Assembly: GCF_003207795.1 (NCBI RefSeq)
Contig: NZ_NIRT01000015.1
Location: forward strand, 1 to 64,000
Direction of reading: 5' to 3'
Source: Komagataeibacter nataicola
Lineage (GTDB): Bacteria > Pseudomonadota > Alphaproteobacteria > Acetobacterales > Acetobacteraceae
Length of the DNA stretch: 64,000 nt
Shown: positions 1 through 64,000 of the stretch, piece after piece
How the letters are laid out: each line of letters starts with the position of its first letter
Position numbering within the stretch: position 1 is the first letter of the stretch
Program-made: the position numbers and the translations under genes
Notes under the pieces: model-generated
What the model was told of the DNA's origin: nothing
The model's input: the letters and a program-made list of their open reading frames with translations, nothing else
Database searches by the model: none

Positions 1-53
1 GCCACATCAACAGGCCTTACAGAAGACCGCACACGATCACACGTCAATATGGG

Positions 54-1004
54 TCAGAAAACTCTTGCATAACGGACGGTAACCACAGAAGATATCCGTC
101 CTGACCAGAGACCGACGTCCCGTGCCATCGCAGCGAATTTCCCGGCATAACGATCCCCCTGCAGGTCATTATCAACGGCAACAACCAGTCGCGCTTCAGG
201 CTGGGCGGCGACCTGCATCATGACCCGTTTCAGGTTCGCTTCGCTCTCTGGGCTCATGCCGCCACCCGTCGAGGTATAGAGCGTTCCTTTCTGGAAGCGA
301 TCGAGTGCTGCAAAGGATAATGCATCAATGGCCGCCTCGGTGACGACAAGGCGCGTCACGGGCGCTTCTCCCCCGTCAGCCCGGAAACCGAAGAGACGCT
401 TGCCAACCCCGCCCGTCGAAAACCCCTTGTAATCCGGCCCCCGCATTTCCATGCCGGTGAACTGCCCGTCCACATCCCGGTGGCCAAACCAGGCGGTTCC
501 GTGCGGGCCTTCCTTCAGCGCGCCCTGCTGTCCGGCAATCGCGACAATATGGTCGGGCAACCCACGGATCTCCGTCAGATAGCGCCATGCAGCCGTGCCC
601 TGCCCGGGTGCGGTGCGACGGTTCCACAGTTCAGCGGGATCGCGCCGCGGTCTGTCACCCGCTCCCTTCGTACGCTCGACAACTTCGAGCGTCGGGCTCC
701 TGCCGATCAGGGCGCGAAGTTCCTGCCTGACATGACCGAGGTTCTTCGAGGGATCGAGATACTGGACAAGCTTGAATACATCGCCCTTACCGTCGCCCTT
801 GGGATCCCACCAGCCCTTGCCATCGTGATTGACAATAATGGCCTCACTGTCACGGCGAAATTTCAAGTTACGGGCGGAACGCTGCGCGGTGGCCTGCCGA
901 TCCAGCCGGAACCCGGCTTTTTCCAGCACAACGGCGCAGTTTACAGCATTGCGAAGCTCATCAAGTTCTCTTTTCTGTGCTTCTGGGGAAGACGTGTAAG
1001 CCAT
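54..1004 (-). CDS. DUF3991/Toprim-domain plasmid protein, possibly C-terminally shortened
   Basis: Reads as a DUF3991 plus Toprim protein of the kind found on mobile plasmids, where such proteins are related to TraC/DnaG-type primases. A zinc-ribbon-like N-terminal region (about 20-100) has the WWDP-x-GDGKGDVF segment typical of the family. The Toprim fold shows the acidic motif TEAAIDALS (E223) and the DND at about 278-280. The ATG at 1004 is chosen because AAGGAG lies 9 nt upstream; an earlier in-frame GTG at 1013 would overlap that site. The protein ends abruptly after the Toprim acidic motif in a tail that lacks the usual GKDWNE-type ending, so the 3' end may be rearranged. It is the last gene of the minus-strand block. 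Primase activity is inference. Confidence 0.75.
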   Translation of the reverse strand: MAYTSSPEAQKRELDELRNAVNCAVVLEKAGFRLDRQATAQRSARNLKFRRDSEAIIVNHDGKGWWDPKGDGKGDVFKLVQYLDPSKNLGHVRQELRALIGRSPTLEVVERTKGAGDRPRRDPAELWNRRTAPGQGTAAWRYLTEIRGLPDHIVAIAGQQGALKEGPHGTAWFGHRDVDGQFTGMEMRGPDYKGFSTGGVGKRLFGFRADGGEAPVTRLVVTEAAIDALSFAALDRFQKGTLYTSTGGGMSPESEANLKRVMMQVAAQPEARLVVAVDNDLQGDRYAGKFAAMARDVGLWSGRISSVVTVRYARVF

Positions 1005-1191
1005 GAAAGACACTCCTTCACGAACAGCATAGGTTGTGTTTCAGACCGCTCCCGTATTTACAGTGAGTATTTGAGATGATCGTGCGGAAACACACGACGA
1101 CCTCTGTATGGTTCGTCGAGATATTGCGTCCTGATGATCCGCGTTGAGGGTTTTATTCTGCGTGAACTGCAAAAGAATATAGGACGCACGA

Positions 1192-1344
1192 ATGGCCGCA
1201 GTTTACGCGCGGCAGCAAACGGCATATGCCCGCGCCACTGCGCACGCATTACCGGAACCATGGATGAGCGGGCACTCACGACGCCAGATACTCCCTGTGG
1301 AGGATCCCGTCTGCGCCCACATCATGCGACTGACGAAAAAATAA
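1192..1344 (+). CDS. possible 50-aa small ORF
   Basis: The 579-nt stretch between the Toprim gene and ssb has no convincing large gene. This short reading frame has an AGGA 8 nt before its ATG and ends at TAA. The product is basic and Ala/His-rich in the first half (MAAVYARQQ start, LTKK end), with no recognisable domain. It runs opposite to the surrounding genes. Apart from this and the hairpin next to ssb, I see nothing in the gap. It could be a chance frame. Confidence 0.25.
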   Translation: MAAVYARQQTAYARATAHALPEPWMSGHSRRQILPVEDPVCAHIMRLTKK

Positions 1345-1550
1345 GGTTCACGAGCCCGTATAAAGGTCGATGGAGAAACAGGAGAGACACAGTTCATCCC
1401 CGATGTGGACGGACGACCGGCGTTCCGGTGTCGGCCGACAGGCTTTCCCGATCGCCCGCGCCATCAGGTCTGACAGTCCTCACAAGTATTCATGACGAGA
1501 ACTGGCGCGGCAGAAACCGCATTTTCTTCTCCCTGAACAGGCACAATGCT

Positions 1551-1570
1551 CCGGGTCGCTGACGACCCGG
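1551..1570 (-). terminator. hairpin just downstream of ssb
   Basis: A perfect 7-bp stem (CCGGGTC/GACCCGG) with a 6-nt loop starts 14 nt after the ssb stop codon. There is no clear U-run behind it, so it may stabilise the 3' end or act as a weak or Rho-assisted terminator. Confidence 0.4.
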
Positions 1571-1583
1571 AACACCGAACGAC

Positions 1584-2054
1584 CTAAAACGGGATTTCAT
1601 CATCCACGTCCTGCGCGTTGGAAGTTGCGGCAGGAACGGGGCGCTGTGCAGCGCTCCGCGAGGGACGCTCTTCATCAAAACGTCCATCGCCCGTGCTTCG
1701 ACCATTGGCCAGCACCTTCAGGTTTCCATCAAACCGATCAATGATGATCTCGGTCACATAACGGTCCTGTCCCTGCTGGTCGGTCCACTTGCGTGTCTCG
1801 AGATGGCCTTCGACATAGACCAGCGTTCCCTTCTGGCACCGACGTTCGATCACGGCTGAAAGGTGATCGTTGAAAGAGACGACACGGTGCCACTGGGTTT
1901 TTTCCCGGCGCTCACCGCTGGCGCGATCGGTCCAGGTTTCGCTTGTCGCCACGCCGAAGGATGCGATTTTGCCCTCCCCTTCCCTGCGTGCGGCAAGATC
2001 CGGATCCCTGCCCAGGTGACCGATGATGATGGCGCGATTGACTGACTGGCTCAT
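1584..2054 (-). CDS. ssb: single-stranded DNA-binding protein
   Basis: A complete 156-aa SSB. Residues 1-110 form the OB fold, starting MSQSVNRAIIIGHLGRDPD and including the TQWHRVV and YVEGHLETRKW segments typical of the family. A disordered linker (about 111-148) follows, then the acidic tail ending DDEIPF that recruits partner proteins. The ATG has AAGGAA 9 nt upstream. Plasmid SSBs coat transferred single strands and can damp the SOS response in a new host; here it sits with other establishment-type genes. A long palindromic leader lies 91 nt upstream (2145-2233). Confidence 0.95.
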   Translation of the reverse strand: MSQSVNRAIIIGHLGRDPDLAARREGEGKIASFGVATSETWTDRASGERREKTQWHRVVSFNDHLSAVIERRCQKGTLVYVEGHLETRKWTDQQGQDRYVTEIIIDRFDGNLKVLANGRSTGDGRFDEERPSRSAAQRPVPAATSNAQDVDDEIPF

Positions 2055-2144
2055 GGTCTTGTTCCTTTTTTCCTTCCTGGTCGTCTCCGGCCCCTGCCGG
2101 ATCTCTGACCTGGTGCGGTCGCGCGGAAGCGGGCCACAGGCGGC

Positions 2145-2233
2145 GGGCGCAACCCCTCGGGGCGGCAGTGGTGCGGAAGCCGCGCATGCGGCTTCACGGT
2201 GCCGTCCCGACCGCAGGCCCGGGGGTTGCGCCC
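2145..2233 (-). promoter_or_regulatory. large stem-loop leader upstream of ssb
   Basis: The GC-rich part of the 364-nt gap upstream of ssb folds on a perfect 12-bp outer stem (2145-2156 with 2222-2233). Inside is a perfect 8-bp hairpin with a 4-nt loop (2176-2183/2188-2195), flanked by a CGGCA/TGCCG pair. Upstream of it in ssb sense is an A/T tract (2306-2319) resembling those preceding the structured repeats at 5446-5526 and 16065-16145. The sequence is not clearly homologous to those repeats, but position and architecture are alike. Possible roles are a structured leader RNA, a single-strand promoter or a terminator. Confidence 0.5.
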
Positions 2234-2418
2234 GACGACGGCCGCTTCAGACCGCAAAAACCAGGTCAGAAACCCGGCAGGGGCCGAGGTCATGCTTTTT
2301 CCATCTGTATTTTTATTTCTGCTTTATTTTCTTATTTCGCTCATAATCGTATCATTTCTTCTTGTACAATTATGATAATCATCCTAGAATTTCCCTGTCG
2401 CTACATTGGGAGTTCATC

Positions 2419-2931
2419 ATGGCCGTGATTACTGCGTCGGAAGGCCGCATCACCCTGAAGGCCGACTTTCATCCTGAACTGGCAATCCAGGCCCGACGTT
2501 ACAGGGGACGTTTTCTCGGCAAGGAAATCGGCTGGTCCTTCCTCCCCGAACATGAGCCGGCGATCCGCCAGCTCTGCCAGACCCTGTATGGCGTGGATGG
2601 CACGCCAGATGCGTGGCATGACTGCTGCACCGTGCAGGTCGAAGTCGACGAGCAGGATATCCGGGCCCCCCTGTGGCGCCAGTTCAACGCCGATATTTAC
2701 CTCGGTGGCCGTCACGTTGTGGGCGTTTTTGGTCCCCGTCAGGCAGTTCGCACCGGCAGGGGCATAAAATTCCTGCGCGGCCAGCCGCATTGCGCCATCC
2801 GGATCGGTGCTTACCACATGGAGGTACCCACTGGCAGCCTTCTGGAAATCCGTAAATATCCGCGTGCCGCACTGGCGTTCCTGGGCCGGTGCCTCGACGG
2901 GCATGGCTCCTGGCACATGGCCCAGGGCTAG
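2419..2931 (+). CDS. hypothetical plasmid protein, 170 aa
   Basis: The only substantial plus-strand gene in the first 20 kb. The start at 2419 is preceded by TTGGGAG at 2406-2412; an upstream in-frame ATG at 2362 lacks a site and lies in AT-rich sequence. The protein starts MAVITASEGRITLKADF, has no membrane segment or signal peptide, and resembles soluble unknowns of plasmid gene blocks. It converges on the next gene and overlaps its 3' end by 4 nt. The AT-rich stretch before it (2290-2400) probably serves promoters in both directions. Function unknown. Confidence 0.7.
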   Translation: MAVITASEGRITLKADFHPELAIQARRYRGRFLGKEIGWSFLPEHEPAIRQLCQTLYGVDGTPDAWHDCCTVQVEVDEQDIRAPLWRQFNADIYLGGRHVVGVFGPRQAVRTGRGIKFLRGQPHCAIRIGAYHMEVPTGSLLEIRKYPRAALAFLGRCLDGHGSWHMAQG

Positions 2932-3434
2932 AGCAGCCCGAGCTGCACGGTGGGCACGGGTGCATCCGCTGCCGTCACTGTTCCGCCATGCTTTGCCTGC
3001 AGACGGGCCAACTCCGCTTTCTCGCGCGCAACCTGTACCTCGCGGGCACGGGTCGTCCATGCCTCGACCAGCAGGTTTTCCCGGACGCGCTGCCCGATTT
3101 CCTTCTCTACATCCGACCAGACAAAAGTCGGGTCGCCCCAGCAGGGATATCGCGCAACCTGATCGAGGAAATCGCGCCGTGTGGCTGCATTGTCGAACCA
3201 TGTCTGCGCGAAGCCGGTCCGATTATAATGCGCGATAAATCCGAACATATTGCTCAGCCGGTTATACAGGGCCGGGGTAAATTTTTCTGCAGGCATTCCG
3301 AGTGCGATGAACCGCAGGATCGCATTACCAAGCTTTGCCTTTTGCTGGGCCGTCGCCCATTGGGTGGGTTTCAGGACAACCGGGTCGAAAGGCGGGATCC
3401 GAAGCCGCTCGCACAGGATCGGCCCCGCCGTCAT
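2928..3434 (-). CDS. hypothetical protein, last gene of a coupled trio
   Basis: A 168-aa soluble protein without a domain I recognise. The C-terminal third is charged and probably helical, followed by a short hydrophobic end (VPTVQLGLL). The ATG at 3434 is preferred over 3452 because GGAG lies 9 nt upstream and the start overlaps the preceding stop codon (ATGA), the same coupling used by the next gene pair. It is therefore the third gene of a translationally coupled set 4200-2928. The KPTQWATAQQKAKLGNAILRF segment looks like a conserved plasmid-protein motif, but I cannot assign a function. Confidence 0.7.
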   Translation of the reverse strand: MTAGPILCERLRIPPFDPVVLKPTQWATAQQKAKLGNAILRFIALGMPAEKFTPALYNRLSNMFGFIAHYNRTGFAQTWFDNAATRRDFLDQVARYPCWGDPTFVWSDVEKEIGQRVRENLLVEAWTTRAREVQVAREKAELARLQAKHGGTVTAADAPVPTVQLGLL

Positions 3435-3820
3435 GACACTTGGCTCCGGCATCGATAGCCGTTATGAAAGCGGTTCACATCCGGCAGATCCGGATAATAC
3501 CCCTCGCCCAGGCTCTCTTCACTCATCCTTTCCAGATAGCGCACTGCCACGGTCACGCAGCGCGCATTGGCGAGGCTGCGCAATACGACCAGATCCGAGC
3601 GGCCCCGCATATAACGGTCTTCCCAGAGACCGGTGACGGGGTTCTGCGCAGCCGCCCCCATCGTGCCGTTCAGAAAGCATTCCACGATCCACGGCCGGGT
3701 CCGATAGGGACGTCCTGAAACAGGGGCCGGAAGATCGAAGATGGTTCCACTGGCAATGGTCCCGACCCGGAGCGGGTTATTACCGCCCTGAAATGGAGAC
3801 GTATAATACTGGCGGATCAT
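3431..3820 (-). CDS. hypothetical protein, middle gene of coupled trio
   Basis: A 129-aa protein beginning MIRQYYTSPFQGG. It has no transmembrane segment or known catalytic motif. Start and stop both overlap its neighbours by four bases (ATGA), so the three products are probably made in fixed ratio. Composition (Arg, Gly, aromatic residues) fits a small soluble accessory protein. Function unknown. Confidence 0.65.
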   Translation of the reverse strand: MIRQYYTSPFQGGNNPLRVGTIASGTIFDLPAPVSGRPYRTRPWIVECFLNGTMGAAAQNPVTGLWEDRYMRGRSDLVVLRSLANARCVTVAVRYLERMSEESLGEGYYPDLPDVNRFHNGYRCRSQVS

Positions 3821-4200
3821 GCCACGTCTCCTTTGCAGGACGCCATGTTTCCGGTTTCGGCTGCGGATCGTCCATGCAGGATCCGCGCGCCATCAGCGTC
3901 GTTATCGACCATGAGAACCCATCTGTCGGTCCCCAGGGCGCCAGTGCGGTAAGCCGCATCAAAGCCACGTGGCTTACGATCGCCCCGACGGATATGCACA
4001 CTGATGGAAAACGAGCGCCCGGGATGCGCGCCGGCGGTCCTCTCACCGTAAAGCGTTACGGCAGTCGAGATTTCCGCGAGCGTCCGGGCTTCTGTCATCC
4101 CCCGTGCACCAAGGTGTTCCATCGGCAGCGCCTTAAGGATGGTGCAGCCGTCGGAACGGATGCGCACGGCGGGAGTGGCAATCAGGGCAAAGACTGGCAT
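3817..4200 (-). CDS. hypothetical protein, first gene of coupled trio
   Basis: A 127-aa soluble protein starting MPVFALIATPAV. The start at 4200 is chosen for the GGAG 7 nt upstream; ATGs at 4212 and 4215 are possible alternatives. The middle contains HPGRSFSISVHIRRGDRKPRGFDAAY-like sequence and the C-terminus is polar. It lies 57 nt downstream of the ardC-like gene and leads the ATGA-coupled trio. No family recognised. Confidence 0.65.
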   Translation of the reverse strand: MPVFALIATPAVRIRSDGCTILKALPMEHLGARGMTEARTLAEISTAVTLYGERTAGAHPGRSFSISVHIRRGDRKPRGFDAAYRTGALGTDRWVLMVDNDADGARILHGRSAAETGNMASCKGDVA

Positions 4201-4257
4201 GATGAACTCCATCACTCAGCGCGCCCTTGCGGGCGCATATATTTTCAGGGTTGGGTT

Positions 4258-5157
4258 TCAGGCGGCAGAAGCCACGTCCTCGACGGACAGCCGACGTGTC
4301 GATGAGCTGAAAATGTATTGGGCCGCGGCTGAAGCAGCACTCGCTGCGGTGAAAATGGCGCGCTTGTCAGCCTTCAGCAGTGCCAGCCAGTTCCCGATGT
4401 AATCCGCATGGCGGACCGTCGGCTCGATCTGCAGTTCCGCGCACACGAAAGCTGATGTCATCTCTGCAACCAGTTCCTCGGCCGCGTAGGCATGGTCCCC
4501 AAACCGCCTGCCAAAGGTGCGCGCCAGTCGGCTTTCGGCCCCGGTCCAATGCCCGATCTCGTGAAAGACGGTTCGGTACCAGTCGATCTGGTTGAAATAG
4601 GACTGCTGGGGCGGAACCCGGATGAAGTCCGCATCCGGGGCATAAAATGCCTTGTCACCACCGATGCGAATGTCCGCCCCGGTTTCGGTCATCAGCGCTT
4701 CCGCGTGCGGCACGATTTCGCGTTCCGGCAACGGCGCGGTCGGCGCGACCATGCTCTCCGGCAGGTTCTCGCACTGGTCAACATTGAACACCGTAAACCG
4801 CTTTAGAAACGGGATCTGGCGTGGCTCGTCGGAACCCGCTTCCGATTTTGGCGTGAAACGGTCAGCATAAAACACCGTCGTTCCCTTCTCGCCTTTCCTG
4901 ACATTGCCGCCCTGCGCATGCGCCTGACGGAACGTCAGCCATTTCTGGGTAGAAAACCCCTGCATCTCTACCGAACCCCACAGCATCAGGATGTTGATCC
5001 CGGAATAGGCCCGATCGGTCGCGGCATTACGCGGCAGGGCAATGCCGCATTTCGCGCGGCTCCACGGGCAGACCCACGGCACGGTTCCCGCTTCAAGTTC
5101 GCGGATGATGCGGTCAGTGACGGACTGGTGAATATCGGTACGTTCGGTTCTGGCCAT
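4258..5157 (-). CDS. ardC: ArdC-like antirestriction protein (zincin metallopeptidase)
   Basis: A 299-aa protein of the ArdC family: an N-terminal DUF1738-type ssDNA-binding domain (about 5-125, with the DIHQSVTDRII, GTVPWVCPW and YSGINILMLW segments) and a C-terminal zincin metallopeptidase domain. HEIGH at 199-203 supplies two zinc ligands and the catalytic Glu, and EELVAE at 227-232 the third ligand region. ArdC proteins protect incoming conjugative DNA from restriction and bind single-stranded DNA. GGAG lies upstream of the ATG. The C-terminus is Ala/Ser-rich. Its place near ssb and in one orientation with the other backbone genes fits an early-expressed establishment function. Confidence 0.9.
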   Translation of the reverse strand: MARTERTDIHQSVTDRIIRELEAGTVPWVCPWSRAKCGIALPRNAATDRAYSGINILMLWGSVEMQGFSTQKWLTFRQAHAQGGNVRKGEKGTTVFYADRFTPKSEAGSDEPRQIPFLKRFTVFNVDQCENLPESMVAPTAPLPEREIVPHAEALMTETGADIRIGGDKAFYAPDADFIRVPPQQSYFNQIDWYRTVFHEIGHWTGAESRLARTFGRRFGDHAYAAEELVAEMTSAFVCAELQIEPTVRHADYIGNWLALLKADKRAIFTAASAASAAAQYIFSSSTRRLSVEDVASAA

Positions 5158-5229
5158 GATCAGTCTCCAGAAAATGCAGACGCCGCCCCGAAGGGCGGTG
5201 CGGATGGGCAGCGGATGGCGAGAGTGGTG

Positions 5230-5385
5230 TCACCTGAGATCGATGATGCCCGTGCACGGATCGAGGAAGACGTCGGGCAGCAGGAGGAAAGTGACCATGG
5301 AGGCCGTCCAGAGGAGCACGATGGCGACGAATTTGGCGATTTCGACGACGGGGCGGGACGGCGGCGCGATGCGGTTCTGTGCCAT
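5230..5385 (-). CDS. 51-aa single-pass membrane protein
   Basis: A short frame begins at 5385 with AAGGAT upstream. After a polar N-terminus (MAQNRIAPPSRPVVE) it has one hydrophobic helix, about residues 17-39, and ends with a short polar tail. The GC-rich sequence upstream stays open but is the structured repeat, so the longer frame is not the gene. Function unknown; it is probably co-transcribed with ardC 72 nt downstream. Confidence 0.55.
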   Translation of the reverse strand: MAQNRIAPPSRPVVEIAKFVAIVLLWTASMVTFLLLPDVFLDPCTGIIDLR

Positions 5386-5445
5386 TTCCAGATCCTTTTT
5401 TCGAGGGTTTCGACCCCTTCCGGCGACCGCAGGGCAGACTGGCGG

Positions 5446-5526
5446 GCAAGGGCGCCGCACAGCGGCGGCACCGGAGCCGCGCACAGATGGCGCAGCCATC
5501 GCGCACGGCGAGGAGCCACCCCTTGC
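5446..5526 (-). repeat. 81-nt structured repeat, copy A
   Basis: Copy A of a dispersed intergenic element, 60 nt upstream of the 51-aa gene. It is gap-free over 81 nt against copies B and C and matches B at 70 of 81 positions (hand count). A 7-bp closing stem (GCAAGGG/CCCTTGC in plus coordinates) encloses two arms: CGCCGC-ACA-GCGGCG (5453-5467) and GATGGC-GCA-GCCATC (5486-5500). In the second arm two base pairs are A-T and T-A here but G-C and C-G in B and C. An A/T-rich tract (about 5565-5610) precedes it in the minus-strand sense. Confidence 0.8.
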
Positions 5527-5603
5527 GCGGCAGGCTGGACTGTGGTGCACGCCTCCTACCTTTACTGTTTCATTTATTTATATATTTTGTTTTTATTGTA
5601 TTT

Positions 5604-6119
5604 TTATTCAGAGCAGGCCTTTCCAGATCCGCCATCCGGTCGTCCGGATCGGTTTTTTTGCGGGGATGCCAGATAGGGGCAACTGATCCGCGCAGGCGTG
5701 ACATCAATCCACAAACGACTGCCCACAGTCGCCTCCAGTGCCTTGCGGATGGTGTCGGCAGAAAGAAATTCCGCGCCATCGTCACCGCCAAACGACGCGC
5801 GTTTGACATCGTACCAGTCGTCAGGACGTGTGCGCGGGTCCGCTTCGACAGCATAGGCGACAAGGTTCGCCTGACCCTCAGCGTCACTGAAGCCCGGATA
5901 ACCATTCGACATCAGGTACACCCCATGATCGCCAACCAGCATGAGACCTGCCGGTATCTTCGCACGGTCGACATCCGCACCGGTCGGATGGCGCGACGAC
6001 ACGCCAGCCTTGAGAAAGGCCGGGTCAACAAGCTGATCATAGGTAGGGGAATGTTCGCTCGCGGCTTGCGCATGAGCAAGAAGACGCGCCACCAGGGCGT
6101 GGTCAAAATGAAGTTTCAT
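5604..6119 (-). CDS. DUF3085-domain plasmid protein
   Basis: A 171-aa protein. The N-terminal 110 residues match my recollection of DUF3085: MKLHFDHALVARLLAHA, then a pattern ending in AGLMLVGDHGVYLMSNGYP. The start at 6119 has AAGGA 10 nt upstream. The C-terminal tail (after about 150) runs into low-complexity sequence next to the A/T tract and may not be conserved. DUF3085 genes are common on large alphaproteobacterial plasmids; their role is unknown. It follows the DUF5983 gene by 122 nt. Confidence 0.7.
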   Translation of the reverse strand: MKLHFDHALVARLLAHAQAASEHSPTYDQLVDPAFLKAGVSSRHPTGADVDRAKIPAGLMLVGDHGVYLMSNGYPGFSDAEGQANLVAYAVEADPRTRPDDWYDVKRASFGGDDGAEFLSADTIRKALEATVGSRLWIDVTPARISCPYLASPQKNRSGRPDGGSGKACSE

Positions 6120-6241
6120 TGCAGTATTCCTTCGTGTGATCCCCTTGCGAGGACACAAAAAAGGCGGAACACCGAAGTATCCCGCCTTAAGAAATAAGAA
6201 CTGGCGCCTCTGGCCCGAGGGACGCCCGATGCCGTTGCCGG

Positions 6242-6550
6242 TCATTCATCTTCATCGTCATCAAAGAAACGAAGCGAGGCATCGACCGGGCCGTCCGCAT
6301 CAAACAGGACGTAATCACAGTCGTGATTCCGGGCCAGGGCAAGAATGGCCCGCAGTGACCGCGACCCCGGCCAATCATGGGAGTATGGATCCAGCGGGAC
6401 ATGGACAAACCATCCGTGCGGGCCGGACAGGCAGGTCAGCCCAAAGGAGCCACCTGACCTTGCATATCTCTCAAGGTGTCCACGGTCCGACAGGGGGAGG
6501 TGGCCGGTGCTCAGGTCGAGGAATTTCCGGATCTGGAAAGGCGCTAACAT
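6242..6550 (-). CDS. DUF5983-like small plasmid protein
   Basis: A 102-aa protein starting MLAPFQIRKFLDLSTGHLP, with GGAG 9 nt before the ATG. The RKFLDLSTGHLPLSDR opening, a central GWFVHVP strand and a CDYVLFDADGP strand before an acidic tail (DDDEDE) resemble DUF5983 proteins found beside DUF3085 on plasmids. Function unknown. It lies 31 nt downstream of the PAPS-reductase-like gene, so the two are probably co-transcribed. Confidence 0.6.
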   Translation of the reverse strand: MLAPFQIRKFLDLSTGHLPLSDRGHLERYARSGGSFGLTCLSGPHGWFVHVPLDPYSHDWPGSRSLRAILALARNHDCDYVLFDADGPVDASLRFFDDDEDE

Positions 6551-6581
6551 CGGGTTTCTCCCTGCTGGAAGATGAGGCGGG

Positions 6582-7607
6582 TCAGACCGGCCCGGCGCTC
6601 TCGCCGAATGCACCAGCGGGCAGGACCCATTGTTCGGGGGATGTGAGGACACGGCCACGCCAGCGGCGGCAGAGCGCGCGGCGCACCCGATCCGGGTGCC
6701 GGCGCACGGGGCCGTAGACCGTGCCGCCACTGGCCAGCGTGCCGAGGTCCCGGTCGCGTCGGATGGTGCAGCCAAATGCGCGTTCCCACTCACACAGCCG
6801 GGCGAACCGATCCGGGTCCATGTGACGCAGCGTTGCAGCCTGATCGGCAGACATGAATACACATGCCAGGCAGGACAGACGGCCAAACCCGAGCTGATAG
6901 GGAAGCGGCGGAATCACGCCATGCCGACGCAGGATCTGCCAGACAGCCGCTTCACTCCAGGCATGTACCGGCCGCCAGTGATCGATATGCCGTCGGGCCC
7001 GACCATCACGACAGTCTGCCCGGTGCCGCTCAAAGACAGCGTAACGGGCACGGTTCGCGGATTCCGCCGCGCGTTCTCCGGTTACAAACAGGGTCCGGGC
7101 ATGACTGAAGCGCGCCTGGTTCCGCAGGGCACCATCCGCAACCATGATCTTGGCGTATGGGGAACACCAGCGGACCGACAGGTTCGCCGAAACCTGCGGG
7201 AAGCGGCGTCGCGTATTGGGCGGCCCCTTGCCACCGACAGTGACCCGCCCTGTCGGGGTATCGAACCAGACCGGTGCGGTCGGCGCATTATCGCGCAGCA
7301 TTTCCCGCACGATCCCACCCTGGCGCGCGGAGAAATACAGCCTGACGCCAAGGGCCGCAGCCAGATGCCGCCCGTAATCGGGCACATGCGGCCAGTCAAA
7401 AACGTCCCCGTCATCGTCCACAAGATGGTGCCACCACTCGATGCGCTGGGGCGCCACGCCCTTTTCGAGCAGGTGCAGCGTACTGGCGAGGGAATCCTTG
7501 CCAAAGGAACAGGCGACGATGACGTGATCATAACGCGCCAGATCAGGCATCTCTCCCTGCCCCGACACGACAGTTCCCTGGCGGGATGACAGGCTTGCGG
7601 TCGCCAT
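6582..7607 (-). CDS. PAPS-reductase-like adenine nucleotide alpha-hydrolase
   Basis: A 341-aa protein with the PP-loop of the PAPS reductase/ATP pyrophosphatase superfamily. Near residue 35 it reads VACSFGKDSLAS, the SFGKDS variant of SGGKDS that binds nucleotide. HW/DD residues and several Cys (WCSPYAK, LSCLACVFM) follow, as in phage and plasmid PAPS-reductase-domain proteins rather than sulfate-assimilation CysH. Some relatives (DndC) act in DNA sulfur modification, but no dnd neighbours are present, so the substrate is unknown. The start at 7607 is preferred because AAGGAGA lies 7 nt upstream; the ATG at 7613 would abut it. Repeat copy E lies 53 nt upstream. Confidence 0.75.
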   Translation of the reverse strand: MATASLSSRQGTVVSGQGEMPDLARYDHVIVACSFGKDSLASTLHLLEKGVAPQRIEWWHHLVDDDGDVFDWPHVPDYGRHLAAALGVRLYFSARQGGIVREMLRDNAPTAPVWFDTPTGRVTVGGKGPPNTRRRFPQVSANLSVRWCSPYAKIMVADGALRNQARFSHARTLFVTGERAAESANRARYAVFERHRADCRDGRARRHIDHWRPVHAWSEAAVWQILRRHGVIPPLPYQLGFGRLSCLACVFMSADQAATLRHMDPDRFARLCEWERAFGCTIRRDRDLGTLASGGTVYGPVRRHPDRVRRALCRRWRGRVLTSPEQWVLPAGAFGESAGPV

Positions 7608-7659
7608 GGACATTCTCCTTGTCTGAATGTCTTCTGGCGGTCCGACGGGGTATCGCGGG

Positions 7660-7721
7660 TCAAACGCGGCGCGTGCGCCGGCATCGCAGGCCCGCGGAGC
7701 GGGACAAGAGCCACCGTTTGA
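7660..7721 (-). repeat. structured repeat, divergent 62-nt copy E
   Basis: A shorter, diverged relative of the 81-nt element. In the minus sense a 7-nt stem strand is followed by GTGGCTC exactly as in copy A, then a CCCGC-TCC-GCGGG arm, a GATGC segment (GGTGC in A-C), a CGGCGC/GCGCCG arm, and the closing strand. The closing stem is TCAAACG/CGTTTGA instead of GCAAGGG/CCCTTGC: the pairing is kept with most of the sequence replaced. It lies 53 nt upstream of the PAPS-reductase-like gene and is preceded by a short A-rich tract (7743-7758). Confidence 0.6.
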
Positions 7722-7770
7722 GGCGCGATGGCCCTTCGGGCATATTTTTTTCTGTTTCTTCCTGCTTTTC

Positions 7771-8184
7771 CTACGCGTCCGCGTTCAGGTATTCGTGCAG
7801 ATACCGGCGTAGCACCATGCAGGCTGCATGGGTGTCCCGCTCACCGTCATCCGCAAGGACACGATCCATCACTCTGGCGAGAACGGCGGCTGCCTCTCGG
7901 CCCGGGCTGAAAACAAGGGAAAAACCAAACTGTCCCTGCAGCACGCCGGTCCCGGCATCGTGGACCATGGCCACGATCTCGCCATGGACGACTTCCTCGA
8001 CCTCAAGGTCCACTTCCTGACCGTCAGGCAGAATGGTGGTCCGGATCCCGTCAGAGTCCACACTGTCGGGGACCGCATCGAGGACGATCCGCGCAGCCGC
8101 CTCGGCGTCCGTCGCCGTGACCCTGAAATCGCCGGCATCCGCTTCAAACAGGCGCTCAACCAGCGTGACACGAAAATCAGGCAT
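7771..8184 (-). CDS. hypothetical protein, 137 aa
   Basis: A small acidic soluble protein (MPDFRVTLVERLFEADAGDF start), predicted mixed alpha/beta, with no recognised motif. Its ATG overlaps the end of the upstream gene by 8 nt, so translation is probably coupled. It is the last gene before the 157-nt gap holding repeat copy E. Function unknown. Confidence 0.6.
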   Translation of the reverse strand: MPDFRVTLVERLFEADAGDFRVTATDAEAAARIVLDAVPDSVDSDGIRTTILPDGQEVDLEVEEVVHGEIVAMVHDAGTGVLQGQFGFSLVFSPGREAAAVLARVMDRVLADDGERDTHAACMVLRRYLHEYLNADA

Positions 8185-8515
8185 TGCCGTCCTCCCTTAC
8201 CAGGACAAATTCGCTCAGTGTCTTGGCTTCCCGCCATGGGCAGTGCCACACCATCACGTCCTTTCCGCAGATTTCGGCGACAGAGCCACGCTCTCTCAGC
8301 CGGGTCAGCTCGGCCGATGTGACTCTGGGAACCGCCGTGAAAGCGGAAAATTCGACCACTGCCGCCTCCACGCTCTCATAGGGTCCCCGCCATCGGCGGG
8401 CCGCTGGCGGATAGATTTCAGGCGTCCGGATCAGAACCCCACCATCCGGGTGGAAGCCCAGTTCAACCACATACCTGCCGATCAGACGCTTTTCCGTCAT
8501 GTATTCATGGGTCAT
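8177..8515 (-). CDS. hypothetical protein, 112 aa
   Basis: A small soluble protein starting MTHEYMTEKRLIGRYVVELGF. The start at 8515 has GGAG about 9 nt upstream; the in-frame codon at 8539 lies across that site and is rejected. Mixed charged/aromatic composition with no known domain. Overlaps the downstream 137-aa gene by 8 nt and lies 183 nt downstream of the ParB-like gene. Confidence 0.6.
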   Translation of the reverse strand: MTHEYMTEKRLIGRYVVELGFHPDGGVLIRTPEIYPPAARRWRGPYESVEAAVVEFSAFTAVPRVTSAELTRLRERGSVAEICGKDVMVWHCPWREAKTLSEFVLVREDGNA

Positions 8516-8698
8516 CACGGTTCTCCTTCGCCGACGCAAGTGAACGCGTAACCTGACGTTCCGGATAAGCCCGGTTGGGGCGCATCGCAGAATTTCGCGG
8601 TCGACGTCCTGCCAGAGGCCGTTGCTGGCTCACCGCCCGACGTCACCACTGGGGGCGACGGGCCGTGAGCCAGAGCCGTACGGCGGCAACAGCCTCGC

Positions 8699-10624
8699 TC
8701 AGCTGAAGCCTACAAACTCAACATGCGTCCTGAGGAATTCTTCAGGTGTCTGCGATGGCGGAGCCAGACTTTCGGCCCTGCCGTGCGGCACCTCATCCCC
8801 CTGATCTGCCGCCAGGTCTGTGGGCGTGTCAGTCACTTCATCGAGCTCAATGCCCGTCGCGGCAGGATCATCGGTTCCCGGGCCACCAGTCCGCGCATCG
8901 GCATCCGCGTCGTCTTCCAACTCGGTCTCGTCGTCATGCGCCAGGTCCCCATCATCGTCATCCGCTTCGGATGGCGGGGCGAGCGCTTCCGCGAAGGTGG
9001 CGTTCAGCGCTGCGACATCGACCTGGAAACGCGCGGCAGGATGCACCCAGATCCCCTGCCCGACATGGTCCATCAGGGCGCGGCGCATTTCCTTGCCGGT
9101 ATTGCGCGGCAGGATGCCTTCGGCCTTTATGGCCTTCGTGATGCCGGACTTGCTGAGCGTTTTCAGGAAATCTTCATCCGCCATGGCAGGCAGATGGTCG
9201 TCCGCTTTCACGATATGGCCGACCAGGACACCCCAGTCGCCGCTATTCGTCGCGTTCTTTTCGCAGGACAGCACGGCTTTCAGCACGTCGACAGCAGCGC
9301 CACGCAGGACCGCCTCGTCCAGCGCCATCTCGCCATCCTGGAACAGTCCGGCGGCAGCCACGAGCCGCCGTGACGGACGGCGCTGCGGGTAGTGCGCGTT
9401 GGAATCCCCATCCACCCGGACATTCTGCGCGTTGAGGGCCGCGATCATCAGTCCGAGCAGGATCCATGGATCGGCAGAGCCCCGCATGCCATCCAATGCG
9501 GCATGCAGCGCCTGGGTGCGGAAACTGCCGATCATGTCAAAACCGCGCCCCGAGATATCGGGCCGTTCCCGTGGCCCTTCGGGCAGGGCTTCAATGACGG
9601 CGGACGGCGTCACGCGGCCTGCCGCCTCGCTGCCCGGCAGGACACACCAGCCCTCGCGAACCTTCAGGCGATGATCGAGCCAGAAGAATTTCGTGGCGCC
9701 CTCGCGCTGCCAGTAGATCCGCACCATGCCGGGTTCGAAAACCGGCTCGCCGTTCTCGTCGCTCTGGAGGATCAGTGCGTCTTCAGGCGTGTTCTGACCC
9801 AGCCACTGGCGCTGCGCCTTCTCGTAGGCGAAGCCGTCATCGGTATAACGGCCGTCCTTCCCGGCTTCACCGAACAGATCTTCCTGCCAGGCGATCCGGC
9901 AACTTTTTGCAATGGCGTCATCAAACGAGGCCTCGATTGCATAAAAACGGTCCTGCCGCAGGGCTGATGCAATCCGGTCCCAATCGGGGATGGCAGCGCC
10001 GGGTTCCCAATTTCCGTCGGGTAGTTGCTCGCCCTCATCTTCACAGGCTTCGACATCCTCGGGCGGCGACGAGCCAACCGGAAACCCGAAATGGCCCCAG
10101 ACCTGTTCCTGCAGCGCGGTTGACGCAAGGGCGATGCTCGCCAGTTCACGATTGCCAGGACCTTTGCCCGCCTCGATCCACGCCAGAATCTCGGGCAGGA
10201 TGGCAGACAGGCGACCGATCTGCTTCAGCTGCACCGGTGTGAGCATCAACGCCTTGCAGATCGCGGTGTCATTCCACTTTTTTTCCTCCCGGAGCCTGGC
10301 GACAACCCGCCACTGTTCAACCTGGGTCATGGGCTGACGGATCATGTTCTCCGATGCGGCACGCATCCGGTCCAGTTCCGCATCATCGCCTGCCACCGTC
10401 ACCTGAATGGTTTTCAGGCCGGCCTTGACTGCGGCACGCCGGCGGCGATGCCCTGCAACGATCATCAGGCCGTCAGGAGTTTCGCGGACCAGAGGCGGGT
10501 GGATGATCCCGACGGCCTTGACGTTCAGCGCCAGCTGGCGCTCTTCCGCCTCGTTGGGCGCGGATTTCCGCGGGTTTTCGGGGTTATCGAGCAGGGTTTT
10601 CGGATCGACTTCGCGCAGTTCCAT
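8699..10624 (-). CDS. large ParB/RepB-domain protein, 641 aa
   Basis: The N-terminal ParB-like domain (about 1-110) reads MELREVDPKTLLDNPENPRK, followed by VAGHRRRRAAVKAGL, which matches box II of the ParB/Srx CTPase fold (GHRR). A helix-turn-helix-like region follows (about 115-150, ICKALMLTPVQLKQIGRL). The remaining 480 residues are plasmid-specific and end in a very acidic, probably disordered tail. This is distinct from the true partition ParB at 17952-18833. Such long ParB-domain proteins are common in plasmid establishment or conjugation blocks; the role here is unknown. GGAG precedes the ATG, and repeat copy B lies 68 nt upstream, between this gene and the methylase-helicase gene. Confidence 0.85.
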   Translation of the reverse strand: MELREVDPKTLLDNPENPRKSAPNEAEERQLALNVKAVGIIHPPLVRETPDGLMIVAGHRRRRAAVKAGLKTIQVTVAGDDAELDRMRAASENMIRQPMTQVEQWRVVARLREEKKWNDTAICKALMLTPVQLKQIGRLSAILPEILAWIEAGKGPGNRELASIALASTALQEQVWGHFGFPVGSSPPEDVEACEDEGEQLPDGNWEPGAAIPDWDRIASALRQDRFYAIEASFDDAIAKSCRIAWQEDLFGEAGKDGRYTDDGFAYEKAQRQWLGQNTPEDALILQSDENGEPVFEPGMVRIYWQREGATKFFWLDHRLKVREGWCVLPGSEAAGRVTPSAVIEALPEGPRERPDISGRGFDMIGSFRTQALHAALDGMRGSADPWILLGLMIAALNAQNVRVDGDSNAHYPQRRPSRRLVAAAGLFQDGEMALDEAVLRGAAVDVLKAVLSCEKNATNSGDWGVLVGHIVKADDHLPAMADEDFLKTLSKSGITKAIKAEGILPRNTGKEMRRALMDHVGQGIWVHPAARFQVDVAALNATFAEALAPPSEADDDDGDLAHDDETELEDDADADARTGGPGTDDPAATGIELDEVTDTPTDLAADQGDEVPHGRAESLAPPSQTPEEFLRTHVEFVGFS

Positions 10625-10692
10625 GGTTTTTACTCCGTGTTCTCAGGACGCCTTTCCTGATGCACTCCGGCGGCCAGCACCGGGCTGGCGGG

Positions 10693-10773
10693 GCAAGGGC
10701 GCCGCGCAGCGGCGGCACCGGACCCGCGCGCAGGCGGCGCAGACGCCGAGCACGGGGAGGCGCCACCCCTTGC
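10693..10773 (-). repeat. 81-nt structured repeat, copy B
   Basis: Copy B, in the 177-nt gap between the methylase-helicase stop codon and the ParB-like start (68 nt downstream). The closing stem GCAAGGG/CCCTTGC and the arm CGCCGC-GCA-GCGGCG are intact. The second arm is GGCG/CGCC over 10733-10747. It matches copy C at 74 of 81 positions. Unlike A and C it has no A/T tract beside it; it sits directly after the upstream gene. Confidence 0.8.
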
Positions 10774-10801
10774 GGCGCCTGGCCGGAGATGGCAGCCCTT
10801 C

Positions 10802-13800
10802 TCAGGCTGCCGCCTCTTCTTCCTTCTCCCTGTCCTCGGTGTCGTCATGCGCCGGGTCTTCATCGGTCGCGGTCGCCGCCAGATCGTCTTCCAGCGCTTT
10901 CAGCTCCGCGCGCTTTTCATCAAGCATCGCCTGTTCCGCGAACGGCAGGCCCAGACGGGCGCGGTATGATGGCAGGCGACGCTGCGCTTCCTCCCGCATC
11001 CGGATTGCGTCACGGAGCGCGTCATCGATCCGAAGCAGCGCATGTTCAAGGCGCGAGGTCAGCCCAAGGCCCTTCGTGTCGTCCTCGATGGCGATCTCAA
11101 TGCGACCCGAGCGTGCTTCCACAAACAGCGTCACGTCGACCGCGCGCTTTTCGTAGTACACGCGACGGCCAGGCCCAGCTTCGCACATGACGGCGAACCC
11201 ACCGATGCGTCCAAGGTTCCAGACCCCTGCCTCACCGTTCTTTGCCGCCAGGCGGACCTGGGACAGGAGCCATGATCCGGCCTTCTCGCGCTCGCTGACG
11301 TCTCCCTTGTCCCTGCGCAATACGAACGCATCCCCCTTCGTGGGCTGACGGCTGGCAATATCCGCCTCGATAAGCGGGATCTGGCGCTCCGCGCCCGCAA
11401 TCTCACGCTCGGCCCGGTCGATGGCACGTTTTACGGCGAACTGGTCGTCATAATGGGCGGCCGCCAGTCTCTCGAGCCGCGCAAGATCGGCCTCCAGCCC
11501 GGCTTTGTGCATCAGCCGGGCATCGCCCGAGGCAAGCGCCTTGGCCATGGCGAACTGGTTTCCCCCTTCCCCGCCAATGTCCTCGATCCGCCGGATGGAA
11601 CGGTCACCTGACATCGCAAGTCCAATAAAGCGCTGCTTGCGTTCGAGGAGCTGCCAGTTGGTCGCGTCAACGGAACCCTGCTGGGCGTAGGCGTAGAGTT
11701 CGATTTCCGCGTGCTGGTTGCCCTGCCGCTCGATGCGTCCCTCGCGCTGGATGATGTCGGAGACCAGCCACGGCACGTCGAGATGGTGCAGGGCCTTGAG
11801 GCGCTGCTGGGCGTTGACGCCGGTGCCCATGGTCGCCGTCGAGCCGATCAGGATCCGCTTGCGGCCGGCATTGAGATCACCGAACAGCTTCTGCTTCGCC
11901 GCACTCTTCCTGTAGTGCTGCATGAACGCGATTTCCGCGCGCGGCACGCCCAGGCGGATCAGTTCATCGCGGATCCACGTATAGGCGGAAAAACCGCGTG
12001 TCTCCATCGCGCTCTCGGTGCCCAGATCCGAAAAGATCATCTGCACCGCCCCCGGCAGGTCGTACGGCCGACCGGTTTCAGGATCGCTGTAACGGCTTTC
12101 CGATGTCTCCTGCCAGATCCGGAACACGTTCCCGATCATCAGGTTCAGCTTCGATGTATCGTCATTCGCGGCGAGAGGGGCGACGAAGCGCAGGTCGATC
12201 GCGGCATGACGGGCATCCGTGATGACGGACAGGAGGATGTCGTCGCCCTTCTGGGGACGCCCCTGGCGCGCTTCGATGGCGTTGATGCGGGCCGCCAGCG
12301 TCTTCTGGTAGGCCCTGAAGTTATCGTTTGTCGGCGCGACAATAATCTCGCGACGTCCGCCTCGGATCGCTGGCAGAGTCACGTACTGGCGCAGGTCATC
12401 GTGCTGCACGACGTCCGCGAAGTCGCGATACATCGCCATGAGGTCGGCGACGTTGACGAACTCGGTGAAGCGCGTGACCGGCTTGTAAAGCCCGCTTGGC
12501 TGCAGTTCCAGTTCGGTACGGGTCTCGCCGAAATTGGCTGCCCAGGCATCGAATTCATGCAGGTAGCGCTTCTGCAGCGCCTCAAGATCCATATAGCGGC
12601 TGACCGTCCACATCTCGGCGAGCGTATTGGTGATCGGGGAACCGGACGCCATGATCAGCGGACGTTCCGGATTTTTTGCCGCCAGATAGCGCGTCTTCAC
12701 GAAGAGATCCCAGGCCCGCTGCGAGCCGTTCGGATCGACCCCCTTGAGGTCGGACTGGTTGGTTGCAAAACTCAGCTTCCGGAACTGCTGCGCTTCATCG
12801 ACGAGGATCTGGTCGATACCGATCTCGCCCAGATGCACGAGATCGTCCTTGCGAGCGGAAAGGCCTTCCAGCTTCGCCTGCATCTTCTCCTTCATGCTCT
12901 CGACCCGCTTGCGCGACAGACGGTCTGACGCGTCGACGCTTTCCAGCACTTCCTCGTAAGACGCGATCTGCGCCTCGATCATCTGGCGCTCGAAATTCCC
13001 CTCCACCGGGATGAACCGGAACGCATCATGCGTGATGATGATCGCATCCCAGTTTCCGGTCGCGGCCCGCGCGAGGAACCGCTGGCGCTTTGCCTTCACG
13101 AAGTTCGTCTCGTCGGCGACGAGGATCCGTGCGGTCGGGTAGAGCATGAGGAATTCGCGAGCCATCTGGGCGAGGCAGTGACCGGGGACGGCGATCATCG
13201 CCTTGCTGATCAGGCCAAGCCGCTTCTGCTCCATGACAGCCGCAACCATCGAGAACGTCTTTCCGGAGCCGACCGCGTGCGCGATATACGTGCCGCCCGC
13301 GGCGATGATCCGCCAGATGACCCGTTTCTGGTGGGGGCGCAGGCTGATCGTGGTGCTTGCACCGGGCAGGCGCAGATGGGAGCCATCAAACGCGCGTGCA
13401 ACCAGGTTGTTGTAAGTATCATTGTACAGCCGGACCAGCCGCTCGGCCCGATCGCCATCCTGCCAGACCCATGTCTCGAACGCACGCCTGATCGCTGCCA
13501 GTTTTTCCTTTGCGGCTTCCGTCTCCTGTGTGTTCAGTTCGCGGTGCTCATTGCCATCGCCATCACGCCAGACATCCCATATTTTTGGCGATGCCTGCGT
13601 CAGGGCATCTTCCAGCAGTTCGCCGGCATGTCGCCGTTCCGTCCCCCAGACTGACGTAGCCTCGGCCTTGCCCATGAACGCCCGTTTCTCCACGGTCCAG
13701 CAGGCGACCGCGGGCGCGTGATAGATGATCGTCTCGACCCCGAGCACCTCGGCGGTAAAGGCAATAATGTCACTGACCGGCAACCACGGAGCCCCGAGGC

Positions 13801-15901
13801 GCGCGGTGATTTCCGAAGGACGCAGATCGGCTGGCTGGACGGCTTCCAGCGCCGTGACGCTCCGGGCGTAGCGTCCATCGATCCGGGCTGCATCGCGTGC
13901 CTCTTCCAGCTTGGTACGCACTGGGCCGGAGAGCATTTCGTCAGCCGTGACCCAGACATCGCGACCGTCCACGCTCCGTACCGGATCGAGATACACCGCA
14001 TCCCCCAGTGCGGCTGCGACCTCAGCTTCGGACTGTCCCATGAGTTCCGCGATCCGCGGCATTTCCACGCCGCCTGTTTCATGCAGGCAGACAGCCAGGG
14101 CGTCGTGGGCGGAATGGATCTCGGGTTCGACAGGCGCATGAATGACCCGTTCCGAGAAAATCGGTCCCATCCGGCCCTTCTGTGTCGCCTCGTCATATTC
14201 CTCGACGGACGAAACCAGCCAGACATCGGGATCATCGTAAAATGGCATCAGGTTTGGCCGCCGCTGGGTTTCGTTCTCGACCCCGGTTTCCGGGTCGATC
14301 CTGACCGTCACGTTCATCAGGTTGATCGGTCCGAACTGTCGGACAAAGCTGAAATAGGCACGCTTCAGGTCGCCCTGCAGGCGTCCATGGGGCAGGTTCT
14401 CCATCTGCGCCCGCAGAACCGCGCGTGCTGCATCCCGGACGGGTATCAGTGCGGTAATGATCCGGGCATGCTTCTGGAAAAGGCCGTCCTTCTGATCCCC
14501 CTTCCTGATGGCGACCGTAGCGGCCTGGCCGTCGCATATCTGTTGCAGGACACCTTTCGTGACGAAGTAGGATCCCTCTTTCAGCTGGGCGCCATCGGCA
14601 GCCGTGCCGATCAGGATACCGGATCCCGTCGGCCGGACGATGCGCTGGTCCAGGGGTTCCGGAAACCGCACGTCCTGCCCGATCCGGTCCAAAGCGTCGG
14701 GCAACATCACATCGAGCCTGAGGCCGACAGGCGCGTCGCATGTGTAATCGGGACCGAACTGGGTAGTGGTCCAGCCGTGACGGCCAAGCACCTGCTCCGG
14801 ATGGTCGAGGAAATAGCGGTTAACAAGGAGAGGGCCGTTGCCCTGGTCGCTGTTCACAAGAGCGCTGGTTTCCAGCCAGGCCTTATCATCGGCCATGTCG
14901 CCGATCATGCGCTTTCGAAACACCAGCACGTCCACCACGACGTCCGTGCCGGCGTCATCGCGCATGGCTCCGGCCGGAAGACGGACCGCCCCCACGAGGT
15001 CAGCCATTTTAGCGATGGTCCGACGCGCGGTGCTGTCCGTCTTGTCCAGCGTATGGCGGGATGTCACGAAGATTGCAATGCCGCCCGGGCGGAGTGCTTC
15101 GATGGATCGGGCGATGAAAAAGTCATGCAGGCTCAGGCCAAGCCGCCCCAGACCTTCGGGGGCCCGCACGGTGCGATTGGAAAAGGGTGGATTACCGATT
15201 GCAAGGTCGTACCCGGTTGCGAGCTTCGCTGTCGTGAAATCCTCGCTGCGGATCCACTGGTTCGGATAGAGCCTGCGCGCAATCCTTGCTGTGATCGGAT
15301 CATTCTCGATCCCGGTAAAGGCGATGCGTCCCTCGAGCTTTTCCGGTCGGGCCGCGATAAAAAGACCGGTGCCACACCCGGGTTCGAGCACGGAACCGCC
15401 TCTGAATCCCATCCGCAACACTTTACTCCAGAGTGCGTGCACGATCAGTTCAGGGGTGAAGTGCGCATATTGTGTTGCGCGCTTCAGTCCTGCCCTCTCA
15501 ATGTCTGTTGTGGAGGCATGGATCGCCTCGCCAATTTCTTCCCAGCCTGGACGGGCACTATCGCTTCCAGATGGGAACAGGTTGTTCGCCAGTTCTCCTG
15601 CTCCAAAGCCGATGAAGCGTGACAGGACGATCTGTTCGGGGGACGATGCGTTTCGGTCAGCTTCTTCGATCTCCTTGAGCAGTGCGATTGCCAGCGCATT
15701 GTCACGGGCTCGCTGTTTCCAGGTGGCTGCGAGGCTTCGGTCGGTAACCATATGAAAGTCGATCTGGGGAAGGGCCATCGCGGCCGGTGTGGCGGGCGAG
15801 GCAAGGGATGAACCGTCTTCACCTTCAAGTTCGCCCCAGAAAAGGTCGTTCTGGGTATCTGCGAGAGCGGTTGTACCGAAGAGGTTGAGCTGGAACGACA
15901 T
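10802..15901 (-). CDS. N6-adenine methylase / SF2 helicase fusion, 1,699 aa
   Basis: A giant DNA-processing protein. The N-terminal third is an N6-adenine methyltransferase: EPGCGTG (about 173-179) binds S-adenosylmethionine and NPPF (about 237-240) is the catalytic motif IV. The middle and C-terminal parts form an SF2/SNF2-like helicase: AVGSGKT as Walker A, VDEAQQ as Walker B, MASGSPITN as motif III, and a C-terminal lobe with GTGVNAQQRLKALHHLD and REGRIERQGN. The last 200 residues are coiled-coil-like and acidic. The domain layout recalls phage P1 DarB and other plasmid methylase-helicases that shield incoming DNA. The start at 15901 has GGAG 7 nt upstream, better than the frame opening at 15928. 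Repeat copy C lies 163 nt upstream. Confidence 0.88.
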   Translation of the reverse strand: MSFQLNLFGTTALADTQNDLFWGELEGEDGSSLASPATPAAMALPQIDFHMVTDRSLAATWKQRARDNALAIALLKEIEEADRNASSPEQIVLSRFIGFGAGELANNLFPSGSDSARPGWEEIGEAIHASTTDIERAGLKRATQYAHFTPELIVHALWSKVLRMGFRGGSVLEPGCGTGLFIAARPEKLEGRIAFTGIENDPITARIARRLYPNQWIRSEDFTTAKLATGYDLAIGNPPFSNRTVRAPEGLGRLGLSLHDFFIARSIEALRPGGIAIFVTSRHTLDKTDSTARRTIAKMADLVGAVRLPAGAMRDDAGTDVVVDVLVFRKRMIGDMADDKAWLETSALVNSDQGNGPLLVNRYFLDHPEQVLGRHGWTTTQFGPDYTCDAPVGLRLDVMLPDALDRIGQDVRFPEPLDQRIVRPTGSGILIGTAADGAQLKEGSYFVTKGVLQQICDGQAATVAIRKGDQKDGLFQKHARIITALIPVRDAARAVLRAQMENLPHGRLQGDLKRAYFSFVRQFGPINLMNVTVRIDPETGVENETQRRPNLMPFYDDPDVWLVSSVEEYDEATQKGRMGPIFSERVIHAPVEPEIHSAHDALAVCLHETGGVEMPRIAELMGQSEAEVAAALGDAVYLDPVRSVDGRDVWVTADEMLSGPVRTKLEEARDAARIDGRYARSVTALEAVQPADLRPSEITARLGAPWLPVSDIIAFTAEVLGVETIIYHAPAVACWTVEKRAFMGKAEATSVWGTERRHAGELLEDALTQASPKIWDVWRDGDGNEHRELNTQETEAAKEKLAAIRRAFETWVWQDGDRAERLVRLYNDTYNNLVARAFDGSHLRLPGASTTISLRPHQKRVIWRIIAAGGTYIAHAVGSGKTFSMVAAVMEQKRLGLISKAMIAVPGHCLAQMAREFLMLYPTARILVADETNFVKAKRQRFLARAATGNWDAIIITHDAFRFIPVEGNFERQMIEAQIASYEEVLESVDASDRLSRKRVESMKEKMQAKLEGLSARKDDLVHLGEIGIDQILVDEAQQFRKLSFATNQSDLKGVDPNGSQRAWDLFVKTRYLAAKNPERPLIMASGSPITNTLAEMWTVSRYMDLEALQKRYLHEFDAWAANFGETRTELELQPSGLYKPVTRFTEFVNVADLMAMYRDFADVVQHDDLRQYVTLPAIRGGRREIIVAPTNDNFRAYQKTLAARINAIEARQGRPQKGDDILLSVITDARHAAIDLRFVAPLAANDDTSKLNLMIGNVFRIWQETSESRYSDPETGRPYDLPGAVQMIFSDLGTESAMETRGFSAYTWIRDELIRLGVPRAEIAFMQHYRKSAAKQKLFGDLNAGRKRILIGSTATMGTGVNAQQRLKALHHLDVPWLVSDIIQREGRIERQGNQHAEIELYAYAQQGSVDATNWQLLERKQRFIGLAMSGDRSIRRIEDIGGEGGNQFAMAKALASGDARLMHKAGLEADLARLERLAAAHYDDQFAVKRAIDRAEREIAGAERQIPLIEADIASRQPTKGDAFVLRRDKGDVSEREKAGSWLLSQVRLAAKNGEAGVWNLGRIGGFAVMCEAGPGRRVYYEKRAVDVTLFVEARSGRIEIAIEDDTKGLGLTSRLEHALLRIDDALRDAIRMREEAQRRLPSYRARLGLPFAEQAMLDEKRAELKALEDDLAATATDEDPAHDDTEDREKEEEAAA

Positions 15902-16064
15902 GGCCGTGCTCCGTACAAACGCCGGCACCCGGCACTGCTTCTGCAGGCCGGGATGGTTCCGGGGTCAGGTTTTCGGGATGTCAGGAACGGGCGTGCTAAC
16001 CAGGTTGTGCTGCCTGATTACTCTTTCCTTCAGCTCTCGTTGCCAGCGGGTCGGGCGGTGCGGG

Positions 16065-16145
16065 GCAAGGGTGCCGCGTAGCGGCAGCACCGGACCCGCG
16101 CGCAGGCGACGCAGACGCCGAGCACGGGGAGGAGCAGCCCCTTGC
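16065..16145 (-). repeat. 81-nt structured repeat, copy C
   Basis: Copy C, upstream of the methylase-helicase gene. The closing stem is identical to A and B. The first arm is TGCCGC-GTA-GCGGCA (16072-16086), where the outer pair is T-A instead of the C-G of A and B, a compensatory change. An A/T-rich tract with TATTTTTATTTC at about 16198-16209 precedes it in the minus sense, as for copy A. Confidence 0.8.
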
Positions 16146-16416
16146 GGCGTGCTGACCGATCTGGTGTTTTACATACTGGTTTATATTTCTATTATGATAT
16201 TTTTATTTCTTTTATTCTTGTTCCAGCAGCTTTGGAATTCTCGGATCTAAATCGTATCCCTAAATGGGTGTTTCTCGATTGTAGCAGATGCAGACATTGC
16301 GACGTTAATTCAATGTCTAATAAGCTGCTTCTGCAAGGGGGGGAATGTTGCTGCTTAGATACCGAAAGGTAACGCGTCTTAGCGCGAACTGAAGATGGAA
16401 TGCAAGGAAGGCAGAC

Positions 16417-16505
16417 TTATCCCCAACGGTCAAGTTAGAAGGTTATTTTTAAACTGTTAAAAAGTTAAAGGCTGAAATGTGCGTTTAATATCATTTGGTT
16501 AGGGG
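16417..16505. other. AT-rich segment of the plasmid origin with a DnaA-box-like site
   Basis: TTATCCCCA at 16417-16425 differs from the consensus DnaA box by one base. It is followed by a strongly AT-rich stretch (about 16440-16500) that ends just before the first iteron. This is the expected layout of an iteron origin: a melting region beside Rep-binding repeats. The preceding stretch 16150-16416 has no gene. Confidence 0.55.
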
Positions 16506-16513
16506 CTATTTCT

Positions 16514-17020
16514 GTGCGCGATGTTCCGATAAGACGTGCGCGATATTCCGAATGAGAATCGCGTTCCTGTGAATAACGGGAGTAATCATCGTCGACAGGG
16601 CAGAAGGCATACTTTGCGACCGTCAAGAACAACTGCAACAGGCCTCCAATTCTTGGGAATGGATATAGGGAAGAGAAAACTTCGGAATATCGCGCACGCC
16701 GGAAAAGGCATTAGGCCAGACATTCGGAATATCGCGCACATTAACGATCTTCACCTTGCTAATTCGGTTATCAAGTTCATGCCGATAGTTGTCCAAGGTG
16801 TTTATGAGGCTCAGTCTTTGCCCAAACGCCATGAATTCGGAACATCGCGCACGTTTAAGGTAGGTCCCTAGCGTTCGGACGTCTATGCGTTTGATTCCTT
16901 GGGCGATGACAAGTTATGGCATCCGATAACCAGCAGGCTTGGTATCTTGGGTATTTTGCGCTTTACAGCCGCCTAGGAAAACAAACGCGACAGCGTCTCA
17001 TGGTTCGGAACATCGCGCAC
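16514..17020. repeat. iteron array of the replication origin (six 17-bp repeats)
   Basis: Six copies of TTCGGAAYATCGCGCAC: inverted at 16514-16530 and 16536-16552, direct at 16681-16697, 16723-16739, 16836-16852 and 17004-17020. Only the Y position and one terminal base vary. A seventh copy lies in the rep promoter (17885-17901). Spacing is irregular (22, 42, 113 and 168 nt between starts in order), unlike the regular helical phasing of many origins. Iterons bind the initiator for replication, copy control and handcuffing. No credible gene lies within 16210-17040. Confidence 0.9.
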
Positions 17021-17042
17021 ATGTCCTGCTCATGTTTTATCG

Positions 17043-17861
17043 CTAAGATTGTGATTCTCGATGTTCAAAAATCACTACGGGACGCCCTCCCCTTGGACCT
17101 ACTTCGAGAGATAGTTGATAATCGGGGATAACGTCATCGCCTATAATTTTGAGAAGATCTCTTTTGAAAAATCGTAATTCGCGTGTAGTACCGATTTTCT
17201 TGGCAAGTTTATCTAGACTAATTTTCCATATTTCTTGGTTACCAAGATGCTTTCGTCCGATCTCATAAATACGGCGACCCAAGCCACTATCGAGACTAAA
17301 ATAAGTGGGGTTAATTGTCAGCACCCTGCGTTCCTTGACGAGGGCACGAAACATCCAGTCATTGAGCGTAATTTCAATGGCTGCCATAATTTTACGGCCG
17401 GTCGATGTTTTCCGCTCGACTACGCGCCATGTCTCTATCCAGCCAAACCCGCGCCGGTCGCGTTCGTCTGCGGATTCGATTGTTGTCATGATGTTCGTAG
17501 ATCTCAGACGATGAAGCGCATCGAGCAAAAGGTCATAGCTGCGCTTACCTGTTCCTCGACCCGTGACGCGCAGGAGATCATGCGCAGCGAAGCGGACTGT
17601 ATGGTCGACAGTCATTCCGCGCTCAATGCGTTCATTGATAAGGGAGACTACATAAAGAAGTATGTCCTTATCCCAAATCGTCGCAAGCCCTTTTGGGCCA
17701 GGTTCTATGGTAATTTGTATTTTCCCGTCGTCATATACCAGAGGCTCCATGCGCGGTTGCTTCTGGATGCTGAAGAACGGATATTCCATAAGGGCTCTGT
17801 CATCCTTTAACGGAGCCCCTATTAGGGAGTCGACAAACAGGTCAGCTTCGTTGCTAGCCAT
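17043..17861 (-). CDS. repA: plasmid replication initiator (RepA / RPA family)
   Basis: A 272-aa initiator. The segments FFSIQKQPR, TIEPGPKGLATIWDKDILLYVVSLI and HDLLRVTGRGTGKRSYDLLLDALHRLR match the replication initiator protein A family of proteobacterial plasmids, a winged-helix Rep. It should bind the 17-bp iterons on both sides of the gene; the copy at 17885-17901 lies 24 nt before the ATG and suggests autorepression. GGGGTAG precedes the start. It is the last gene of the parA-parB-rep order, all on the minus strand. This is not a repABC module, because there is no repC-type initiator. Confidence 0.92.
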   Translation of the reverse strand: MASNEADLFVDSLIGAPLKDDRALMEYPFFSIQKQPRMEPLVYDDGKIQITIEPGPKGLATIWDKDILLYVVSLINERIERGMTVDHTVRFAAHDLLRVTGRGTGKRSYDLLLDALHRLRSTNIMTTIESADERDRRGFGWIETWRVVERKTSTGRKIMAAIEITLNDWMFRALVKERRVLTINPTYFSLDSGLGRRIYEIGRKHLGNQEIWKISLDKLAKKIGTTRELRFFKRDLLKIIGDDVIPDYQLSLEVGPRGGRPVVIFEHRESQS

Positions 17862-17884
17862 TATCTACCCCAGCCTTGCCTTTT

Positions 17885-17901
17885 GTGCGCGATGTTCCGA
17901 A
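17885..17901. promoter_or_regulatory. iteron in the rep promoter
   Basis: A single GTGCGCGATGTTCCGAA (reverse complement of the array consensus) lies 24 nt upstream of the rep start, between parB and rep. It is a likely Rep autoregulation site. Confidence 0.8.
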
Positions 17902-17951
17902 TGCAAACAAACCGGTTAATACAGCCAGGGTCAATGATTCTCTCGTCAGTG

Positions 17952-18833
17952 TTACGTATTTTCATCACCCAGCACCTGATCAATCTCGGCCCGGAGTCTT
18001 CGCAAGCGTTCACGGTCTTCCGAATTAAGCGGGAGTTGTTGGGCACGGACTTCACTTAGACGCTGGGCCATCCTGTCTACGGATGTAAACGTAAATCCGG
18101 AAGGTTTGCGGGTCGGTGCGGATTCCGGCCGTTCGAGGTCAGCTCGACCCAGTCGAATAGCTTTTACTGTGAGTTGTCCGGTTCTGGCTTGTTCAATGAG
18201 CTCTTGTCGTCTCACAGGATCCGGGACTCGTGCGAGTTCCACAAGGGTATTTCGTGCCACACCTCGTTCTGACGTCAACTCCTCAAGGATATCGGTTGGG
18301 AGCGTCAGGATCTTCAGGATAGAGCTAATTTCGCCGCGACTTTTTCCAAGAACTTCACCTGCCTGGCTCTGGTTCCAGCCTCTTTTTTCAATCAGTCGTT
18401 GGATACCGGTTGCTTCTTCCAGAGGGTTTAGGTCCACTCTCTGAAGGTTCTCAATGAGCGCTGCGACTTCAGCATCACCATCGTGTTCAATTGCGAGCAT
18501 GCTGGACCAGCCAGCATGTTGCGCTGCTCGCCAACGGCGTTCGCCCGCGACTATGACCCACCGTTTGTCGGATTGTGAGTTCGTGACACGACGTACAAGA
18601 ATGGGCTGAAGCTGTCCTTCAGCGACCATTGTTTCTGCCAGTGCGGCGATACTCTCGTCGTCGAAACTTTTTCGTGGTTGGTCCGGATCTGGCGCGACTT
18701 CCGTCAAAGGAACTTCGAATGTATGTCGAAATTTGCCGTCCTGGCGAACGAAACTGTTGCTGGCGTCGTCAATGAGACCAGCGGCTACGCCGAGAATAGG
18801 AGACGGGGCTTTTGTTTTGCGTCGGGTTGCCAT
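17952..18833 (-). CDS. parB: partition protein ParB
   Basis: A 293-aa ParB/Spo0J-type protein that should load on a centromere and drive plasmid segregation with ParA. It has the N-terminal CTP-binding domain with IVAGERRWRAAQHAG (GERRWRA box), then ALIENLQRVDLNPLEEA, and a helix-turn-helix around KRGWNQSQAGEVLGKSRGEISSILK. The C-terminus is a charged helix suited to dimerisation. The ATG at 18833 overlaps the parA stop (TGATG); a GTG at 18836 is an alternative. The iteron and rep promoter follow. Confidence 0.93.
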   Translation of the reverse strand: MATRRKTKAPSPILGVAAGLIDDASNSFVRQDGKFRHTFEVPLTEVAPDPDQPRKSFDDESIAALAETMVAEGQLQPILVRRVTNSQSDKRWVIVAGERRWRAAQHAGWSSMLAIEHDGDAEVAALIENLQRVDLNPLEEATGIQRLIEKRGWNQSQAGEVLGKSRGEISSILKILTLPTDILEELTSERGVARNTLVELARVPDPVRRQELIEQARTGQLTVKAIRLGRADLERPESAPTRKPSGFTFTSVDRMAQRLSEVRAQQLPLNSEDRERLRRLRAEIDQVLGDENT

Positions 18834-19855
18834 CACGCATTACCTTCGGGCTGTTCGATATCTGCAAGCGGAAAATCTGTCTTCGTTTGGAGTGCTTGTG
18901 CCAGCCGAAGGTATGGTGCCGTTGCGGCCGCTGAAGAAGAGGACTCCAACGCAATCCTGCCTGCGCGTGCAGCATGACCGTACACAGCGCTTGATGGCAC
19001 GGGTTCCAGAACTGGGGCGCGATCCTTCATCATGGAACATAAGTGTTGAAGGACTTCACGGTCCACAGATTTGCGTGCGTTATATTGGGTCGGTAAAATA
19101 CCAAGGAGTCGAAGCCCCGGATTCAGACGACGCTGGATCTTGCCGATTGTGCCGATAATCAGGCCAACGCCCATTGTGTCGTAAGGCTCGGTTCTTACAG
19201 GGACAATTGCATCGTCGGCAGCAGCAAGGCTCATCCATGTAAGCATGCCGAGATTGGGAGGTGCATCGATTACGATCCAGTCGTAGTCCTCACGGACAGG
19301 ATCAATGGCTTCCCGTAACGCGGCGTCAAAACCGGGCTCTCTCCGGCCGTCCGTTTCGGCTAGGTCAATATGGCTGGCGATGAAATCGAAGGGCAGTTCG
19401 CGTCCGTCTGGTAGTGTACCTGCCGCAACCACGATTTCAGAGAGAGGTTTCCCACCGAGAATGAGGTGGGCTGTCGTTTTGCCCTGATGATAAAGTTCAA
19501 CACTGGCGCCGGCGAGTATTCCGGCGGTAGCTGTTGCTTGGGGATCCATATCAATGAGAAGAACGCGTCCTCCCAGTGATGACAACGCGTATGCAAGATT
19601 GAGCGAAGAAGTTGTTTTCCCAACGCCGCCTTTTTGGTTTGCCAGCACGAGTATTCTTGCAGAATCTTGAACTGCGCCAGCCATATTACGTATCACCTCG
19701 GCCACATCATCCGGGATCGGTTCTTTATCGTTTTCCCAGCGGCTAATCTTGGGTTTATCATAGCTTCGGCCAAGTCTGCGGTTGAGTTCATCTTTGATGT
19801 CGGCCTGACTTAATCGCAAAGTCAGTCGGCTATTTCGAAATGTCTGACCGTTCAT
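18833..19855 (-). CDS. parA: partition ATPase ParA with N-terminal DNA-binding region
   Basis: A 340-aa ParA. KGGVGKTT at about 75-82 is the deviant Walker A, followed by DMDPQA and IVIDAPPNLG (Walker B region). The first 60 residues (LTLRLSQADIKDELNRRLG, KISRWEN) look like an XRE-type helix-turn-helix. This is the type Ia ParA arrangement known from P1, where ParA also represses its own operon. The perfect inverted repeat 40 nt upstream (19895-19925) is a natural target. GGGGAAG precedes the ATG. The gene is coupled to parB by stop/start overlap. Confidence 0.94.
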   Translation of the reverse strand: MNGQTFRNSRLTLRLSQADIKDELNRRLGRSYDKPKISRWENDKEPIPDDVAEVIRNMAGAVQDSARILVLANQKGGVGKTTSSLNLAYALSSLGGRVLLIDMDPQATATAGILAGASVELYHQGKTTAHLILGGKPLSEIVVAAGTLPDGRELPFDFIASHIDLAETDGRREPGFDAALREAIDPVREDYDWIVIDAPPNLGMLTWMSLAAADDAIVPVRTEPYDTMGVGLIIGTIGKIQRRLNPGLRLLGILPTQYNARKSVDREVLQHLCSMMKDRAPVLEPVPSSAVYGHAARAGRIALESSSSAAATAPYLRLAQALQTKTDFPLADIEQPEGNA

Positions 19856-19894
19856 TATGGCTTCCCCAAACAGACTTTTGATGCGTAAAATAGC

Positions 19895-19925
19895 ATCAAC
19901 ATCAACGATGATGGTTGATGTTGAT
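19895..19925. promoter_or_regulatory. perfect inverted repeat upstream of parA (probable operator)
   Basis: ATCAACATCAAC (19895-19906) and GTTGATGTTGAT (19914-19925) form a perfect 12-bp inverted repeat with a 7-nt spacer. Each arm is itself a tandem ATCAAC pair. Position just upstream of parA fits autoregulation by the N-terminal helix-turn-helix of ParA. Confidence 0.75.
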
Positions 19926-20251
19926 TGTTATCAGTCTTTCTTGTCAAGGAAAAAATCGACGGCATATGGGCTGATATGAAGCCCTAAGTTGGTCTTCGAG
20001 AGATACGATCAATGTGTGTCTGCTCTCGTCGAAGATCTAATCCGACCCAGGAGCGGCATGACTGAAGCGGCAACTTAGGACTATGTTATAGATTACTTGT
20101 GTCTTGAATGAGGCTTTGTCAAAGCAGACGAATCACTAAAAACGGGGCATAAATCAGCCCAGGAGATAGCGATCAAACATATCATGGAGGATGATATTCT
20201 GCTGTGCGACGTGTTGCGACAGTCTTCTGGTTCTAGTTTATCCTCATGCCC

Positions 20252-20384
20252 AATGTTCGGACGTCAGAACATTCTCAAAGGAAATTTGTGAGGTCATTGT
20301 TGGATGGGAATAATACATCCTATTGCAAAATGCGGGAACTTCAGGGCATTTGAGCATATGCTGATGTTCGGACGTCAGAACATT
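20252..20384. repeat. two copies of a 20-bp near-palindrome (candidate parS)
   Basis: ATGTTCGGACGTCAGAACAT occurs at 20253-20272 and again at 20364-20383, 111 bp apart, in the 860-nt gene-free stretch upstream of parA. Its outer arms ATGTTC/GAACAT are perfectly inverted. A partial match (GTTCGGACGTC) lies at 16873-16883. Centromere sites bound by ParB are often repeated palindromes beside the par operon. The rest of 19930-20700 holds nothing I can identify. Confidence 0.55.
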
Positions 20385-20715
20385 AGAAGGTGCGTACCGG
20401 ATTTTTATGAGCAATGGTTCTGGACGTCGTTGGTCATCGAGATCGTAGTCGCCTCCTTGATCGCACTCCCACCAAGTTCAGGAAACCTATCGAACATGAA
20501 TTCACCCTGACTGGGGACTTGCATAATGCACCGTTTTTCCTCATCGTCTACTGTGAGCGATCGCAAGGCGTGCTATGTCGATGAGGGGGCTGCAACCAAT
20601 TCCACTGTCTTCATGTGGTCGGCGTTTCATCTGAAAGATCGCCATGGAATGCAACTGCTGCGGCGATACGTTCGCTGGACATGGTAAGACTGAGCACTTC
20701 CGCACCTTGGCGGGA

Positions 20716-21681
20716 CTAGCCTATGACAGCAAGATGGATCGCAGCATCGGGATTGACCAGGATGCTGCATAGCTTCCTGTAGTCGCGTGGGCTCATGCCG
20801 GTTTCCCTGCGAAACATATGTGCAAAATGGCTCGCACTCTCATAGCCACTGGTCAGGGCGATTTCGATGATGGACCTGTTGGTCTGTGATAAAAGGTCCT
20901 TTGCATGTTCCACGCGCCGCCAGATAAACCAGCGTGATGGGCTTTGCCCCATGGTGTTGTGAAATGACCGACTGAAATGAAACCGGCTCATCCCGCACAA
21001 TCCGGCCAGAAAATCGAGGTCGAACGGTTCGGCGAGATGGGCCTCCATATGATCCAGTGCCTTGCGCAGCTTCCACGCTGGCAGTTGTGCGGGTTTGGGC
21101 GTAGGCGAAGGCTGTGTCTGTGCATAATGACGCAGAAGATGGACGGTCAGACTTTCCAGAAGTCCGTTCACAAATAGAGAACTTGCCGAATGAGACGTCT
21201 GGATCTCAGCCGTCAGGCCTGCCAGAACGCCAGATATGAATGCATCCTGAACACCGGAAATGTCGCGCATAGAGAGCCGTGATGGATTGAGCCCTAACGA
21301 TCGGGCAGCGCGGTTCACCAGAGTGAGTCCCAGATAAAGATGAAGGACCTCAAACGGATGGTCCGGATCAGCCTGCCAGCGCATGAGGTAAGGCGCATTG
21401 GTCTGTGTCAGGAAAAATGATCCGGACCCGGCCTGACTTTTCGTCCATTCACCGGTCAGTTCGCATTCCTCGATCTGCGCTTCTCCTGAGATGATCCAGA
21501 CCAGCAAAGGTTCGGCCACGGCCGGGACCAGCACTTCATCTTCGTGTTGCGGTCGGCGGAATAGCTGCGCCTCGGCCTCTTTCCATGCCCCTCCCTGGCT
21601 TTGCCCGATTTTCTGGCCCGGAATACGGCCCTCCAGGGCATAACTGGCGGCATGCAGCGAAGAACGATGCGGGTGAAGCAT
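20716..21681 (-). CDS. AraC-family regulator with cupin-type N-terminus
   Basis: A 321-aa regulator: an N-terminal cupin-like sensing domain (about 1-190, of the AraC_binding_6/cupin_6 kind) and a C-terminal AraC double helix-turn-helix (about 215-310). Typical signatures are LAGLCGMSRFHFSRSFHNTMGQSPSRW and IIEIALTSGYESASHFAHMFRRETGMSPRDYR. It is transcribed divergently from the SDR gene at 21835, the usual arrangement for a regulator and its target. The inducer is unknown; relatives often sense aldehydes, alcohols or aromatics. Confidence 0.88.
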   Translation of the reverse strand: MLHPHRSSLHAASYALEGRIPGQKIGQSQGGAWKEAEAQLFRRPQHEDEVLVPAVAEPLLVWIISGEAQIEECELTGEWTKSQAGSGSFFLTQTNAPYLMRWQADPDHPFEVLHLYLGLTLVNRAARSLGLNPSRLSMRDISGVQDAFISGVLAGLTAEIQTSHSASSLFVNGLLESLTVHLLRHYAQTQPSPTPKPAQLPAWKLRKALDHMEAHLAEPFDLDFLAGLCGMSRFHFSRSFHNTMGQSPSRWFIWRRVEHAKDLLSQTNRSIIEIALTSGYESASHFAHMFRRETGMSPRDYRKLCSILVNPDAAIHLAVIG

Positions 21682-21834
21682 CCGGGTTACCTTTCAGTCG
21701 TGCCGTGAATTGTCCCGATCAACTCACAAAATCGCAAAATCACAATGATTTAAGCAAGAGGACGACAGAAACCATCTGCCCTGATCTTTACCTGTTTTCT
21801 TGACCTTTTTTAAACGGGATAGGTGAAGATTATC

Positions 21835-22581
21835 ATGAGTATCAGAGGTAAGATCGCCCTTGTTACTGGAGCCTCCAGCGGGATAGGAGCTGCAACAGCA
21901 CGCAAACTTGCGACAGAGGGTGCAATAGTCGGTCTGGCAGCACGGCGCAAGGACCGTCTGGACGCGCTGGCGACGGAAATCAACGGGACAGGGGGCAAAG
22001 CCGTTGCCCTTCCAACCGACGTTACGGATCTGAAGTCATGTAAGGCTGCAGCAGATGCCCTCATCGCCCGTTTCGGCAGGATTGATGTGCTGGTGAACAA
22101 TGCGGGCCTGATGCCTCTGTCTGATGTTGACAGCCTGAAAGTGGACGAATGGCAGCGTATGGTGGACGTAAACGTGTCCGGTGTTCTCAATGCAACGGCG
22201 GCGGTTCTTCCACAAATGATCGCACAGCATTCGGGCCATATCTTCAACATGTCCTCGATTGCGGGCCGCAAAGTCTTTACCGGCCTGGCCGTCTATTGCG
22301 CCACCAAGGCCGCCGTTGCGGCGTTTTCCGATGGGTTCAGGATGGAGATCGGGCCAAAGCACAATATCCGCGTCACCTGCATTCAACCGGGTGCCGTGAA
22401 GTCGGAACTGTACGAGCAGATTACCGATCCCACTTACCGCAGGCAGATGGATGACCTGGCGGCTTCCATGACCTATCTGGAAGGCGAGGACATTGCTGAC
22501 ACGATCCTGTTTGCGCTGAACGCACCATCCCGAATGGATGTCGCAGAACTCTTCCTTCTGCCCACCGAACAGGGATGGTGA
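21835..22581 (+). CDS. SDR-family oxidoreductase
   Basis: A 248-aa classical short-chain dehydrogenase/reductase. TGASSGIG near residue 13 binds the dinucleotide, NNAG near 87 follows, and the catalytic S...YCATK lies at about 140-157. Arg after the first strand (ARRKD) suggests NADP(H). The C-terminal half resembles the YdfG-like group. The ATG at 21835 has AGGTGA 9 nt upstream; the GTG at 21823 overlaps that site. Likely controlled by the divergent AraC regulator. Substrate unknown. Confidence 0.88.
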
Positions 22582-22630
22582 GGATCGAAATCATGAAAGA
22601 ACTCTGGCGAGAGCAATTTCTTTCAGAACA

Positions 22631-23095
22631 TTAAAGTTCAAGATCGGACAGCCCCGGGTGATCGTCCGGTCGTCTTCCCGCGGGCCAATGGAACAGTCGC
22701 TCTCCAGCCTCTATCGGCAGGTCATTGATTGATGCGACCCGGCAGCGCATAAGCCCGGCGGTATCGAATTCCCACAGTTCATTGCCGTAAGACCGAAACC
22801 ATTGGCCCGCATCATCATGCCATTCATAGGCAAAACGGACAGCCATGCGGTTATTGCGGAAACCCCAGAGCTCCTTGATCAGGCGGTATTCGTGCTCCAC
22901 GTTCCATTTGCGTGTCAGGAACGCCACGATCTCATCGCGCCCACGGATGAATTCCACCCGGTTGCGCCACTGGCTATCCATTGTATAGGCCTGCGTTACC
23001 TGTTCCGGATTCCGGGAATTCCAGGCATCTTCAGCAAGCCGGACCTTGCGTGTCGCACTTTCAATATCAAAAGGCGGGAATGGCGGTCGTGACAT
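22631..23095 (-). CDS. DUF1348 / NTF2-like protein
   Basis: A 154-aa member of the nuclear transport factor 2-like fold, DUF1348 subgroup. It starts [30 protein letters not shown], with [14 protein letters not shown] and [23 protein letters not shown] as characteristic segments. The start at 23095 has GGAG upstream. It converges on the SDR gene. These small cone-shaped proteins can act on or bind small molecules; no function is assigned. Confidence 0.82.
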
Positions 23096-23190
23096 GGATA
23101 AGCTCCGTGTGGTGTAGCAGTCATGGTTGTCGCAGCATTGTGTTTCCTTCACGACACTGACGAACTGACAGTCATCCCTCGTTTCAGGGC

Positions 23191-23298
23191 ATGACCAGAT
23201 CCATTGCCTTTGTCCTTTATCCGGATTTTCAGATGCCTGATGCGGCAGGTTCCGCCACAGGCTTCAGAATTGCAGGACGTGTGCTTGAGCAGGGTTAA
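23191..23298 (+). pseudogene. N-terminal relic of a DJ-1/PfpI (GlxA-like) protein
   Basis: A 35-codon frame reads [20 protein letters not shown], which matches the first strand and helix of DJ-1/PfpI or GlxA-type proteins ([16 protein letters not shown]-like). It stops shortly after GRVLEQG. Nothing downstream continues the family, so this is a stump left by deletion. The rest of 23100-23360 has no gene. Confidence 0.55.
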
Positions 23299-23363
23299 AA
23301 GTGATGGTGAACATGATAGCCCTGCACAGGGTAGAAGATGCCTGTGACATCCCCATCGTATCC

Positions 23364-24572
23364 TTAGCTCTCATGCCCGAGCCGGTGGCCAGGTCGAAAC
23401 CCATGGGACCGGGCCTGCCATGCGATCAGGAAGCCGACCGCGACAAGCCCCATCACCGCCCAGGGGAACGATGCCGGCCCCCATGTGTCGAGCAGCACGC
23501 CGCCCAGAAGGCCCCCACCGGCTATGGCGCTGTTCCACGCCACCACATTCATCGACAGCGCGACATCCGCGCCATCGCCGGCCGCATCGGCGAGCGCGGT
23601 CTGGAGCAATGTTGCGGCGCCACCGAATGTCAGCCCCCATATCGTGACACCGATCATAATCACCGCAGGCGACGCTGATCCGATGGCGAAAGCCGCTGCC
23701 ACGACTGCGAATATGGCCAGACTGAGCAGGACGGACAGGCGCAGGGCATGGTCGACCATGCGGCTGGTCAGCCAGATGCCAACCAGGGCGGCGACCCCGA
23801 ACAGCAGCAGGATACGATCCGCCTGCCCCGCCAGTCCGGCTGGTGTCACGAACGGCACGATGTAGGTATAGAGCACATTGTGCGCGAGCATCCACGCCAT
23901 CACCACGCCCAGAACCGACCGCACGCCGGGCGTGTACAAAACATGACGGAACGGCAAACGCTCGTCATGCGCGGCACCCGGAAAATCAGGAACCTTCGCC
24001 AGCACCCATGCGATCAGCAGTATGGTCAGGCCCGACATGATCCAGAAGGCCAGACGCCAGCCGACGGCAGCGCCCAGCCATGTCCCGGCGGGCACCCCCA
24101 GCGACAGTGCAATCGGCGTGCCGACCATGGCAATCGCCAGGGCACGGCCCTGCTGGGCGCGCGTCACCATCCGGCGTGCGTAACCAGCCAGCAACGCCCA
24201 GGCGAGACCCGCCGCCGCACCCGCTCCGTACCGGGCCACGAGGGTCGCGCCATAATGCGCCGAAAACGCAGTGATGGAATTGAACACCACGAAGCCGATG
24301 ATCGCCAGCAGCAGGACCCTTCTGCGCCGCCATCGCTGCGTGGCGAGTGTCAGCGGGATCGCCGCACTCAGTGAGCCTATGGCATAAGCCGTCACCATCT
24401 GCCCTGCCAGCGCAGGGGAAATATGCAGACCCGCGCCGATCTGAGGCAACAGACCGGCGGGCAGGGTTTCGGTCATGATGCAGATGAAGCCGGTCATGGC
24501 CAGCGCGAGCAGGCCTGCGACAGGCAGGCGCTCATCGGGTTTTGTCGTGGGTACTGTGATGGTCGGGGTCAT
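23364..24572 (-). CDS. MFS transporter (AraJ/sugar-efflux type)
   Basis: A 402-aa, 12-helix major facilitator protein. Helices are evident throughout (LLALAMTGFICIMTETLPAGLLPQI at the start). The loop after helix 2 has LATQRWRRRRVLL, and the motif near helix 4/5 reads GVPAGTWLGAAVGWRLAFW, as in AraJ/YdhP-type drug or sugar efflux pumps. It is divergent from the TetR gene at 24678, and the operator at 24583-24606 lies just upstream. Likely exports the small molecule sensed by that TetR. Confidence 0.87.
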   Translation of the reverse strand: MTPTITVPTTKPDERLPVAGLLALAMTGFICIMTETLPAGLLPQIGAGLHISPALAGQMVTAYAIGSLSAAIPLTLATQRWRRRRVLLLAIIGFVVFNSITAFSAHYGATLVARYGAGAAAGLAWALLAGYARRMVTRAQQGRALAIAMVGTPIALSLGVPAGTWLGAAVGWRLAFWIMSGLTILLIAWVLAKVPDFPGAAHDERLPFRHVLYTPGVRSVLGVVMAWMLAHNVLYTYIVPFVTPAGLAGQADRILLLFGVAALVGIWLTSRMVDHALRLSVLLSLAIFAVVAAAFAIGSASPAVIMIGVTIWGLTFGGAATLLQTALADAAGDGADVALSMNVVAWNSAIAGGGLLGGVLLDTWGPASFPWAVMGLVAVGFLIAWQARSHGFRPGHRLGHES

Positions 24573-24582
24573 GGGTCGCTCA

Positions 24583-24606
24583 TATGTGGATCGGACGATA
24601 CACATA
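24583..24606. promoter_or_regulatory. palindromic operator between MFS and tetR genes
   Basis: A near-perfect 24-bp palindrome with outer arms TATGTG/CACATA and the core GGATCGGACGATA (24588-24600). The core recurs with minor changes upstream of the SDR operon (25357-25426), so this is the probable operator of the TetR protein encoded at 24678. Confidence 0.65.
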
Positions 24607-24677
24607 TAGAGACATAGCAGCCTTGGCAATTACTTCTGGATCACTTAATATGGAAGTCTTTCGGAAGGAACGATGAC

Positions 24678-25316
24678 ATGGCGCGGACTGGACGTCCTCG
24701 TGAGTTTGACCGCGACAGGGCGATTGACGCCGCCACAGCGCTCTTCTGGGCGCAGGGCTATGAACCGACCTCCCTGACCCAGCTCAAGTCCTGCATGGGT
24801 AATATCTCGCCTGCGAGCTTCTATGCCGCGTTCGGCTCGAAGGAAGCCCTGTTCCGCGAAGTTGTGCAACGATACCTGGAGACCTACGGACAGGTTATGG
24901 CGCCCTTATGGGACGAGAGCCTGTCCCCGCGTGAGGCCATTGAACAGACGTTGCGCGGTTCGGCGCGCATGCAGGCCGCCCGCACACATCCGGCCGGGTG
25001 TCTGGTCGTCTGTGGCGCCAGTAACTGCTCACCTGAAAACGAACCCGTCCAGGCGCTCCTCGCGGCGGAACGACAGCGCACGCGCACCGGCATCAGAGCC
25101 TGCGTGGAACGCGCCATCGCTAATGGCGAATTGAAAGCGTCCCCGGCGACAGATGTCCTGCCCGACATTTTCGCGACTTTTTTCCACGGCATGACATGCG
25201 AAGCCCGGGACGGGGTAACCTCCGACACTCTGGATGCGGCCGTCACGTCGTTGCTGACGTTATGGGATATCAACGCGGTGAAACGGGGAACAGCAAAGCG
25301 GTCCAAAAAACGCTGA
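24678..25316 (+). CDS. TetR/AcrR-family repressor
   Basis: A 212-aa TetR regulator. The N-terminal helix-turn-helix spans about 10-60 (GRPREFDRDRAIDAATALFWAQGY ... SPASFYAAFGSKEALF). The C-terminal ligand domain has the TetR_C_16-like HPAGCLVVCGASNC segment, similar in layout to E. coli BdcR, which sits beside bdcA; a bdcA homologue lies 1.4 kb downstream here. GGAAGGA precedes the ATG. Shared operator motifs suggest that it represses the MFS gene, itself and the SDR operon. Confidence 0.9.
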   Translation: MARTGRPREFDRDRAIDAATALFWAQGYEPTSLTQLKSCMGNISPASFYAAFGSKEALFREVVQRYLETYGQVMAPLWDESLSPREAIEQTLRGSARMQAARTHPAGCLVVCGASNCSPENEPVQALLAAERQRTRTGIRACVERAIANGELKASPATDVLPDIFATFFHGMTCEARDGVTSDTLDAAVTSLLTLWDINAVKRGTAKRSKKR

Positions 25317-25356
25317 CGGGTTGACGGTGGCGAGACGATCCGGACCCGGCACAAAA

Positions 25357-25426
25357 TTCCATATCGGTCGATCCACAAATCCTTGACCCTGCTTCGTGTC
25401 TCTATTATGGATCGGTCGATATGGAA
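25357..25426. promoter_or_regulatory. paired TetR-type operators upstream of SDR operon
   Basis: Two 22-bp blocks in inverted orientation (25357-25378 and 25405-25426) carry ATCGGTCGAT cores and differ at only three positions when one is reverse-complemented. Both match the core of the operator at 24588-24600 (GGATCGGWCGATA). They lie 48-117 nt before the SDR start and probably cover the promoter. Confidence 0.65.
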
Positions 25427-25473
25427 ATGGTATCTTCGGAACCTGACGCCATGCCTCTTCAGGGAAGCTGATC

Positions 25474-26235
25474 ATGAGCACATCAAAAATCGCCCTCGTC
25501 ACGGGCGCCAATCGTGGCATCGGCTACAGTATTGCGAAGCATCTGACAGCCTCCGGCATCAGCGTGATCGGCACTTATCACGCCAACGAAGATGAGGCGA
25601 AGGCTGCCGAAACCGCCCTCAGTCAGGAGGGCGCAAAGCTGCGCATGCTGCAACTGGACATCGCGAACCATGCGTCGTTCACGGATTTTGCTCAGCAGGT
25701 CAAAGCCCTTCTCGCAAGCGAGTTCGGGCAGGGGGGATTGAATTATGTTGTTCAGAACGCCGGCAACATCATCCACACGCGCTTCGACGCCGCAACGTCC
25801 GAACAGCTCGACAATCAGTACAACATCCACTTCAAGGGCCCCTACCTGCTGACGGTAGCGCTCCTTCCGCTGATCCGTGATGGTGGCCGCATTCTCAACA
25901 TCACCTCTGCCGCGACGCGCTTCTACCTGCCGGATCATGGGCCCTACGCAGCCATGAAAGCCGCGACCGAAGTCATCTCGCTCTATATGGCAAAAGAACT
26001 GGGCGCGCGGGGCATTACCGTCAATGCCATAGCCCCCGGGGCGGTCGCATCAGACTTTGGCGGCGGTCTGGTCCGTGATGATGCCACGGTCAACAAAAAC
26101 CTCGCGGAGATTACGCCGCTGGGGCGCGTCGGCCAACCCGACGACATCGGGGCCGCGGTCCGTGCCCTCCTGTCTGACGACATGCACTGGGTGAATGGCC
26201 AGCGCATTGAGGTGACGGGAGGCCAGTCGCTTTGA
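25474..26235 (+). CDS. SDR-family oxidoreductase, first gene of bdcA operon
   Basis: A 253-aa SDR. TGANRGIG near residue 11 is the cofactor motif, QNAG stands where NNAG is usual, and the active site is S...YAAMK near 148-166. The C-terminal end (WVNGQRIEVTGGQSL) is the usual family ending. It belongs to the same subgroup as the truncated SDR at 44217-44816. RBS AGGGAAGC. It leads a run of four genes (SDR, SRPBCC, BdcA-like, aldo/keto reductase) with short gaps. Substrate unknown. Confidence 0.87.
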   Translation: MSTSKIALVTGANRGIGYSIAKHLTASGISVIGTYHANEDEAKAAETALSQEGAKLRMLQLDIANHASFTDFAQQVKALLASEFGQGGLNYVVQNAGNIIHTRFDAATSEQLDNQYNIHFKGPYLLTVALLPLIRDGGRILNITSAATRFYLPDHGPYAAMKAATEVISLYMAKELGARGITVNAIAPGAVASDFGGGLVRDDATVNKNLAEITPLGRVGQPDDIGAAVRALLSDDMHWVNGQRIEVTGGQSL

Positions 26236-26266
26236 TCCCACACAGAAAAAAGCCAGGGGACTCCAC

Positions 26267-26719
26267 ATGATTCACGTTATGGCCAGCAGCGTCATCAATG
26301 CACCCGTTTCGTCCGTCTGGGGGCTGATCCGCGATTTTGGCGCTCTTGGTCGCTGGTTGCCGGGTGTGAAAAGCTGCGTGATCGAAGGCGATGATCCCGG
26401 CGACCGTGTTGGCGCGATCCGTCGTGTTGAAATGGGCGATGTCGGCGTCATCCGTGAACAGCTTCTGGCGCTGTCCGATGTGGATCATGCGGTGACCTTC
26501 TCGATCATTGAATCGGCTTTACCGATCCGGAACTACCGGTCGACCATCACGCTTTTGCCCGTAACGGATGGCGATCGCACATTTATCCGCTGGCGCGGTC
26601 AGTTCGAAGCGGCTGCCGAACACGCAGCCAGCATGGAGGCCAGAATGCCGACACATATCTACCAGCCAGCGTTCGACAGGCTGGCGGAAATTCTGGCGCA
26701 GGGAGAAACACGAGCATGA
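26267..26719 (+). CDS. SRPBCC-family (Bet v1/PYR-like) protein
   Basis: A 150-aa START/Bet v1-like protein. It has VINAPVSSVWGLIRDFGALGRWLPGV at the start, a central GVIREQLLALSD and ends with a long alpha helix, as in polyketide cyclase/SRPBCC proteins that bind hydrophobic ligands. AGGGGA precedes the ATG. The stop overlaps the bdcA start (ATGA), so the two are translated together. It may bind or process the substrate of its operon partners. Confidence 0.85.
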   Translation: MIHVMASSVINAPVSSVWGLIRDFGALGRWLPGVKSCVIEGDDPGDRVGAIRRVEMGDVGVIREQLLALSDVDHAVTFSIIESALPIRNYRSTITLLPVTDGDRTFIRWRGQFEAAAEHAASMEARMPTHIYQPAFDRLAEILAQGETRA

Positions 26720-27429
26720 GCAGCTTTAATGGCAAATCCGTCCTCGTGCTTGGCGGTAGCCGCGGGATTGGGGCCGCCATTGTCCGCCGCTTCGCAACGG
26801 ATGGCGCGAAAGTCGTTTTCACGTATCTGTCCTCCCCTGAGGATGCTCAGGCCCTGGCGGCCGAGACCGGAAGCAGGGCCATGCGCGCCGACAGTGGCGA
26901 CCGGGACTCCCTCATCGCGCTGATCGCCTCGCTTGGTCCTCTCGACGTGCTGGTCGTCAACTCCGGAATTCTTGGCGCGGGTGATCCACTGGACATGCCG
27001 CCGGACGCCATCGACCGGCTTTTCCGCATCAATACCCTCGCGCCCTATCACGCGGCAGTTGCTGCCGCACGGACCATGCCCGACGGCGGCCGCATCATCT
27101 TCATCGGCTCAGCCAATGCCGACCGTATGCCGATGACTGGCCTTGCAGCCTACAGCGCCAGCAAGGCCGCACTGAAAGGCATGGTCAAAGGACTGGCGCG
27201 CGATTTCGGGACGCGCGGCATCACCGTCAACGTTGTCCAGCCCGGCCCCACCGATACCGACATGAACCCTGCCGATGGACCGCTGAAAGACGTTATGCAC
27301 GACTTCATGGCGATCAAACGCCATGCCACGGGCGCGGAGATCGCAGGGCTGGTCGCGTATCTTGCCGGGCCAGAGGCAGGCATCATCACCGGTGCTGCAT
27401 ACAACATTGATGGTGGCTTCGCGGCCTGA
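26716..27429 (+). CDS. bdcA: BdcA-like SDR (biofilm-dispersal family)
   Basis: A 237-aa SDR very close to E. coli BdcA along its whole length as I recall that sequence: GKSVLVLGGSRGIGAAIVRRF at the start, then DRLFRINTLAPYHAAVAAAR, DRMPMTGLAAYSASKAALKGM (YxxxK) and VVQPGPTDTDMNPADGP. BdcA is reported to bind cyclic di-GMP and promote biofilm dispersal; enzyme activity is uncertain. Translationally coupled to the SRPBCC gene. In E. coli a TetR gene (bdcR) flanks bdcA, and a TetR gene also heads this locus. Confidence 0.85.
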   Translation: MSSFNGKSVLVLGGSRGIGAAIVRRFATDGAKVVFTYLSSPEDAQALAAETGSRAMRADSGDRDSLIALIASLGPLDVLVVNSGILGAGDPLDMPPDAIDRLFRINTLAPYHAAVAAARTMPDGGRIIFIGSANADRMPMTGLAAYSASKAALKGMVKGLARDFGTRGITVNVVQPGPTDTDMNPADGPLKDVMHDFMAIKRHATGAEIAGLVAYLAGPEAGIITGAAYNIDGGFAA

Positions 27430-27477
27430 TGGAATGACTGATCCCCAATCACCCGTTGGAAAAAAGGAACGAAGGCC

Positions 27478-28368
27478 ATGACCAGTTTATCCGCTAACGC
27501 CACCGACGCCGGCACCTTCAGCATCGGCGGCGACCTTGCCGTTCATCGTCTTGGCTTCGGCGCGATGCGCATCACCGGTCCGGGCATATGGGGACCGCCC
27601 GCCGACCACGACGAGGCCATCCGCACGCTGAGGCGCCTTCCCGAAATCGGCGTCAACTTCATCGACACTGCCGATTCCTACGGCCCCGATGTTTCGGAAT
27701 GGCTGATTAAAGAGGCGCTGCACCCATACCCCAAGGGACTGGTGATCGCCACGAAGGGTGGTCTGACCCGTTCGGGGCCGGATATCTGGAAGCCGGTTGG
27801 ACGGCCGGAATACCTGCTCCAGCAGGTACACAAGAGCCTGCGCAATCTCGGCGTCGAACAGATCGATCTGTGGCAATTGCACCGGATCGATCCCAAGGTT
27901 CCGGCGGACGAGCAGTTTGACGCGATCAGGTCCTTCATCGACCAGAAACTGATCCGGCATGCAGGACTGAGCGAAGTCTCCGTCGAAGACATCAAGGCCG
28001 CCTCGAAGTTCTTTGACGTGGCAACCGTCCAGAACCGCTATAATCTCGTTGACCGCACCAGCGAGGACGTACTCGACTACTGCACGGCGCAGAACATCGG
28101 GTTCATCCCCTGGTTTCCGCTTGCCGCTGGCGACCTCGCGAAGCCAGGCTCAATCCTGGATACCATGGCAGGGAAATACGGTGCGCACCCGAGCCAGATC
28201 GCCTTGGCATGGATCCTGAAACGCAGTCCGGTGATGCTGCCAATCCCTGGCACCTCGAAGGTCGCGCATCTGGAGCAGAATGTCGCCGCTGCCAGCATAA
28301 CGCTATCTGACGAAGATTTCGCAGCACTGGATTCAGAAGGACGCAAGGCGTTTCAGTCAACGCTGTAG
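27478..28368 (+). CDS. aldo/keto reductase (PdxI/YdbC-like)
   Basis: A 296-aa TIM-barrel aldo/keto reductase. The DTADSYGPD segment near 60 holds catalytic Asp and Tyr, TKGGLTR near 98 the Lys, and [10 protein letters not shown] near 140 the His. The C-terminal [15 protein letters not shown] is the NADP-binding end. The opening ([20 protein letters not shown]) is close to E. coli YdbC/PdxI, reported to reduce pyridoxal. Its companions suggest aldehyde reduction, but the substrate is not known. AAGGA upstream; last gene of the operon. Confidence 0.88.
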
Positions 28369-28470
28369 GGGAGGGCTCCCGGGCAGTCACAGCCCCGGTG
28401 CCGAAAGGTCAGGGGAAATGTCCGGACGACGCCTGATATTTTCGCGTTCGATGCCAATAAGGCTGCTCCA

Positions 28471-29118
28471 ATGAAAATTTACGACTGGCCCACAGGGCCC
28501 TATCCAGCCCGTGTCCGGATTGCTCTGGCAGAAAAGAATCTCCTGTCCGACGTCGAATTCGTGCCGATCAACTTGTGGAAGGGCGAACACAAGACACCTG
28601 GTTTTCTGACCAAAAATTATTCCGGAACATTGCCAGTTCTTGAACTGGACGGTGGACTCTTTCTCGCCGAATGTACGGCGATCACGGTCTATCTTGATGC
28701 GCTTGCCGGGGAACCGACACTGACTGGTCGAACCCCGCTTGAAAAAGGCGTGATCCAGATGATGACAAAACGCGCCGAGATTGAGATGCTGGACGCCATC
28801 AGCGTCTATTTTCATCATGCCACACCGGGTCTTGGTCCCGATGTGGAAGTCTACCAGAACCGGGAATGGGGCCTGCGCCAGCGCGATAAGGCTCTGTGCG
28901 GGATGCATTACTTTGATGCAGAGTTGCGGAAACAGCCCTTTATAGCCGGTGAGGCTTTCTCGATGGCGGATATTGCAGTCATCGGCGGTTTTATATTCGC
29001 CAAAGCCGTAGAATTACCGATCCCACAGGAATGCGAGGCGCTTTTAGCCTGGTTCGCGCGGATGCAGGAGCGTCCGAGTGTCCGGGCGCAACTGGCAATT
29101 GTTCCGCCAAAGCATTGA
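28471..29118 (+). CDS. glutathione S-transferase
   Basis: A 215-aa cytosolic GST: thioredoxin-like N-terminal domain (1-80, MKIYDWPTGPYPARVRIAL; SGTLPVLEL with the cis-Pro, then LAECTAI binding glutathione) and an all-helical C-terminal domain (about 90-210, FSMADI near 168). It lies 102 nt after the aldo/keto reductase and could be co-transcribed. Role: conjugation or reduction of electrophiles. Confidence 0.88.
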   Translation: MKIYDWPTGPYPARVRIALAEKNLLSDVEFVPINLWKGEHKTPGFLTKNYSGTLPVLELDGGLFLAECTAITVYLDALAGEPTLTGRTPLEKGVIQMMTKRAEIEMLDAISVYFHHATPGLGPDVEVYQNREWGLRQRDKALCGMHYFDAELRKQPFIAGEAFSMADIAVIGGFIFAKAVELPIPQECEALLAWFARMQERPSVRAQLAIVPPKH

Positions 29119-29219
29119 CGCGCAAAGTAATCCCGAACGGACGGATAGCCTGCGTCTTCACCGGGATACCCGGATCTTTCCAGAAGGGAGCTGAAAGCAG
29201 ACATTCATGGCGGGCTGTA

Positions 29220-30392
29220 TCATTTCTGATAAGTGCGCTGGATCAGCACCGTAACCACAGTAAGCAGGCCAGCACTACCAACCAGCAACGTCAGGAGTGC
29301 TGTGTCAACGCCGAGCTGATCGATCAGCAGACCTGCAATCCACGGTAGGATACCGCCAAGCAGATAGCCGCCCGTCTGGGTTAACCCAGACAGCCGTGTC
29401 GCCTCTGATCTGTCATGTGCGAAATCCAGAGGCTGGAGGAGCGCTATTGGAAACAGGCCTCCCGTCGCAATCCCGATCATCAAAGGCGCCAGCCATGGCA
29501 GCGGCTTTGCAAGCAGCAGGCAGAGCGTACCCAAAATGGCGAGGCCGGAAAAAGCCAGAGCTGCCTTGATGGTTGTAAGTTTCAGGGCGCGCATGATGAC
29601 GTTCATGCCAAAGCTGACGCCCGTCTGGAACAGCATCATGATGGCGACAAGAAGCCCTGCCGTATGGTCAGAATAGCCCAGGGTACCATACAGGGACGGC
29701 AGCCACGCAATTGCTGCGTAATTGATCCCGGCCTGAAGACCGAAGAACAGCGTCAGTCCCAGAATGCCGCTCCGGCTGATCGTGAGAGAAGGCTGTGCCG
29801 CGGAACGCGCAGACGCAGCAATATCCTCACGCCATAGTATCCAGCAGAACCCGGCGAGTGCCGTGGGAAGCGCCCAGAAAGCCAGACCCAGCGGCCAGCT
29901 CCCGGTGGCGTCACTGATGCGGGGCGTTGCGAAAGCGGCCACGGCTGAGCCTACTCCCATGCTGGCGGCATAGACGCTCATGGCCTCAGGCGCGCGGGAG
30001 GCAAACTCACCCTTGATGAAACCCGACAGCAGTGGCCGGATGATCGCGTCGCCTACGCCTACCCCTACCCCTACCCCGACAGCCGTGAAAAGCAGCACTC
30101 CATAGCTGCCGCCATCGAGGCGAAGGAGCAGGACGATGGTCAGAAGCGCCAATGCCATTATCATGGAGCGTTTCAGGCCAAGTCGCCGTTCCAGCATATG
30201 CCCGAGCGGGGAGAGGCCGCCCATGCACAGGACTGGAAGCGTGGTCAGCAGGCCCAGTTCGGCGTTGGTGATGGCAAGAGTTCGTTTGATCTGGTCGAGG
30301 ATGGGAGAGAGGGAAGCAATTCCGGTGCGTAGGCAGATACCGGCACCGAAGATCATCAGCCAGGGCAGAAGCGTTTTCGCGGAACGTGTCAT
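29220..30392 (-). CDS. nimT: CynX/NimT-family MFS transporter
   Basis: A 390-aa, 12-helix permease of the CynX/NimT family. The opening (LLPWLMIFGAGICLRTGIASLSPILDQIKRTL) and the QTGGYLLGGILPWIAG segment near the C-terminus are typical. E. coli NimT exports 2-nitroimidazole and is controlled by the AraC protein NimR; here too an AraC gene is divergent. The start at 30392 follows AGGGGG. One helix contains four GV dipeptides encoded by a 6-bp tandem repeat (30053-30080). Symbol by similarity. Confidence 0.82.
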   Translation of the reverse strand: MTRSAKTLLPWLMIFGAGICLRTGIASLSPILDQIKRTLAITNAELGLLTTLPVLCMGGLSPLGHMLERRLGLKRSMIMALALLTIVLLLRLDGGSYGVLLFTAVGVGVGVGVGDAIIRPLLSGFIKGEFASRAPEAMSVYAASMGVGSAVAAFATPRISDATGSWPLGLAFWALPTALAGFCWILWREDIAASARSAAQPSLTISRSGILGLTLFFGLQAGINYAAIAWLPSLYGTLGYSDHTAGLLVAIMMLFQTGVSFGMNVIMRALKLTTIKAALAFSGLAILGTLCLLLAKPLPWLAPLMIGIATGGLFPIALLQPLDFAHDRSEATRLSGLTQTGGYLLGGILPWIAGLLIDQLGVDTALLTLLVGSAGLLTVVTVLIQRTYQK

Positions 30393-30464
30393 GCCCCCTG
30401 CTATACAGGCTGGATTTTTACCCCGCGCTCGACAGGATGCCATAAACTGTCGAAAATATGCCAG

Positions 30465-31286
30465 ATGAAGCAATCCCGATCCCTGCAGGCCAGCAGTCTT
30501 GCTGATCGCACACCGCCCACAGAGCTACGTCCAGTGCGCGTGCATGCGGAGCATCATGTGGAAGCTGCGGATGTCGAACCTCATTGTCACGCTGATCTTG
30601 GACAGCTTCTGGCGACCACGCATGGCGTGATCCGCGTCACGACCGAAGATAACCAGTGGCTGGTACCGCCCGGACGGGCACTCCTGGTGCCACCGGGTGT
30701 TGTGCATGCCGTTCACAGCCCCAAGGAAAGCAGGCTGCGTGCCGTGCTGATTGCGCCGGAGATGTGCCGGGATTTTCTGCCAGCCTGTCGTATCATCGCC
30801 CTTACAACGCTGTTGCAGGAACTGATTGATGCGGTTGCCAGATGCCCGTCAGATTATCCCGTTCCTTCACCGGCGTCGCGCATGGTGGCGGTGCTGCTGG
30901 ACCAGATCGCATCGGCACGTTCCGAACCTCTGGGTGTGCCGCGTCCTTCGGATGCACGGCTGCGGCGTGTCACTGATGCGCTGATGGTCTCTCCGGCGGA
31001 TGGCCGGTCACTGTTCGAATGGCAGGATGTGGCTGGGGCCAGCAGTCGGACGCTGGCCCGGTTGTTTGAAGCTGAGGTTGGCATGAGCTTCAGTCACTAT
31101 CGCCGGCAGGTGCAGATGCAGGCCGCCGTTGGCATGCTCGCATCCGGCCTGCCAGTTGGAGAGGTCGCGCATGCTCTTGGTTATTCCACGGCATCCGCGT
31201 TTGCGTTTGCATTCCGCAAGACACTCGGCAGTCCGCCCAGTCGATTTCGTGATCAGGTTGAATGGTCTGATTGCCGGACTGTTTAA
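30465..31286 (+). CDS. nimR: AraC-family regulator, NimR-like
   Basis: A 273-aa regulator. The N-terminal cupin (about 25-115: VEPHCHADLGQLLATTHGVIRV, WLVPPGRALLVPPGVVHAVH) and C-terminal AraC helix-turn-helix pair (about 170-265: WQDVAGASSRTLARLFEAEVGMSFSHYRRQ, VAHALGYSTASAFAFAFRKTLG) match the RclR/NimR type. It is divergent from and probably controls the CynX/NimT permease. Symbol by synteny and similarity. Confidence 0.82.
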   Translation: MKQSRSLQASSLADRTPPTELRPVRVHAEHHVEAADVEPHCHADLGQLLATTHGVIRVTTEDNQWLVPPGRALLVPPGVVHAVHSPKESRLRAVLIAPEMCRDFLPACRIIALTTLLQELIDAVARCPSDYPVPSPASRMVAVLLDQIASARSEPLGVPRPSDARLRRVTDALMVSPADGRSLFEWQDVAGASSRTLARLFEAEVGMSFSHYRRQVQMQAAVGMLASGLPVGEVAHALGYSTASAFAFAFRKTLGSPPSRFRDQVEWSDCRTV

Positions 31287-31439
31287 GAACAAAAGATTTC
31301 GTTCTTCGTCGAGGACATTTGGCCGCGAGGCGATAAGTCCGACCGGCTGCTCTCGCCTCATAGCAGTCACTTCAAGGCCTATGATATCGTTCCAAAAGCA
31401 GACCTCAAATCTCAATGCTTCATCCTATCCTGGAACATT

Positions 31440-31871
31440 TCAGTGCTCTGCTACACTTTCAAAACGCAGGATACCGGCCAGTCGCGCCGGTTTTCCTGTG
31501 TCGTTCGGATGGTTGATCCCGTCCGTTACCGGCACTTCCGAAAAATCAAAAGGACTGACCGCGTCAAGACAGGCCACGTTTACGGCATGTCTTGACGGGT
31601 CGGACCGACGCTGATGATGCGTGTGGATGCCACAGCGGGAACAGAAGAAATGTTGGGCTGTTCCCGTATTGAACCGGTAGCTCGTCAGGATGTCCCCACC
31701 CTGGAGAATTTTTATCCCATACAGCGCTACCGCGGCAACGACCGATCCCCGCATGCGGCAATAAGAGCAGTTGCAGCGACGGACGGATTGAAGGCCGTCG
31801 CTGAGCGTCACTTCAAAGCGTACCGCACCACAGTGGTAGCCGCCTGTCCGACTGTTCGTACTACCTGTCAT
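31440..31871 (-). CDS. GFA-family (CENP-V/GFA) zinc protein
   Basis: A 143-aa protein of the glutathione-dependent formaldehyde-activating (GFA/CENP-V) fold. It has YHCGAVRFEV, the zinc motif CNCSYCRMRG near residue 34-43 and FFCSRCGIHTHH near 80. A perfect AGGAGG precedes the start at 31871. Family members are often annotated as formaldehyde-activating, but most have no proven activity. It stands alone after nimR (convergent). Confidence 0.85.
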   Translation of the reverse strand: MTGSTNSRTGGYHCGAVRFEVTLSDGLQSVRRCNCSYCRMRGSVVAAVALYGIKILQGGDILTSYRFNTGTAQHFFCSRCGIHTHHQRRSDPSRHAVNVACLDAVSPFDFSEVPVTDGINHPNDTGKPARLAGILRFESVAEH

Positions 31872-32004
31872 GATCTCTTCCTCCTGAGCACAAATAGTCC
31901 ACGTCTCCGGCATCGGTTGTCGTCTGCTCTGGGCGGCCTCACGCGGCCTTCATGGAAGAACCCATTCGAAGTACCATTGGTACGATAAGCAGGGCTGTCG
32001 CAAG

Positions 32005-32230
32005 TTAACCTGTGGTCCGACCGACATGATCGGCGAGAAGGCCATAGGCAATCGGCACCAGTCCGCCTGCGCCGATCACGCCGGTATAGAATACGGCAAA
32101 GGCCCGGCCCATATCTCCGTCAGGCGCCAACTCAGGCACCGTTCCGTATAGGAGAGAGGATGTCCCGTTCAGGACAATCCCGAGCAGGGGAAGTAACACC
32201 AGTGTCCCCGAAAGTATGATTATTTTTATC
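32005..32230 (-). pseudogene. C-terminal relic of an MFS transporter
   Basis: Only the last two helices and the end of an MFS protein remain: LVLLPLLGIVLNGTSSLLYG, then FYTGVIGAGGLVPIAYGLLADHVGR and a stop. The frame stays open further upstream, but there it is antisense to the epoxide hydrolase gene. The relic starts abruptly beside the hydrolase promoter. Confidence 0.65.
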
Positions 32231-32310
32231 GTGAAATGCGATATGATATAATCGTATGTTCGTTTCTGAATTGAGAGGGAAACGCGCATGGCGGGAGTGG
32301 AGATGCTCTC

Positions 32311-33201
32311 ATGCAGAACGTAACAATTACGACATCCCAGCTCGACATCGCTTGCCGGATCTCGGGGCCAGAAGACGGTCCTCCTGTTATCCTGCTTCAT
32401 GGGTGGCCGGACGATGCGCTGACATGGAACCGGCTCCTGCCGGATCTGCACGACGCCGGTTTTCGGACTTATGTGCCCTGGTTGCGCGGCTGCGGCGCAA
32501 CGCGCTTTCGGGAAGTAGGCATTCCCCGAAACGGGCAGCTTGTGGCTCTCGCTCATGATATGCTTGAAATGATGGACGTTCTGGGGCTTTCCCGTTTCAG
32601 CGTCATCGGACATGACTGGGGCGCACGAGCTGCTTATATTGCTTCCGTTCTGGCGCCAGAACGGATAGCGGGATGTGTGGCCCTGTCCGTAGGATGGGGA
32701 ACAAATGATGCTGGACAGGCCATGTCTTACCAGCAGATGCAGAATTACTGGTATCACTGGCTCATGGCGCTTGATCGCGGTGCCGAACTCATCCGGAACG
32801 ACCGCCAGAAATTCATGCGGTATATCTGGTCGATCTGGAACCCGGGATGGCAAATCCCGGAAGACGAATTTGCAGCGACGGCCCTGGCATTCGAAAATCC
32901 CGACTGGGCAGATATCACACTACATTCCTATCGCGTGCGCTGGGGACTGGCACCGCGTTCACCAACATTCGAATACCTTGAGAAACGTGTTGTTGCCGCC
33001 CCGATCATCCATGTGCCCTCACTCGTAATCCATGGAGGTGATGATCCATGCAACGACCCGGAAACATCAGCAGGTAAGGACCATCTGTTCAGGGGGTATT
33101 TCAGGCGGCATGTTCTGTCCGGGACCGGTCATTTCCCTCAACGCCAGAGCGCGGATGCTGTGACAGAGCTTGCCGTTCCTTTTCTCCTGCAGAGCCGTTG
33201 A
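32311..33201 (+). CDS. alpha/beta hydrolase, epoxide-hydrolase-like
   Basis: A 296-aa alpha/beta hydrolase. HGWPD near 30-34 forms the oxyanion hole. GHDWGA near 100-105 has Asp102 as nucleophile, typical of epoxide hydrolases and dehalogenases. GGDDP and GTGHFP supply the acid and the His near the C-terminus. A lid domain (about 130-220) is rich in Trp/Tyr. GGAG precedes the ATG; TATAAT at 32247-32252 could be its -10. Substrate unknown, probably an epoxide or ester. Confidence 0.87.
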   Translation: MQNVTITTSQLDIACRISGPEDGPPVILLHGWPDDALTWNRLLPDLHDAGFRTYVPWLRGCGATRFREVGIPRNGQLVALAHDMLEMMDVLGLSRFSVIGHDWGARAAYIASVLAPERIAGCVALSVGWGTNDAGQAMSYQQMQNYWYHWLMALDRGAELIRNDRQKFMRYIWSIWNPGWQIPEDEFAATALAFENPDWADITLHSYRVRWGLAPRSPTFEYLEKRVVAAPIIHVPSLVIHGGDDPCNDPETSAGKDHLFRGYFRRHVLSGTGHFPQRQSADAVTELAVPFLLQSR

Positions 33202-33636
33202 TGAATTAGATCGGCAATGAGTGATGAGGTCATCGACAAGATGGACATAGTGCGCGGAACTACGCTGCCCCCGAAGATTGAGGTGGCCAACCGTGTCCGG
33301 AATGAGCACCGCATAGTCCTGCCTGTTCCATGCCTCGCGCGTTCGCACGACGAAATTGTCGGCATGCCGGATGCGCTCGTCCTGTCCGAGGCGGATGTCA
33401 CCTGTTCCGCCAGGGCACATGATGATGGTTGCCCGTGTCCGGTCCGGAGAACTGAAGATGGCCTGGACAGACCCGCCCGCCCGGAGAGGTATAGTCATGA
33501 CACGTTCATCGATACCCGGATCTACGATATTGGCAGTGGTCCCTGGGGCAGGGCGATCGCTGGCATAAGCCACTACTGACAGGAGTGCGCAGCAGATAGC
33601 CAGCGCGACTATTGTGCAGTGCCTGTATTCCGACAT
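33200..33636 (-). pseudogene. truncated secreted alpha/beta hydrolase
   Basis: The frame begins with a signal peptide (MSEYRHCTIVALAICCALLSVVAYAS) and continues into an alpha/beta-hydrolase N-terminal half: IIMCPGGTGDIRLG, VLIPDTVGHLNLRG, YVHLVDDL. After VDDLI the reading runs antisense through the 3' end of the epoxide hydrolase gene, with no serine-nucleophile region. The gene has lost its C-terminal half. GGAAGG precedes the ATG, so the stub may still be translated. Confidence 0.6.
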
Positions 33637-33757
33637 GGTCCGGCCTTCCTGCCACCTTGTATAGCACCTCCATCTTCCCGCGGGAATACATTCCCGCTCG
33701 AGCCTGGTAGGCTCCCCTACGCCGAATATCCAGTCTTACCAGTATCGTGATTGCGTT

Positions 33758-33801
33758 GATTGTATGGCACATGGTCAAATGGAATTTCATCGAATGTATG
33801 G
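33758..33801. promoter_or_regulatory. two direct GAWTGTATGG motifs in the mocR promoter
   Basis: GATTGTATGG (33758-33767) and GAATGTATGG (33792-33801) are spaced 34 nt start to start, just upstream of mocR. An identical GATTGTATGG lies before the nit operon at 35361-35370. Direct repeats are usual for MocR regulators, so these are candidate binding sites. Confidence 0.55.
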
Positions 33802-33813
33802 AAATTCTATCCC

Positions 33814-35217
33814 ATGTCTGCATACCCTTATCTGGCCCACTGGAAAGAAGAGATCAGCCGCAGTCCGAATGCGATTTACATGACGCTGGCTGATGCCCTG
33901 GCACTTTCCATCCGCAAGGGCGATCTGCGGGAAGGGGACAGGCTGCCACCACAGCGAACAATCGCGGAGCATCTTGGCACCAATCTGACGACCGTAACCC
34001 GGGCGTTTACCGAGGCACGGCGGCGTGGCCTGATTGATGCGACGGTCGGCCGGGGTACCTTTGTCCGTGTTGGCGCAGGGGAAAGCCACTGGCGCCATAC
34101 CGGTCCCGCCGTGGTTGACCTGACCATGAACCTGCCGCCCATCCCGCAGGACCCGCCCCTTCAACGCATTATCCAGAGCGATATTACGGCCATCCTGAAG
34201 CAGCAGGATCTGAACAGCCTGATGTCCTATCGGGTAACGGGCGGCACACAGGAAGAACGCCAGCTGGGCGCGAAATGGATCGCGCCCGTCATCGGGCAGC
34301 GGCGCACGGATGAAATTCTTGTCTCACCCGGCGCGCAGAGCGCGCTTGCGGCAATTGTCAGCACGCATACGCAGCCCGGCGATGTCATTGTCACCGACCG
34401 TATCGCCTATCCCGGCATCCGGACCATAGCGGCGCAGTTCGACCTTATTCTGGTCGGTGTAGATAGCGACATGGAAGGGATGATGCCGGACCAGCTCGAC
34501 CGGGTCTGCGCCGAACATCATCCCCGGCTGCTCTACTGCATCCCGACCATCCACAATCCCACCACGGCGACGATGTCCCTGCAACGACGCAAGGACATCC
34601 TGAAGGTCGCCCAGCGCCATCATCTGCATATTGCGGAAGATGATCCTTACAGCCTGCTGATGGACAATCCGTTACCGGCGCTGGCAGCCCTTGACCATAG
34701 CCGTGTCAGCTACGTGGCCACCCTCGCCAAGACGCTCAGTCCCGGCCTGCGCATGGCTTATGTTGCCCTGCCCAATGCGGATATGACCCGGCGGGTTACG
34801 GCGGCCATCCGGGCCATAGCCCTGACCAATGCCGGCCTGCTGAGTGCGTTGACGGCACGATGGATGCAGACGGAGCAGGCCCATACAATCCTGCATGCCA
34901 TCCGCAAGGAACTGCGCCTGCGCCAGTCCATTGCCCGCAAGGTGCTGGGGGACGGGCACTGTATGCATCCCGACGGACCGCATGTCTGGCTGAAACTGCC
35001 GGACTGGTGGGGCAGTGCGGATTTTGTGGCCTATGCCCGCAGGCGGGGCCTGGCGCTGGTGCCCAGTACCGTTTTTACCATCAGTGGCGAGCCCCCGCAG
35101 CGGGCGCGGATCGCATTGGGCAGCGCACCGGATGCCGCGAGCCTTGAGGAATCCCTGCATGGAGTGCTGTCTGTCCTGCAGCACAAACGCTCCCCCGGTT
35201 TTGCCGATATTGTGTGA
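33814..35217 (+). CDS. MocR-family (GntR-aminotransferase) regulator
   Basis: A 467-aa regulator: an N-terminal GntR winged helix (about 15-85: DALALSIRKGDLREGDRLPPQRTIAEHLGTNLTTVTRAFTEARRRG) joined to a fold-type I aminotransferase domain (about 110-460). The PLP lysine lies in ATLAKTLSPGLRMAY. MocR proteins use PLP as a sensor and rarely catalyse. It stands directly before the Nit1C operon in the same direction. Shared promoter motifs make it the likely local regulator in place of the sigma-54 activator found in some Nit1C loci. The start at 33814 is chosen by homology; its ribosome site is weak. Confidence 0.87.
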   Translation: MSAYPYLAHWKEEISRSPNAIYMTLADALALSIRKGDLREGDRLPPQRTIAEHLGTNLTTVTRAFTEARRRGLIDATVGRGTFVRVGAGESHWRHTGPAVVDLTMNLPPIPQDPPLQRIIQSDITAILKQQDLNSLMSYRVTGGTQEERQLGAKWIAPVIGQRRTDEILVSPGAQSALAAIVSTHTQPGDVIVTDRIAYPGIRTIAAQFDLILVGVDSDMEGMMPDQLDRVCAEHHPRLLYCIPTIHNPTTATMSLQRRKDILKVAQRHHLHIAEDDPYSLLMDNPLPALAALDHSRVSYVATLAKTLSPGLRMAYVALPNADMTRRVTAAIRAIALTNAGLLSALTARWMQTEQAHTILHAIRKELRLRQSIARKVLGDGHCMHPDGPHVWLKLPDWWGSADFVAYARRRGLALVPSTVFTISGEPPQRARIALGSAPDAASLEESLHGVLSVLQHKRSPGFADIV

Positions 35218-35360
35218 CCGGATGGTAGAACCCGGAATCGACGAAATCTTCTGATTTCATGAGATGGAAGGCGGATATTCCGGAAAACAAAAAGGCACTT
35301 TATTCACGAATGCGTGATTGTAAAATCGCGTTAAAACAGGCACTTACGGTAACTTCTTAC

Positions 35361-35370
35361 GATTGTATGG
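35361..35370. promoter_or_regulatory. GATTGTATGG motif upstream of nit operon
   Basis: Identical to the motif at 33758-33767. It lies in the AT-rich first part of the 340-nt intergenic stretch, about 120 nt before the leader hairpins. A weaker TTTTGTATGC follows at 35384-35393, and a TCACG-AATG-CGTGA dyad lies at 35304-35317. Candidate MocR site. Confidence 0.45.
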
Positions 35371-35481
35371 TTTCTGTATATTTTTTGTATGCCTCTGTCT
35401 TGGCGTGAGGGCTGTGTCTGATTTTATTTGATCTGTTTGTACGTCTGTAAGAAGGCATACAATATTTTGGCTCTCCGCCAT

Positions 35482-35548
35482 CCCGTGCCACGTTCGCTTC
35501 GGCAACGTGGTCAGTCCCGGCTTCCCGCCGGAGACCGCAGCACACGGG
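35482..35548 (+). ncRNA. structured leader RNA occluding the nit operon ribosome site
   Basis: The leader can fold into a three-way junction. The outer stem CCCGTG (35482-35487)/CACGGG (35543-35548) includes the GGG of the GGGAG ribosome site (35546-35550). Arm 1 is CCACGTT (35488-35494)/AACGTGG (35504-35510), capped by GC-TTCG-GC. Arm 2 is GTC-CCGGC/GCCGG-A-GAC (35514-35535) with a TTCCC loop. The start codon of the first gene is at 35558. Sequestering the ribosome site in a closing stem is the layout of a translational riboswitch. I cannot match it to a known class. Confidence 0.5.
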
Positions 35549-35557
35549 AGACATACC

Positions 35558-36040
35558 ATGCCGAAAGTCGAATACGCTCCGCATAAAGATGGCGATTGCT
35601 TCGTCAATTATGAAAACAAGGTTTTCGAGGACATCAAAGCCAAGCCCGGCGAAAAAGCCCTTATCACTTTTCATACCGTTGCCAATGAAGGTTCGGTCGG
35701 GTTTGTAAACCTTCTGCAGGCCACCCGTCTGATCCGCAAGGGTTTCGAGACGTCGGTGCTGCTGTACGGTCCGGGTGTGACCCTTGGTGTGCAGCGCGGT
35801 TTTCCCCGTCTGGGTGACGAGGCCTTTCCGGGGCACATGAACTGCAATAAGCAGATCGCGAAAATCCTTGAAGAAGGCGGCAAAGTCTATGCCTGCCGCT
35901 TCGCGCTTCAGGCCCTTTATGGCTACGGCGAGCAGAACCTGATCCCCGGCATCACGCCGATCAATCCGCAGGACGTGCTCGACATCATCCTGCTGGCCCG
36001 CCGCGATAACGCTTTCATCCTGAACACCTGGACTCTCTGA
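35558..36040 (+). CDS. nitB: MSMEG_0572/Sll0783-family nitrogen-starvation protein (Nit1C)
   Basis: A 160-aa protein of the Sll0783/MSMEG_0572 family, the usual first structural gene of Nit1C clusters. [33 protein letters not shown] and the [27 protein letters not shown] segment are characteristic; the C-terminal half looks like a DsrE-type fold. CGGGAG lies 8 nt upstream of the ATG and is covered by the leader stem. Biochemical role unknown. The symbol follows the Nit1C nomenclature by analogy. Confidence 0.88.
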
Positions 36041-36064
36041 AGGCCGAAGGGAGGACCGCACGCC

Positions 36065-37039
36065 ATGCCCCGTATCGTTCGCGCCGCAGCCATCCAGATC
36101 AGCCCCGTCCTTGGTGATGATGGTCTGGGGACTGCCCGGAAAGTCTGCCAGGCCATCCGCGATGCCGCCGAAAAAGGCGTTGCGCTGGCGGTCTTTCCCG
36201 AAACCTTCGTGCCCTATTATCCCTATTTCTCATTTATCCAGCCTGCTTTCCGCTTCGGCGGCGAGCATCTGGCGCTCTACGAACGCGCTGTCGTCATCCC
36301 CGGCCCGGTAACCGACATGGTGGCTGAAGCCGCCCGCGACACTGGCATGGTCGTGGTGCTGGGCGTGAACGAGCGGGATTTCGGTACGCTTTACAACACG
36401 CAGATCATCTTCGACGCCACAGGTGAAATCCTGCTCAAGCGCCGCAAGATCACGCCCACTTACCATGAGCGCATGGTCTGGGGGCAGGGGGATGGTTCGG
36501 GGCTGAAAGTGGTGGAAAGTGCGGCCGGGCGCATCGGGGCGCTGGCGTGCTGGGAGCATTACAACCCGCTCGCCCGCTACGCGCTGATGACCCAGCACGA
36601 GGAAATCCACTGCGCGCAGTTCCCCGGTTCGCTGGTGGGCCAGATCTTCGCCGACCAGATGGAAGTCACCATCCGCCACCACGCGCTGGAATCAGGCTGC
36701 TTTGTGGTGAACGCCACGGGTTGGCTGACGGAAGAGCAGATCAAGGAAATAGCCGACGACCCTGCATTGGAAGGGCCGTTGCGAGGCGGATGCTTCACCG
36801 CGATCGTCTCACCTGAAGGCAAGCTGCTGGGCACGCCGCTGACGGAAGGCGAGGGGATGGTGATTGCCGATCTCGACTTCGGCCTAATCACCAAGCGCAA
36901 GCGGATGATGGATTCCGTGGGGCACTACGCACGGCCCGAACTGCTCAGCCTGCTGCAGGACCGGCGGCCTGCCCTTACCGTTCATTACGCTGGTGAAGCC
37001 GACCCGGTTTCCACATGTACAGATGAGGTTGCGCCATGA
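36065..37039 (+). CDS. nitC: Nit6803-family nitrilase (NitC)
   Basis: A 324-aa nitrilase of the carbon-nitrogen hydrolase superfamily. The catalytic triad is Glu46 (FPETF), Lys128 (KRRKITP) and Cys162 ([10 protein letters not shown]), with Glu135 nearby. Closest by memory to Synechocystis Nit6803 and the Nit1C enzymes. NitC is induced by cyanide and required for cyanide assimilation in bacteria carrying Nit1C; Nit6803 itself hydrolyses various nitriles. It starts 24 nt after nitB, and its stop overlaps the radical SAM start (ATGA). Confidence 0.93.
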
Positions 37040-38145
37040 CCGTTCCAACACTCGGTACGCTTTCCGGCCGCAGACTTGTCACCGATCTGCAATCCTTCGG
37101 GCTTCAGATCGGCGAGCAGACCGGGGGTATCGCCCGCAAAGGCGGCGCCGGTCCTTCGGATCACAAGACAATCATCATCGCGGGTCAGACCGTCATGGTT
37201 CCGGTTTATACGTCCGGTGCGCGGCGGTCTCCGTTTCAGGCCAGTCCGCCTGACCAGAGTGGGACAAGCACTCTGCTGCGTGATGGTCAGATACTGGCCA
37301 CGATCCATTTTTCGGCTACCCCGCGCTTTTATGGCCTGAGCACGGCGGACGGTATTCCTTACTGGAAGATTGCCCTGCTGCATGGCCGCGACACGCTGGC
37401 GACCACGGTGCACCAGACCTGCATCCGCTATGCCGACCGGCGCACGTCGTGCCAGTTCTGCGCCATTGGCCAGTCGCTCGAAGCCGACCGCACCATTGCC
37501 TACAAGACGCCCGCGCAACTGGCCGAAGTTGCAAAAGCCGCCGTGGAGCTGGACGGCGTGCGCGACATGGTGCTGACAACCGGCACGCCCAATGTGATTG
37601 ATCGGGGTGCTGCCGTACTGGCGGAATCAGCCCGTGCCATCAAGGCGGCGGTGGATCTGCCGCTTCAGGTGCAGTGCGAGCCGCCGCGCGATCACGGCTG
37701 GTTCCAGCGCCTGCGCGGGGCGGGTGCCGACAGTCTGGGCATGCACCTCGAAGCCGCAACACAGGCCGTGCGCGAGAAGATCATGCCCGGTAAGGCCACG
37801 GTCAGCGTCGATCGCTATATGGACGCTTTTGCCAGCGCCGTGCCGGTCTTCGGGCGTGGGCAGGTCAATACCTACATTCTCGCAGGTCTTGGCGACAGTG
37901 CCGAAGACATTCTGGCTCTGGCCGAACGCCTGATTGCGCTCGGGGTCTATCCCTTCGTGGTGCCGTTTGTGCCCATTTCCGGCACCCCGCTGGAAAATCA
38001 CGCGCCACCTTCAGCCGAGTTCATGAAATCCGTGCTGGCGCCACTGGGCCGGATGCTGCGCGAGGCAAACATGAAATCCACCGATATCCGGGCCGGGTGT
38101 GGCCGGTGTGGCGCCTGTTCCTCGCTCTCGGCGTACGAACAATGA
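37036..38145 (+). CDS. nitD: MSMEG_0568-family radical SAM protein (Nit1C)
   Basis: A 369-aa radical SAM protein. The cluster cysteines C129, C139 and C142 have an unusual CX9CX2C spacing ([15 protein letters not shown]), as in the MSMEG_0568/biotin-synthase-like group. A C-terminal GCGRCGACS motif could hold an auxiliary iron-sulfur cluster. The Nit1C radical reaction is unknown. Overlaps nitC and the GNAT gene by ATGA junctions, so expression is coupled. Confidence 0.9.
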
Positions 38146-38705
38146 GCACGATCCTCGAAGGCATGGAAGACCGGCCGTTCATCCCCACGGAATATGTTGT
38201 GCGTCTTGCCCGCACGCCATGGGAAAGGGCTGGCTATCACGCGCTGCGCCGCGAAGTGTTCTGCACCGAACAGCAGGTGTTTGCAGACGACGATCGGGAT
38301 GCAACTGACGCAGTTGCCATTTCCATCATCGCGGCGTGCTGCATGGCGGGCATGCCGGACCGGGTGGTAGGAGCAGTGCGCATCCATGAAGCCGAGCCCG
38401 GTGTGTGGCGCGGTTCCCGTCTGGCCGTGCATGAAGGTCACCGCAAACTGGGCCGGATCGGGGCGGAACTCATCCGCATGGCGGTCAGCACGGCGCACGG
38501 ATTTGGGGCCACGCAGTTTCTGGCGCAGGTGCAGGAGCAGAACGTGCTGTTTTTCCGCCGCCTGCACTGGAAAAGCCTTGGCACCATAACCCTGCACGGC
38601 CTGCCACATCACGACATGCAGGCCAACCTTGCGCGCTATCCGGCACACGGTCAGGATCAGACTTGGCTGCTACGTCCGCAGCCGCGCAACCGGCAGGTGG
38701 CGTGA
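38142..38705 (+). CDS. nitE: MSMEG_0567/Sll0786-family N-acetyltransferase (Nit1C)
   Basis: A 187-aa GNAT acyltransferase. RVVGAVRIHE, then the acetyl-CoA loop region RLAVHEGHRKLGRIGAELIRMAV (motif A) and FLAQVQEQNVLFFRRLHW fit the fold. The N-terminal REVFCTEQQVFADDD is conserved in the Nit1C subfamily. Start and stop overlap both neighbours. Substrate unknown, possibly the product of the nitrilase/radical SAM steps. Confidence 0.88.
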   Translation: MSTILEGMEDRPFIPTEYVVRLARTPWERAGYHALRREVFCTEQQVFADDDRDATDAVAISIIAACCMAGMPDRVVGAVRIHEAEPGVWRGSRLAVHEGHRKLGRIGAELIRMAVSTAHGFGATQFLAQVQEQNVLFFRRLHWKSLGTITLHGLPHHDMQANLARYPAHGQDQTWLLRPQPRNRQVA

Positions 38706-39676
38706 TGGCACATCAACTTGCCACACTGCTGCGCACGCTCCGCCATGGTCGCGCCCTTGCGGGCAAACAGGATATTGCTGAAGCTGCAGCGATCCTGAAA
38801 CCGGCAGATCCCGACGCCATCCGTCTTGGCGATGACTGTGCCGCGCTTCCGGACGGTGACGGCTATCTCCTGCTGGCCAGCGAGGGATTTCAGGACAGCT
38901 TTGTCCGCTCAATGCCGTGGTTTGCCGGGTATTGCGGCGTGATGGTCAATGTCAGCGATATCGCGGCCATGGGAGGCCGTCCCGTGGCCGTGGTGGATGC
39001 GTTGTGGAGCGATACGTCCGAGACGGCCGCGTCCATTCTGAACGGTCTGCATGATGGAGCACGCACCTATGACGTGCCGGTTGTCGGCGGTCATACCAAC
39101 TTGCGCAGCACCCATAACTCGCTGTCGGTGGCGATCCTTGGCCGTGCCCGTCATCTGCTGAGCAGCTTCGATGCTCGTCCGGGCGAGGTTCTGATCGCCG
39201 CCATCGACCTGCGTGGCCGCTGGCACGATCCGCACCCGTTCTGGGATGCAAGCTCCGCCCTGTGCGGCACCGACGGAGCGGCACGTCTGCGGGGGGATCT
39301 CGAACTTCTTCCGTGCATAGCCGAAGATGGGCTGAGCCGTGCCGCCAAGGACATCAGCATGGCCGGACTGCTGGGCACCGCCCTTATGCTGGCTGAATGT
39401 TCAGGCGTCGGCATGACGATCACGCTTGATGACATTCCGCGCCCCGATGCCGCGCCTATGGAGCGCTGGCTCTCCGCATTCCCCAGCTATGGCTACCTGC
39501 TCACGGCGCGCTCCGAAGATGCCGAAGCGATCATGGCCCGGTTTCGTGGACGTGACATTGCGGCTTCTGTCATCGGTCAGTGTGACAGCACGCAGCGGCT
39601 GGATGTCACATGGGGGGACGAGAAGGAAACCTTCTGGGATCTCGTCCGGACGCCACTCATGGGGTTTGTGCCATGA
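38705..39676 (+). CDS. nitF: Sll0787-family AIR-synthase-like protein (Nit1C)
   Basis: A 323-aa PurM/AIR-synthase-fold protein. IRLGDDCAALPDGDGYLLLASEGF near 45-67 is the nucleotide/metal loop, followed by VMVNVSDIAAMGGRP and PVVGGHTNLRS. Members of this fold (PurM, ThiL, SelD, HypE) bind ATP and phosphorylate or activate substrates; the Nit1C member has no proven reaction. The ATG overlaps the nitE stop by one base. Confidence 0.9.
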   Translation: MAHQLATLLRTLRHGRALAGKQDIAEAAAILKPADPDAIRLGDDCAALPDGDGYLLLASEGFQDSFVRSMPWFAGYCGVMVNVSDIAAMGGRPVAVVDALWSDTSETAASILNGLHDGARTYDVPVVGGHTNLRSTHNSLSVAILGRARHLLSSFDARPGEVLIAAIDLRGRWHDPHPFWDASSALCGTDGAARLRGDLELLPCIAEDGLSRAAKDISMAGLLGTALMLAECSGVGMTITLDDIPRPDAAPMERWLSAFPSYGYLLTARSEDAEAIMARFRGRDIAASVIGQCDSTQRLDVTWGDEKETFWDLVRTPLMGFVP

Positions 39677-40851
39677 GTCTGTCCATTGGCATCCTGACCC
39701 ATTCGACCAATCCGCGCGGCGGTGTGGTGCACGGCATGGCGCTGGCGGAAGCCCTGTGTGACGCGCGCCATGACGCAACGCTCATCGCGCCGGACGTAAC
39801 AGGAGCCGGTTTCTTCCGCACGCCCCGCTGCGCCACATACTGTATTCCGGCTGTGCCGGAGAGCGATCTGCCAACGCTGGTGGAGCGCCGCATTGGTGAA
39901 ATCAGGGACGCACTGCATGAGCAGCATTTTGACGTGCTGCATGCGCAGGACCCCATCAGCGCCAATGCGCTGGCCGATCTGGTGGAAAAGGGGCGGATAC
40001 CGGGCTTTGCCCGCACGGTCCACCATCTCGACCGTTTCTCCCACCCCATCCTTGCCGCGCGACAGGAGCGGGGCTTCATGGCGGCGACCGAACTCTTTAC
40101 CGTCAGTACCCTGTGGGAAGGCATCCTGCGTAACGAACATAGTCGCAAGGCCTCCGTCGTCGGCAACGGGGTCGATCCCATGCGCTTTTCGCCCGCACCA
40201 ACCACGCACGATGCCTCGCTGCGGGCACGGTATCGTCTGCCGGCTGGCCGTCACCTGATCCTGTCCGTGGGCGGGATCGAGCGGCGCAAGAACATGCTGC
40301 AATTGCTGGAGGCATTTCTGGCCCTTCGCCGCGAACAGCCTGATGTGCATCTGGTTGTGGCGGGCGGGGCCTCGCTGCTGGATCATTCTGCCTACCGGAC
40401 GCTGTTCGCGGCACGTCTGCACGAAAGCGGTGCAGCGGATCACGTGACCATAACCGGACCGGTTGCGGATGAAGACATGCCTTCATTCTACCGGCAGGCG
40501 GATGTGCTGGCCTATCCGTCCATAACAGAAGGGTTCGGCCTGTGCCCGCTGGAGGCGCTGGCCTGCGGCACCCCTGCCATTGTGCCAGAAATCGCGCCCT
40601 TTACCGGGCACCTCTCGCAAGCGGATGCACTGTGGTGTGACCTGGCGCGCCCCGAAACCCTGTTGGTGGCCTTGCGTGACGCGCTGAGCATCAAAAGTCG
40701 TGACCATTTTCTGGTCAGCGGTCCCGCAACCGCCCGTCGTTTCGACTGGCGCAACGTCGCTGGCCGGCACATCCCCGCATACCGGCGTCTCGCGGCGCTG
40801 CAGCACGCTGGCGTCCCTGCTTCAGGAGTTTCGTCACCATGCCTGAAATGA
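39673..40851 (+). CDS. MSMEG_0565-family glycosyltransferase (Nit1C)
   Basis: A 392-aa GT-B glycosyltransferase, family GT4-like. The N-terminal domain has LTHSTNPRGGVVHGMALAEAL and VLHAQDPISANAL; the C-terminal domain has VGNGVDPMRF, VGGIERRKNM and SITEGFGLCPLEALACGTP, the donor-binding E-x7-E motif. MSMEG_0565-type enzymes occur in a subset of Nit1C clusters, which suggests that the product is glycosylated. ATGA overlap with the AIR-synthase gene. Confidence 0.88.
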   Translation: MSLSIGILTHSTNPRGGVVHGMALAEALCDARHDATLIAPDVTGAGFFRTPRCATYCIPAVPESDLPTLVERRIGEIRDALHEQHFDVLHAQDPISANALADLVEKGRIPGFARTVHHLDRFSHPILAARQERGFMAATELFTVSTLWEGILRNEHSRKASVVGNGVDPMRFSPAPTTHDASLRARYRLPAGRHLILSVGGIERRKNMLQLLEAFLALRREQPDVHLVVAGGASLLDHSAYRTLFAARLHESGAADHVTITGPVADEDMPSFYRQADVLAYPSITEGFGLCPLEALACGTPAIVPEIAPFTGHLSQADALWCDLARPETLLVALRDALSIKSRDHFLVSGPATARRFDWRNVAGRHIPAYRRLAALQHAGVPASGVSSPCLK

Positions 40852-41126
40852 CCTTTCGCGTGCGCTGGCCCGATGGGAAGGAGACCGACTGTTACTCCCC
40901 ATCGCTGGTCATAAGAGACCATTTCACGCCCGGTCAGGACTATCCGGTCCGAGAGTTTCTTGAAAAGGCGGATACGGCCCTGACAGAAGCCAGCGAGCGG
41001 GTTCGCGCCCGCTACGGCTTCCCATGCAGCCGCGCCCTTGGCCAACTGCACGCCATTCGACAGGTCAGTACGCCCTTCCTCAATCGACCCGATGCGCAGG
41101 TGCGTGTCCTGTCTTTCAGTTATTGA
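40839..41126 (+). CDS. nitG: MSMEG_0570-family small nitrogen-starvation protein (Nit1C)
   Basis: A 95-aa protein with the family opening MPEMTFRVRWPDG, then CYSPSLVIRDHFTPGQDYPV and ERVRARYGFPCSRALGQL. It looks like a small acceptor or accessory subunit, but no function is established. Overlaps the glycosyltransferase end by 13 nt. Symbol tentative. Confidence 0.85.
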   Translation: MPEMTFRVRWPDGKETDCYSPSLVIRDHFTPGQDYPVREFLEKADTALTEASERVRARYGFPCSRALGQLHAIRQVSTPFLNRPDAQVRVLSFSY

Positions 41127-41136
41127 GACGAAAAGA

Positions 41137-42390
41137 ATGACCATGCCACAGAACGAAAAAAGCATCCCCGTCATCATCGTGGGTGGCGGACAGGCCGGGC
41201 TCTCGATGAGCTGGTATCTCTGCCGCGAGAAGGTGGAGCACATTGTCTTTGAGGCAAAGACGGCCTGCCATTCGTGGGATGACGAACGCTGGGACAATTT
41301 TTGCCTGGTCACGCCAAACTGGCAGTGCGCACTCCCAGGGCATCCCTACAAAGGGAGCGATCCTCACGGCTTCATGGTGAAGCAGGAAATTATCGACTAC
41401 GTCAAAGGCTTTGTTGAGTCCTTCAATCCGCCGCTGCGTGAACACACGGCCGTTACCTCCATCACGCGCCATGAAGGTGGGGGCTACCGCGTGATAGCAG
41501 ATGGTGAGGCGTGGCACGCAAAACATGTTGTCATCGCGTCAGGTGCCTATCAGGACGCGGTCATCCCCGGCTATGCCAGCGCGATCGACCCCGCCATCCA
41601 TCAGGTCCACTCGCAGGATTACCGCAATGCGGCCCAGTTGTCGGAAGGGGCCGTTCTGGTCGTGGGCAGCGGGCAGTCCGGCGCGCAGATTGTCGAGGAC
41701 CTGTTCCTTGAAAAACGCAAGGTTCATCTGTGTGTCGGTTCCGCCCCGCGTGTCTCGCGCTTCTATCGTGGCCGCGACGTTGTGGACTGGCTTGCGGACA
41801 TGCACTTCTATGACCTGACGGTAGATAATCACCCCTTGCGTGACGGCGCACGCGACAAGACCAATCATTATGTCACGGGCCGGAATGGTGGCCATGATCT
41901 TGACCTGCGCCTCTTTGCCAGGGAGGGCGTGGGCCTGCATGGCACGCTTGAGACCATCCGTGACGAAATCGCACACTTCGCGCCGGATCTTGCGGAAAAC
42001 CTTGATGATGCGGACAGGACCAATGCCGATATCAAGCAGTCCATTGACGCCTATATCGCCCGCGAAGGGATCACGGCCCCAACCGAAGCCCCTTATGCAC
42101 CTGTGTGGGATCCCGATGGCAGCAACACCCCGCTGGACCTGAAAGCCGCAGGCATCACCTCGATCGTCTGGTGCATTGGCTTCCGTCCGAATTATCGCTG
42201 GATCGACGTTCCGGTCTTCAACGGGGCCAACAAGCCGGTCTGGCATCGCGGCGTAACCGACGCGCCGGGATTCTACTTCCTCGGCCTGCCGTGGCTGCAC
42301 ACATGGGGATCAGGACGGTTCTCCGGTGTCTCGCGTGACGCCGCGTGGCTGGCCAGCCAGATCATCGGCAAAGACGTGCCCGTAGCCTGA
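41137..42390 (+). CDS. nitH: MSMEG_0569-family flavin-dependent oxidoreductase (Nit1C)
   Basis: A 417-aa FAD/NAD(P)-binding oxidoreductase. VIIVGGGQAGLSMSWYL near residue 10-27 is the FAD Rossmann motif and VLVVGSGQSGAQIVEDLF near 170 the NAD(P)H motif, as in flavin monooxygenases (group B type). The ending WLHTWGSGRFSGVSRDAAWLA is also typical. Probably an oxygenase on a cluster intermediate. Two ATGs (41137, 41143) are possible; 41137 has GAGAC upstream. Confidence 0.88.
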   Translation: MTMPQNEKSIPVIIVGGGQAGLSMSWYLCREKVEHIVFEAKTACHSWDDERWDNFCLVTPNWQCALPGHPYKGSDPHGFMVKQEIIDYVKGFVESFNPPLREHTAVTSITRHEGGGYRVIADGEAWHAKHVVIASGAYQDAVIPGYASAIDPAIHQVHSQDYRNAAQLSEGAVLVVGSGQSGAQIVEDLFLEKRKVHLCVGSAPRVSRFYRGRDVVDWLADMHFYDLTVDNHPLRDGARDKTNHYVTGRNGGHDLDLRLFAREGVGLHGTLETIRDEIAHFAPDLAENLDDADRTNADIKQSIDAYIAREGITAPTEAPYAPVWDPDGSNTPLDLKAAGITSIVWCIGFRPNYRWIDVPVFNGANKPVWHRGVTDAPGFYFLGLPWLHTWGSGRFSGVSRDAAWLASQIIGKDVPVA

Positions 42391-42405
42391 ACGGAGTAAA
42401 ATACT

Positions 42406-44178
42406 ATGCTTCCATGGACGACATACGAGGCGATGTATGATGCGGCGCTGAATCGGCCAGAGCAGTTCTGGCTGGCTGCAGCACAGCGCGTGACATGGAA
42501 GCAGCCGCCAGTGACCGCATGCAGGACACGGGCGGATGGCTGGCATGACTGGTTTCCTGACGCCACGCTCAACACCTGCTACAATGCTGTGGACCGGCAT
42601 GTTGAAAATGGTCGCGGCGCGCAGGCAGCATTGATCTGGCATTCCTGCGCCACCAGGGAACGACAGGTGGTCACCTACCGGGAACTGCAGGGCAGGGTGA
42701 CGGGGTTTTCCGGTGGTCTACGCTCGCTCGGCGTGGAAAAAGGTGACCGTGTCCTGATCGTAATGCCCACCATGATCGAAACAGCCATCGCCATGCTGGC
42801 CTGTGCGCGGATCGGGGCGGTGCATGTGGTGGTTTTTGCCGGTTATGCGGGGCCGGAACTGGCGCGCCGGATTGATGATGTGGCCCCCAAAGTCATCATC
42901 ACCGCCAGTTGCAGCTTTCAGGGGCAGACAGCAATCCCATCTGCACCTGCCCTCAATGAGGCGCTGGCTGAGGCCGCGCATAGACCACAGGCCTGCGTGA
43001 TCGTGCAGCGCAAAGCCTGTCCGGCCTCACTTCTGCCGGTGCGGGATCATGATTTCCACATGCTGGAACACTTCGCTCCAGCAGAGCCGGTCACGCTGCG
43101 TTCCGAAGATCCTCTCTATATTCTTCACACATCTGGCACGACGGGTCATGCGAAGGGTATTGTGCGCGACAACGGTGGTCATGCCGTAGCGCTCGCGCTG
43201 TCCATGGAACTGATCTATGGCTGCAAACCCGGAGATACCTTCTTCACCACATCGGATCTCGGCTGGGTCGTCGGCCATTCCTATGGCGTCTATGCGCCGC
43301 TGATCAGCGGTTGCACCAGCGTAATCGTGGAAGGGGGCGCATCTGCTTCCGCCGTTCACGCTCTCTGTCATGAGCACGAGGTGAAATGCCTGTTCACGAC
43401 GCCAACACAGATGCGACTCATGCGACAGGAAAGCCGCCATCTGTCGGGAGCGATACTGCCTGCGCTGGCCCGTATCTTCGTTGCCGGGGAATATGCGGAT
43501 CCAACCTTGCTGGACTGGGCGCGGTCTTATTTTCGCAAACCCGTGGTCAATCACTGGTGGCAGACCGAAACCGGGTGGAGCATCACCGCCCATTTCTTTG
43601 GCCTGCCCGAGCGCGAGCCGGTCGCGCTCATGAATGACATCGGGCGGCCTGCGCCGGGATTCCGTCCGGCCATAGTGCCGTCCATGCCGGGGGAACGGTG
43701 CGGCGAGATTGTTCTCTCCCTGCCGTTGCCCCCTGGCTGTCTGGCGGGTGTCTGGAAGGACAGGACGATCCGTGCTCCTGCAGCGTATCTTGATGAAACA
43801 CGCAGGTATTATCGTACCTTCGACGAAGGCATGATCGAGGCCAACCGCGCCGTTCATATGCTCGGGCGTTCTGACGACGTCATCAAGGTCGCAGGCCGGC
43901 GGATTTCGGGCGTACAGATCGAAAAGATCATTGCTTCTCACCCTGCCGTTCATGCCTGCGCCGTGGTTGCAACCCCGGATGAACTGCGGGGGCAGCGACC
44001 TGTCGCCTACGTGGTTCCTGATCCCGAGGTGGAATGCGCACCTTCTGCCGAGGAAATCGTAGCACGGGTCAATGAAGTCCTCGGGCGCTGGATTGGTCTG
44101 AAAGAAGTCCACTTCGTCAGTCACCTGCCGACCACCGTATCTGGTAAGATTACACGCAAACGTCTGCTGGTATCCTGA
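42406..44178 (+). CDS. PrpE-like acyl-CoA synthetase (AMP-binding)
   Basis: A 590-aa ANL-superfamily ligase of the acetate/propionate-CoA ligase group. LHTSGTTGHAKGIVRDNGGH near 240-260 is the P-loop, NHWWQTETGW near 380 the A5 motif, and the C-terminal lysine lies in TVSGKITRKRLL. It should activate a short carboxylic acid to its acyl-CoA through an adenylate. It follows the flavoenzyme by 15 nt, so it belongs to the operon, though I do not know it as a standard Nit1C member. It could use the acid released by the nitrilase or an acyl donor for the GNAT. Confidence 0.88.
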   Translation: MLPWTTYEAMYDAALNRPEQFWLAAAQRVTWKQPPVTACRTRADGWHDWFPDATLNTCYNAVDRHVENGRGAQAALIWHSCATRERQVVTYRELQGRVTGFSGGLRSLGVEKGDRVLIVMPTMIETAIAMLACARIGAVHVVVFAGYAGPELARRIDDVAPKVIITASCSFQGQTAIPSAPALNEALAEAAHRPQACVIVQRKACPASLLPVRDHDFHMLEHFAPAEPVTLRSEDPLYILHTSGTTGHAKGIVRDNGGHAVALALSMELIYGCKPGDTFFTTSDLGWVVGHSYGVYAPLISGCTSVIVEGGASASAVHALCHEHEVKCLFTTPTQMRLMRQESRHLSGAILPALARIFVAGEYADPTLLDWARSYFRKPVVNHWWQTETGWSITAHFFGLPEREPVALMNDIGRPAPGFRPAIVPSMPGERCGEIVLSLPLPPGCLAGVWKDRTIRAPAAYLDETRRYYRTFDEGMIEANRAVHMLGRSDDVIKVAGRRISGVQIEKIIASHPAVHACAVVATPDELRGQRPVAYVVPDPEVECAPSAEEIVARVNEVLGRWIGLKEVHFVSHLPTTVSGKITRKRLLVS

Positions 44179-44216
44179 TGGTAGCAGTACGGCATGCCAT
44201 TTGTGGAACGGCCCGT

Positions 44217-44816
44217 TCAGATGGCCTGACCACCGGAGACTTCGATCCGCTGCGCGTTCACCCAGCGATTGTCTTCGGACAGCAGGGAGGCGATCATCGG
44301 ACCGATGTCATCAGGAAGGCCGGGACGTCCGAGTGCGGTTACTTCTGCAATATGCCGGGCAATGTCCGGATTGTCCCGCACCATACCTCCCGAGAAATCC
44401 GTCTGGATCGCACCCGGCGCCACTGTGTTGACGGCAATGCGACGGGCCCCAAGTTCCTTGGCCATGTAGTGCGTCATGACTTCTACCGCGCCCTTCATGG
44501 CGGCGTAGGCAATCCGGCCGGGATAAGCAAAGCGCGTCAGACCGGATGAGATGTTCACGATCCGGCCACCATCCGCGACCAGTGGCAGCAGCGTCTGCGT
44601 CAGGAAAAACGGACCTTTGGCGTGCACGCGATAGGCGGCATCAAAATCCTCTTCCGTTACCTCGCCAAACAGCCCGCTATGGGACGTACCGGCCATGTTG
44701 ACCAGATAATTGAAGCGCTCCGCACCCCATTCGCGCAGCACGCGCCGGATTTCGTCGGCGAAGGCAGGAAAGGCGTGCGTGTCGCCGGTGTCGAGTTGCA
44801 GGGCCACTGCGCGACC
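44217..44816 (-). pseudogene. 5'-truncated SDR oxidoreductase
   Basis: The C-terminal 200 residues of an SDR are intact (NMAG, then YAAMKGAVEVM with the catalytic YxxxK, ending QRIEVSGGQAI) and match the SDR at 25474 in style. The cofactor-binding TGxxxGxG start is missing. Upstream of GRAVALQLD the frame is not SDR-like and is antisense to a MocR fragment. The gene has lost its start and promoter, so it is almost certainly dead. Confidence 0.75.
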
Positions 44817-45025
44817 TGGCCGCGACAGTGGAAGCCGGACTGGTGGCGCGCGGCCGCCAGAAGGGGATCGGCCTCTATCCGGTATCGCCGCTTTATGATC
44901 CCGCACGGCCGGAAGACGCCCCGGCCTGTGTGGGGCTGGTCATGGGATATGCAGCGCTGGATGTCCACCAGATCAGGCTGGGTGTCGGGATGTTGGCCGA
45001 GGTAGTCCGGGGCATGGCGGCGTAG
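44817..45025 (+). pseudogene. C-terminal relic of a MocR-family regulator
   Basis: The frame VEAGLVARGRQKGIGLYPVSP, then PACVGLVMGYAALDVHQIRLGVGMLAEVV, is the final 65 residues of a MocR/GntR-aminotransferase protein: the end of the aminotransferase domain with the LGYAAL-like motif. It starts within a few bases of the point where the SDR relic begins on the other strand. It is a different subgroup from the regulator at 33814. Confidence 0.7.
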
Positions 45026-45077
45026 TGCCGTCAACGATGCGTCATCAGTGGACTTACCCGATATCGGAATCCGAGAG

Positions 45078-46139
<1,062 letters not shown>

Positions 46140-46161
46140 AGGGTGTCCTTGCAGGGTATTT

Positions 46162-46207
46162 AAACGGAAAGTTCTCCGCTTAGTTATTAACGGAGAACTC
46201 TCCGTTT
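46162..46207. promoter_or_regulatory. TetR operator between AKR and tetR
   Basis: AAACGGAAAGTTCTCCG (46162-46178) and its inverse at 46191-46207 match with one mismatch over 17 bp, separated by 12 nt. Each half also contains a smaller dyad (CGGAGA-AC-TCTCCG in the right half). The right half ends 15 nt before the tetR start. It covers both divergent promoters. Confidence 0.75.
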
Positions 46208-46221
46208 GGTCAAGGGATGTG

Positions 46222-46794
46222 ATGGCTGATCCTCACGTAAGACTGCGCGCAGACGCGCAAGCAAACCGCGAGCGCATTCTTGACATCGCGCGCGATGCGT
46301 TCGCCGCTGATCCGGCAGTGTCTCTCAATGCCATAGCAAAGGCGGCCGGGGTCGGCGCGGGCACGCTCTACCGCCACTTTCCAAGCCGGGAGGCATTATT
46401 GGTGGGGGTATACCGGAAGGAAATTGACGCGCTGGTGGGTCTGGCCCCAGACCTGCTCGCCCGACATGCGCCGCTGCACGCTTTGCGACTATGGTGCGAT
46501 CGCTTTGTCCGGTTTGGCGAGGTGAAGCATGGCGTTGCCGATACGCTCAGTTCGGCAATCTCCGAAGATGATTTGCGGGAAACCTATCGGCCCATGGTCG
46601 GCGCAGTCCGCCAGTTATTGGAAGCATGCGAAGAACGGGGGGAAATACATTCAGGCGTTCATCCTGAAGATGTTTTGACGCTACTGGCGTTACTACTCCG
46701 AATTTCACCCACTTCGGACGGCAAAGCGCAGGTAAGGCGGATCCTGGCACTTCTCTTTCGCGGCCTCGGTGTTGATTCCCTGTCGCCACCATAG
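46222..46794 (+). CDS. TetR-family repressor
   Basis: A 190-aa TetR regulator. The helix-turn-helix is SLNAIAKAAGVGAGTLYRHFPSREALLVGVY (about 35-65), and the C-terminal domain has the AefR/SMART-like LLEACEERGEIHSGVHPEDVL. The ATG at 46222 follows AAGGGATG. Divergent from the aldo/keto reductase gene, with a strong palindromic operator between them, so it probably represses that gene and itself. Confidence 0.9.
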   Translation: MADPHVRLRADAQANRERILDIARDAFAADPAVSLNAIAKAAGVGAGTLYRHFPSREALLVGVYRKEIDALVGLAPDLLARHAPLHALRLWCDRFVRFGEVKHGVADTLSSAISEDDLRETYRPMVGAVRQLLEACEERGEIHSGVHPEDVLTLLALLLRISPTSDGKAQVRRILALLFRGLGVDSLSPP

Positions 46795-46936
46795 AACTGC
46801 CGTCCGCTCCGGCGCAGCGCCGCTGGCACAAAACCGTTACAAGTCCAAGATTTAGACGATTGCGCTAGTTTCATAGATGTTATTTTATAGATAATCTTTT
46901 GGTTCGTAGATATTTCTTTTTTAAAGGAGATTATCA

Positions 46937-47671
46937 ATGACCGTAGAAGGAAAAGTTGTCGCGATTACAGGCGCAAGCAGCGGAATTGGCGAAGCGACCG
47001 CGAAACTGCTTGCGGAGCGTGGCGCATTCGTTGTGCTGGGAGCTCGTAATGAAGACGCGCTTCAAGGCATTGTGGACAAGATTATCGAGGCAGGTGGGAA
47101 AGCCGCTTTCAAAAAAACAGATGTGCGTCATCGTCGCGACGTTGAAGAGTTTGTTGCGTTCGCAGTCGAGAAGGCGGGAGGGCTCGACGTGATCGTCAAC
47201 AATGCTGGAATTGGTCCGATATCCCGTTTCGATGCGTTACGTGTCGATGATTGGGATGCCATGATTGACGTGAATTTTCGTGGCACGCTTTACGGGATTG
47301 CTGCGGCCCTTCCGGTATTTGAACGCCAAGGAAAAGGGCATGTGGTCAATATCATTTCAACAGCCGGCATTCAGATCTTGCCCACAATGGGTGTCTATGC
47401 TGCGACTAAAAATGCAGTCCGTACTGCAACCGAAGTGTTAAGACAGGAAGCGGGACCACACCTTCGCGTAACCGAAGTGTCACCAGGTATCATAGCCACT
47501 AATTTCGGTGACACGATCACTGATCAGGCGACAAAGAGAAAGATTGAGGAGCGGTTGGGAGGAATCGCGATTTCTCCCGATGCCATTGCACGTGGTGTCC
47601 TTTATGCGCTTGAACAGCCCCCTGAAGTAGATGTTGGCAGTATTGTCATTCGTCCAACGGCTCAGAGCTAA
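46937..47671 (+). CDS. SDR-family oxidoreductase
   Basis: A 244-aa classical [19 protein letters not shown] near residue 9, NNAGIG near 88, and the catalytic S...YAATKNAVRTAT near 140-155. The segment EVSPGIIATNFGDTITD follows. AAAGGAG precedes the ATG. Its end lies 28 nt before an IS481 insertion, with a tetR stump on the far side, so it was probably once paired with that regulator. The AT-rich 142-nt gap before it holds the promoter. Confidence 0.88.
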   Translation: MTVEGKVVAITGASSGIGEATAKLLAERGAFVVLGARNEDALQGIVDKIIEAGGKAAFKKTDVRHRRDVEEFVAFAVEKAGGLDVIVNNAGIGPISRFDALRVDDWDAMIDVNFRGTLYGIAAALPVFERQGKGHVVNIISTAGIQILPTMGVYAATKNAVRTATEVLRQEAGPHLRVTEVSPGIIATNFGDTITDQATKRKIEERLGGIAISPDAIARGVLYALEQPPEVDVGSIVIRPTAQS

Positions 47672-47698
47672 CGCTGTTCAAAATATTGTTTGTTTTTA

Positions 47699-48697
47699 CT
47701 AGCTGTCAGGTTGTGAGACGTCATTGGCATAATCGAGGATTTCGTCGACCGGCTTCATGATGTCACGACTAGCCGGTTTGATATGATCAGGATTACGGAA
47801 CGCGGAATGGTTTTCAAGCCATGAGGAGATACACTTGGCAGGGGATATGCCGCCCAGAACACGCTGCGGGCGATGATTGTAAGCGAAACAGAAGCCTCTG
47901 AGTAGAATTTCCAGATCCTTATGGCTTGAGACACAGACCGGCAACACCTCTGTCGCGACACGGCCATTGAAGCGTTCGACCATTCCATTGGTCTGAGGGG
48001 AGTAAGCTTTGGTCCGGCGTCGGTCGATTCCCATATCATGACAGGCTTTTTCGAAGGCATCCGCCGTAAAGCATGAGCCACGATCGGTCAGAATATGGGT
48101 GATTCGGAAAGGAAAGGCGGTTTTGACAGCTTTGAGGAAATCGACGGAATGATCGGTATTCTCCGCGTCATAGACGGCCAGATGGACCGAACGGGAGCAT
48201 CTATCAATGGCGACATAGAGAAAACGTTTCCGCCGTTCTCCATCTGCTGTCTGCGATTTTGGCAGATGTTTCACATCGATATGGACATAACCGGGATCGT
48301 AATCCCGGAATGTTCCCTGTCCCCGAACTGGTCCGGTCTTTGGAGCAGGAGGCAGCCTGTTCAATCCAGCATCTTTCAGAATACGCCAAATGTTGTCCCG
48401 ATTCATATGTGGCAGGAAATGCCGCATGACAAAGGTCAGGTCATCCAGGCCAAAACCGGTAGAACGCCGAAGCTGACAAACAATGGCGCGCTCTTCCTCC
48501 GAGGCTTTCCAGGCCAGTTTCCAGGGACGGCTGCTGCGGTCCTGGCAGGCGTCTGAGCCACGCCTGCGCCACTTGCGGACAGTTTCATCGCTGATCCCGT
48601 AGCGTCTGGCGAGCACGGATGTCGGTTCTGACGAACGCGCTATGGCAGCCCGGACGGCCGGTGTCGTGCGTGCCTGTGGATGGATCTGAAGCATCAT
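47699..48697 (-). CDS. IS481-family transposase
   Basis: A 332-aa transposase: N-terminal helix-turn-helix (PTSVLARRYGISDETVRKW) and rve integrase core with the DDE residues (YVHIDVKHLP, LTDRGSCF, YSPQTNGMVERFNGRV). The ATG at 48697 has GGGAG upstream. The stop codon TAG is formed from the first bases outside the inverted repeat, inside the CTAG target site, so the target supplies the stop. Confidence 0.93.
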   Translation of the reverse strand: MMLQIHPQARTTPAVRAAIARSSEPTSVLARRYGISDETVRKWRRRGSDACQDRSSRPWKLAWKASEEERAIVCQLRRSTGFGLDDLTFVMRHFLPHMNRDNIWRILKDAGLNRLPPAPKTGPVRGQGTFRDYDPGYVHIDVKHLPKSQTADGERRKRFLYVAIDRCSRSVHLAVYDAENTDHSVDFLKAVKTAFPFRITHILTDRGSCFTADAFEKACHDMGIDRRRTKAYSPQTNGMVERFNGRVATEVLPVCVSSHKDLEILLRGFCFAYNHRPQRVLGGISPAKCISSWLENHSAFRNPDHIKPASRDIMKPVDEILDYANDVSQPDS

Positions 48698-48786
48698 TCG
48701 CTCTCCCTGCAAACGGAAGAAAACCATAGAACGTAACGCGGTATTGCCCACGCTACATCATCCCAATGACGTCTCACAACCTGACA
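47704..48786 (-). mobile_element. intact IS481-family insertion sequence
   Basis: The ends are perfect inverted repeats: TGTCAGGTTGTGAGACGTCATTGG inverted copies at 47704-47727 and 48763-48786 (24 bp). Both ends are flanked by CTAG (47699-47702 and 48788-48791), the target duplicated by known IS481 elements. Length is 1,083 bp with one transposase gene. The element sits within a former tetR gene and looks recent and active. Confidence 0.92.
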
Positions 48787-48969
48787 GCTAGGCCATCGGC
48801 GATAGAGCGTCTGTCTGCCAACCCCTGCTTTTTTAGCAATCATCTGGATGCCGACAGCAGAACAACCGTGTTGCAGAACGCGTTTGTGGGGCGCCGCCAA
48901 CACGATCGGTCTAACTTTATGATTGCGAGGGCGGCCCGGAGAGCGAGCAAAGTTCGTTATTTTCGACAT
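48787..48969 (-). pseudogene. N-terminal stump of a TetR regulator cut by IS481
   Basis: The frame from 48969 reads MSKITNFARSPGRPRNHKVR, then GIQMIAKKAGVGRQTLYRRWPS, a TetR-type helix-turn-helix. The coding sequence enters the insertion sequence at 48786. The other side of the element has no matching continuation, only the end of the SDR gene, so the C-terminal domain was deleted, not merely displaced. The stretch 48970-49107 has no gene. Confidence 0.7.
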
Positions 48970-49107
48970 TGCTGCACTCTGGTCTCGTATTTGTATGCAT
49001 CAAATCATGAAATGTGCATGCAGAAGCGAAGGGGTGTATTTTCTCTATTGGTAAAAATGATGCACATGAAGATGCGATCAATTAACCGATGCTGTTCTCT
49101 GAAAACG

Positions 49108-49962
49108 TTAGTCGTCCGTTGATCGGGTTAATTCCTCCCAATCCGCAATTTCCCTTTCCAGGCGTGAGATCCGCTCACGAACCAAACGGAGAGCATCACT
49201 TCCAAGAAGGAGTTGCGGCGGGGGGGAAGCGGACGCAACAAGCTGGAGCACTGCGGCAGCAAGTTTCGCCGGATCACCCAACTGCTTTCCGTCTTTCTCC
49301 TGCCGCGCTGCGCGGATCGGATCGAACAGAGCGTCATAGTCCGCAATCGAGCGCTCGGTCCTTACCATCGAACGACCGGCCCAGTCTGTGCGAAATGATC
49401 CGGGGCACAGCGCCGTGACATGAACGCCGAAAGGTGCCATTTCGGCGCGCATGACCTCTGAAATACCCTGCAAGGCGAATTTACTACCACAGTAATACGC
49501 TATGCCGGGCATTGTGATGAGACCACCCATTGATGTCACGTTCACAATAAACCCGCTGCGACGTTCGCGAAAACGCGGCAGGAAGGCTTTGGCGATCGCA
49601 ACCGCACCAAAGACATTAACGTCGAACTGGTGACGCATTTCCTCAAGGGGTGATTCCTCCAGCACGCCCTCGTGTCCATAACCTGCATTGTTGATGAGCA
49701 CATCGACCGGGCCGTGATCTTCTTCTGTCTGTGCGACGATGGCGGGAATGCGGTCGAATTCGGTGACGTCACAAAGGACTGCACAGATATCCGGCAGTTG
49801 CTCCAGCAAGGATGCCCTTGCGGTTTGCGATCGGATCGTACCAATCACCCGATGACCTGCTTCAAGAGCAGCCTTGGCGATGGCCAACCCAAACCCAGAA
49901 TTGGCACCGGTTATGAAAAAAGTCTGCTCTGGCATGGTTTTGCTCTGTTTGATAACATTCAT
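49108..49962 (-). CDS. SDR-family oxidoreductase
   Basis: A 284-aa SDR of the longer YbbO-like type: FFITGANSGFGLAIAKAAL near residue 15, NNAGYG near 90, active site S...YYCGSKFAL near 145-160, then CPGSFRTDW. The C-terminal helix is charged. Start at 49962 (AAGG upstream) or 49935. Divergent from the AraC_N-type regulator at 50031, probably its regulator, as yqhC is for yqhD. Substrate unknown, perhaps aldehydes. Confidence 0.88.
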   Translation of the reverse strand: MNVIKQSKTMPEQTFFITGANSGFGLAIAKAALEAGHRVIGTIRSQTARASLLEQLPDICAVLCDVTEFDRIPAIVAQTEEDHGPVDVLINNAGYGHEGVLEESPLEEMRHQFDVNVFGAVAIAKAFLPRFRERRSGFIVNVTSMGGLITMPGIAYYCGSKFALQGISEVMRAEMAPFGVHVTALCPGSFRTDWAGRSMVRTERSIADYDALFDPIRAARQEKDGKQLGDPAKLAAAVLQLVASASPPPQLLLGSDALRLVRERISRLEREIADWEELTRSTDD

Positions 49963-50030
49963 GCCTTGACCAATAATATCATATTGATACGTTCTCTATC
50001 GCAATTCCTCTGAATTTCTTGCTCAATCCT

Positions 50031-50942
50031 ATGAATTCTCAACCAAAATTCACTCCGCTCCTCGCGTTGGCCGCCGCACTCGCACCGCGACCTGGTTACA
50101 ACGCCACGCCCTTGCCGGGTATCCGCATCCTGCGTTCCGAGACCATTCTCGAAGATGTGCCGGTCCTTTATCGCCCTGGTGCGGTCTTCGTTTTGCAAGG
50201 GGCCAAGCAGGGCTTTCTCAATGGCGAGATCTACCGATATGACGCCGACCATTATCTTTCCGTTTCGGTCCCGGTGCATTTTCGAATGGCCTCTCAGGCT
50301 AGTCCTGGTCAGCCTCTGCTCGCCATCTACTTCGATTTTGACCTGCATCTTGCTGCTGAAATCGTGACCACCCTAGAAGGACAAGTCGGTTATGAGGAGA
50401 AAACGCGGGCACGGAGTTTGGTTTCAAGTCGGATGGTATCTTCCATTGCTGATGTGCTCCAGCGTCTGCTTCATGCTCTCCACCATCCGCAGGAACTCGC
50501 CATTCTTGGCCCGGGTCTGCTGCGCGAGTTGCATTACCGCGTCCTGACAGGCCCTCAAGGTGGGGCGCTGATGGCGGCGCTGCGTCGCAATGACACGACC
50601 AACAGGATCGTGCAGAGTCTGGCAATGATCCGCGAAAACTACAATGAGGGCCTGTCAGTACCGGCACTCGCTACGATGGCCGGTATGAGTGTTCCTTCCT
50701 ATCACGTCGGCTTCAAAGCCCTTACCGGAAGCACTCCGATCCAGTACATCAAAGCTGTACGACTGCATGAAGCCAGACTGATGATCACACGGCGCAAGGG
50801 ATCGATTGCCGCTATTGCTGCTGAAGTCGGTTACGCCAGCGTTGCCCAGTTCAGCCGGGATTTCAAGCGCCATTTCCGCCGCAGCGCAAGTGAAGAGGCT
50901 AAATGGATGCAAGAGCATCTCGGAGAATCATTACAGGATTGA
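50031..50942 (+). CDS. AraC-family regulator with AraC_N domain (YqhC-like)
   Basis: A 303-aa regulator. The N-terminal AraC_N domain (about 20-190: PGIRILRSETILEDVPVLYRPGAVFVLQGAKQGFL, HYLSVSVPVHFRM) is the YqhC-type sensing domain, and the C-terminal double helix-turn-helix (about 205-295) has LATMAGMSVPSYHVGFKALTGSTPIQYIKAVRL. YqhC senses aldehydes in E. coli. Divergent from the SDR gene. Paired hairpins (51011-51066) follow it. Confidence 0.88.
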   Translation: MNSQPKFTPLLALAAALAPRPGYNATPLPGIRILRSETILEDVPVLYRPGAVFVLQGAKQGFLNGEIYRYDADHYLSVSVPVHFRMASQASPGQPLLAIYFDFDLHLAAEIVTTLEGQVGYEEKTRARSLVSSRMVSSIADVLQRLLHALHHPQELAILGPGLLRELHYRVLTGPQGGALMAALRRNDTTNRIVQSLAMIRENYNEGLSVPALATMAGMSVPSYHVGFKALTGSTPIQYIKAVRLHEARLMITRRKGSIAAIAAEVGYASVAQFSRDFKRHFRRSASEEAKWMQEHLGESLQD

Positions 50943-51010
50943 AGAAAAAGTTTTACGCCCATAGCTCCTTTGTCTATTTTATAAATACTTATATTATAAA
51001 ACCGTGGTTT

Positions 51011-51066
51011 TGAGTGATATTATAATATCCTATCACTCAAAAGCGCTTGATGCTTCCAGCATCAAG
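51011..51066. terminator. two adjacent hairpins after the araC gene
   Basis: TGAGTGATA/TATCACTCA (51011-51019/51031-51039) and CTTGATGC-TTCCA-GCATCAAG (51046-51066) follow the stop codon by 69 nt. A probable terminator region. A TTCCA-looped hairpin also occurs at 57679-57691. Confidence 0.45.
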
Positions 51067-51150
51067 ATTAATTACGATATACCTCTTTCAAACCACTGCG
51101 CAGCAGTTCCTGCTGTTCAACCGATCCATCGACGGGCAGCAGGGTATGCC

Positions 51151-51192
51151 TAGAGCATGTCCACCAAAATCCGGTTCGGTGGACATGCTCTA
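51151..51192. repeat. REP-like palindrome
   Basis: A perfect 15-bp stem (TAGAGCATGTCCACC and its inverse) with a 12-nt loop. It begins and ends in TAGAGCATGTC/GACATGCTCTA, which resembles abundant extragenic palindromes of alphaproteobacterial genomes. It lies in the gap before the SnoaL-like gene end and could also serve as a bidirectional terminator. Confidence 0.55.
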
Positions 51193-51237
51193 ATTTATTG
51201 TTTTTACGAGCATCTTCACCTGTCTGAATGCACGCAT

Positions 51238-51705
51238 TCAAACAGGATCTGCTCTAGCAATCATCCAGCGGCCGTTGTGCCGTTCAAGTTCCCAACGATT
51301 CACGACCACGCGGTGAATTCGGTATCCCGTCGAGGCACCATGATTTGGCAGTTCACGCCGACGACCTTCATGGTCAAGATGAATAATCATGAGATAAGAT
51401 GTGACAATTGCGACATCACCTCGCAAATCAATGAGCGGCAGACCGGTAAAATGAGCAAGGCCGCCTAGAATGGCCTCGTGATGCTCTGGTCTTTGAATAA
51501 ATGCTGCGATCTCTTTGGCACCTTTAGCGCCGTCAAGGGTAGCCCCCCGGTCGAAGATGCCATCCTCGCGATACACTGAAAAAGTATAGTCCGCATCACC
51601 CGTATCGGAACTTGGCGGATGAGAGGCGATAAGCTCGTATATCGCGAGCTTATCTTCAATTACGCGCAGTCTATTCTCGATATCCGATGTACTAGATGGA
51701 TTCAT
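51238..51705 (-). CDS. SnoaL-like / NTF2-fold protein
   Basis: A 155-aa NTF2-like protein (SnoaL_4 type): a coiled N-terminal helix (IENRLRVIEDKLAIYELIASHP), then DADYTFSVYREDGIFDRGATLDGAKGAKEI, and C-terminal strands (SYLMIIHLDHE, GYRIHRVVVNRWELERHNGRWMIA). It is the last gene of the unit isochorismatase-like, MFS, SnoaL-like, read on the minus strand. May be an isomerase, hydratase or dehydratase for the compound handled by the pump; unproven. Confidence 0.8.
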   Translation of the reverse strand: MNPSSTSDIENRLRVIEDKLAIYELIASHPPSSDTGDADYTFSVYREDGIFDRGATLDGAKGAKEIAAFIQRPEHHEAILGGLAHFTGLPLIDLRGDVAIVTSYLMIIHLDHEGRRRELPNHGASTGYRIHRVVVNRWELERHNGRWMIARADPV

Positions 51706-51762
51706 GGTTAATTGTTTCTTTCAACAGAGGCGTTAAGCCTGACGTGCTGATTATGATGCCGA

Positions 51763-53151
51763 TTATTTCTTGGGAAGCCACGATGGAAGCCAAAGCGTGG
51801 CAATTAACAGAAGACCATGAATCGCGCAGAGCAGGCCGAATGTCTCAGTGAATATCGTCGAAACGGGGTGGGAAACGACAGCAGCAGAGAGTCGCCATCC
51901 AAGGAAGGTGGCGCAGAGCGTTGTTATGGTTGGCCCACCCATCCGCTGTACGATGTTCAGCGCGGTCGTTGCCATAGGAATGTCCGGCCGTGCAACGGAC
52001 GCATAACCCGCGCTCATTGCAGGAATCCCGACTGTGCCGATGCCGGCACCACGCAGGAACAGAGCAATGGCCAATATGCCGACATTCAGACCGGTATAAG
52101 CAAGGACAGCGAGCAGCAGCGAGCCGACACAGGCGCATAGTGCGCCACAACTGGTCAGCCTGCGGATACCAAAGCGGTCCGTGAGATGTCCCATCAGGGG
52201 ATAGGTACACATCATCCCCAGCCCCAGCGGCAGCATGAACAGGCCGGTACGGTCGGATGAAACGCCACAGGCATGAATGAGCCACACCGGCAGCAGCATC
52301 TGTCCGGCAAACGTCACCCCATTCAACAGGAACATGGTCATCGCGGCCGCTGAAAACGCAGGCGTGTGAAACAACCTGAGATCGATCAGCGCACTGTCAC
52401 CTTTCCGTTGCGCCCAACGGAAGTACGCAACAAACAGCAGCAGAGCACCGCACAGGGATATTGGCCCGAGAAGCTGGCCCGCATGATCGGTTCCATAAAG
52501 AAGGAAAATCAGCGCAGGTGCCAGCAGGGCTAGCCCCGTCATATCAAGCGAGCGAGGCCGCACCTCAGCCCGATCGTCAGGCAGAAACAGGACGGCAAGA
52601 ACGAGCGCCAGCAAACCGAATGGCAGGTTGAGAAGAAAAATCCACCGCCAGGACGCAACCGACAGGATCGCGCCTGCAACGACCGGACCGAGAAGCGGGG
52701 CAAGCAGGACCGGCATGGTGACCGCACTGGCCACTTTAGGCAAATGGCTGCCCGCTGCGCGGGCAACCATCATCTGCGCCATAGGTGCAAGCAGTCCACC
52801 CGCCATCCCCTGTAAGAGGCGGAATGTGATGAGTGACGAAGCGGACCACGCCAGGGCGCAAAGACCTGAAGTAATCGTAAAAGCTCCAAAACACCCCAGA
52901 TAAACCGCCCTGCCGCCGATACGACCAACAAGCCATCCACTCAACGGCAGTGTCAGGGCAAGTGCCAGCAGATAGCCGCTCACTACCCATTGGATGACCG
53001 AAAATGGTGCATGCAGTGTCGTGACGAGATCCGGCAGCGAGACATTCACGATCGTCGCATCCAGTTGCGACATGAAAGACCCGATCGCTGCGACGCTGAC
53101 GATTTTCCAGATGCCCGCCGGAAGTCGGGCGGGCTCTTGCGATTGCGGCAA
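51763..53151 (-). CDS. DHA2-type MFS multidrug transporter (EmrB/QacA-like)
   Basis: A 462-aa permease of the 14-helix DHA2 family. MSQLDATIVNVSLPDL near residue 27-42 is motif D1 of the family, SGWLVGRIGGRAVYL is motif A, and GPVVAGAILSVASWRWIFLLNLPFG is motif C. It probably exports a hydrophobic or anionic compound by proton antiport. It lies 59 nt after the isochorismatase-like gene under the TetR-controlled promoter. Confidence 0.9.
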   Translation of the reverse strand: MPQSQEPARLPAGIWKIVSVAAIGSFMSQLDATIVNVSLPDLVTTLHAPFSVIQWVVSGYLLALALTLPLSGWLVGRIGGRAVYLGCFGAFTITSGLCALAWSASSLITFRLLQGMAGGLLAPMAQMMVARAAGSHLPKVASAVTMPVLLAPLLGPVVAGAILSVASWRWIFLLNLPFGLLALVLAVLFLPDDRAEVRPRSLDMTGLALLAPALIFLLYGTDHAGQLLGPISLCGALLLFVAYFRWAQRKGDSALIDLRLFHTPAFSAAAMTMFLLNGVTFAGQMLLPVWLIHACGVSSDRTGLFMLPLGLGMMCTYPLMGHLTDRFGIRRLTSCGALCACVGSLLLAVLAYTGLNVGILAIALFLRGAGIGTVGIPAMSAGYASVARPDIPMATTALNIVQRMGGPTITTLCATFLGWRLSAAVVSHPVSTIFTETFGLLCAIHGLLLIATLWLPSWLPKK

Positions 53152-53210
53152 AGCTGTTGCTTTCAGATTTGTGTCACGGCATTGAAAAACCGCGAACTAC
53201 TACTTTTTTC

Positions 53211-53780
53211 TCAGGATTCTAGAGTGATGGAGTCACTGGTCGTAACGCGGCCAAGCATCGGGAAAACGTGGTCACAGGCAAAGCGCTGCATTTCTTCAGC
53301 GAAAGTGGATGTCAGATCTTCTGCGATCACCACGCCGTAACCGTGCTCATGTGCGGCGCGGGCTGTGGACTCGACACCCATATTTGTTGCGATACCACCC
53401 AGTACGATCGTCGTGATTCCGCGCCGCCGAAGCTGAAGATCCAGATCGGTTCCATAGAAGGCACCCCACTGTTTCTTTGTGACAAGCAGGTCTGTCGGCT
53501 CGGCCAGCCCCTCGACCAGTTCGGTCCAGTCAGGGGCAAATCCGCCCGGGGGCGGCGCAAAAGGGCGATCGACCTCGGTATGCACGGCATCCGCGAAATC
53601 GGGCGCAAAGGCGACATTAACCAGAATGACGGGCGAACCTGCAGTCCGAAAACGGGATGCAAGCTTTTTGGAGCGCTCGACAACCGCCTCTCCTGTAAAG
53701 GGAGCCAGCGTGCGATCGACAATACCTTTCTGGAGATCAATCAGGATCAGGGCAGTCCGGGGCGCTGAAAGAGAAATCAT
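53211..53780 (-). CDS. isochorismatase-family hydrolase
   Basis: A 189-aa cysteine-hydrolase-fold protein. Asp15 (LIDLQ) and Lys103 (TKKQWGAFYGT) are present, but the position of the catalytic Cys is Gly135 (ATNMGVESTARAA). That is the version seen in isochorismatase-type enzymes rather than nicotinamidases. The start at 53780 follows GGGAAG. First gene of the TetR-controlled unit with an exporter. Substrate unknown. Confidence 0.88.
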   Translation of the reverse strand: MISLSAPRTALILIDLQKGIVDRTLAPFTGEAVVERSKKLASRFRTAGSPVILVNVAFAPDFADAVHTEVDRPFAPPPGGFAPDWTELVEGLAEPTDLLVTKKQWGAFYGTDLDLQLRRRGITTIVLGGIATNMGVESTARAAHEHGYGVVIAEDLTSTFAEEMQRFACDHVFPMLGRVTTSDSITLES

Positions 53781-53849
53781 GACGGTTCTTCCCTGTTTGC
53801 TCATATGTTTTACGGACTCGTTGTCCGCTGAGCGCGGAGTTGATAGAAA

Positions 53850-53894
53850 TTGAGGAAGCACTCAAACTGGGGTAATATTTGAGCATGGACTCAA
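53850..53894. promoter_or_regulatory. twin TTGAG-N6-CTCAA operators
   Basis: Two identical-format dyads, TTGAG-N6-CTCAA, lie at 53850-53865 and 53879-53894 (29 bp apart). The second overlaps the tetR start codon at 53885. They sit between the divergent isochorismatase unit and tetR and are almost certainly the TetR operators. Confidence 0.75.
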
Positions 53895-54544
53895 CTTCGT
53901 CAAGCAAAAAGCGGACGGCGCTTCAGCCGCGCCGTGCAGTCGGCCGGCAGAGAGTGGCGGAACTGCTGGCGGCTGCGTCCGATCTCATGGCGGAGCATGG
54001 CTATGAAGCCACCACAATGGCGGAGATCGCCAGCAGGGCCGGCGCAAAGATCGGTTCGCTCTACCGTTTCTTCCCCAACAAGGAGGCCGTCGGGGAAGCA
54101 CTTTTGCAGCACCACATGGCGATCGTGCATGACGAATATGAAGCGCTGGCAAAGCGGGCAGCAGATCTTTCACCGGAAGATTTGGCTGATATCCTGATTG
54201 ACCTGCTCGCGGTGCTTTATCCGCGTGTAAAATCCCTTCCGGCGCTGATGGAAGCGCATACTGACCGGACGGAAATCCGAGACCGGTCACGCCAGCAGGC
54301 TCTGGCCGGTATTTCGGCCGCCCTGCGGGTGTGCGCGCCCGGACTGCACGAGCAGACGGCCGGCGATATTGCGGCGGTTGTCCTGAACAATATGAAGGTC
54401 ATGCTGGGTATGACCCTGAAGGACGCTCCGACAACACCTGGTGCTCCGGATGAACTGCGCCGCATGAATCGGCTCTATCTTTCCGCCCGACTTGGTCCCT
54501 GCCAGAGAAAACAAATGGCCGGAAATTCAACAAAGACACGCTGA
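53885..54544 (+). CDS. TetR-family repressor
   Basis: A 219-aa TetR regulator. The helix-turn-helix reads ATTMAEIASRAGAKIGSLYRFFPNKEAVGEALL (about 40-72), after a Ser/Lys-rich N-terminus. The C-terminal domain resembles TetR_C_17 types. Its start codon lies inside the second TTGAG-N6-CTCAA dyad, so binding would block its own translation start region and transcription. It probably controls the isochorismatase-MFS-SnoaL unit. Confidence 0.9.
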   Translation: MDSTSSSKKRTALQPRRAVGRQRVAELLAAASDLMAEHGYEATTMAEIASRAGAKIGSLYRFFPNKEAVGEALLQHHMAIVHDEYEALAKRAADLSPEDLADILIDLLAVLYPRVKSLPALMEAHTDRTEIRDRSRQQALAGISAALRVCAPGLHEQTAGDIAAVVLNNMKVMLGMTLKDAPTTPGAPDELRRMNRLYLSARLGPCQRKQMAGNSTKTR

Positions 54545-54548
54545 TCCA

Positions 54549-55355
54549 TTATCCAGAATATCGCTCGGCCATATAACGTCCCGGAGACATACCCAGCACT
54601 TTGCGGAACATCGTCACGAAACTCGGTACACTCTCATAGCCTAGATGCCCCGCAACCTGCTGGATCGTCGCACCATCTGCCAGCCATTGAACAGCAAGCA
54701 TGACGTTCAACTGCTGCCGCCAGCGTCCGAAACTCATGCCGGTCTCCTGGCTGATCAGGCGCGACAGGGTGCGCTCGCTGACTCCGGCCTGTCTGGCCCA
54801 GGTATCGAGCGTTTTCCGCTCACCTGGCGCCCCGGTCATCATGCTGACAATCCCTCGAAGACGCCTGTCGACAGGCATGGGAAGATGGAGATCCTCGATC
54901 CTGGCCCGTGCAAGTTCATCAAGAAGCACGTCCAGCAGGCGTGAGTTTACGCCGTTTTCTTCATAGTAGAGTGGCAGTTCGGATGCCCGAACCAGCAACT
55001 CGCGAAGCAGCGGCGTTACGGCGACCGCACAGCAGGTTTCAGGCAAGGGAGGACCAAGCGCGGGATCAATGAATGCATTATACCCCTCAAGCGCACCGCT
55101 TATCCTGATGGCATGGCGTGCCCCGCCTGGTATCCAGATGGCACTACGCGGCGGAACAACCCATAATCCGCTATCCCCTTCGCAGGTAAGCGCGCCGCGT
55201 TGCACCAGCATAATCTGGCTTTTGGCATGACTGTGAAAGTCCAGTTCCATGCTCTCAGCCTGCCCGGCCGCATAACCGTAGGTTACGATCGCCCGGGGAA
55301 CGTCATCCGGTTCGATCCAGTCTTCCGTCTTCGACAATTCGTTCAGCATGGGCAT
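54549..55355 (-). CDS. AraC-family regulator with cupin domain
   Basis: A 268-aa regulator: an N-terminal cupin (about 25-110: MELDFHSHAKSQIMLVQRGALTCEGDSGLWVVPPRSAIWIPGGARHAIRI) and C-terminal AraC domains (about 165-262: TWARQAGVSERTLSRLISQETGMSFGRWRQQL, VAGHLGYESVPSFVTMFRKVLGMSPGRYM). Similar in type to the NimR-like regulator at 30465. Divergent from the O-methyltransferase at 55506. Its 3' end lies 4 nt from that of the tetR gene. The start is uncertain among ATGs at 55355, 55349 and 55436. Confidence 0.87.
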   Translation of the reverse strand: MPMLNELSKTEDWIEPDDVPRAIVTYGYAAGQAESMELDFHSHAKSQIMLVQRGALTCEGDSGLWVVPPRSAIWIPGGARHAIRISGALEGYNAFIDPALGPPLPETCCAVAVTPLLRELLVRASELPLYYEENGVNSRLLDVLLDELARARIEDLHLPMPVDRRLRGIVSMMTGAPGERKTLDTWARQAGVSERTLSRLISQETGMSFGRWRQQLNVMLAVQWLADGATIQQVAGHLGYESVPSFVTMFRKVLGMSPGRYMAERYSG

Positions 55356-55505
55356 AGACGTATTTTTGACGGCAAGGATCAGTTTGGCAAGATTGAATAA
55401 TAATCTGACCTGATATCTGAATGACGCCATATCCATGCAGGACTATTCCTGAGCAGACAATCAATCAAAATTTTCAAGATCCTGACATCTGCGAAAGGAC
55501 GCCCC

Positions 55506-56201
55506 ATGAACACATTGACCACTAGCCCAGTCATTACCCTCCTGGAAACGCTGCACAGGAATGCAGAAACGTCCGACCGCGAACTCATGGAAACCATGAT
55601 GGCGCGCTTTAACGCACCGGAAACATCGGCTGAACAGGTGATGGCAGAACTACTTGCCCAAGAAAGAGCCGACTATCGGAGCGTCTATCACGACTATGCC
55701 GACAATTTTCTCGCCGTCTCGCCGCGCTACGGTCAGTTTCTCTACATGATGACACGAGCCTGCAAAGCCCGTCGGGTCGTAGAATTCGGCACGTCTATGG
55801 GAATCTCGACCATTTATCTGGCCACGGCCCTTCGTGACAATGGTGGCGGGCAGTTGATCGGTAGCGAAATGGAACGCACCAAGGTGGCACAGGCGCGGGC
55901 AAATCTTGATGCAGCAGGCTTAGCTGATCTTGTGGATATTCGTGAAGGCGATGCGCTTGAAACGCTCCGCGATATTGATGGACCGGTTGATCTTCTCCTA
56001 CTCGACGGTGCGTTCTCGCTCTATCTGCCAGTTCTGAAACTGATCGAACCCCGGCTGGCACCCGGCGCAGCGATCTTCGGCGAAAATGCGTTTGATCCGG
56101 ACTACATCGCTTACCTGAACAACCCGGCGAATGGATATTTGTCCCAGACGCTGCCGCTGGACGAAGGCCGAGGCAATGGGTTCGCTGTCAGGGTCGGGTG
56201 A
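55506..56201 (+). CDS. O-methyltransferase-like SAM-dependent enzyme
   Basis: A 231-aa class I methyltransferase of the catechol-O-methyltransferase-like family. VVEFGTSMGISTIYLATAL near 95-113 binds S-adenosylmethionine, and LLLLDGAFSLYLPVLKLI near 162 is the post-motif loop with the metal-binding Asp. The C-terminal FGENAFDPDY replaces the usual DNV-type motif. Likely target of the divergent AraC regulator. Acceptor unknown. Confidence 0.87.
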   Translation: MNTLTTSPVITLLETLHRNAETSDRELMETMMARFNAPETSAEQVMAELLAQERADYRSVYHDYADNFLAVSPRYGQFLYMMTRACKARRVVEFGTSMGISTIYLATALRDNGGGQLIGSEMERTKVAQARANLDAAGLADLVDIREGDALETLRDIDGPVDLLLLDGAFSLYLPVLKLIEPRLAPGAAIFGENAFDPDYIAYLNNPANGYLSQTLPLDEGRGNGFAVRVG

Positions 56202-56307
56202 TGTCACACGGAGAGCAGCCAGATTAAATCTTAAAACCTAGATATTGACATATCTCGATGTATAGCTATGTTTGGCAGTGTCACTCACCCACAGAAGGAG
56301 ACGCCCG

Positions 56308-56445
56308 GTGAAGTTTGCCAATCAGCTCGATACCGACGCCGAGCGCTTCGGTGGTTACAAAAGGTCAGGCATTGAACGCGAAACCCAAAAATTAGCGCTT
56401 GATGCCCGCAGCCGGCTCAACGAGGCTTCTGCCGGACTGTTCTGA
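56308..56445 (+). pseudogene. C-terminal relic of an aldehyde dehydrogenase
   Basis: A 45-codon GTG frame with AGAAGGAG 8 nt upstream encodes KFANQLDTDAERFGGYKRSG, then IERE. This is the C-terminal FGGYKxSGxGRE motif of aldehyde dehydrogenases with the preceding NQLD segment. The remaining 20 residues do not follow the family. It lies just upstream of the OYE gene, so an ALDH gene was probably lost here. Whether the peptide is made is unknown. Confidence 0.6.
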
Positions 56446-56513
56446 TCCCGAGTGGATATGAGGCCTTTCATGCCCTCGTACATTGATGTTTCTCAATATC
56501 TAGGATTCGCAAA

Positions 56514-57638
56514 ATGCAGAACTCGGTTCTCTTCGACAGTCTGACCCTGGGTCCGTATACCCTCAGAAATCGGATCGTTCTCCCCCCGCTCACACGTTCT
56601 CGCAGTTCCCAGCCGGGAAACATCCCCAATGATCTGATGGCGACCTACTACCGCCAACGCTCCAGTGCAGGGTTCATGGTGACCGAGGGGACACAGATCG
56701 AACCACGTGGGCAGGGATATGCGTGGACACCCGGCATCTACAGTCCCGAACAGGTCGAGGGCTGGCGCAAGATAACCGATGCCGTTCACGCCGAAGGCGG
56801 AACCATCTTCTTGCAATTATGGCATGTGGGGCGCGTATCTCATACCTCCCTACAGCCTGGTGGCGCCGCTCCGGTCGCGCCGTCGGCGATCCCGGCCGAC
56901 AATGTCAGAGTGTTCGTTGAAACCGGCCCGGGCCAGGGCGCTCTCACACTACCGTCGGCACCGCGCGCCCTGACCACCGCAGAGGTCAAGGAACTGGTCC
57001 AGCTCTATGCCCAGGCCGCGCGCAATGCTCTCGATGCAGGCTTTGACGGCGTGGAGATCCACAGCGCGAACGGCTATCTGATAAACCAGTTCATTTCTAC
57101 CCACACCAATCAGCGCGAGGATGAATATGGCGGCTCACTGGAAAACCGACTGAGATTCCTGGCCGAAGTGACGCAGGCGGTTGCCGATGTCGTCGGTAAA
57201 GAGCGCATGGGAGTTCGCTTTTCTCCCCTGTTCGCCACCACCGACGAGGACCGCGTCTATCTTGGTCTTGTCGAGGAAGACCCCCACACGACCTACATCG
57301 AGGCCATAAAGGTTCTCGAAAAAGTTGGGATCGCTTACGTCTCGATTGCCGAGGCGGATTGGGATAACGCGCCCGAACTGCCTGAATCCTTCCGTGCGGA
57401 CATACGGAAAAACTTCAGCGGCCGGGTTCTTTATGCCGGCAGGTACACTCCCGAGCGTGGCGTGCGCGTGGTCAAGGCAGGCTTGGGCGATCTGATTGCC
57501 TTCGGCCGGCCCTTCATCGCAAACCCCGATTTGCCGGAGCGTATCGCTCATGGCTGGCCACTCAATCCAGTAGATCCGAAGACCATGTATGGCGGCACCG
57601 CCAAAGGATATACTGACTATCCCACCTATCAGCGTTAG
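56514..57638 (+). CDS. nemA: alkene reductase, Old Yellow Enzyme family (NemA-like)
   Basis: A 374-aa FMN-dependent OYE. LPPLTRSRSS near 23-32 and QLWHVGRVSH near 100 shape the FMN site. HSANGYL near 180 gives the His/Asn pair that activates the substrate carbonyl, followed by NQREDEYGGSLENRLRF. C-terminal GRPFIANPDLPERI binds the phosphate. Reduces activated alkenes, N-ethylmaleimide or nitro compounds with NADPH. An ArsR-type gene follows. Symbol by similarity. Confidence 0.92.
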   Translation: MQNSVLFDSLTLGPYTLRNRIVLPPLTRSRSSQPGNIPNDLMATYYRQRSSAGFMVTEGTQIEPRGQGYAWTPGIYSPEQVEGWRKITDAVHAEGGTIFLQLWHVGRVSHTSLQPGGAAPVAPSAIPADNVRVFVETGPGQGALTLPSAPRALTTAEVKELVQLYAQAARNALDAGFDGVEIHSANGYLINQFISTHTNQREDEYGGSLENRLRFLAEVTQAVADVVGKERMGVRFSPLFATTDEDRVYLGLVEEDPHTTYIEAIKVLEKVGIAYVSIAEADWDNAPELPESFRADIRKNFSGRVLYAGRYTPERGVRVVKAGLGDLIAFGRPFIANPDLPERIAHGWPLNPVDPKTMYGGTAKGYTDYPTYQR

Positions 57639-57647
57639 GCGCTTCAG

Positions 57648-57673
57648 GCCGTGTCCAGACATCTGGACACGGC
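57648..57673 (+). terminator. 12-bp stem hairpin after the OYE gene
   Basis: GCCGTGTCCAGA and its perfect inverse are separated by 2 nt, starting 10 nt after the OYE stop. No U-run follows. Likely a terminator or 3'-end stabiliser. Confidence 0.5.
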
Positions 57674-57756
57674 TTCTGACGCTTCCAGCGTAATTAGGTC
57701 CATCCAACAGGCAGCGAAATATTGCTATATTGGAATTTCTCGCTATATGGAGGATC

Positions 57757-58062
57757 ATGAGCATCGATATCAACGACGCACTGAAGGCCCTGGACAACCC
57801 CGCCCGGCTGGCAATCTTGGCGAAGCTCAAGGACCCTCGCAAGAATTACCCTGAACAGGAAGTTGATCCTGAACAGGTAGGTGTCTGCGTGAGCATCATA
57901 CAGGAGCGGGCCGGTCTGTCTCAGTCAACCATTTCGCTGTATCTGACAGCGCTGCAACGCGCCAAACTTGTCACATCGCAGCGCATAGGCCCCTGGACCT
58001 ATTACAAGCGCGATGAGGCGAACATCGCAGCTTTTTTGAAGCAGTTACAAGACCTGATTTGA
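57757..58062 (+). CDS. ArsR-family small winged-helix regulator
   Basis: A 101-aa ArsR-like protein: ALKALDNPARLAILAKLKDP at the start, GVCVSIIQERAGLSQSTISLYLTALQRAKLVTSQRIGPWTYYKRDE in the middle. No metal-binding CVC motif; a single Cys (GVCVSI) could be a redox or electrophile sensor. ATGGAGG precedes the start at 57757. It follows the OYE gene and is probably its regulator. GCTATAT occurs twice just upstream (within 57722-57749). Confidence 0.85.
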   Translation: MSIDINDALKALDNPARLAILAKLKDPRKNYPEQEVDPEQVGVCVSIIQERAGLSQSTISLYLTALQRAKLVTSQRIGPWTYYKRDEANIAAFLKQLQDLI

Positions 58063-58153
58063 ATGGCAGACTGTCCTCTTTGTTCAAACTTTCTAAAGTT
58101 CAACAGTTAGACGTTCTCGCGATATTCCTAGCAACTGTGTTTAAGCGGCGGAG

Positions 58154-58437
58154 CTAATGCGCCATGGCAGGCCTGTTTTTGAGGACGGCGTTGGCGATTG
58201 TGATGAGACACCGTGCGATAGCGACGATCACCAGTTTATGTGGCTTACCCCGCTCCTTCATGCGCCTGGCAACAGCTTTCAGAACTGGATTATGGCAGGC
58301 CGCTGCCAGTCCTGCCTGAAACAGGACGTGGCGGAGAGATCTTCTCCCCCTGGAATGACACGTTTCCCACGCATCGCGCCACGATCATGAGCCATTGGCG
58401 CAAGTCCGGCCATGCGCAAAGGCCTGACCTGCTGGCT
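58154..58437 (-). mobile_element. IS110-family transposase relic (C-terminal part)
   Basis: Minus-strand reading gives MAGLAPMAHDRGAMRGKRVIPG and, after a frameshift at a run of five G/C, SLRHVLFQAGLAAACHNPVLK and a C-terminal stretch ending at 58154. This is the conserved C-terminal transposase_20 region of IS110 elements. One extra base in the homopolymer breaks the frame. The N-terminal part is absent; the relic joins the truncated panE at about 58438. Confidence 0.75.
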
Positions 58438-58438
58438 G

Positions 58439-59068
58439 GCTGGCGACATCCCCTACGGTTCCGCGCATCAGGCAGCAGATGCTGCCCAGGGCGGCGAGCA
58501 GAACCCATTTGTCCCACATATCCTGCAGGATGTGGGCGGAACACACGGTTTCAAATCCGGGGCCCGACAGAGCTTCCGCAATACTGCGCGCCGCTGGCGT
58601 ATCACGACCTTCCCGCTCCCCCACGGAAAGCCAGGGAAGGGAACCTGTTTGGACAATGCGCCCTTGCGCATCAAGCTTGCTGACGATAAAGCACGTGCCT
58701 CCCATGACCGCGGCAGGACCAAAGCGGTCTGCCAGAATATCAAGATGCTGCATGCCGTTGAGCAACGGGACAATCCGTGTCTGCGGTCCCACCGCAGGCG
58801 CAAAATCGTCCATTACAGCCGTCAGGGAATAGGCTTTTACGCTGAGCAGGATGATGTCGTAGGGATCGTCAATGTCACCGGCCATCACCATCCGGGGGGT
58901 GATGGTGACGTTGCCAATGGAACTGATCAGGCACAGGTCCTCGGCACGGAGCTGCTGCAGGCGTCTTTCCCGCACCAGAAAGGTCACGTCATGCCCGGCG
59001 CGGGCCATGCGGGCGCCAAAATACCCACCCACGGCACCCGCGCCGACAACAAGAATTCTGGAACCCAT
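58439..59068 (-). pseudogene. panE: 3'-truncated ketopantoate reductase
   Basis: The N-terminal 210 residues of an ApbA/PanE protein are intact: ILVVGAGAVGGYFGARMARAGHDVTFLVR (NADP site), IILLSVKAYSL, LLNGMQHLDIL and the DKWVLLAALGSICCLMRGT region. The frame then runs into IS110 sequence and stops 17 codons later. About a third of the C-terminal domain is missing, so activity is unlikely. GAGGAAAC precedes the ATG. Confidence 0.8.
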
Positions 59069-59154
59069 CACGCTGTTTCCTCTCTTTAGTCCACCCTGAC
59101 GTGTTGCGGTTGAAGGCGAGTTGAAGCGCTCTGGAGGTAGGGGTCAAGACAGGC

Positions 59155-60600
59155 TCAGAATCTCGACCTTCCCGGGTGCCGGGCCTTGATGCCGGCCTCG
59201 TCGATATAGGTCTCGACGACCTGAAGGCTTTTGTGCCGCGAGAAGCGCTTCAGTTCCAGAAGGTCATACCCGTCTTTCGCTCCCGTGGTGATGGCCCCGC
59301 GGCGCAGGCTGTGCCCGCCAAAATCCCCTTCGAGGTGGGTGTCGCCGCATCGCTTACGGATGATGTCCGTGACCGCCCGGTCCGACAGGGCGTGCGGCCC
59401 GATCCTGGGCGAGGTCCCGACGGGAGTGGTGCCCGCCCTGCGGTCCCGCGCTGACCAGATGCGCCGGAAGACCGGGCCTTCCGTGATCCCGGCCTGCCGG
59501 AGCCAGGCTTCGTACGCCAGAACCGGGCAGTTCCGGGTCAGGCCCCGCGGAATGCCGATCAGCGCGCCCTTGCGCTGGGGATCCCCCTTGGACCGGCCCA
59601 GCCGGATCTGCATGCCATCCTCGTCCATCGTGATGTCGTCCACCTTCAGTGCGGCAAGCTCGGAGCGTCGGAACGCGCCGGCAAAACCGAGGAGCAGAAT
59701 GGCCCGGTCCCGCGCGCCGACCAGATCATGTGGACTGATGGTATCGACGACCCGGACCAGCCTGTCCCAGGTGAGCGCGGTTTTCTGGCGGGGCAGGGTC
59801 TCCTTTGCCTCCCGACGGATGCCGGCGAGGGTTGCGGTCACCATCGGATGGGAAGTCGGCACAGCGATCTGGGCCAGGTGGTGCAGGTAGCGCAGGGCGG
59901 CACGGTGCAGGTCGATGGTGCTGGTCCTGCGCCCCTGCAGCGCCATGTCGGCCAGATAGGCGGCGACGTCTTCACCGCGGGCAGGCAGGGCGGGCAGGGC
60001 ATGGCCAGCAGCCCACTGGCACCAGGATCGCACGGCGGCACGATAGGTGCGCAGCGTGTTCCCGGCCTTGCTGCGGTGCATATAGGCATCGGCCGCCTGA
60101 CGGGCGGTGGCAAGGCGGCCATCATGTTCAGGTACGGGTTGTGCCGAGACGACGGAAAACCATTGCGCGACGGTAGCTGCCGGCTGGCCGACGGGTGCAG
60201 GAGGCGCTGCGTCTGACGTCTCGGGACAGGACCCTACGGACTGGAGCGGTCGGAACCAGGCCAGGAAGCTGGGCGTGCCGTCATCAATTTCCAGTCCGAC
60301 GGCCAGTTCAAACCCCGATGGGGCATTGCCAACATGGTCCTGAGCCATCTGCTGGGCCGCTGCGGCATATGGCACGCCCTGCGCGAGAGGGGTATCCGGG
60401 GAATAGGTGCCGTCCGGCCGCTCGATACCGGCCAGAAGCAGGGGCAGGGGTGGGGTGAAACGCGCGGTCGAGAGGATTTCGCGCCAGCGCGCCGGATCCT
60501 GTGTCTCGGCCAGACGCTGCCGTGTCAAATGGTCAACGCGGGCGTGCAGCGCGGCCTGCGCGCGCCTGCTGGAGCCGAGGATCCGGACGTCGCTCAGCAT
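59155..60600 (-). CDS. tyrosine recombinase / phage-type integrase
   Basis: A 481-aa tyrosine recombinase. The N-terminal SAM-like core-binding domain is at about 165-250, and the catalytic domain has R311 (FRRSEL), H430 and R433 (HSLRRG), H456 (SRHKS) and Y465 (ETYID). The first 150 residues are an unusual extension of unknown fold. GGGAAAG precedes the ATG. A 10-10-10 inverted-arm site lies 69 nt upstream (60669-60698) and may be its target. Could be a plasmid dimer resolvase or the integrase of an embedded element. Confidence 0.9.
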   Translation of the reverse strand: MLSDVRILGSSRRAQAALHARVDHLTRQRLAETQDPARWREILSTARFTPPLPLLLAGIERPDGTYSPDTPLAQGVPYAAAAQQMAQDHVGNAPSGFELAVGLEIDDGTPSFLAWFRPLQSVGSCPETSDAAPPAPVGQPAATVAQWFSVVSAQPVPEHDGRLATARQAADAYMHRSKAGNTLRTYRAAVRSWCQWAAGHALPALPARGEDVAAYLADMALQGRRTSTIDLHRAALRYLHHLAQIAVPTSHPMVTATLAGIRREAKETLPRQKTALTWDRLVRVVDTISPHDLVGARDRAILLLGFAGAFRRSELAALKVDDITMDEDGMQIRLGRSKGDPQRKGALIGIPRGLTRNCPVLAYEAWLRQAGITEGPVFRRIWSARDRRAGTTPVGTSPRIGPHALSDRAVTDIIRKRCGDTHLEGDFGGHSLRRGAITTGAKDGYDLLELKRFSRHKSLQVVETYIDEAGIKARHPGRSRF

Positions 60601-60668
60601 GACCGGCTTTCCCGGTCAGAAGCCCCCTGGGTGCAGAAAAGGTGACCGGGGTCGCCCCTGCCTCTTTT

Positions 60669-60698
60669 CCGCTGGCCCGGTCTAGGCTGGGCCAGCGG
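60669..60698. other. inverted-arm site upstream of integrase (possible recombination core)
   Basis: CCGCTGGCCC (60669-60678) and GGGCCAGCGG (60689-60698) are perfect inverted 10-bp arms around a 10-bp asymmetric spacer. This resembles a tyrosine-recombinase core site. The alternative is an operator or terminator hairpin. The remainder of the 379-nt gap 60601-60979 has no gene I can support. Confidence 0.45.
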
Positions 60699-60979
60699 TT
60701 CGGAAGGACAGAGCCGACCGCTACGCGGGCAGCAGGGGAGGGGCAGACAGGCAGGCAGGGTGGAAAGGCTCTGGAACAGGCGCATTTTGGGATTTTTGTC
60801 GAAATGCCTCATGAATGGAAACAGAAATCCTATTTTACCAACCACCTATTTGGCACCGTCCAGTTAATCGTGGCCGAAAATGCCATCCAGCGCGGTCGGG
60901 AGCTCTGTCAGATTATCCGCGTCCATAATGCAGCGACCTTGAAGGTTTTTTCGTGGTTGAACAGTAAACTACATGTTTG

Positions 60980-62080
60980 TCAGAGACGAAGAGAATACCG
61001 GGCATACCGGTTTTCTCCTGTCCGAATAAGAGCACCACGCGCCACCAGATCAACCAGATCACGCGTCGCCGTGGCAGACGTCGCCCCTGTAATCGACCGA
61101 TAATTCTGGGCACTCAGGCCACCTTGAAAACCATCAGGCCCTTCTGCCAGCATTCGAAGCAGGGCCTTCTCCTGACGAATGTTCAGTTTTCCGCGTAAGC
61201 GATCCAGAAACCGCGTTTTCTCAATAAGAAACCGGATATTCCGAAGCGTGCGGGATTGCGCCTCCAACACGACCTGAGAGAACCAGACCATCCAGTTCTC
61301 TATCTGGTTCGTCTTGCTGGCCCGATGCAGTTCGAGATAGTACGCTTTCTTGTATGTATTGATGGTCGCGGCCAACGCCGTCAGCGTTGGGGCTGCGAGG
61401 GTTTGCGCCAATGCTTTTTCAGCAATAGCCCGTCCGATGCGACCATTTCCATCTTCAAAGGGATGAATGGTCTCAAACCACAGATGCGCAATCGCAGCCC
61501 GCTCAATCGCGGGCAAGGGGTCAATCCCGCCTGGGGCGGTCCTGTTAAACCAGCCGATAAACTGCGCCATCTCCGAAGGGACGCTTCGAGATGGCGGGGC
61601 TTCGAAGTGGATGTGCGGCGCATGGATGGGGCCGGAGATAATCTGCATTGCCTCGGCATGCGTCCGATACCCGCCAATGACATCCAGATCTCGCCGACCA
61701 TTCATGAGCATGGCATGCCACTCAAAGAGACTCTGGTCAGTCAAAGGGGCCGCATAATGCCGATAGAGGTCCGCCATCAATTCAGCAGCCCCAGCCTCAG
61801 TTGGCGTAGAACGTCGCCTGTCTGTGGCGAAGCCAAGGTGTCGCGCAATCGACGATTGCACACTGGCCCGATCAAGCACCTCGCCTTCAATAGCGGAGCT
61901 CTCGACCGTTTCTTGCGACATGAGTTGAACGACAAGATGCTGATTGGCGTCTTTGTCCAGATGCTGCATCGCACCGACGACCACGCCTGAACCTTTTAGG
62001 AACTCCGTTTCGGCGTCTCGCAGACAGCTTTTCTCGAAGTGGAAATGTGGCCAGTCCGGAAGCTGCCAATTCCAAAGCAT
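60980..62080 (-). CDS. class II Fic-family protein (AMPylase-like)
   Basis: A 366-aa Fic protein with an N-terminal DUF4172-like domain and a central Fic domain. HPFEDGNGRIGRA at 206-218 is the complete catalytic motif. An inhibitory motif of the (S/T)xxxE(G/N) type, SSAIEG at 61-66, precedes the Fic core, so this is a self-inhibited class II protein. The C-terminal winged helix (FQGGLSAQNYRSITGATSATATRDLVDLVARGAL) may bind DNA. Complete and probably active; the target is unknown. A 10-bp inverted repeat lies upstream (62100-62133). Confidence 0.9.
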   Translation of the reverse strand: MLWNWQLPDWPHFHFEKSCLRDAETEFLKGSGVVVGAMQHLDKDANQHLVVQLMSQETVESSAIEGEVLDRASVQSSIARHLGFATDRRRSTPTEAGAAELMADLYRHYAAPLTDQSLFEWHAMLMNGRRDLDVIGGYRTHAEAMQIISGPIHAPHIHFEAPPSRSVPSEMAQFIGWFNRTAPGGIDPLPAIERAAIAHLWFETIHPFEDGNGRIGRAIAEKALAQTLAAPTLTALAATINTYKKAYYLELHRASKTNQIENWMVWFSQVVLEAQSRTLRNIRFLIEKTRFLDRLRGKLNIRQEKALLRMLAEGPDGFQGGLSAQNYRSITGATSATATRDLVDLVARGALIRTGENRYARYSLRL

Positions 62081-62099
62081 GATTGATACCCCAAGGCTC

Positions 62100-62133
62100 T
62101 ATCAATCATTATATCGCATTTTTATGATTGATA
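62100..62133. promoter_or_regulatory. inverted repeat upstream of fic
   Basis: TATCAATCAT (62100-62109) and ATGATTGATA (62124-62133) are perfect inverted arms 14 nt apart, starting 20 nt upstream of the Fic start codon. A candidate autoregulatory operator for the C-terminal winged helix of the Fic protein. Confidence 0.5.
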
Positions 62134-62289
62134 GAAGTCTAATCTATCGATCCTTCGGCGTGACGGATTATGCTGCGTATGAACCCAGAGTGGCCCGCAG
62201 CATTCCATAATGTTCACTAAGACGGGCATCTGGCGGAACACGGTGTGATCGCTGCCAAGGGAATTACGAACGTGCAGGAATTGGGACGG

Positions 62290-62820
62290 ATCATCGAGAC
62301 GGCGGAAGGCGCGCCAGGTCAACCTGCGCTTCATGGCTCTGGCCAGCCATTATCTGTCGAGGCGACCTTCTGCAATCCGGCAGCGGGATGGGAGAAGGGG
62401 CAGATCGAGAAGACCGTGCGGGATGCACGGCGCCATATCTGGCAGGATCTGCCTGCCTTTGCGGATCTGGTGACGCTGAATGCCTGGCTGGAAGCCCGCT
62501 GCCTGGACTGCTGGGAACGGCTGCAGCATATCGAACTGGCCCGGACCATCGCCGATGTCCATGCAAGCCGAGCGTCCTCACCTCATAGTGCCGGGGCGTC
62601 CCTTTGACGGGTTTGTCGAACAGACCAGGCGCGTCTCACCAACCTGTCTGATCCAGTTCGAAGGCAACCGCTATAGCGTGCCGGCCTCCTTTGCCAATCG
62701 TCCGGTCAGCCTGCGGGTTTATCCCGACAGGCTGCGCATTATCGCCGAAGGGCAGGTTTTGTGCGTGCATGACCGGATCATCACGCGTTCGCATGTGATC
62801 GAGCGGATTTTCCGGCATCA
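62290..62820 (+). mobile_element. IS21-family istA relic with frameshifts
   Basis: Three frames together give part of IstA: VNLRFMALASHYL, then NPAAGWEKGQIEKTVRDARR and LNAWLEARCLDCWERLQHIE, then RVSPTCLIQFEGNRYSVPAS and RPVSLRVYPDRLRII. At least two frameshifts (near 62355 and 62560) disable it. No istB and no terminal repeats are visible. Confidence 0.75.
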
Positions 62821-62829
62821 GGCTGCTAA

Positions 62830-62960
62830 CCATGATAACGAATACATGATGATCGACAGCACGATTGTCCGTGCTCGCCAGCATAGTGCGGGCACCCGTA
62901 AAAAAGGGGCACAGATCAGGCCATCGAACGGTCCCGCGGCGGACTGCCCGGAAGATCCTG
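62830..62960 (+). mobile_element. IS5-family transposase relic
   Basis: DNEYMMIDSTIVRARQHSAG, then TRKKGA and, after a frame change, DQAIERSRGGL match the central DDE region of IS5-family (IS1031-like) transposases. The relic is fused directly to the IS21 remnant on its left and reaches the mdaB 3' end on its right. Confidence 0.65.
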
Positions 62961-62969
62961 CGATCCGCA

Positions 62970-63581
62970 TTACGATTCAGTGCCACCCTTCGGTAGAACG
63001 AAGCCCAGAACCTCGGCCAGATGGTCGCGATAACGCGCGATCGTCTCGCCAACGTGCGGCTCCTTGATGACGTTCGTTGCGAGATATGTTGAAAGCGGTG
63101 CCATGCCCAGGAACTCGTTGGCCTTGTGGAATGGGAAGTAAATTCCGTCGATGCCCTTACCTTCGAAGAACTGCGCCGGATCGACAAAGGCTTCTTCCGG
63201 GGCGTTCCATGTCAGGGAGAGCATGTAATGCTTTCCTTCCAGCAGGCCACCTGATCCATATTTGCGTTCAGGATGGGAGCGGCTGCGCCCGTCATTGGCA
63301 TAAAGCGAGCCATGACCGGCTGTGAAGACTTCATCCACATATTTCTTGACGGTCCACGGTGCGCCCATCCACCAGCCCGGCATCTGATAGATGACCAAAT
63401 CCGCCCACAGGATGTTCTCGACTTCAGTTTGAATGTCGTAGCCGCTGTCAATCTTCGTCTGGCGAATGCTGAAACCCGTGTCCGAGAGGAGTTCGAGGGC
63501 GACGTCATGCAGCGTATCGTTCAGACGACCATGAGAGTGGGCGAACACCTTGCCACCATTCAAAAGCAGAATGTTTTTCAT
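62970..63581 (-). CDS. mdaB: NAD(P)H quinone reductase (MdaB-like)
   Basis: A 203-aa flavodoxin-fold NAD(P)H:quinone oxidoreductase. MKNILLLNGGKVFAHSHGRLNDTLHD at the start and QMPGWWMGAPWTVKKYVDEVFTAGHGSLYANDGRS in the middle are characteristic of MdaB; MLSLTWNAPEEAF follows. It reduces quinones by two electrons and avoids semiquinone radicals. The start at 63581 is chosen by homology. Divergent from the LysR gene at 63793, its probable regulator. IS relics abut its 3' end. Confidence 0.92.
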   Translation of the reverse strand: MKNILLLNGGKVFAHSHGRLNDTLHDVALELLSDTGFSIRQTKIDSGYDIQTEVENILWADLVIYQMPGWWMGAPWTVKKYVDEVFTAGHGSLYANDGRSRSHPERKYGSGGLLEGKHYMLSLTWNAPEEAFVDPAQFFEGKGIDGIYFPFHKANEFLGMAPLSTYLATNVIKEPHVGETIARYRDHLAEVLGFVLPKGGTES

Positions 63582-63750
63582 CAGATAATGTTCCAAAAGT
63601 TCGTAAAAACAGATAGATACGGACACAACATGGGCTGCTGTCCCAGATGGGACTTGCCGTGGTGAGAGGGTCCCTGCTTCGGCCGGCCGGTTTGTTGCAT
63701 TCCTGATTTAATCATGCAGTGCATAAGCCGGCTTGATAATAGGCTAATTC

Positions 63751-63771
63751 TCCATATGACTTTTGAATGGA
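63751..63771. promoter_or_regulatory. T-N11-A dyad between mdaB and lysR
   Basis: TCCAT-N11-ATGGA lies 22 nt before the lysR start in the divergent promoter. It satisfies the LysR-type T-N11-A rule and is the candidate binding site. Confidence 0.5.
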
Positions 63772-63792
63772 GTTCACATATAGGCGGATACG

Positions 63793-64000
63793 ATGGATAA
63801 TCGTGTGTGGGAGATGCAGGTCTTCGTTCGGGTCATTGAGACAGGCAGTTTTTCCGAGGCAGCCCGTCAACTCCTGATGAGTCCTTCGACGGTCAGTAAA
63901 CTGATTGGTCGGATGGAGGATCGGCTGGGCGTTCGTTTGGTGGAGCGTTCAACCCGTCGTCTGTCTCTCACGGATGAAGGCCGGCTGCTTCACGAGAGGG
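63793..64000 (+). CDS. LysR-family regulator, N-terminal part (runs off the window)
   Basis: The first 69 residues are a LysR helix-turn-helix: MDNRVWEMQVFVRVIETGSF, then SEAARQLLMSPSTVSKLIGRMEDRLGVRLVERSTRRLSLTDEG. The window ends inside the gene, so the effector domain is not seen. Divergent from mdaB, which it probably controls in response to quinone-type stress. Confidence 0.88.
   Translation, partial: MDNRVWEMQVFVRVIETGSFSEAARQLLMSPSTVSKLIGRMEDRLGVRLVERSTRRLSLTDEGRLLHER

Follow-up and report, generated by a model that had tools for sequence, protein, structure and literature searches.

Structured intergenic elements of Acetobacteraceae plasmids: candidate single-stranded-DNA control elements for leading-region genes

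Knowledge of single-stranded-DNA promoters is based on a small set of enterobacterial sequences, to which others have been added through similarity or through their -10/-35 boxes. The radC motif is located upstream of DNA-handling genes. In plasmid F, Frpo1 and Frpo2 are described as single-stranded promoters (PMC9849209), and the anti-defence genes of the leading region are described on the T-strand (PMC11541004). Elements of the Frpo/ssi type, reported in F, ColIb-P9 and other plasmids, are folded non-coding T-strand elements that occur in several copies per plasmid and precede genes of the leading region, ssb and anti-restriction genes among them, as the elements described here appear to do (PMC9849209, PMC11541004). 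Frpo is, however, a stem-loop in these accounts, whereas the present elements form a three-way junction in which no -10/-35 boxes were found. The other close comparison is with STAXI, reported near SSB, topoisomerase, antirestriction and integrase genes, for which single-stranded DNA was considered by its authors (Weinberg 2010, PMC2864571). Like the present elements, the STAXI and radC motifs combine a conserved structure with a location by DNA-handling plasmid genes; STAXI differs in consisting, by description, of repeated pseudoknots (PMC2864571). Neither the radC (RF01754) nor the STAXI model matched a copy in the searched stretches. The comparison with Rfam suggested in the initial annotation gave no family matching a copy in the stretches searched, either at the gathering score (copies in the window, L050, L051, L057 and L058) or more loosely, at E 10 (positions 1-24000 of the window) or E 5 (L122, L144 and L148). 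The kind of evidence used below, covariation in GC-rich intergenic regions, is the same as for the motifs of genome-wide RNA discovery (PMC6429828, PMC11109978); the words Acetobacter, Gluconobacter, Roseomonas and plasmid are absent from the main texts of these two papers. Copy B with its flanks found no similar DNA at E 0.01 in 20,395 E. coli records (genomes and plasmids).

The window, a 64,000-nucleotide stretch of a Komagataeibacter nataicola contig, carries four of the elements (Table 1). Copies A, B and C are 81 nt long, B being 86% identical to A and 91% to C, in agreement with the hand counts of the initial annotation (70/81 and 74/81). The closing stem GCAAGGG/CCCTTGC that it reported was found again in all three, and the compensatory changes are real: C-G becomes T-A at positions 8-22 in copy C, and A-T/T-A is exchanged for G-C/C-G at 42-54 and 43-53 when A is compared with B and C. 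The 62-nt copy D is a relative and scores 48.5 bits with the family model, D being among its training copies, and 61-62 nt copies resembling it occur in other genera too. A 17-nt core with no more than three mismatches has four matches in the window, where 0.23 would be expected from shuffling: A, B, C and one elsewhere, at 49643. A, B, C and the shorter D are members of a large structured family, present in 40 of the 200 Acetobacteraceae genomes that were sampled, with up to 13 family-model matches in a single genome and nine or more copies on one stretch of a Roseomonas plasmid. A first scan, with a regular expression for GGTGGC-type stems, returned mainly coding noise; a descriptor of the CAA/TTG closing stem did better, yet matched coding sequence too. 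Upstream of ssb lies a different hairpin, possibly a fifth element, which does not match the family model; both this hairpin and the outer stem described below had been overlooked in the initial annotation.

Table 1. Elements, outer-stem arms and neighbouring genes in the window
Feature	Position	Strand	Basis or remark
Single-stranded-DNA-binding protein (ssb)	1584..2054	-	domain match
Possible fifth, different hairpin upstream of ssb	2149..2229	-	closing stem GCAACCCC/GGGGTTGC on both strands
ArdC-type anti-restriction protein	4258..5157	-	ArdcN + zincin-like domain
51-aa ORF downstream of A; ArdC next	5230..5385	-	counterpart of annotated small gene in related plasmids
P0 of A, gene-side arm	5420..5445	+	outer-stem and flank folding
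Copy A, three-way-junction core	5446..5526	+ (presumed folding T-strand; mRNA sense minus)	family model, folding
P0 of A, far arm	5527..5552	+	outer-stem and flank folding
PAPS-reductase-domain protein downstream of D	6582..7613	-	domain match
P0 of D, gene-side arm	7636..7659	+	flank folding
Copy D, short core form	7660..7721	+	family model, folding
P0 of D, far arm	7722..7745	+	flank folding
ParB N-terminal-domain protein downstream of B	8699..10624	-	domain match
P0 of B, gene-side arm	10668..10692	+	outer-stem and flank folding
Copy B, three-way-junction core	10693..10773	+	family model, folding
P0 of B, far arm	10774..10799	+	outer-stem and flank folding
Large helicase/methylase-like protein downstream of C	10802..15902	-	start from annotated relatives
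Purine-rich tract of B	10803..10842	-	inside 3' end of upstream 1708-aa gene; family profile
Copy C, three-way-junction core	16065..16145	+	family model, folding

The core is a three-way junction made of P1, with its near-invariant CAA/TTG, P2 and P3, and a long outer stem, P0, encloses it. In the family alignment, which was fitted to the family model and holds related, non-independent copies, 95.1% of the cells are paired, 24 of the 28 pairs show double changes, and the covariation score is 0.434, compared to 0.112 after shuffling and at most 0.059 after sliding. This supports the earlier claim that base pairing is under selection. The outer stem reaches -31.5 kcal/mol against -23.9 kcal/mol for permuted flanks, and none of 2000 permutations was as good (85 non-redundant flank sets out of 143 elements, one element being kept per similarity cluster). 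P0 covaries between copies: each copy pairs with its own flanks, while the sequences of the arms vary freely.

Copies found equally inside genes or in random orientation had been named in the initial annotation as the pattern that would speak against it. Instead, on 11 annotated plasmids, all of 49 copies are intergenic and upstream of a gene on the same strand, the 49 comprising 35 model matches (E <=0.01) and 14 elements chosen by family resemblance from weaker model matches and the descriptor scan; in-gene descriptor matches without such resemblance and model matches at E 0.69 and 0.99, one of them in a gene, were left out. The model-only subset is likewise intergenic and co-oriented (35/35). 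The distance to the start codon is 46-68 nt for 39 of the 49 copies, and for 27 of the 35. In the window, gene distances of 53-163 nt had been given; the actual gaps to the start codons are about 60 (A, to the 51-aa ORF), 46 (D), 68 (B) and 162 nt (C). That ORF had no Pfam match (5230-5379); in related plasmids, its small-gene counterpart and the element are 60 nt apart. The protein downstream of C has matches to Helicase_C, ResIII, SNF2 and Eco57I, each slightly below the curated cut-off. The A-rich tracts reported before three copies belong to a purine-rich stretch of the mRNA strand that is found family-wide.

Copies precede successive genes of one unidirectional cluster, and equivalent copies keep the same gene across related plasmids. 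This stability, together with the uniform orientation, the narrow distance and the pairing of every copy with its own flanks, makes it very improbable that the elements are mobile palindromic repeats of the REP/MITE kind or recombination sites of the attC kind, which would otherwise fit multicopy intergenic hairpins, numerous in one genome, with a short conserved triplet pair; CAA/TTG does resemble the AAC/GTT of integron attC sites. The same fixed distance and strict orientation are favourable to a structured 5' leader RNA, one of the two readings offered in the initial annotation, which would be transcribed with the gene and control either translation or elongation, perhaps via a common protein of the plasmid or the host. 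The downstream Shine-Dalgarno hairpins, which are outside the main claim, point slightly the same way (16.7 against 14.8 in shuffles).

The two strands can be told apart by their folding. The core without flanks shows no strand difference in energy, and the difference is resolved once the outer stem is included. Among non-redundant copies with 27-nt flanks (51 out of 150), the antisense strand folds better, relative to dinucleotide shuffles, in 43 with RNA energies and in 40 with DNA energies, and in 9 and 10, respectively, of 12 held-out copies (out of 55). As DNA with flanks, the antisense strand has a z of -4.06, that is, a stable stem on what would be the T-strand. TPP riboswitches of the same bacterial family served as a control and show no bias, antisense being better in 13/24 and 15/24 (24 of 30 loci, six with longer inserts being excluded). 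In the window, the z values as DNA with flanks are -3.47 (plus) and -1.41 (minus) for copy A, -3.58 and -2.13 for D, and -2.88 and -0.99 for B. Copy C shows no preference for the plus strand (-2.29 and -2.54), and its core is absent from the minimum-energy folds of both strands; D without flanks folds no better than shuffles.

Mismatches within the stems give a second view of the strand. Read on the mRNA strand, A.C mismatches outnumber G.T by 39 to 17 (p 0.005; this count excludes one invariant P2 pair), and an A.C reads as G.T on the opposite strand. TPP riboswitches of the same bacterial family have 10 G.U and 2 A.C (p 0.001 for the difference in bias). In inner P0 the ratio is 20:6, against a baseline of 0.51. 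Held-out P0 mismatches (10:6) were counted against the strand bias, P1 and P3 without the sequence-bound pair give 14:6 (p 0.12), and a looser count of P3 contradicts the bias, with 8 A.C and 13 G.T. The leader RNA is weakened by the better antisense folding with flanks and by the excess of A.C, the reverse of the TPP control, as well as by the lack of an Rfam family in the stretches searched. On its side, the sense strand also beats its shuffles (z -3.05), and an invariant T.G pair in P2 speaks for the mRNA strand. We regard such a leader as unlikely. Recognition of a double-stranded site or a cruciform by a DNA-binding protein, or else an antisense RNA, would account for the near-invariant CAA/TTG and other sequence blocks; a duplex site should show no strand bias and would hardly leave the P0 arms free to differ among copies, and we consider this explanation quite improbable.

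Comparison of the DNA upstream of relaxase genes yielded a conserved core, and with it a putative R388-like nic site (CATACACCATTGCACC). Eight of the 11 plasmids have this site, at 4.5-36 kb past the elements and on their strand in 8/8; the putative site is absent from the other three, and a search with nic-like patterns found no clear site. Family-model matches occupy a single strand within each of the 11 plasmids (40/40). Against a uniform strand, G022:C2 has one opposed element and G231:C1 has candidates on both strands; in W07 the MOBF relaxase is about 100 kb from the putative nic site, on the opposite strand. Since the putative nic site is on the elements' strand, we infer that the elements lie in the leading region, upstream of genes that would have the T-strand as template. 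The folding strand would then be the transferred T-strand, because the R388-like candidate assigns the cluster to that region.

The explanation that we favour, as on balance somewhat probable, is that these are single-stranded-DNA control elements, probably promoters, of the leading region in conjugative plasmids, which would act in the manner of Frpo. The genes under their putative control would probably be those for ArdC, SSB, the ParB-like protein and the methylase/helicase. As the T-strand enters the recipient, each hairpin would provide a double-stranded platform where transcription could be started, by RNA polymerase or by some other factor, so that anti-restriction, SSB and other establishment genes would be expressed before second-strand synthesis. 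A promoter active on single-stranded plasmid DNA was the other reading of the initial annotation; the strand result and the presumed leading-region position speak for this predicted promoter activity, and the lack of -10/-35 boxes speaks against it. Among the sigma-70 boxes looked for in the stems, TAT..T occurs in 4/85 copies against 5/85 in a control stretch, and TTGAC in 0/85. None of the patterns scored in the 85 copies, TAT..T, TA...T, TTGAC and GCTA..WC, is enriched. A lax -35, 'ttGnnn', has been reported in Gluconobacter; the TTG of P1 would fit it, with a start near the purine-rich stretch, 27-47 nt past the element.

Alternatively, the T-strand hairpins might prime second-strand synthesis or load a plasmid protein, in the manner of ssi, the nearby gene starts being a by-product. 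The strand and leading-region evidence is common to this possibility and to the promoter explanation, and the lack of promoter boxes and the presence of SSB and a Toprim protein in the cluster agree with it; priming does not require, however, the narrow spacing to a following gene start that all 49 copies show, and we hold it to be rather improbable.

Returning to the promoter explanation, we would go one step further, in a tentative proposal that stops somewhat short of being probable: the elements may represent a new class, a T-strand three-way-junction single-stranded-DNA promoter without sigma-70 boxes, present in many copies per plasmid and switching on the MOBF leading region in Acetobacteraceae upon entry. 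The combination of fold and mismatch asymmetry offers a general way to identify the working strand of a conserved hairpin. If the proposal is true, the existence of a covarying and strand-resolved family in a different bacterial class would reveal another design for expression from incoming single-stranded DNA, the covariance model would locate leading regions that similarity overlooks, and the timing of anti-restriction genes during conjugation would become testable in laboratory strains of acetic-acid bacteria.

The three 81-nt copies A, B and C are present as the initial annotation described them, A and C being 86-91% identical to B, and the family they belong to extends well beyond the window. 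DNA similar to the elements occurs in 41 plasmid records, full-length in ten Komagataeibacter or Novacetimonas records and partial in Gluconobacter and Roseomonas. A descriptor scan for the closing stem N-CAA-NNN / NNN-TTG-N disclosed more copies, on plasmids of Gluconobacter, Lichenicola and Roseomonas, whose closing stems differ yet pair. The search of relatives that had been proposed, made with a covariance model built from 17 copies, yielded matches in 40 of 200 genomes from the Acetobacteraceae, the family to which the window belongs, at E 0.01 (26 of 102 genera) and, in a second draw overlapping the first, in 69 of 397 genomes at E 1e-5. At the level of the order, 71 of 250 genomes match, the matches listed all coming from Acetobacteraceae; at that of the class (E 0.001), only the window's own genome and one from another family (G592) match among 385. 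Because the model derives from Acetobacteraceae copies and gives the short Roseomonas form low scores, non-matches elsewhere do not equal absence. In the window's own genome the model finds A to D (best 23 candidates scored), the 62-nt copy D being one of its training copies; weak partial matches from the DNA search (E 0.006 and above) were treated as chance.

On 11 annotated plasmids, all 49 copies are intergenic and share the orientation of the next gene, whose start lies 46-68 nt away in 39 of them (median 62, range 46-213), in a set where 14 copies were hand-picked from weaker matches and many are equivalents of each other in related plasmids. With model-only copies at E 0.01, 35/35 are intergenic, 35/35 precede a same-strand gene and 27/35 lie at 46-68 nt. 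The genes that follow include helicase/methylase, ParB_N, PAPS-reductase, ArdC, SSB, Toprim and small unknown genes. At three loci the large helicase/methylase-like protein bears the name "lactate dehydrogenase", which is probably wrong, judging from Pfam domains in the window's relative. Hairpins with a Shine-Dalgarno-like loop near the start codon follow many elements; as a set they are barely above shuffles. Another conserved hairpin, GGCAGTGGTGCGGAAG...CTTCACGGTGCCG, distinct from the elements, precedes ssb or a small gene, its exact pattern occurring in 8 of 244 loci. Repeats of the CGGAATATCGCGCAC type beside the RepA gene look like replication iterons, and Roseomonas plasmids carry Rfam suhB/mmgR sRNA matches.

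Coordinates of the elements in the window and of other features on the plasmids
Feature	Positions	Remark
Copies A, B, C	window 5446-5526, 10693-10773, 16065-16145	81 nt
Copy D	window 7660-7721	62 nt
Putative R388-like nic/oriT site CATASACCATTGCACC	L156 1136-1180 (NZ_CP043045.1 near 50043); L158 884; L159 3032; L160 3338; L161 3302	upstream of MOBF relaxase genes, Acetobacteraceae plasmids
Hairpin GGCAGTGGTGCGGAAG...CTTCACGGTGCCG	window 2149-2229; L053 20621-20661; L058 29248-29288; L059 30009-30049; L060 28562-28602; L117 5852-5890; L125 705-743; L127 3321-3359; L199 5011-5049	
Protein named "lactate dehydrogenase"	L053 3973-9072; L059 14873-19972; L060 14873-19972	
Hairpin with Shine-Dalgarno-like loop	window 7585-7635 (minus)	example
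CGGAATATCGCGCAC-type repeats	window 16520-17010	
RepA gene	window 17043-17861	
suhB/mmgR sRNA matches	L050 29347-29422; L051 20334-20409	Roseomonas plasmids

The compensatory changes first noticed in the window's copies are borne out by the family. Among 124 distinct copies, in an alignment fitted to the structure and with related copies that are not independent, covariation scores 0.434 against 0.112 when shuffled and at most 0.059 when slid; standard pairs fill 95.1% of paired cells and 24 of 28 pairs show double changes. In helix P1 of the three-way-junction core, CAA/TTG stands at 1.3-2.0 bits and pairs 5 and 6 at 0.26-0.62, which argues that the triplet is kept for more than pairing. The flanks form an outer stem, P0: over 85 non-redundant flank sets its mean energy is -31.5 kcal/mol versus -23.9 (sd 0.4) when permuted (0/2000 as low), with a weaker effect against shuffled own flanks (mean z -1.79; 36% below -2). 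Copy D by itself folds no better than shuffles; with its flanks it folds well (z -3.58). Beyond P0, the purine fraction of the mRNA strand is 0.64-0.70 at 21-70 nt upstream and about 0.50 past 80 nt, the tract of copy B falling within the end of the upstream gene.

Which strand folds was judged in two ways. In the core helices, read on the mRNA strand, there are 39 A.C mismatches (which are G.T on the opposite strand) to 17 G.T (p 0.005), one invariant T.G pair being excluded. Inner P0 gives a ratio of 20 to 6 (baseline 0.51, p 0.01); in outer P0, where a single conserved position dominates the count, it is 44 to 8 (baseline 0.65, p 0.003). In a control RNA, the TPP riboswitch from 24 genera of Acetobacteraceae, there are 10 G.U and 2 A.C (p 0.001 versus 39:17). 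Against this bias stand P1+P3 once a sequence-bound pair is dropped (14:6, p 0.12), a looser search of P3 (8:13), held-out P0 (10:6) and the invariant T.G pair itself. The stronger test consists in folding each strand together with 27 nt of flanking sequence, relative to dinucleotide shuffles: the antisense strand, opposite the mRNA of the downstream gene, folds better in 43/51 cases with RNA energies (p 4e-7; held-out 9/12, p 0.016) and in 40/51 with DNA energies (p 4e-7; held-out 10/12, p 0.007). The TPP control is unbiased in this test (13/24 and 15/24), and thus gives no proof that the test would pick the correct strand of a genuine RNA. In the window, A, B and D fold better on the plus strand and C does not; cores folded without flanks show no strand difference.

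In conjugation, the T-strand entering the recipient lies 3' of the nick. A MOBF relaxase domain is found in 9 of the 11 plasmids, and model matches are confined to one strand per plasmid (40/40). When the DNA upstream of the relaxases was compared, a conserved core, CATASACCATTGCACC, emerged beside a hairpin; allowing at most 1 mismatch, 8 of the 11 plasmids have a single occurrence, always on the elements' strand and 4.5-36 kb beyond them, and none was found in pGOX1, pGOX2 or NZ_CP102495.1. The relaxase lies about 11 kb from this candidate site on plasmid W02; on plasmid W07 it is on the opposite strand, at a distance of about 100 kb. The window's contig lacks the core, of which three copies lie on other contigs of the same draft genome. 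In 26 further genomes, 15 contigs, several of them closely related to one another and to the 11 plasmids, carry both elements and candidate, with strand agreement in 13. On 10 of these the candidate lies directly beyond the elements; on G278:C2, G022:C3 and G250:C2 it lies beyond all or some of them only by going round a circle. On G022:C2 one element is opposed to the candidate's strand, and on G231:C1 both strands bear candidates. Read as its reverse complement, the core region is similar to the R388 nic oligonucleotide as printed in PMC4176350, with which it shares a CGCACC/GGTGC hairpin whose loop is 4 nt, followed by a stretch that ends in TCT or TGT ahead of AT. If nicking occurs as in R388, the T-strand would run from the candidate site into the element cluster and would be the template strand of the cluster genes.

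No such element in these bacteria emerged from titles and abstract openings in a mostly open-access body of literature, and copy B resembles no E. coli record in DNA comparison. In the F plasmid, early expression of leading genes requires Frpo1 and Frpo2, according to PMC9849209; the logic is common to both systems, the boxes are not, -10/-35 boxes having been looked for in the elements and none found. Gluconobacter promoters are given, in PMC5756330, as 'ttGnnn' plus a weak 'nAtnnn', by analogy with which the TTG of the elements may be a -35. Leading regions are reported to carry SSB and anti-defence genes on the T-strand (PMC11541004). The folded strand, the inferred place in the leading region and the distance to start codons lead us to favour the view that the elements act on incoming single-stranded DNA.
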